A DNA stretch of 18,938 nt, taken from positions 1 through 18,938 of the forward strand of contig WRIF01000003.1 in NCBI GenBank assembly GCA_009782865.1. Direction: 5' to 3'. The notes under the pieces are model-generated. The model was not told the DNA's origin, ran no database searches, and saw nothing but the letters and a program-made list of their open reading frames with translations. This document shows positions 1 to 18,938 of the stretch, one piece after another. This DNA comes from Promicromonosporaceae bacterium (GTDB lineage: Bacteria > Actinomycetota > Actinomycetes > Actinomycetales > Cellulomonadaceae). Position numbers and translations under genes: made by a program. Every line of letters begins with the position of its first letter. The first letter of the stretch is position 1.

Positions 1-98
1 GGGGCGGTGTCGCCCGCATCGCCATCGTTGCCGCAGGCGCCCAGGGCGAAGATCATCGCCGCCGCGGCGCCGACTGCCAGGTATTTCCGGAGTTTCAT
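1..98 (-). CDS. Lipoprotein N-terminus, probable ABC-transporter solute-binding protein (partial)
   Basis: Only the first 32 codons are in the window; the gene runs off the left edge. The product starts MKLRKYLAVGAAAAMIF and continues into a lipobox LGAC, so Cys22 would be lipidated and the protein anchored outside the membrane. The residues after it (GNDGDAGD) are the flexible linker usual for substrate-binding lipoproteins. A near-perfect Shine-Dalgarno (GAGGAGG, reading the minus strand at 104-110) fixes the ATG at 98. It is divergent from a ROK repressor, the classic arrangement for a sugar ABC transporter and its regulator, so a carbohydrate-binding protein is the likely role. That role is inferred from context; the ligand cannot be told from this fragment. 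Confidence 0.7.
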   Translation of the reverse strand, partial: MKLRKYLAVGAAAAMIFALGACGNDGDAGDTA

Positions 99-172
99 GC
101 TTTCCTCCTCTTTCCCCCCGCCAAGCGCCTGTGCCTGGCTGTCGAAGGGGCCATCTTTCGATGCGATGCTGC

Positions 173-200
173 TATAATTACATGACTTGATTTAGCAAGT
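173..200. promoter_or_regulatory. Divergent promoter region with a dyad operator
   Basis: An A/T-rich island lies between the divergent lipoprotein and ROK genes. A perfect -10 (TATAAT) sits at 173-178 for the plus-strand ROK gene. Directly after it, at 185-200, is the inverted repeat ACTTGATTTAGCAAGT (5-bp arms, 6-bp centre). On the minus strand, TTTACT and TAATTA spaced by 17 could be the lipoprotein promoter, which would place the dyad in its -35/spacer region. A ROK protein bound there could repress both genes. The dyad is seen; the identity of the binding protein is inferred. Confidence 0.5.
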
Positions 201-217
201 AAAGCAAAGGCCAAAAG

Positions 218-1420
218 GTGTCATCCACAGCGACAAATCACGCCACCCTGGGGGCGACGCAGCTGCGCATCCTAGAGATCTTGCGCAGCGAACGGCGGCT
301 GAGCCGCGTCGAACTCGCCGGGCACCTCGGCCTGACCCAGGCGGCGGTCACCAACGCCTCCCGGCCGCTGCTCGACTCCGGACTGGTGCGCGAGGGCTCT
401 CGCGAACTGCTCGCCCGCGGGGCGCCCCGCCGCCTCCTCGAGCTGGTCCCCACCGCCTGGTACGCGCTCGGCGTGCAGTTCGACCTCACGTCAACCACGG
501 TGCTGATCACGGACTACACCGGTACCCAGGTGGCCTCCGCCCAGTTCGCCGGCACCGGGGAGGCGCCCCCGGCGACCTTCATCGCGGCACTGGCCGACAA
601 CATCGCCTACCTCCTGGGCCGGGAGCGGATCCCGACCTCGCGCGTCCTGGGAGTCGGCCTGGTCACCTACAGCCCGCAGGACCGCGAGCGCGGCGTGCTG
701 CTCACCCCCCACCCCACCGCCGAATGGCACGGCTTTGGCCTGACGCAGGCCCTCGCGGAATCCCTGGGCCTGCCCGTGCTGCTGGAGAACGACGCCACCG
801 CGGCCGCCATCGGAGAACACTCGGTCGGCCTGGTCGATACCCCCACGTTCGGCCTGATCTACCTGGCCACCGGCATCGGCGGCGCCGTCATGGTCGAGGG
901 CGCGGCCTACCGGGGCCGCTCCTCCAACGCCGTCGAGATCGATCACATCGTGGTGGTTCCCGGCGGGAACCGGTGCGAGTGTGGCTCGCGCGGCTGCGTC
1001 GGCGCCGAGGCGCAGCCCATGGAGGTGGCCTCCATCGCCTCCGAGCGCCCGGCGCTGGCGGCCCGCCTTTCGCTGAGCGGGAAGCACGCCGATGCGCTCG
1101 ATGACTTCGAACGGGTGGCCCGCGCCGCCGAGGACGGCGATGAGGAGGCCCTGCAGCTGCTCACCTCCTCGGCCGACCTGTTGGGCATGGCGGCGGTGAC
1201 GGTCTGCAACCTGTTTGACGTCGACACCCTCGTGCTGGCCGGCCCGGCGCTGCGCCACCCCGGGCCCCTCTACCGGAGCCGCATCGAGGCCGCCATCCAG
1301 GAGCGGGCCGCAGGCCGCGCCCTGTCCCTGCCGCGCGTGCTGCTCTCGGCAGACGTCGCCGGCGCCGCCCCGCTAGGGGGAGCGCTGCACGTGCTGCGCT
1401 CCATCGCCCCTCGCTCCTAG
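218..1420 (+). CDS. ROK-family transcriptional regulator (NagC/XylR type)
   Basis: 400 aa, the usual length for ROK repressors. A winged helix-turn-helix fills about residues 14-62 (VELAGHLGLTQAAVTNASRPLL). The rest is a sugar-kinase-like ROK fold with LENDATAAAIGE (189-200), ATGIGGAV (217-224) and the zinc site made by His243 and CECGSRGC (Cys253, 255, 260). The N-terminal phosphate loop, normally DIGGTK, reads DLTSTT here, which argues against kinase activity and for a sugar-responsive repressor. The GTG start is preceded by AAAGG about 7 bases upstream and by TATAAT at 173-178. Being divergent from a lipoprotein gene, it probably controls a sugar transporter and itself. The inducer is unknown. 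Confidence 0.9.
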   Translation: MSSTATNHATLGATQLRILEILRSERRLSRVELAGHLGLTQAAVTNASRPLLDSGLVREGSRELLARGAPRRLLELVPTAWYALGVQFDLTSTTVLITDYTGTQVASAQFAGTGEAPPATFIAALADNIAYLLGRERIPTSRVLGVGLVTYSPQDRERGVLLTPHPTAEWHGFGLTQALAESLGLPVLLENDATAAAIGEHSVGLVDTPTFGLIYLATGIGGAVMVEGAAYRGRSSNAVEIDHIVVVPGGNRCECGSRGCVGAEAQPMEVASIASERPALAARLSLSGKHADALDDFERVARAAEDGDEEALQLLTSSADLLGMAAVTVCNLFDVDTLVLAGPALRHPGPLYRSRIEAAIQERAAGRALSLPRVLLSADVAGAAPLGGALHVLRSIAPRS

Positions 1421-1440
1421 CCAGAGCCAGGAAACCCACC

Positions 1441-1476
1441 CAGGCGGCCTCGCGGCCGTCGCCGGGCGGCCGCCTG
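1441..1476 (+). terminator. GC-rich hairpin after the ROK gene
   Basis: Perfect 9-bp arms CAGGCGGCC (1441-1449) and GGCCGCCTG (1468-1476) begin 21 bases after the ROK stop codon. There is no T tract, so this would be a tail-less actinobacterial-type terminator. A second palindrome (CCGCCGCGCGGCGG, 1486-1499) directly abuts the ackA -10 box and could equally be a regulatory element. Confidence 0.4.
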
Positions 1477-1499
1477 GACTCACTGCCGCCGCGCGGCGG

Positions 1500-1505
1500 T
1501 AGAAT
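1500..1505 (+). promoter_or_regulatory. -10 box of ackA, probably leaderless
   Basis: TAGAAT ends 8 bases before the ackA ATG at 1514. Transcription would start at or within about two bases of the start codon, and no Shine-Dalgarno fits between. A 14-bp GC palindrome covers the spacer just upstream. Confidence 0.5.
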
Positions 1506-1513
1506 CGCAGACC

Positions 1514-2722
1514 ATGAGTAATGTACTAGTGCTGAACGCCGGCTCCTCGTCCCTGAAGTACCAGTTGGTCAACCCGGTAACGTCCGAGGTGCTGGCCGAC
1601 GGCATCGTCGAGAAGATTGGCGAGGACGTGTCGCGCGTCAAGCACGAAGGCGTGTCCGTGAAGGTCACCCGCGACCTGCAGATCGCCGACCACGCCGAGG
1701 CCCTCAAGGTGGTCCTCGACCTGTACGAGGACCTCGGTCCGCGCCTGAGCGAGGTAGGGGTGGCCGCCGTTGGGCACCGCGTGGTGCACGGTGGCCCCAC
1801 CTATTCCGCGCCCGTGGTCATCAACGACGATGTGGTTGCCGGCATCGAGGCCCTCGTCCCCCTGGCCCCGCTGCACAACCCGGCAAATGTCACCGGCATC
1901 AGGGTCGCCCGGCAGATGCTGCCCGACGTTCCGCACGTCGCCGTCTTCGACACCGCCTTCTTCTCGACGCTCAAGCCCGAGGCCTACACCTATGCCATCG
2001 ACGCCGACCTGGCCAAGCAGCACCACATCCGCCGCTACGGCTTCCACGGCACCTCCCACCAGTACGTCTCTGGGAAGGTCTCGGAACTCCTGGGGCGCGA
2101 TGACCTCAAGCAGGTGGTGCTGCACCTGGGCAACGGCGCCTCGGCCTCGGCGGTGAAGAATGGGGTGGCCGTGGACACCTCCATGGGCTTGACCCCCCTG
2201 GAGGGCCTGATCATGGGCACCCGTTCCGGCGACCTTGACCCGGCCATCATCTTCCACCTGCACCGCGTGGCCGGCATGGACCTGGCCGAGCTGGACGACC
2301 TGCTCAACAAGCAGTCGGGCATCAAGGGCCTCTACGGCGACAACGACATGCGCAAGCTGGAGACCGACTGGTACGCGGGCATTCCCAAGGCACACCTGGT
2401 GATGGACATCTACCGCCACCGCCTCACCCACTATGTCGGCGCCTACGCCGCCGTGATGGGCGGGATCGACGTGCTGACCTTCACCGCCGGGGTGGGCGAG
2501 AACGACCCGCAGCTGCGCCTGGACATGGCAGAGGCCCTCAGCTTCCTCGGCTTTGCCATCGACCGCGAGAAGAACGCCCCGCGCTCCAAGGAGGCCCGCA
2601 ACGTCTCCCCCGATGGCCACGAAGGCCCGCAGGTGATGGTGGTGCCCACCAACGAGGAACTGGCCATCGCCCAGCAGACGGTGGCAACGCTCGACGGCAT
2701 CCGCGTCGACCTGGCGGACTAA
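1514..2722 (+). CDS. ackA: Acetate kinase
   Basis: 402 aa, full length for the family. Converts acetyl phosphate plus ADP to acetate plus ATP in the cytosol (reversible); the energy-yielding last step of acetate fermentation. Diagnostic motifs are VLVLNAGSSSLKYQL (residues 4-18, ATP/acetate kinase signature 1), GHRVVHGG, RRYGFHGTSHQYV (signature 2), LGNGASASAV, TPLEGLIMGTRSGDLDP and FTAGVGEND. The usual partner, phosphotransacetylase (pta), is not next to it: upstream lies a ROK regulator and downstream a guaB3 remnant. Acetyl phosphate may therefore come from a pta or phosphoketolase encoded elsewhere. No Shine-Dalgarno is seen and the ATG is probably the first codon of the mRNA. Confidence 0.97.
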   Translation: MSNVLVLNAGSSSLKYQLVNPVTSEVLADGIVEKIGEDVSRVKHEGVSVKVTRDLQIADHAEALKVVLDLYEDLGPRLSEVGVAAVGHRVVHGGPTYSAPVVINDDVVAGIEALVPLAPLHNPANVTGIRVARQMLPDVPHVAVFDTAFFSTLKPEAYTYAIDADLAKQHHIRRYGFHGTSHQYVSGKVSELLGRDDLKQVVLHLGNGASASAVKNGVAVDTSMGLTPLEGLIMGTRSGDLDPAIIFHLHRVAGMDLAELDDLLNKQSGIKGLYGDNDMRKLETDWYAGIPKAHLVMDIYRHRLTHYVGAYAAVMGGIDVLTFTAGVGENDPQLRLDMAEALSFLGFAIDREKNAPRSKEARNVSPDGHEGPQVMVVPTNEELAIAQQTVATLDGIRVDLAD

Positions 2723-2756
2723 AGTCACCCCGCCGAGACACCCCACGAAGTTGAGT

Positions 2757-2824
2757 CCCCTTACGCTGCGGCGTAGGGGGTGACGACCACCCCGACGCGC
2801 TGGGACTCCTTTACCCAGGAGTAG
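2757..2824 (-). repeat. Direct repeat, left copy, flanking the ATPase gene
   Basis: This copy pairs with 4395-4462 in the same orientation (offset 1638). The longest exact block is about 24 bases (2768-2791 against 4406-4429). Recombination between the copies would remove the ATPase gene and leave one intact hybrid guaB3 3' end. Confidence 0.75.
2761..2824 (-). pseudogene. Remnant of the 3' end of a second guaB3
   Basis: The minus strand, ending in TAA at 2761-2763, reads NYSWVKESQRVGVVVTPYAAA. The living GuaB3 tail at 4399 reads GYSDPKEFQRVEVVVTPYAAS, giving 15 of 21 residues identical in the same frame. The nucleotide match runs from 2757 to about 2824 (about 57 of 68 bases without gaps). 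Changes keep the frame and are mostly conservative, so this looks like the end of an orthologous guaB3 from a diverged donor or ancestor, not a fresh copy. No start or other GuaB3 sequence is attached; upstream on this strand the match stops and the promoter region of the ATPase gene begins. It is not expected to make protein. Confidence 0.8.
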
Positions 2825-2864
2825 TTGCGCGGGCAACACCCAACTCCCCCAGGTTGCATAAGTG

Positions 2865-2892
2865 TAGTTATGATAACTAAGGTTATGGTAAC
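2865..2892. promoter_or_regulatory. Two tandem A/T-rich palindromes before the ATPase gene
   Basis: GTTATGATAAC (2867-2877) and GTTATGGTAAC (2882-2892) repeat with a 15-base period. The first extends to a perfect dyad TAGTTA-TGA-TAACTA (2865-2879). Each contains a -10-like hexamer (TATGAT 2869-2874, TATGGT 2884-2889). This is among the most A/T-rich stretches in the window and ends 2 bases before the proposed GTG start. It could be a tandem operator with overlapping promoter, or a terminal repeat of the insert. Confidence 0.55.
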
Positions 2893-2894
2893 TT

Positions 2895-4385
2895 GTGGGT
2901 GTGGAGTTTCCCGCCAAGCCCGCCGAACTGTTCGCCCGCGATCGAGAGTGGGCCGCGCTGTGCAGGTTCGCCACCGACCAGGCACCGGGAGCAACGCTCG
3001 GCGTGGTGACCGGGCGTCGCCGCCAAGGCAAGACCTACCTCCTGCGCGCGCTAACACAGGCCTTGGGCGGCTTCTACTTCGCCGCCACCGAGGCATCCGA
3101 CTCTGAGACCCTTCGCCGCCTCGGGGTTGAACTGGGCAGGTTCCTCCAGACCCCGGCGGCCATGACCTTGCGCGATTGGCATGAAGCCTTCGATGCGCTC
3201 CTGGCGCTAGGACGTGAACGTGCCATCCCCCTAGTCATCGACGAGTTTCCCTACCTACTCGCCGCCAACCCGGCGATTTCGTCCATCCTGCAGGACGCCT
3301 TGACGCCGCTGCGCGAGGAGCGCGAGACGTCGCAGTCCCGACTCCTGCTGTGTGGCTCCGCCCTATCGGTCATGGGCCGCCTGCTGGTCGGGTCGGCCCC
3401 CCTGCGCGGGAGGGCGAGCCTGGAACTGGTCGTCCACCCCCTTGACTATCGACTGGCGGCTGGCTTCTGGAACCAGGACGACCCCCACACCGCACTGAAG
3501 GTTCATGCCGTTGTCGGAGGGACTCCGGCCTACCGCCGAGAGTTCGTGCGCGACGACGTGCCAACCGACCCTGCCGACTTCGACAACTGGGTCTGCCGCA
3601 CGGTCTTGTCTCCAAGCAGTCCCCTGTTTCGCGAGGCTCGATACCTGCTGGCCGAAGAACCCGGACTGCGCGACGCTTCGACCTACCACTCCGTGCTCGC
3701 CGCCGTCGCGAGCGGCAACTCAACACGAGGCCGAATCGCCTCTTTTGTCGGTCGCAAATCTGGCGACCTGGCCCACCCCCTGACCGTGCTAGAAGACGCC
3801 GGATTACTGAGGCGCGATCCCGACGCCTTCCGCGCCAATCGCTCCGAGTTCCACATAGCCGAACCGCTACTCGCCTTCCACCATGCCGTCATGCGTCCCA
3901 TCTGGGCCGACCTGGAGGCCGCCCGCGACCCGCGGGACCTCTGGACGAGCTCTCAGCAGACATTCTCTGCCAACGTGCTCGGGCCGCACTTCGAGCGAGT
4001 GGCTAGGCAATGGCTACGGTTCTTCGCCCCCGCAACCACCCTGCGCCGACAGCCAACCTCGGTTCTGAGCGGGACCGTCAACGATGCGCTCGCCCGTACC
4101 AGCCATAAGATCGACATAGCCGCCTTCGCCGCAGCCGACGACGGGGGCAAGACGCTGCTCGCCATCGGGGAGGTGAAATGGGGAGAGGTCGTAGGCCGAC
4201 CGCACCTGGATCGACTTCAAAAGGTCAAGGGCCTGCTGACCGCGGCCGAACACCGCGGTGCGTCCGATTGCCAACTGATGCTGGTCTCGGCAGCGGGCTT
4301 CTCCGAGACGCTGATCGAACGGGCCGCCAACTCAGACGAACTCGTCCTGGTCAACACGACAGACCTCTACACCCAACTGGGGTAG
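2895..4385 (+). CDS. AAA-type ATPase with C-terminal DUF234-like PD-(D/E)XK nuclease domain
   Basis: 496 aa. The N-terminus carries the FxxRxxE entry motif (LFARDREW), Walker A GRRRQGKT (40-47) and Walker B VIDEFPYL (114-121), then a sensor-like strand RLLLCGSA near 150. This matches the archaeal-type ATPase_2 family. A winged-helix-like middle (about 265-325) precedes a C-terminal domain with KIDIAAF (Asp407) and GEVKW (Glu426, Lys428), the D...ExK signature of the PD-(D/E)XK nuclease fold predicted for DUF234. Members are widespread, but their cellular role is not established; defence or mobile-element functions are speculation. The gene stands alone between two copies of the guaB3 3' end and uses more codons such as CTA, ACA and TCA than its neighbours, suggesting transfer. 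The GTG at 2901 is an alternative start. Confidence 0.85.
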   Translation: MGVEFPAKPAELFARDREWAALCRFATDQAPGATLGVVTGRRRQGKTYLLRALTQALGGFYFAATEASDSETLRRLGVELGRFLQTPAAMTLRDWHEAFDALLALGRERAIPLVIDEFPYLLAANPAISSILQDALTPLREERETSQSRLLLCGSALSVMGRLLVGSAPLRGRASLELVVHPLDYRLAAGFWNQDDPHTALKVHAVVGGTPAYRREFVRDDVPTDPADFDNWVCRTVLSPSSPLFREARYLLAEEPGLRDASTYHSVLAAVASGNSTRGRIASFVGRKSGDLAHPLTVLEDAGLLRRDPDAFRANRSEFHIAEPLLAFHHAVMRPIWADLEAARDPRDLWTSSQQTFSANVLGPHFERVARQWLRFFAPATTLRRQPTSVLSGTVNDALARTSHKIDIAAFAAADDGGKTLLAIGEVKWGEVVGRPHLDRLQKVKGLLTAAEHRGASDCQLMLVSAAGFSETLIERAANSDELVLVNTTDLYTQLG

Positions 4386-4398
4386 TAGCGCATACCCC
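4379..4398. terminator. Short dyad between the ATPase and guaB3 stop codons
   Basis: GGGGTA (4379-4384) and TACCCC (4393-4398) form 6-bp arms with an 8-base loop. The dyad spans the ATPase stop and fills the 13 bases between the two convergent stop codons. It is too short to be a confident terminator. Confidence 0.3.
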
Positions 4399-4462
4399 TT
4401 AGGAGGCGGCGTAGGGGGTGACGACCACCTCGACGCGCTGGAACTCCTTGGGGTCGGAGTAG
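4395..4462 (-). repeat. Direct repeat, right copy: 3' end of living guaB3
   Basis: This matches 2757-2824 at about 57 of 68 positions without gaps. It is part of the coding sequence of guaB3 and supplies its last 21 codons and stop. Confidence 0.75.
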
Positions 4463-5529
4463 CCGCAGGTGGCCATCGCCCGGCGCAGGGCGCCGACCAG
4501 GTTGAGCGTGCCGTTGGCCTGGTCGCAGGGGCCGTGGATGATCTGCTCAAGGGAGCCGGCGGTGCCGACGTTGACGCGCTCCCCGCGCGGCAGCTCGGGG
4601 TGGTGCGCCTCGGAGCCCCAGTGCCACCCGGCCCCCGGCGCCTCGGTGGCCCGGGCCAGGGCGGTGCCGAGCATCACGGCGTCGGCGCCCATGGCAATCG
4701 CCTTGACGATGTCACCGGAACGGCCCAGCGAACCATCGGCGATCACGTGGACGTATCGCCCCCCCGACTCGTCGAGGTAGTCACGCCGCGCGGCGGCAAC
4801 ATCGGAGACCGTGGTGGCCATCGGGGCGTGAATGCCCAGGGCCATCCGGGTGGTGCTGGCCGCGCCGCCGCCGAAACCGGCGAGCACCCCGGCGGCCCCG
4901 GTGCGCATCAGGTGCAGCGCGGAGGTGTAGGTGCAGGCGCCGCCGACGATCACCGGCACATCAAGGTCGTAGATGAACTGCTTGAGGTTGAGCGGCTCGG
5001 CCGCAGACGAGACATGCTCGGCCGAGACGGTGGTGCCGCGAATCACAAACATGTCGACCCCGGCGTCCAGCACCGTCCGGTAGTGCTCGGCGGTGCGCTG
5101 GGGCGACAGCGCCCCGGCCACGGTGACGCCGGCATCGCGAATCTCTCCCAGGCGGGCGGCGATCAGCTCGGGCTTGATCGGCTCGGCGTAGATCTGCTGC
5201 ATGCGCCGGGTGGCGCCCTTGCCGGGCAGGCGGGAGATCTCGGCCAACAGCGGCAGCGGATCGTCGTACCGGGTCCACAGGCCCTCCAGGTCGAGGACGC
5301 CCAGGCCGCCGAGCCTGCCGAGGGCCACGGCGGTGGCCGGGCTCATCGCAGAGTCCATCGGGGCCGCGACGATGGGAGTCTCAAACTGGTAGGCATCGCA
5401 CTGCCATTTGGTGGAGACGTCCTCCGGGTCGCGGGTGCGCCGGGAGGGAATCACGGCGATGTCGTCGAAGGTGAAGGCCCTGCGTCCGCGCTTGGCGCGC
5501 CCAATCTCGATGTCGATGCTCACGGGCAC
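4399..5529 (-). CDS. guaB3: GuaB3, IMP dehydrogenase-family protein without CBS domains
   Basis: 376 aa from the GTG at 5529. The fold is an IMPDH/GMP-reductase barrel without the CBS insert: FDDIAVIPSRRTRDP near the N-terminus, VAAPMDSAMS, VIVGGACTYTSALHLMRTG, then the phosphate end DAVMLGTALARATE. At the position of the IMPDH catalytic cysteine (SICTTR in the GuaB encoded at 6544-8037) it has AASTTR, that is Ser225. It therefore probably does not perform the standard IMPDH reaction. GuaB3 proteins accompany guaB in actinobacteria and their activity is not settled; I recall an XMP-reductase activity for a cyanobacterial member. A -10-like TAGGCT lies 6 bases before the in-frame GTG at 5523, so the true start may be that leaderless GTG, two codons shorter. 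Its 3' end is the repeat that flanks the ATPase gene. Confidence 0.93.
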   Translation of the reverse strand: MPVSIDIEIGRAKRGRRAFTFDDIAVIPSRRTRDPEDVSTKWQCDAYQFETPIVAAPMDSAMSPATAVALGRLGGLGVLDLEGLWTRYDDPLPLLAEISRLPGKGATRRMQQIYAEPIKPELIAARLGEIRDAGVTVAGALSPQRTAEHYRTVLDAGVDMFVIRGTTVSAEHVSSAAEPLNLKQFIYDLDVPVIVGGACTYTSALHLMRTGAAGVLAGFGGGAASTTRMALGIHAPMATTVSDVAAARRDYLDESGGRYVHVIADGSLGRSGDIVKAIAMGADAVMLGTALARATEAPGAGWHWGSEAHHPELPRGERVNVGTAGSLEQIIHGPCDQANGTLNLVGALRRAMATCGYSDPKEFQRVEVVVTPYAAS

Positions 5530-5535
5530 AGCCTA
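5530..5535 (-). promoter_or_regulatory. -10 box of guaB3
   Basis: TAGGCT on the minus strand, 6 bases before GTG 5523 and touching the alternative GTG at 5529. The spacing favours 5523 as a leaderless start. No good -35 was found. Confidence 0.35.
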
Positions 5536-5655
5536 GTCGGCGGGGCTGACCCGGCGTCCACTTTCCGCCCGCAGCGCACAGATGACGGTGGCGCGTGGCA
5601 GAGTTGGGGCAAGGACGCCGACGCCCCGTCGGAGGTCGGAAGGCGAGGAAGCACG

Positions 5656-6372
5656 ATGAGCGCAGACAACTGGATCGATGGGCCCCTCCTGGGGTTCGAC
5701 ACCGAGACCACCGGGGTATCGGTGGACAATGATCGCGTGGTGACGGCCGCCCTGGTCCTGCAGGCACCCACCGCCGACGGCGCCCCCCGCACCGAGGTTC
5801 GCCAGTGGCTGATCGACCCGGGGGTGGAGATCCCGGCGACGGCGACGGCGGTGCACGGAATCACCACCGCGCACGCCCGCGCCCACGGGGTGGCCCCCTA
5901 CGAGGCCTTGGAGGATATTGCCGACGCCCTCGCCGCCCACCTGCGCGCCGGCCACCCCGTGGTGGTCTACAACGCCGCCTATGACCTCCCGCTGCTGGAC
6001 AATGAGCTCGCCCGGCACGGCCTGCCACTGCTTGCCGACCGCATCGGGGGGCCAGTCGAGCCGGTGCTCGACCCCCTGGTGCTCGATCGCTGGCAGGACA
6101 AGTGGCGGCGGGGCAAGCGCAAGCTCGGTGACCTGGTGGGCGTCTATGACGTGTTGGTGGCCGACAACCTGCACGCCGCCGACGTCGACGTCTTGGCCAC
6201 CCTGGAGGTGCTGCGCGCCATCGTCGCCAAGTACCCCGCCCTCGGCGCCACGCCCCTTTCCGACCTGCACGAGGCCCAGCGCCAGGCCCACCGCGCCTGG
6301 GCGGAGAGCTTCAACGAGTGGCTCGCCCGGCAAAACCCGGACCGCGAGGGCGCCAGCCTCGACTGGGTGTGA
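5656..6372 (+). CDS. DnaQ-like 3'-5' exonuclease (DEDDh)
   Basis: 238 aa, a stand-alone exonuclease domain like the proofreading epsilon-subunit family. All catalytic residues are present: FDTETTG (Asp15, Glu17; motif I), HGIT (67-70), YNAAYDLPLL (Asp110; motif II) and HAADVD (His173, Asp178; motif III, H-x4-D). It hydrolyses DNA or RNA from the 3' end using two metal ions. The ATG at 5656 is preceded by GGCGAGGAA about 5 bases upstream, an adequate Shine-Dalgarno. The long reading frame extends far upstream but only as the antisense of guaB3, so this start is preferred. It sits between guaB3 and guaB on the opposite strand. The physiological substrate is unknown; a polymerase or other fusion domain is absent. 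Confidence 0.9.
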   Translation: MSADNWIDGPLLGFDTETTGVSVDNDRVVTAALVLQAPTADGAPRTEVRQWLIDPGVEIPATATAVHGITTAHARAHGVAPYEALEDIADALAAHLRAGHPVVVYNAAYDLPLLDNELARHGLPLLADRIGGPVEPVLDPLVLDRWQDKWRRGKRKLGDLVGVYDVLVADNLHAADVDVLATLEVLRAIVAKYPALGATPLSDLHEAQRQAHRAWAESFNEWLARQNPDREGASLDWV

Positions 6373-6380
6373 TGCATTAC

Positions 6381-6407
6381 GCATGCAAAAGAATGCCTCG
6401 TGCATGC
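6381..6407. repeat. GCATGC-rich inverted repeat after the exonuclease gene
   Basis: GCATGCA (6381-6387) and TGCATGC (6401-6407) form 7-bp arms around 13 bases. Each arm contains the self-complementary GCATGC, and the right arm runs on as TGCATGCATGC. It lies between the convergent exonuclease and guaB genes and may be a weak bidirectional terminator. The rest of 6408-6543 shows nothing recognisable. Confidence 0.3.
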
Positions 6408-6543
6408 ATGCTGCCAGCGTCGACGCCTCGGTGGCCCTCCGGCAGTTCATGGACTCCGACAGGGAAGCAAGAGCGGTAACCGCGCGAGGACGATTCACCT
6501 TCAGGCTTGCAGACGGCCTCGGCGCAACCGGCCACAGGCGCGG

Positions 6544-9134
<2,591 letters not shown>

Positions 9135-9141
9135 GGGGAAG

Positions 9142-9147
9142 ATTCTG
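9142..9147 (-). promoter_or_regulatory. -10 box of the MerR-type gene
   Basis: CAGAAT on the minus strand, 7 bases before the ATG at 9134. The first base deviates from the TAnnnT pattern of the neighbours, and no -35 is obvious. Confidence 0.35.
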
Positions 9148-9291
9148 CCCAGGAAGTGCGTCAGCTGCCACCGCGCGGCGGCCTGCGAATCCTCATGTGT
9201 CCGCCGAAAACGGGCAACAACCAGCGCAAACGCAGGCTGTGGCCCCAGCGCCATTTGACGCAGGCCGAGTGAACAATTTGAGCCAAAGTTA

Positions 9292-9320
9292 TTGACCAAG
9301 TTTTGAACAACTTATAGATT
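9292..9320 (+). promoter_or_regulatory. whiB3 promoter with dyad in the spacer
   Basis: TTGACC (9292-9297), a 17-base spacer and TAGATT (9315-9320) form the best sigma70-type promoter of the window; TAGATT ends 7 bases before the ATG at 9328. The spacer is almost exactly filled by the dyad AAGTT-TTGAAC-AACTT (9298-9313). A related AAGTT unit (9286-9290) lies 12 bases upstream, so the region is also a direct repeat. MerR-family proteins classically bind in such spacers, and a MerR-type gene is divergent from this promoter. Confidence 0.6.
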
Positions 9321-9327
9321 GCTAGAC

Positions 9328-9618
9328 ATGACCGAGATTTCGAGGCTCCCCGGACCAGTTATCGAACTCTGGGAGTGGCAGTACCAGGGCAAGTGCCGCG
9401 ACGCCGACGACACCCTGTTCTTCCACCCCGAGGGCGAGCGCGGCTCCACCCGCCGGCGGCGCGCCGAGGCGGCCAAGGCCATCTGCGCGGGCTGCCCGGT
9501 GATCGCCCAGTGCCGCGAGCAGTCGCTCAAGGTGCGCGAACCCTACGGCGTCTGGGGCGGCCTCTCCGAGGACGAGCGCCACGCCCTGTTGGCCAGCCAG
9601 AAGGTCGGTGCCATCTAG
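9328..9618 (+). CDS. whiB3: WhiB-family iron-sulfur regulator, WhiB3/WhiD type
   Basis: 96 aa from the ATG at 9328. Four cysteines that hold a [4Fe-4S] cluster are present: Cys23 (QGKCRD), Cys53 and Cys56 (ICAGCP), Cys62 (AQC). The GVWGG turn is at 74-78. The flanks LPGP, WEWQYQGKC, FFHPEGERG, CPVIAQC and EPYGVWGGLSEDER match M. tuberculosis WhiB3 and Streptomyces WhiD closely, better than WhiB1 or WhiB2. Those proteins bind the primary sigma factor and respond to redox and nitric oxide; WhiB3 influences lipid and mycothiol-linked redox balance. The TTG at 9319 would give three more residues but lies inside the -10 box, so ATG is chosen. The adjacent groES also matches the mycobacterial neighbourhood. 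Confidence 0.93.
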   Translation: MTEISRLPGPVIELWEWQYQGKCRDADDTLFFHPEGERGSTRRRRAEAAKAICAGCPVIAQCREQSLKVREPYGVWGGLSEDERHALLASQKVGAI

Positions 9619-9659
9619 GCAGTGCCCGGCCGTCCGGCCCCGCCTCCCCAAGACACATC

Positions 9660-9701
9660 AAGGCCCCTGGTGCCGGATTACTCTCCGGCGCCAGGGGCCT
9701 T
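9660..9701. terminator. Strong bidirectional hairpin between whiB3 and groES
   Basis: A 17-bp stem (9660-9676 with 9685-9701; one G-T pair) surrounds an 8-base loop. The left arm starts AAGGCCCCTGG and the right arm ends CCAGGGGCCTT. It lies between the convergent stops of whiB3 (9618) and groES (9717). T tracts are short, so it may work as a tail-poor terminator in both directions. Confidence 0.8.
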
Positions 9702-9716
9702 GTGGTAGCAGAGTTG

Positions 9717-10013
9717 CTAGCCGATGACGACGGCCAAGATGTCGCGAGCCGAGAGCACCAGGTACTCCTCGCCGCCGTACTTGACCTCGGTGCCGCCGTA
9801 CTTGCTGTAGATGACCTTGTCGCCTACCGACACGTCGACGGGGACGCGCTTGCCGGAGTCGTCGAACTTGCCGTCGCCGACGGCCAAGACGATGCCCTCC
9901 TGGGGCTTCTCCTTGGCGGTGTCCGGGATGACCAGACCGGAAGCGGTAACAGTCTCAGCCTCAACGGCCTTGATGACCACTCGATCCTCGAGCGGCTTGA
10001 TGGGGACCGACAC
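9717..10013 (-). CDS. groES: GroES co-chaperonin (Hsp10)
   Basis: 98 aa, normal length. It forms the heptameric lid on GroEL during ATP-driven folding. Recognisable parts are [11 protein letters not shown] (4-14), the mobile-loop region [42 protein letters not shown] and [10 protein letters not shown]. The GTG at 10013 is fixed by a perfect Shine-Dalgarno (AAGAAGGAGG, minus strand, ending 6 bases before it), in contrast to most neighbours. The frame runs on to 10097 without homology. A CIRCE operator upstream indicates HrcA heat-shock control. No groEL follows: a strong hairpin begins 15 bases after the stop, so GroEL must be encoded elsewhere. Confidence 0.97.
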
Positions 10014-10125
10014 GCGGAACCTCCTTCTTTGCGAAAACAAACGGGACTGTGTTTGCTCTGGCAGGTCCGGCCGTCGTCGCGGGTGCCGGCAGACCATTAG
10101 GGCGCCCCTAGGCTACCAACAACCC

Positions 10126-10152
10126 CTGGCACTCCCCTAACCCGAGTGCCAG
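10126..10152. promoter_or_regulatory. CIRCE element (HrcA operator)
   Basis: Perfect inverted repeat CTGGCACTC-N9-GAGTGCCAG, matching the CIRCE consensus TTAGCACTC-N9-GAGTGCTAA in seven of nine positions of each arm and in exact spacing. It lies just upstream of a possible groES promoter (TTGTTG at 10117-10122 and TAATGG at 10094-10099, minus strand, 17-base spacer). On the other side it overlaps where the -35 of the plus-strand methyltransferase gene would be. hrcA is not in the window. Confidence 0.9.
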
Positions 10153-10171
10153 AACTGATCGGTGTCCCCTC

Positions 10172-10177
10172 TAGGAT
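10172..10177 (+). promoter_or_regulatory. -10 box of the methyltransferase gene
   Basis: TAGGAT ends 6 bases before the GTG at 10184, so the mRNA is probably leaderless. Its -35 position (about 10149-10154) overlaps the right arm of the CIRCE element. Confidence 0.5.
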
Positions 10178-10183
10178 GGGGCG

Positions 10184-11413
10184 GTGAACCTCGCCACGCT
10201 CGAGAAGCTGCTCGCCCCCGTGGGGCAGGCGTTGCTGGCGAGCCTGCCGGATTACGACGATTCCCAGGCCCTGTCCCTGGCCCGACGGCTGCGTGCCGAG
10301 GGGGTGGACGCAGAACTAGCTGCCGCCGCGATCACCCAGACCCGGCTGCGGGCCGCCGCCCGGGGGAAGTTTGGCGACCGGGCCGCCGGCCTGCTCTTCA
10401 CCCAGGCCGGGCTGGAGCAGGCCACCCGCCCGCCGGTGGCCGAACTGCACGCCGCCCGCTACCTGGCGGCCGGCGTCACCAAGGTGGCCGACCTCACCTG
10501 TGGGCTCGGCGCCGACTCCCTGGCCTTGGCCACCGCCGGCCGGCGGGTGCTCGCCACCGACCTCGATCCGATCACCGCCGCCCTGGCCGCGGTGAACCTG
10601 CGGCCCCTTCCCGGAGTGGAGGTGCGCTGCGCCGATGGGCTCGGCCTCGACCTGGCGGCAGAGGGCGTCGACGGCGTGTCCGCCGACCCGGCCCGCCGCA
10701 CCGCTACCGGCCGCCGCGTGTTCGATCCGGCCGACTACCGCCCGCCGCTCGACGCCATCTGGTCCCTGCGCTCGACGGTGCCCGCGGTGGGCATCAAGGT
10801 GGGCCCCGGCATCCCGCATGACGGCCTGCCACCCGACGCCGAGGTGCAGTGGGTCTCCGTCGACTCCACCGTGGTGGAGGCCGGGCTCTGGTTCGGCCCC
10901 CTGGCCCCGGACGGGCCGGGCAACACCTGTCTCCTGCTGCGCCAGACGTCGGGACGCCCGGCGGCCCGCGCGCTGCGAGGCACGGGCGCCACCGTCGAGG
11001 CGGGGCCGGTCGGCGCGTATCTGTTTGAGCCCGACGGCGCCGTCATCCGCGCGGGCCTGGTCGCCGAGGCCGCCGCCGAGCTGGGTGGGCACCTCCTCGA
11101 CCCGACGATTGCCTACGTGACGGCGGACTCCTTCACCGCCATCGCGCCCGAACAGGTGCCGCTGGCCAGCGCCTACCGGGTGCAAGACGTGCTGCCCCTG
11201 AAGGTCAAGGCCCTCAAGGGCTACCTGCGCGAGCGGCAGGTGGGGCGCGTCACCATCAAGAAGCGCGGCACGTCACTGACCCCCGAACAACTGCGCCCGC
11301 AACTGGCGCTGCAAGGCCCCAACGAGGCGACGATAGTCTTGACGCGCATCGCCGGACGGCACTCGGCGCTGGTGGTCGAGCCGCTAGAGGCACACCGTTT
11401 CGAGGGGCATTGA
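10184..11413 (+). CDS. Class I SAM-dependent methyltransferase with THUMP-like C-terminal domain
   Basis: 409 aa. Residues 1-95 are helical ([27 protein letters not shown]). The Rossmann methyltransferase core follows: motif [17 protein letters not shown] (101-116), acidic VLATDLDP (122-129), then SADPARR (166-172) at the place of the catalytic DPPY-like motif. The C-terminal part ([29 protein letters not shown]) fits the THUMP-like domain found with this family, suggesting an RNA substrate. The exact target is not known. Its last 30 bases overlap the 3' end of convergent tsaD. The GTG start is supported by the TAGGAT box 6 bases upstream and by the absence of a Shine-Dalgarno. Shared CIRCE sequence may link it to heat-shock control. 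Confidence 0.85.
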
Positions 11414-12427
11414 CGAGTCCACGCCGAAGGTGAGGGGGGATGGCGCGGCCCCGCTGGCGAGCACGGCCGCCCCCAGGGCGGCAATCATGGCGCCGTTGTC
11501 GGTGCAGTACTGGGGTGGGGGGATGCGCAGCTCGATCCCGGCGGCGGCGCAGCGCTCGGCCGCCAGGGCGCGCAGCTGGGAGTTGGCGGAAAACCCGCCG
11601 CCGATCACCAGCGTCCGCACGTCGTGGCGCTGGCAGGCGGCGACCGTCTTGGCGGTGAGGACGTCCACGACGGCGGCGGCGAACGAGGCGGCAATGTCGG
11701 GAACGTGCAGTTCGCGGCCGGCGGCGCGCTCCCCCTCGACGTAGCGGGCCACGGCCGTCTTGAGCCCGGAGAAGGAAAAGTCGTAGGCGTGCCTGGCCTG
11801 ATCCTTAGGAGCCGTCAGCCCGCGGGGGAACCGGATGGCCTGCGGATCGCCGTCCTGGGCGAGCCGGTCGACATGGGGCCCGCCCGGGTAGGGAAGACCG
11901 AGGAGGCGGCCCACCTTGTCGAAGGCCTCGCCGGCGGCGTCGTCGATGGTCTGTCCCAGCTCGACGACGTCGGTGGCGATGTCCTTGATCAGCAGCAGCG
12001 AGGAGTGCCCGCCGGAGACCACCAGTCCCATGACGGGGTCGGGGAAGGGGCCGTGGATCAGCCGGTCGACGGCCACGTGTCCGATCACGTGGTTGACGCC
12101 ATACAGCGGCCGATCGAGCGCCAGGGACAGGGCCTTCGCGGCGGCCGCCCCCAGGTTGAGGGAACCGACCAGGCCGGGGCCGGCGGTGACGGCGATGGCG
12201 TCCACGTCGGTCAGCGTCAGGCCAGCGTCGCGCAGGGCGGCTTGCAGGGTGGGCGCCATGGCCTCGAGGTGCGCCCGGGAGGCGATCTCGGGGATGATTC
12301 CCCCAAACCGCGAGTGCTCGTCCATCGACGAGGCCACCGCCTCCCCGAGCAGTTCTTGGCCACGCACCAACGCCACACCGGTCTCGTCGCACGACGACTC
12401 GATGCCAAGCACGATGGGGAGACTCAC
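11384..12427 (-). CDS. tsaD: tRNA N6-adenosine threonylcarbamoyltransferase
   Basis: 347 aa, full length. TsaD transfers threonylcarbamoyl from TC-AMP to A37 of ANN-decoding tRNAs (t6A). Motifs: [15 protein letters not shown] (7-21), metal-binding His113 and His117 in [53 protein letters not shown] and [10 protein letters not shown]. Partners tsaB, tsaE and rimI, clustered with tsaD in mycobacteria, are not in the window. The GTG start has a -10-like GACAAT 6 bases upstream on its strand, suggesting a leaderless mRNA. Its 3' end overlaps the convergent methyltransferase gene by 30 bases. Confidence 0.97.
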
Positions 12428-12433
12428 CCGGCA

Positions 12434-12439
12434 ATTGTC
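12434..12439 (-). promoter_or_regulatory. -10 box of tsaD
   Basis: GACAAT on the minus strand ends 6 bases before the GTG at 12427. It departs from TAnnnT at the first base but fits the spacing seen for the neighbours. Confidence 0.35.
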
Positions 12440-12537
12440 TCACCGTTGGCAACGCAGACGGAACCCCGCGGGCGGGGGCACGGTTTGTGCTGCGACGGCC
12501 CTTAGGTTGCAGGCTGCCCCCATGCGGGAGGGGTGAA

Positions 12538-12572
12538 GGTTTCGACACGCGCACTACGCGCGCCGCTCAACC
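12538..12572. repeat. REP-like intergenic palindromic repeat
   Basis: A 35-base imperfect palindrome begins GGTTTCGACACGCGC and ends GCGCGCCGCTCAACC; CGCGC (12548-12552) and GCGCG (12558-12562) form the core around ACTAC. I recognise this pattern as a dispersed intergenic repeat in several high-GC actinobacteria. Only one copy is in this window, so the repeat status rests on recall. Confidence 0.5.
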
Positions 12573-12575
12573 TGG

Positions 12576-12632
12576 CGTAACTCCAAGCAAAAGGGGGCTC
12601 CGCTTTCACGGAGCCCCCTTTTGGGAGTTACG
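12576..12632 (-). terminator. Long nested hairpin terminating gpmA
   Basis: The core stem is 14 bp (AAAAGGGGGCTCCG, 12589-12602, with 12609-12622) with a 6-base loop and a TTTT end on both strands. It is nested in 9-bp outer arms CGTAACTCC (12576-12584) and GGAGTTACG (12624-12632). It begins directly after the gpmA stop codon (12633) and is the clearest intrinsic terminator in the window; it also shields tsaD from read-through. Confidence 0.9.
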
Positions 12633-13373
12633 TCACTTCTTGCCCTGGTTGGCCACGGCCTGAATGGCGGCGGCGGCGGCCTCGGGGTCGAGGTAGGTGC
12701 CGCCGGGGTTGAGCGGACGCAGGTTCTCGTCGAGGTCGTAGACCAGCGGGATGCCCGTGGGCACGTTCAGGCCGGCGATGTCCGCATCGGAGATGCCGTC
12801 GAGGTGCTTGATGATCGCGCGCAGCGAGTTGCCGTGGGCGGCCACCAGCACGGTCTTGCCCGCCTTGAGGTCAGGGACGATCTCCCCCTCCCAGTAGGGC
12901 AGGGCGCGGTCGAGCACCAGGTTGAGGGCCTCGGTCAGCACCACGGGGGCGTCGGCATAGCGGGGGTCGGCGTCCTGCGAGAACTCCGAGCCGGCCGCGA
13001 TGGGGGGCGGGGGGACGTCGTAGGAGCGACGCCACAGCATGAACTGCTCCTCGCCGAACTCGGCGAGGGTCTGCGCCTTGTCCTTGCCCTGCAGGGCGCC
13101 GTAGTGGCGCTCGTTGAGGCGCCAGGAGCGCTTGACCGGAATCCAGTGGCGGTCGGCGGCGTCGAGGGAGAGGTTGGCGGTCATGATGGCGCGACGCAGC
13201 AGGGAGGTGTGAACGACGTCGGGCAGGATGCCCTCTTCCTTCAGCATCTCGCCGCCGCGGATGGCCTCCCCACGTCCCTTCTCGGAGAGGGCCACATCGA
13301 CCCAGCCGGTGAAGAGGTTCAGTGCATTCCATTCACTCTCGCCGTGGCGGAGCAGTACCAGTTTGTAGGTCAT
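12633..13373 (-). CDS. gpmA: 2,3-bisphosphoglycerate-dependent phosphoglycerate mutase
   Basis: 246 aa. Interconverts 3- and 2-phosphoglycerate in glycolysis and gluconeogenesis through a phosphohistidine. [12 protein letters not shown] gives catalytic His10; [16 protein letters not shown] gives Glu88; [12 protein letters not shown] gives His180; [10 protein letters not shown] is the typical C-terminal strand. It follows mshA with 5 bases between the stop and ATG 13373. No Shine-Dalgarno is evident, but a -10-like CAAAAT overlaps the mshA stop and ends 7 bases before the ATG. gpmA may therefore be read both from the mshA transcript and from its own leaderless mRNA. Linkage of mshA and gpm is also seen in mycobacteria. 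Confidence 0.98.
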
Positions 13374-13378
13374 GGGCC

Positions 13379-14689
13379 CTATTTTGCCCCATGGACGGCC
13401 CGGCGATGCACGATCGCCCGGCCGTAGACCGCTTCGACGGCGGCGGCGGCGCGATCCCAGCCAAACCGGGCGGCCTGGGCGGCGCCGTTCGCCCCTAGCC
13501 GGGCCAACTCCGCCGGGTTGTCCAGGAGTTCGGTGAGGGCGCGGGCCCAGGTCTGCGGGGCATGCCCGACGACGAGACGGCCGGTGACGCCGTCGCGCAC
13601 CACCTCGCGCAGCCCGCCGACCGCGGCGGCGACCACAGGCACCCCGCTGGCGGAGGCCTCGGCGGCCACCAGCCCGAAGGACTCGTTGTAGGAGGGGACG
13701 GCCACCACGTCGGCGGCGCGATACCAGTCCGCGAGTTGGGTGCGGGTGACCGGCGGATGCAGCAGCAGCCGGTCGCGGACCCCGCAGATCTCGGCGAGGG
13801 CCTCCAGCTCGCGGACGGCGGTGGGGCGGCCCGATGGCCCACCAAGCACCACCAGGCGAGTGGCAGGGTCGAGGTACTGCAGGGCGCGCACCAGCACATC
13901 GGGCGCCTTCAAGGCCTGCACCCGCCCGGCGAAGAGCACTATCGGGGCGGTGGCGGGCAGTCCCAGCCGGCGACGCAGCCTCCGCCGCCAGCCGACATCC
14001 GCCACGCCCAGCTCCGGGCCGGGTTCCGCGTCCCGCTGAGCGGGACCGGCGGGGCGGAACACCGATAGGTCCACGGCCGGTGGAATCACCGACACGATCC
14101 GCCGGTCGGCGCCATAGTGCGCCGCCAGGTCATCGGCCTCCTGAGGGGTAGAGGCGATCAGGGCATCGGCAATCTCCACCACCTGTTCTTCGCCGAGAAT
14201 GCGCCCAGTTGGTTCGGGCGAGTCGCCCGGGGGAAGGGAGGCATTCTTCACCCGCGCCATGGTGTGCATGGTATGCACCAGGGGCACGCCCCAGCGTTCG
14301 GCCGCCAGCAATCCCACCTGCCCACTCAGCCAGTAATGCGAATGGACAACATCGAAATAGCGCGGGTCCTGCCGGGCGGCGTGCTGCAGCAGCCCGGCGG
14401 TAAAGGCGCACAACTCGCCGGGTAAATCTTCCTTCCCCAACCCCTCGAAGGGGCCGGCGGGCACATACCAGACCTTGATGGCCGGATTTACGTTGATCAC
14501 TTCCGGCTGGGTGGAGGCGGTGGCCCGGGTGAATATCTCCACCTCAACCCCCCGCTCCGCCAGCGCGCGGGCCAGGTCGAGCACATAGACATTCAGCCCC
14601 CCGGCATCCCCCTCCCCGGGCTGCTCCAGCGGGCTGGTGTGAACCGAGAGCATCGCCACCCGCAGCGGGGCGACGAGTTCGGCGGGCAT
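13379..14689 (-). CDS. mshA: D-inositol-3-phosphate glycosyltransferase (mycothiol biosynthesis)
   Basis: 436 aa, GT4 family. MshA joins GlcNAc from UDP-GlcNAc to 1-L-inositol-1-phosphate, the first step to mycothiol, the main actinobacterial thiol buffer. N-terminal acceptor domain: [10 protein letters not shown] (11-20) and [10 protein letters not shown] (27-36), [27 protein letters not shown]-terminal donor domain: [16 protein letters not shown] (252-267) and the E-x7-E motif ESFGLVAAE (Glu336, Glu344). A charged stretch ([10 protein letters not shown], about 234-243) lies in the interdomain region. The start ATG 14689 is 7 bases after TAAACT, without a Shine-Dalgarno. Other msh genes are not in the window. 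Confidence 0.95.
13381..13386 (-). promoter_or_regulatory. -10-like box of gpmA overlapping the mshA stop
   Basis: CAAAAT on the minus strand, 7 bases before the gpmA ATG. Its last base is the first base of the mshA TAG stop codon. Confidence 0.3.
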
Positions 14690-14696
14690 GGCCCCC

Positions 14697-14702
14697 AGTT
14701 TA
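14697..14702 (-). promoter_or_regulatory. -10 box of mshA, probably leaderless
   Basis: TAAACT on the minus strand ends 7 bases before the mshA ATG. It follows closely on the lsr2 terminator hairpin, so mshA has its own promoter. Confidence 0.45.
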
Positions 14703-14712
14703 GGTCAAACGT

Positions 14713-14750
14713 CACTGGCCCGAGCCCCATTGCGGGGACCCGGGCCAGTG
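14713..14750 (-). terminator. Hairpin after lsr2
   Basis: CACTGGCCCG (14713-14722) pairs with CGGGCCAGTG (14741-14750), and CCCC (14725-14728) with GGGG (14734-14737) inside. It begins 15 bases after the lsr2 stop. It has no T tract. Confidence 0.65.
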
Positions 14751-14764
14751 AGGGTCGAGCGGTA

Positions 14765-15100
14765 CTAGTGGGCAGCCTGGAAGGCAGCCATCACGTCGGC
14801 CGGGATGCGGCCGCGGTCGTTGACCTGGTAGCCGGCCTCGCGGGCCCAGTCGCGAATCTTGGCGAGCTGGGCACGGTCGGCGAGGGCCTTGCGGGCGGCG
14901 GTGCCGCGCGGGGCGGTGACGGCGCGGCCAGACTTACGGCCGGCCATGGTCCACTTTGCGAAACCTTCACGCAGTTCGGCGGCGTGGCGGGCGCTGAGGT
15001 CGATCTCGTAGTTAACTCCGTCGAGGCCGAAGATGACAGTCTCGTCGGCGGGGCCTTCGTCGATGTCGTCGATCAGGAAGACTTGTGTCCTCTGTGCCAT
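14765..15100 (-). CDS. lsr2: Lsr2 nucleoid-associated protein
   Basis: 111 aa. Lsr2 is the actinobacterial counterpart of H-NS: it oligomerises, bridges DNA and silences A/T-rich, often foreign, genes. The N-terminal oligomerisation domain (AQRTQVFLIDDID, ETVIFGLDGVNYEIDLS, LREGFAKW) is followed by a basic linker (AGRKSGRAVTAPRG) and the DNA-binding domain IRDWAREAGYQVNDRGRIPADVMAAF. There RGR is the minor-groove hook. The ATG at 15100 is chosen over an in-frame GTG at 15112 because conserved sequence starts at MAQ. A -10-like TATAGA (15115-15120, minus strand) would give a leader of about 8 bases; TTGACT and CAAGGT (15169-15174, 15146-15151; 17-base spacer) may be a second promoter. Confidence 0.96.
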   Translation of the reverse strand: MAQRTQVFLIDDIDEGPADETVIFGLDGVNYEIDLSARHAAELREGFAKWTMAGRKSGRAVTAPRGTAARKALADRAQLAKIRDWAREAGYQVNDRGRIPADVMAAFQAAH

Positions 15101-15243
15101 TGGTGAACCCACTTTCTATATCGGTATGGGTGAAAGAACATGCCTACCTTGCAACCTGAGCGCCAGAAAGTCAAGTTACACGCCGCGCGCGGCTCAATGT
15201 GTCGCAGGCGTCAATACCGTCGGCCGTGGCCGGCGGGCTTGGA

Positions 15244-16752
15244 TCAACTGGCCGGCTTCACCAGCGGAAACAGAATCGTCTCCCGAATGCCCAGGCCGGT
15301 CAGCGCCATCAGCAGGCGATCAATTCCCATCCCCATCCCTCCGGTGGGGGGCATAGCAAACTCCATGGCCTCTAGGAAATCGGCATCCAGGCGCATGGCC
15401 TCGTCATCGCCGGCGGCCGCCAGCAGCGCCTGCGCCTCCAGGCGGTCGCGCTGGATCACCGGGTCAACCAGCTCCGAATAGCCGGTTCCCAGTTCAAAGC
15501 CGCGCACATAGAGATCCCACTTTTCCACCACGCCCCGGCGGGTGCGGTGCTCGCGGACCAGCGGGGAGGTGTCCACCGGGAAGTCGCGCACAAAGGTGGG
15601 GGCGTACAGGTGGTCCCCGATCTGATGCTCCCACAGCAGTTCCACCAGCTTGCCGTGGCTTTGCGCCTTGGGGTTGAACTCCAGGCCGAGCCGCGCGCCG
15701 ATGGTCAGCAGTTCGGCAATCTGCGTCTCGGGGGTGATCTCCTCACCGAGGGACTCCGACAGGGAGTGGTACATGGACACCTGCGCCCACTGGCCGCCCA
15801 GCTCATACTCCTCGCCGTCGGGCAGGGTCACCGTGGTGGTGCCGAGCACGTCGAGGGCGGCCCGCTGGACAAGGTCCTGAGTGAGGGCCCCGATGCTGTC
15901 GTAGTCGCCGTAGGCCTCGTAGCATTCCAGCATCGCAAACTCCGGGGAGTGCGAGGAGTCGGCCCCCTCGTTGCGGAAGTTGCGGTTGATCTCGAAGACG
16001 CGCTCCACACCGCCCACCACGGCGCGCTTGAGGAACAGTTCCGGCGCGATGCGGAGGAATAACTCCATGTTGTAGGCGTTCATGTGGGTGGCGAACGGGC
16101 GGGCGGTCGCCCCGGAGGGGATCACCTGCAGCATCGGCGTCTCCACCTCTAGGAAGCCGCGCCGGTGGAAGTTGTCGCGCAGGGAGCGCATCATGGCGGC
16201 GCGCATCCGCACCATGTCGCGGGCGGCCGGGCGGACGATCAGGTCGACATAGCGCTGCCGGACGCGGCTCTCCTCGGAGAGGTCCTTGTGCAGCACCGGC
16301 AGGGGCCGCAGCGCCTTGGAGGCCAGCTGCCAAGAGTCGGCAAATACCGACAGTTCGCCGCGGCGCGAGGAGCCGACCCGGCCGCCGACATACAGGTGGT
16401 CGCCAAGGTCAACGTCCTGCTTGAACCGGGCCAGCGGCTCTTCACCGACCACCGCCTGCGAGAGCATGGCCTGGAGGCGGTGGCCCTCGCCGTCCTGCAG
16501 GGTGACGAAGCACAGCTTGCCGGTGTTGCGCAGGAACACCACGCGCCCGGCGACGCCCACCACATCGTCCGTCTCCTGCCCCGTCTCCAGGTGGGAGTAC
16601 CGGTCGCGCACCGCGGCGATGGTGGTGGTCACCGGCACCGAGACCGGGTAGGCCTCGCCTCCCTCGGCCAGGATGCGCTCGCGCTTGGCACGGCGAATCT
16701 GCATCTGCTCGGGCAGGTCATCGGCTTCGAGGGGGGTGGCTTCTTGGGTCAC
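15244..16752 (-). CDS. lysS: Lysyl-tRNA synthetase, class II
   Basis: 502 aa, full length. Charges tRNA-Lys with lysine using ATP. The N-terminal OB-fold anticodon-binding domain ([25 protein letters not shown], about 68-92) is followed by the catalytic domain: motif 1 [10 protein letters not shown], motif 2 [20 protein letters not shown] and motif 3 [15 protein letters not shown] near the C-terminus. The C-terminal [10 protein letters not shown] is typical. The start is GTG 16752; TAGAAT on the minus strand ends 8 bases before it and no Shine-Dalgarno is present, so the mRNA is probably leaderless. lysS followed by lsr2 is a common actinobacterial order. The 143-base gap to lsr2 holds only lsr2 promoter candidates. 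Confidence 0.97.
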
Positions 16753-16760
16753 GAGGCCAG

Positions 16761-16766
16761 ATTCTA
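16761..16766 (-). promoter_or_regulatory. -10 box of lysS, probably leaderless
   Basis: TAGAAT on the minus strand ends 8 bases before the GTG at 16752, the same hexamer and spacing as at ackA. It lies in the 42-base gap after the YdbT-like gene. Confidence 0.5.
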
Positions 16767-16794
16767 CCGCGCGTGGCCGTCCCGACGGCAGCCG

Positions 16795-18315
16795 CTAGGC
16801 GGCCTCGGATGTGCGGGCGGCCAGCGAGCGGGCGGCCTGCTCGTCGAGCAGCCGGGCGGCATCGTGCTGGTCTAGGTGGGGCACGGTCGGCACCACCACC
16901 CCGGCGGTGGAGTGCACGCAGAAGGTGGCCACACGCAGCCTGCGCTGCAGCGGCCCCTGCTGGAGCGAAACCGACTGCATCTTGGCGTGCGGAACCACGT
17001 CGAGGCGGCGGATAATCCGGCCGCGGCGCAGCAACAGGGCGGTATCGGTGACCGCGTAGGCGTCGCGCCGCCAGGCGAGGGGGTCGACGATCCATGCCCG
17101 CTTGGGCGCGTTGGTGAAGCGGGTTGGGGCGCCAGAGGGGCGGGTGGGCGGCGTGATCCCGCTGCGGGGCTGGATGCCGGTCAGGCCCTCGTCGAGCACC
17201 TCCAGCGGGTTCTCGACCCCAAGCTCGGGCAGCACCAGCCACATGGCGGTCAGGGCCTGGGCGCGCGGCCCGACGGGGAGCAGCACCGACTGCGCCGCCG
17301 CCTGCTCCGAGCCAGTGGTGTTGGTGGACCCCACGGAGTAGCCGGCGACGTTGACCCGCACCCGCCACCAGTCCTTGCGCCGCCACAGCAGCGGCTGGGT
17401 CAGGGAGACGGCCTGGACGCGGCCGGCCGGCAGGGTCTGCGAGCGGGTCTCCAGGAGGCCGCGGGTCACGTGGATGCCCGCCGGGGAATGCGCCGCCTTG
17501 AAGTTGAACTCGGAGGCGAACCGGCTCCACAGCAGGGAGACGGCGGCCAGGGCAATCGGGCCCAGGGAGATCAGGAGGGCCGGCTCACGCAGGACGATGA
17601 CCAGCACCAGGACGGCCACGACCAGCCCGGCGGCCACCCACATGACGGGGGAACGCAGCAGCGAGCCAAACAGGGTCCGCGGCTCGACGGCATACATCTC
17701 CTGTTCCGGCTGGGGGGTGGGGGGCAGGCCGGCGGCGGGCTGGCCGGCGGGGGCGGTCTCCGCAGAAGCTTCCGGGGCGGCGGCGCGGCCGCTCTTGATC
17801 GCCGCCCGCTGCAGCAGGTCGGCGCGCAGGGCCTGCGCCTCGGCGTTGCGGAGGAAGCCAATGATGATGGCGGAGTCGGCGCCGCCCGCGGATTCCACGC
17901 GCAGTTCCGAGAGCCCAAAGAGTCGCGCGACGAGCGGGGAGCGCAGGTCAACCGCCTGGATGCGGTCGAGGCGGGCGTGACGCTGTTGCTTGAACACCAC
18001 GCCACGGCGCAGGTGCACCTCATCGAGGGAGATGGCGTAGGCCATGAAGCGCCACGAAAGCCACATGCCCGCGAAGATCAACACGGCCAGGCCGAGGAAG
18101 ATGAGGCCGATGACGCCCAGGTGCTCACCGAGGTCCGGGCCGTCCTCTCCAAGGGTGTCCGCCCCCTGCCAGACGGCAAACACGACCACCATCAGCAGCG
18201 CCGTCCACCCGCGCACCAGGGGGGTGACCGGGTGCATCCGGTGCCAACGCAGGGTCGCGTCGCCGGGGGCCTGCGCCGGGGCCACGCCCGTCGTCTCCGT
18301 CACGTCGAGGCTCAC
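16795..18315 (-). CDS. Membrane protein with three bPH2 domains (YdbT-like)
   Basis: 506 aa from GTG 18315. Hydrophobic segments near residues 34-52, 66-86, 224-242 and 245-263 suggest four membrane spans. Three bacterial PH (bPH2, formerly DUF304) domains follow the spans: about 92-170 (RLDRIQAVDLRSPLVARLFGL), 270-340 (LPAGRVQAVSLTQPLLWRR) and about 415-490 (VVPHAKMQSVSLQQGPLQRR). An Ala/Pro-rich linker sits at 175-206. The GTG overlaps the stop of the upstream YdbS-like gene by 4 bases (GTGA), indicating translational coupling; GTG 18303 is an alternative. B. subtilis ydbST is SigW-controlled and, as I recall, linked to bacteriocin resistance. The molecular role is unknown. Confidence 0.88.
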   Translation of the reverse strand: MSLDVTETTGVAPAQAPGDATLRWHRMHPVTPLVRGWTALLMVVVFAVWQGADTLGEDGPDLGEHLGVIGLIFLGLAVLIFAGMWLSWRFMAYAISLDEVHLRRGVVFKQQRHARLDRIQAVDLRSPLVARLFGLSELRVESAGGADSAIIIGFLRNAEAQALRADLLQRAAIKSGRAAAPEASAETAPAGQPAAGLPPTPQPEQEMYAVEPRTLFGSLLRSPVMWVAAGLVVAVLVLVIVLREPALLISLGPIALAAVSLLWSRFASEFNFKAAHSPAGIHVTRGLLETRSQTLPAGRVQAVSLTQPLLWRRKDWWRVRVNVAGYSVGSTNTTGSEQAAAQSVLLPVGPRAQALTAMWLVLPELGVENPLEVLDEGLTGIQPRSGITPPTRPSGAPTRFTNAPKRAWIVDPLAWRRDAYAVTDTALLLRRGRIIRRLDVVPHAKMQSVSLQQGPLQRRLRVATFCVHSTAGVVVPTVPHLDQHDAARLLDEQAARSLAARTSEAA

Positions 18316-18797
18316 AGCCCGGCCAGCTTCGCTTGACCGCGCTCGGCCAGCCGGTCGCGCAGCCGCTCCGCCTCGGCGGGAGTCAGGCCAGGGATCGTGG
18401 CGTCGGTGCTGGCGGAGGCGGTGTGCAGCTGCACGGTGGCGATGCCGAGCTTGCGCTGCAGCGGCCCAACGCTGACGTCCACAAACTGCATGCGCCCGTA
18501 CGGCACCACGGTCAGGGTCTTCCACATGATGCCCTTGCGGATCAGCAGATCCTCATCGCGCTCGGCGTATCCCATGGCGGGAACCTGCCGGCTGATCAGG
18601 AGCGCACTCCAGGCGAACTCGATCACCACCACCGCGACCAGGATCCACCACCAGGGCGACAGCAGCACGGCGAGCAGCACGGCGCCAACCACAAAGGGAA
18701 AGGTGGTGAGGATGTTGACCACGTGACGGGCATTGGCTAGCTGGGGCTGGACCGGCCGAAAGTGCACCCCCGGCGGCGTGAAGAGATCTTGGCTCAT
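18312..18797 (-). CDS. Membrane protein with one bPH2 domain (YdbS-like)
   Basis: 161 aa. Two adjacent hydrophobic spans (about 27-46 and 48-68, with SPWWW at the turn) form a hairpin, then one cytoplasmic-type bPH2 domain (75-150; LLIRKGIMWKTLTVVPYGRMQFVDVSVGPLQRKLG). That domain resembles the third PH domain of the partner encoded downstream (VVPYGRMQ...GPLQRKLGIAT against VVPHAKMQ...GPLQRRLRVAT), so the pair share ancestry. YdbS and YdbT are regularly paired and probably form one membrane complex. The ATG at 18797 follows GGGGG by one base. A -10-like TAATCT (18844-18849, minus strand) could start a leader of about 40 bases. Confidence 0.9.
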   Translation of the reverse strand: MSQDLFTPPGVHFRPVQPQLANARHVVNILTTFPFVVGAVLLAVLLSPWWWILVAVVVIEFAWSALLISRQVPAMGYAERDEDLLIRKGIMWKTLTVVPYGRMQFVDVSVGPLQRKLGIATVQLHTASASTDATIPGLTPAEAERLRDRLAERGQAKLAGL

Positions 18798-18852
18798 GCC
18801 CCCATGATTCCTGGTATCCGCCGGGGCGGTGCTTGGGCGGGCGAGATTAGCA

Positions 18853-18864
18853 CGCCATTTGGCG
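18853..18864. repeat. Short palindrome upstream of the YdbS-like gene
   Basis: CGCCATTTGGCG is a 12-base palindrome next to the TAATCT box and just after the stop of the possible upstream gene. It may be an operator; it is too compact for a terminator. Confidence 0.25.
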
Positions 18865-18873
18865 GGCGACGGC

Positions 18874-18938
18874 CTACCCCGCCAGGGGCTCGGAGTCCGC
18901 GAAGCGCGCAGGCGCCGGCTCCTGCTCCTGACCCGCCC
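18874..18938 (-). CDS. Possible C-terminal end of an upstream gene (partial)
   Basis: One minus-strand frame entering from the right edge reads AGQEQEPAPARFADSEPLAG and ends at TAG (18874-18876). The charged, Pro/Ala-rich tail is typical of a protein C-terminus and the stop is followed by promoter-like DNA. In related actinobacteria a DUF3180 membrane protein often precedes such a PH pair, which is only a guess here. The other two frames are also open in this short piece, so the call is weak. Confidence 0.35.
   Translation of the reverse strand, partial: AGQEQEPAPARFADSEPLAG

Follow-up and report, generated by a model that had tools for sequence, protein, structure and literature searches.

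With a probability of roughly 0.7, the window (the whole stretch of 18,938 nucleotides that was analyzed) contains a small integrated unit that rebuilt the 3' end of guaB3 and that is a relic or a passenger of a tyrosine-integrase element targeting the 3' ends of genes. According to the proposed mechanism, incoming DNA with its own guaB3 3' end and an ATPase gene would have recombined at the 3' end of the resident guaB3. A working guaB3 would have been rebuilt in this way, and the old 3' end would have been left past the ATPase gene, beside ackA. The two guaB3 ends would represent present or former attL- and attR-like repeats, and the unit would be either a one-gene relic of a tyrosine-integrase element like those at tRNA-Ser(gga), or a passenger of such an element, mobilized in cis or in trans. 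The action of a tyrosine integrase at guaB3 is proposed by analogy with a site of a different genus, where the integrases were observed.

The target gene guaB3 (4399..5529, minus strand) encodes a member of the IMP dehydrogenase family (Pfam IMPDH, 7.7e-40), its 3' end is intact, and it shares 74-84% identity over the matched length with those same-genus genes that gave near full-length matches. Its functional 3' end (4395..4462, minus strand) recurs in the same orientation at 2757..2824 (minus strand), next to the acetate kinase gene ackA (1514..2722, plus strand; Pfam Acetate_kinase), which flanks the unit past the stranded end. A recount confirmed the claim of the sequence-only reading that about 57 of 68 bases are identical. 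The matching 68 bases comprise 20 codons, the stop codon, and four bases past the stop. In frame, the functional end reads YSDPKEFQRVEVVVTPYAAS and the stranded end YSWVKESQRVGVVVTPYAAA; 15 of the 20 residues are identical, such that the earlier figure of "15 of 21" was correct for the identical residues and off by one for the total, which is 20 residues plus the stop. The next-best ungapped match of the 68-mer on both strands of the window reached 38/68, compared with the observed 57/68, and a chance origin of the repeat was therefore ruled out. Six codons differ between the two copies, five of them non-synonymously, which fits an end that was released from selection. The copy at 4395..4462 is read as the rebuilt, putatively element-borne, attL-like end and that at 2757..2824 as the presumably displaced, attR-like original; the position of the stranded copy on the ackA side is the one predicted by displacement of the old end.

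The search for guaB3 and the ATPase comprised 59 genomes, including that of the window. Among the 58 relatives, guaB3 was found in 56 and a relative of the ATPase in nine. Comparison of the places revealed that the ATPase relative was located at guaB3 in none of these nine; the closest spacings of the two genes on a shared contig were about 58 kb (G004) and 100 kb (G012). The guaB3 loci of 29 relatives (L015-L043) were read with 1.5-kb flanks, and a second guaB3 end was not present within about 1.49 kb downstream in any of them. Relatives with two guaB3 ends and no ATPase, which the sequence-only reading had named as evidence against an insertion, were thus not encountered, and a conserved stand-alone second end was ruled out (0/29 for both). 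The comparison of ackA-guaB3 junctions that it had proposed showed ackA converging on a single guaB3 end in four of the 29 relatives (L026, L032, L037, and L038). These single ends and the converging ackA indicate that a guaB3-ackA arrangement with one end is likely ancestral and that the ATPase gene arrived between the two genes. A scan of 394 genomes for guaB3 ends was uninformative, as not even the window's own stranded copy was reported.

In all 29 relatives GuaB3 ended in SPY and further residues, and both window copies ended in TPYAA. The presence of TPYAA in both copies and its absence from the 29 relatives imply either that the donor was very close or that the end was copied locally. 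Local copying would mean that the resident guaB3 end was duplicated, either in tandem or as a target-site duplication of very great length, with later decay of the ackA-side copy. This would account for the TPYAA ending and the post-stop bases common to both copies as well as for the predominance of non-synonymous changes in the stranded one. Nevertheless, we regard it as highly improbable, because two related cases, at a tRNA gene of Nocardia and at a protein gene of Pseudofrankia, argue against it.

In Nocardia lijiangensis, a related ATPase unit lies between two copies of a tRNA-Pro 3' region, and Nocardia amikacinitolerans contains the same tRNA-Pro neighborhood without the ATPase unit, with flanks of about 90% and 86% identity. 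Past the far, damaged tRNA-Pro copy of N. lijiangensis comes the same type of terminator as at the unoccupied site, and the near, intact copy precedes a different one, at variance with a local duplication. The other terminator at the near copy and the resident type at the far copy show that the rebuilt end arrived with the element at this site. By analogy, the functional guaB3 end would be element-borne and the ackA-side copy would be the original end. This tRNA-Pro locus is the single empty-site comparison of the study. Four Streptomyces regions (G508, G144, G500, and G512) were considered as empty tRNA-Ser sites and dropped: G508 and G500 have integrase genes just past the tRNA core, as does G512 beside its matching stretch, and the far flank of L147 contains an integrase remnant, so that none of the four was used.

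In Pseudofrankia (L227, minus strand), the 3' end of an FMN-reductase gene is present four times within 16 kb, and the ATPase gene separates the third copy from the fourth. The fourth is 91% like the end of the intact gene, and the copy preceding the ATPase is about 76% like both the intact end and the fourth copy; where compared, the four copies are 74-91% alike, a divergence that also speaks against local duplication. The repeats look like successive units, each with its own end. Several genes separate the intact FMN-reductase gene from the ATPase gene in L227, which represents a protein-gene hotspot with tandem units.

The interval between the two guaB3 ends (2825-4394) is filled by the ATPase open reading frame (2895..4385, plus strand), apart from shorter overlapping frames. 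The claim that a single foreign-looking gene lies between the copies was borne out: the only sizable gene has 496 codons, and its third-position G+C content is 0.78, compared with 0.92 for ackA and guaB3. In the Pfam analysis AAA_22 passed the cut-off, and ATPase_2 scored 31.8 bits, under its curated cut-off of 33.2. The PADLOC model PDC-S27, for which the library supplies no curated cut-off, matched residues 12-374 (E 6.7e-17, 59.5 bits). A structure model of the protein has a pLDDT of 90, and the modeled fold resembles 2qen and 2fna, archaeal Walker/STAND ATPases of the ATPase_2 family; in contrast to these, the window protein has an additional C-terminal nuclease-like domain. In this domain D407, G425, and E426 are invariant among 45 sequences and K428 nearly so, and strands are predicted at 389-428 in the model. 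The signature of PD-(D/E)XK nucleases consists of an acidic D followed by E-x-K in a mixed alpha/beta core. We read the protein as a PDC-S27-like ATPase with a nuclease-like domain, and it probably represents defence cargo, the anti-phage role of PDC-S27 having candidate status.

Directly upstream of the ATPase start lies an inverted repeat (2865..2893) with 12-base arms and two mismatches. An inverted repeat whose center lies about 39 bp ahead of the matched start was found for 73 of 151 family members versus 39 of 335 control genes, and its sequence varies between clades. It is possibly an operator for autoregulation or another cis site.

Flanking repeats recurred around related ATPases at other gene ends. 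An ATPase of the same genus (L009, 32% identical) is bracketed by a 60-bp repeat of 90% identity, which is the 3' end of a PIN-domain gene. In a first test, 7 of 82 ATPase loci exceeded the largest of 321 mispaired controls, and in a second test 7 of 80 named loci scored above 35 bits; the same score was exceeded by 9 of 557 shifted segments and by 3 of 236 mispaired flanks. A non-redundant set of 144 loci with adequate flanks (8 of 152 loci with short flanks were dropped) was compared with 276 neighboring genes. Direct repeats above 35 bits within 600 bp were present at 12 ATPases versus 9 neighboring genes (one-sided Fisher p 0.024), and repeats above 45 bits at 11 versus 4 (one-sided Fisher p 0.002). 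The control genes were mostly drawn from near these ATPases; among the 131 that do not adjoin an ATPase, three had repeats above 35 bits and one above 45 bits. The excess of flanking repeats at ATPase genes is real and modest, with no repeats above 35 bits at 132 of the 144 ATPases.

The repeat targets include tRNA-Ser, tRNA-Pro, a terminator beside tRNA-Gly, the PIN gene, the end of a beta-propeller gene, the FMN-reductase end, and a Nocardia gene without a Pfam match. L111 and L128, with repeats of 28 bp and 71 bp, were counted without an identified target gene, and L157 is a weaker case because its target belongs to a paralogous family. One-gene units were found at several targets (the window, L009, L091, and L159). 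Together with the single ends in relatives, the same architecture at other gene ends supports the earlier proposal of an insertion footprint at a gene 3' end. At L190, a Fic-family gene (6556-7851) adjoins the ATPase gene and itself lies within a 54-bp direct repeat of 79.6% identity.

The orientation of neighboring tRNA genes was uniform. After removal of a tRNA predicted inside the L136 ATPase and of 10 duplicate loci, all 17 tRNAs within 1.6 kb of an ATPase, at 15 loci, pointed their 3' ends toward the ATPase; the loci include several close relatives and thus represent fewer than 15 independent events. For protein-gene neighbors a 3'-end bias was not found: at least one 3' end faced the ATPase in 104 of 128 cases versus 97 of 108 controls. 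In 8 of the 15 tRNA loci the far side has a second copy of the tRNA 3' end, or in the case of tRNA-Gly a copy of the terminator next to it, and no such copy was found in the other 7.

The tRNA-Ser(gga) 3' core was found near the ATPase in 15 of 152 loci, on both sides in nine of them. These 15 ATPases cluster on a tree of 145 (7 of the 152 loci were left out), requiring 6 changes, compared with 14.6 on average and never fewer than 13 over 200 shuffles. In L181, L154, L147, L161, L163, L148, and L150 the shared stretch starts at or near the anticodon loop, where tyrosine integrases habitually cross over; in L139 and L166 it starts elsewhere. Other genes near tRNA-Ser encode a type I restriction subunit (L225), an HD-CE ATPase (L166), VapB (L161), and a Gp3-like directionality factor (L181). 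The Frankia locus L225 (1571-7757) is an example of a tRNA-Ser hotspot with varied cargo. At L181, the gene with a Pfam match to Gp3-like recombination directionality factors (4169-5341) lies directly behind the ATPase gene, and at L144 the gene in this position (6601-7563) starts like that of L181. In G372, two tRNA-Lys genes around an ATPase enclose mostly ordinary-looking genes.

A 54-bp tRNA-Ser core (at most three mismatches) was detected in 111 of 121 Streptomyces genomes, many of which contain multiple copies, and 20 regions (L310-L329) were picked for having at least two cores. In at least 6 of these 20 chosen regions a PF00589 integrase starts 154-184 bp past a core, and 6 of the 20 contain an ATPase relative in or beside the element; the one in G458 is broken into two frames. 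Between cores of G547 lies a 3.2-kb unit with an interrupted integrase (an open frame of about 300 codons, with similarity spanning 440) and a related ATPase of the DUF234 type, the kind of L009; Pfam DUF234 was not reported for the window ATPase. The ATPase unit of Streptomyces pini (L147) has a C-terminal remnant of such an integrase behind it, and the ATPase of Streptomyces carminius (L161) is succeeded by two tRNA-Ser copies that enclose a partial second ATPase-like stretch. In the G458 region (L319, 1328-2787), tRNA, ATPase, and core form a clean unit of about 2 kb, whose split ATPase makes it look like a decaying copy. The tRNA-Ser(gga) elements resemble the window unit in rebuilding a 3' end and in their association with ATPase relatives; they differ in that integrases lie beside the core in at least 6 of the 20 regions, whereas the window unit has none and targets a protein gene.

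These observations bear on two further explanations. Plain homologous plus illegitimate recombination would have introduced guaB3-ATPase DNA of a close donor by one-sided homology and without a site-specific recombinase. The lineage-specific TPYAA ending of both copies and a unit without a recombinase would be expected in this case. However, the recurrence of the footprint at several unrelated 3' ends, the uniform orientation of the tRNAs (17/17), the tandem arrays in which separate units repeat the same end, and the integrases at the tRNA-Ser site fit site-specific integration better, and we consider this explanation unlikely. The evidence thus favors the option "decayed or trans-mobilised" of the sequence-only reading over its option of plain homologous recombination with a diverged donor.

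The ATPase could also be the agent rather than the cargo: the inverted repeat and the ATPase gene would form an autonomous one-gene element, and the nuclease-like domain would drive insertion at 3' ends with a carried replacement end and without an integrase. The one-gene units at several targets and the inverted repeat at a conserved upstream position are compatible with this idea, as are related Streptomyces ATPases at different sites, for which DNA conservation often begins only about 50-90 bp before the gene and ends close to its stop codon. Yet tyrosine integrases occur at tRNA-Ser, the best-sampled site, one of them in a unit with a related ATPase, other cargo is found at the same site, and most ATPase relatives lack repeats. 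In view of the integrases in particular, a self-moving ATPase is disfavored and appears very unlikely. One tRNA-Ser site has units of both types, some with an integrase and some lacking it, which makes the question of "cargo or agent?" testable.

As previously claimed, the window unit encodes no integrase. Counting against a relic or passenger of an integrase element, the reading that we prefer, neither an integrase nor an integrase remnant was found at guaB3, and none of the PF00589 matches listed for G000 (four of five) was on contig C3. Nor was a genome with an integrase element at guaB3 found, which also counts against this reading. The PF00589 search comprised 14 genomes with bracketed ATPases, in 10 of which the ATPase contig was placed. 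In 8 of these 10, none of the listed matches was on the ATPase contig, and in the other two the nearest listed integrase was at a distance of 936 kb (G318) and about 67 kb (G595). In support of mobility, the two members have no flank in common in 103 of 185 pairs of ATPases with at least 90% identity, which are non-independent, compared with one common flank in 47 pairs and two in 35. Four phage records matched the ATPase. Clear flanking repeats were found neither for three Rhizobium plasmid ATPases (29% identical) at one common locus nor for one plasmid copy each from Streptomycetaceae and Mesorhizobium. In L234 (2400-8500) and related Rhizobium plasmids, the interval between TetR and tkt holds a distant ATPase relative in some cases; in other Rhizobium plasmids it holds a set of DUF4173, histidine kinase, and response regulator genes.

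Integrase-free units are known from actinomycetes. Three papers (PMC5704250, PMC7563491, PMC9513070) describe CIMEs and decayed ICEs that kept their direct repeats, lost their integrases wholly or partially, and underwent accretion, and the authors of PMC7563491 state that their own method was unable to detect single CIMEs. The window unit is best accounted for as an integrase-free, att-bracketed, CIME-like unit. Like CIMEs as described in these papers, it is integrated at a gene 3' end with att-like repeats, one of which forms the working guaB3 end, and the ATPase gene as its sole sizable open reading frame leaves no integrase or transfer genes inside. It is likened to CIMEs by its repeats and the absence of an integrase, the definition of CIMEs also including an origin from an ICE or IME through deletion; without its own integrase it is not a self-contained tyrosine-recombinase element. 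CIMEs are, according to the same papers, found in tandem with other units, and the window unit differs from them by its single gene, its guaB3 target, and one ATPase family as the repeated cargo.

The matched PDC-S27 is presented in PMC12988326 as a single-gene defence candidate from guilt-by-embedding, its anti-phage function being that of a candidate only. In the open-licence literature guaB3 was not found as an integration site, in agreement with the earlier statement that it is not commonly described; the one paper that came up on this question deals, by its listing, with genetic engineering. A prophage with a name ending in guaB appears in PMC10111431. ATPase units of this kind were not found in the open-licence titles and abstract openings searched. 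The integrase-free, att-bracketed kind of unit is known; the searches of this literature yielded no example of its one-gene form, of repeated occurrence on a single gene family, or of guaB3 as its site.

Together, these findings indicate that att-bracketed units which rebuild gene ends, among them the end of the housekeeping gene guaB3, can carry a single gene of one ATPase family as their only cargo. Surveys that start from integrases overlook such units, and the units offer a handle on the spread of a candidate-defence ATPase family.
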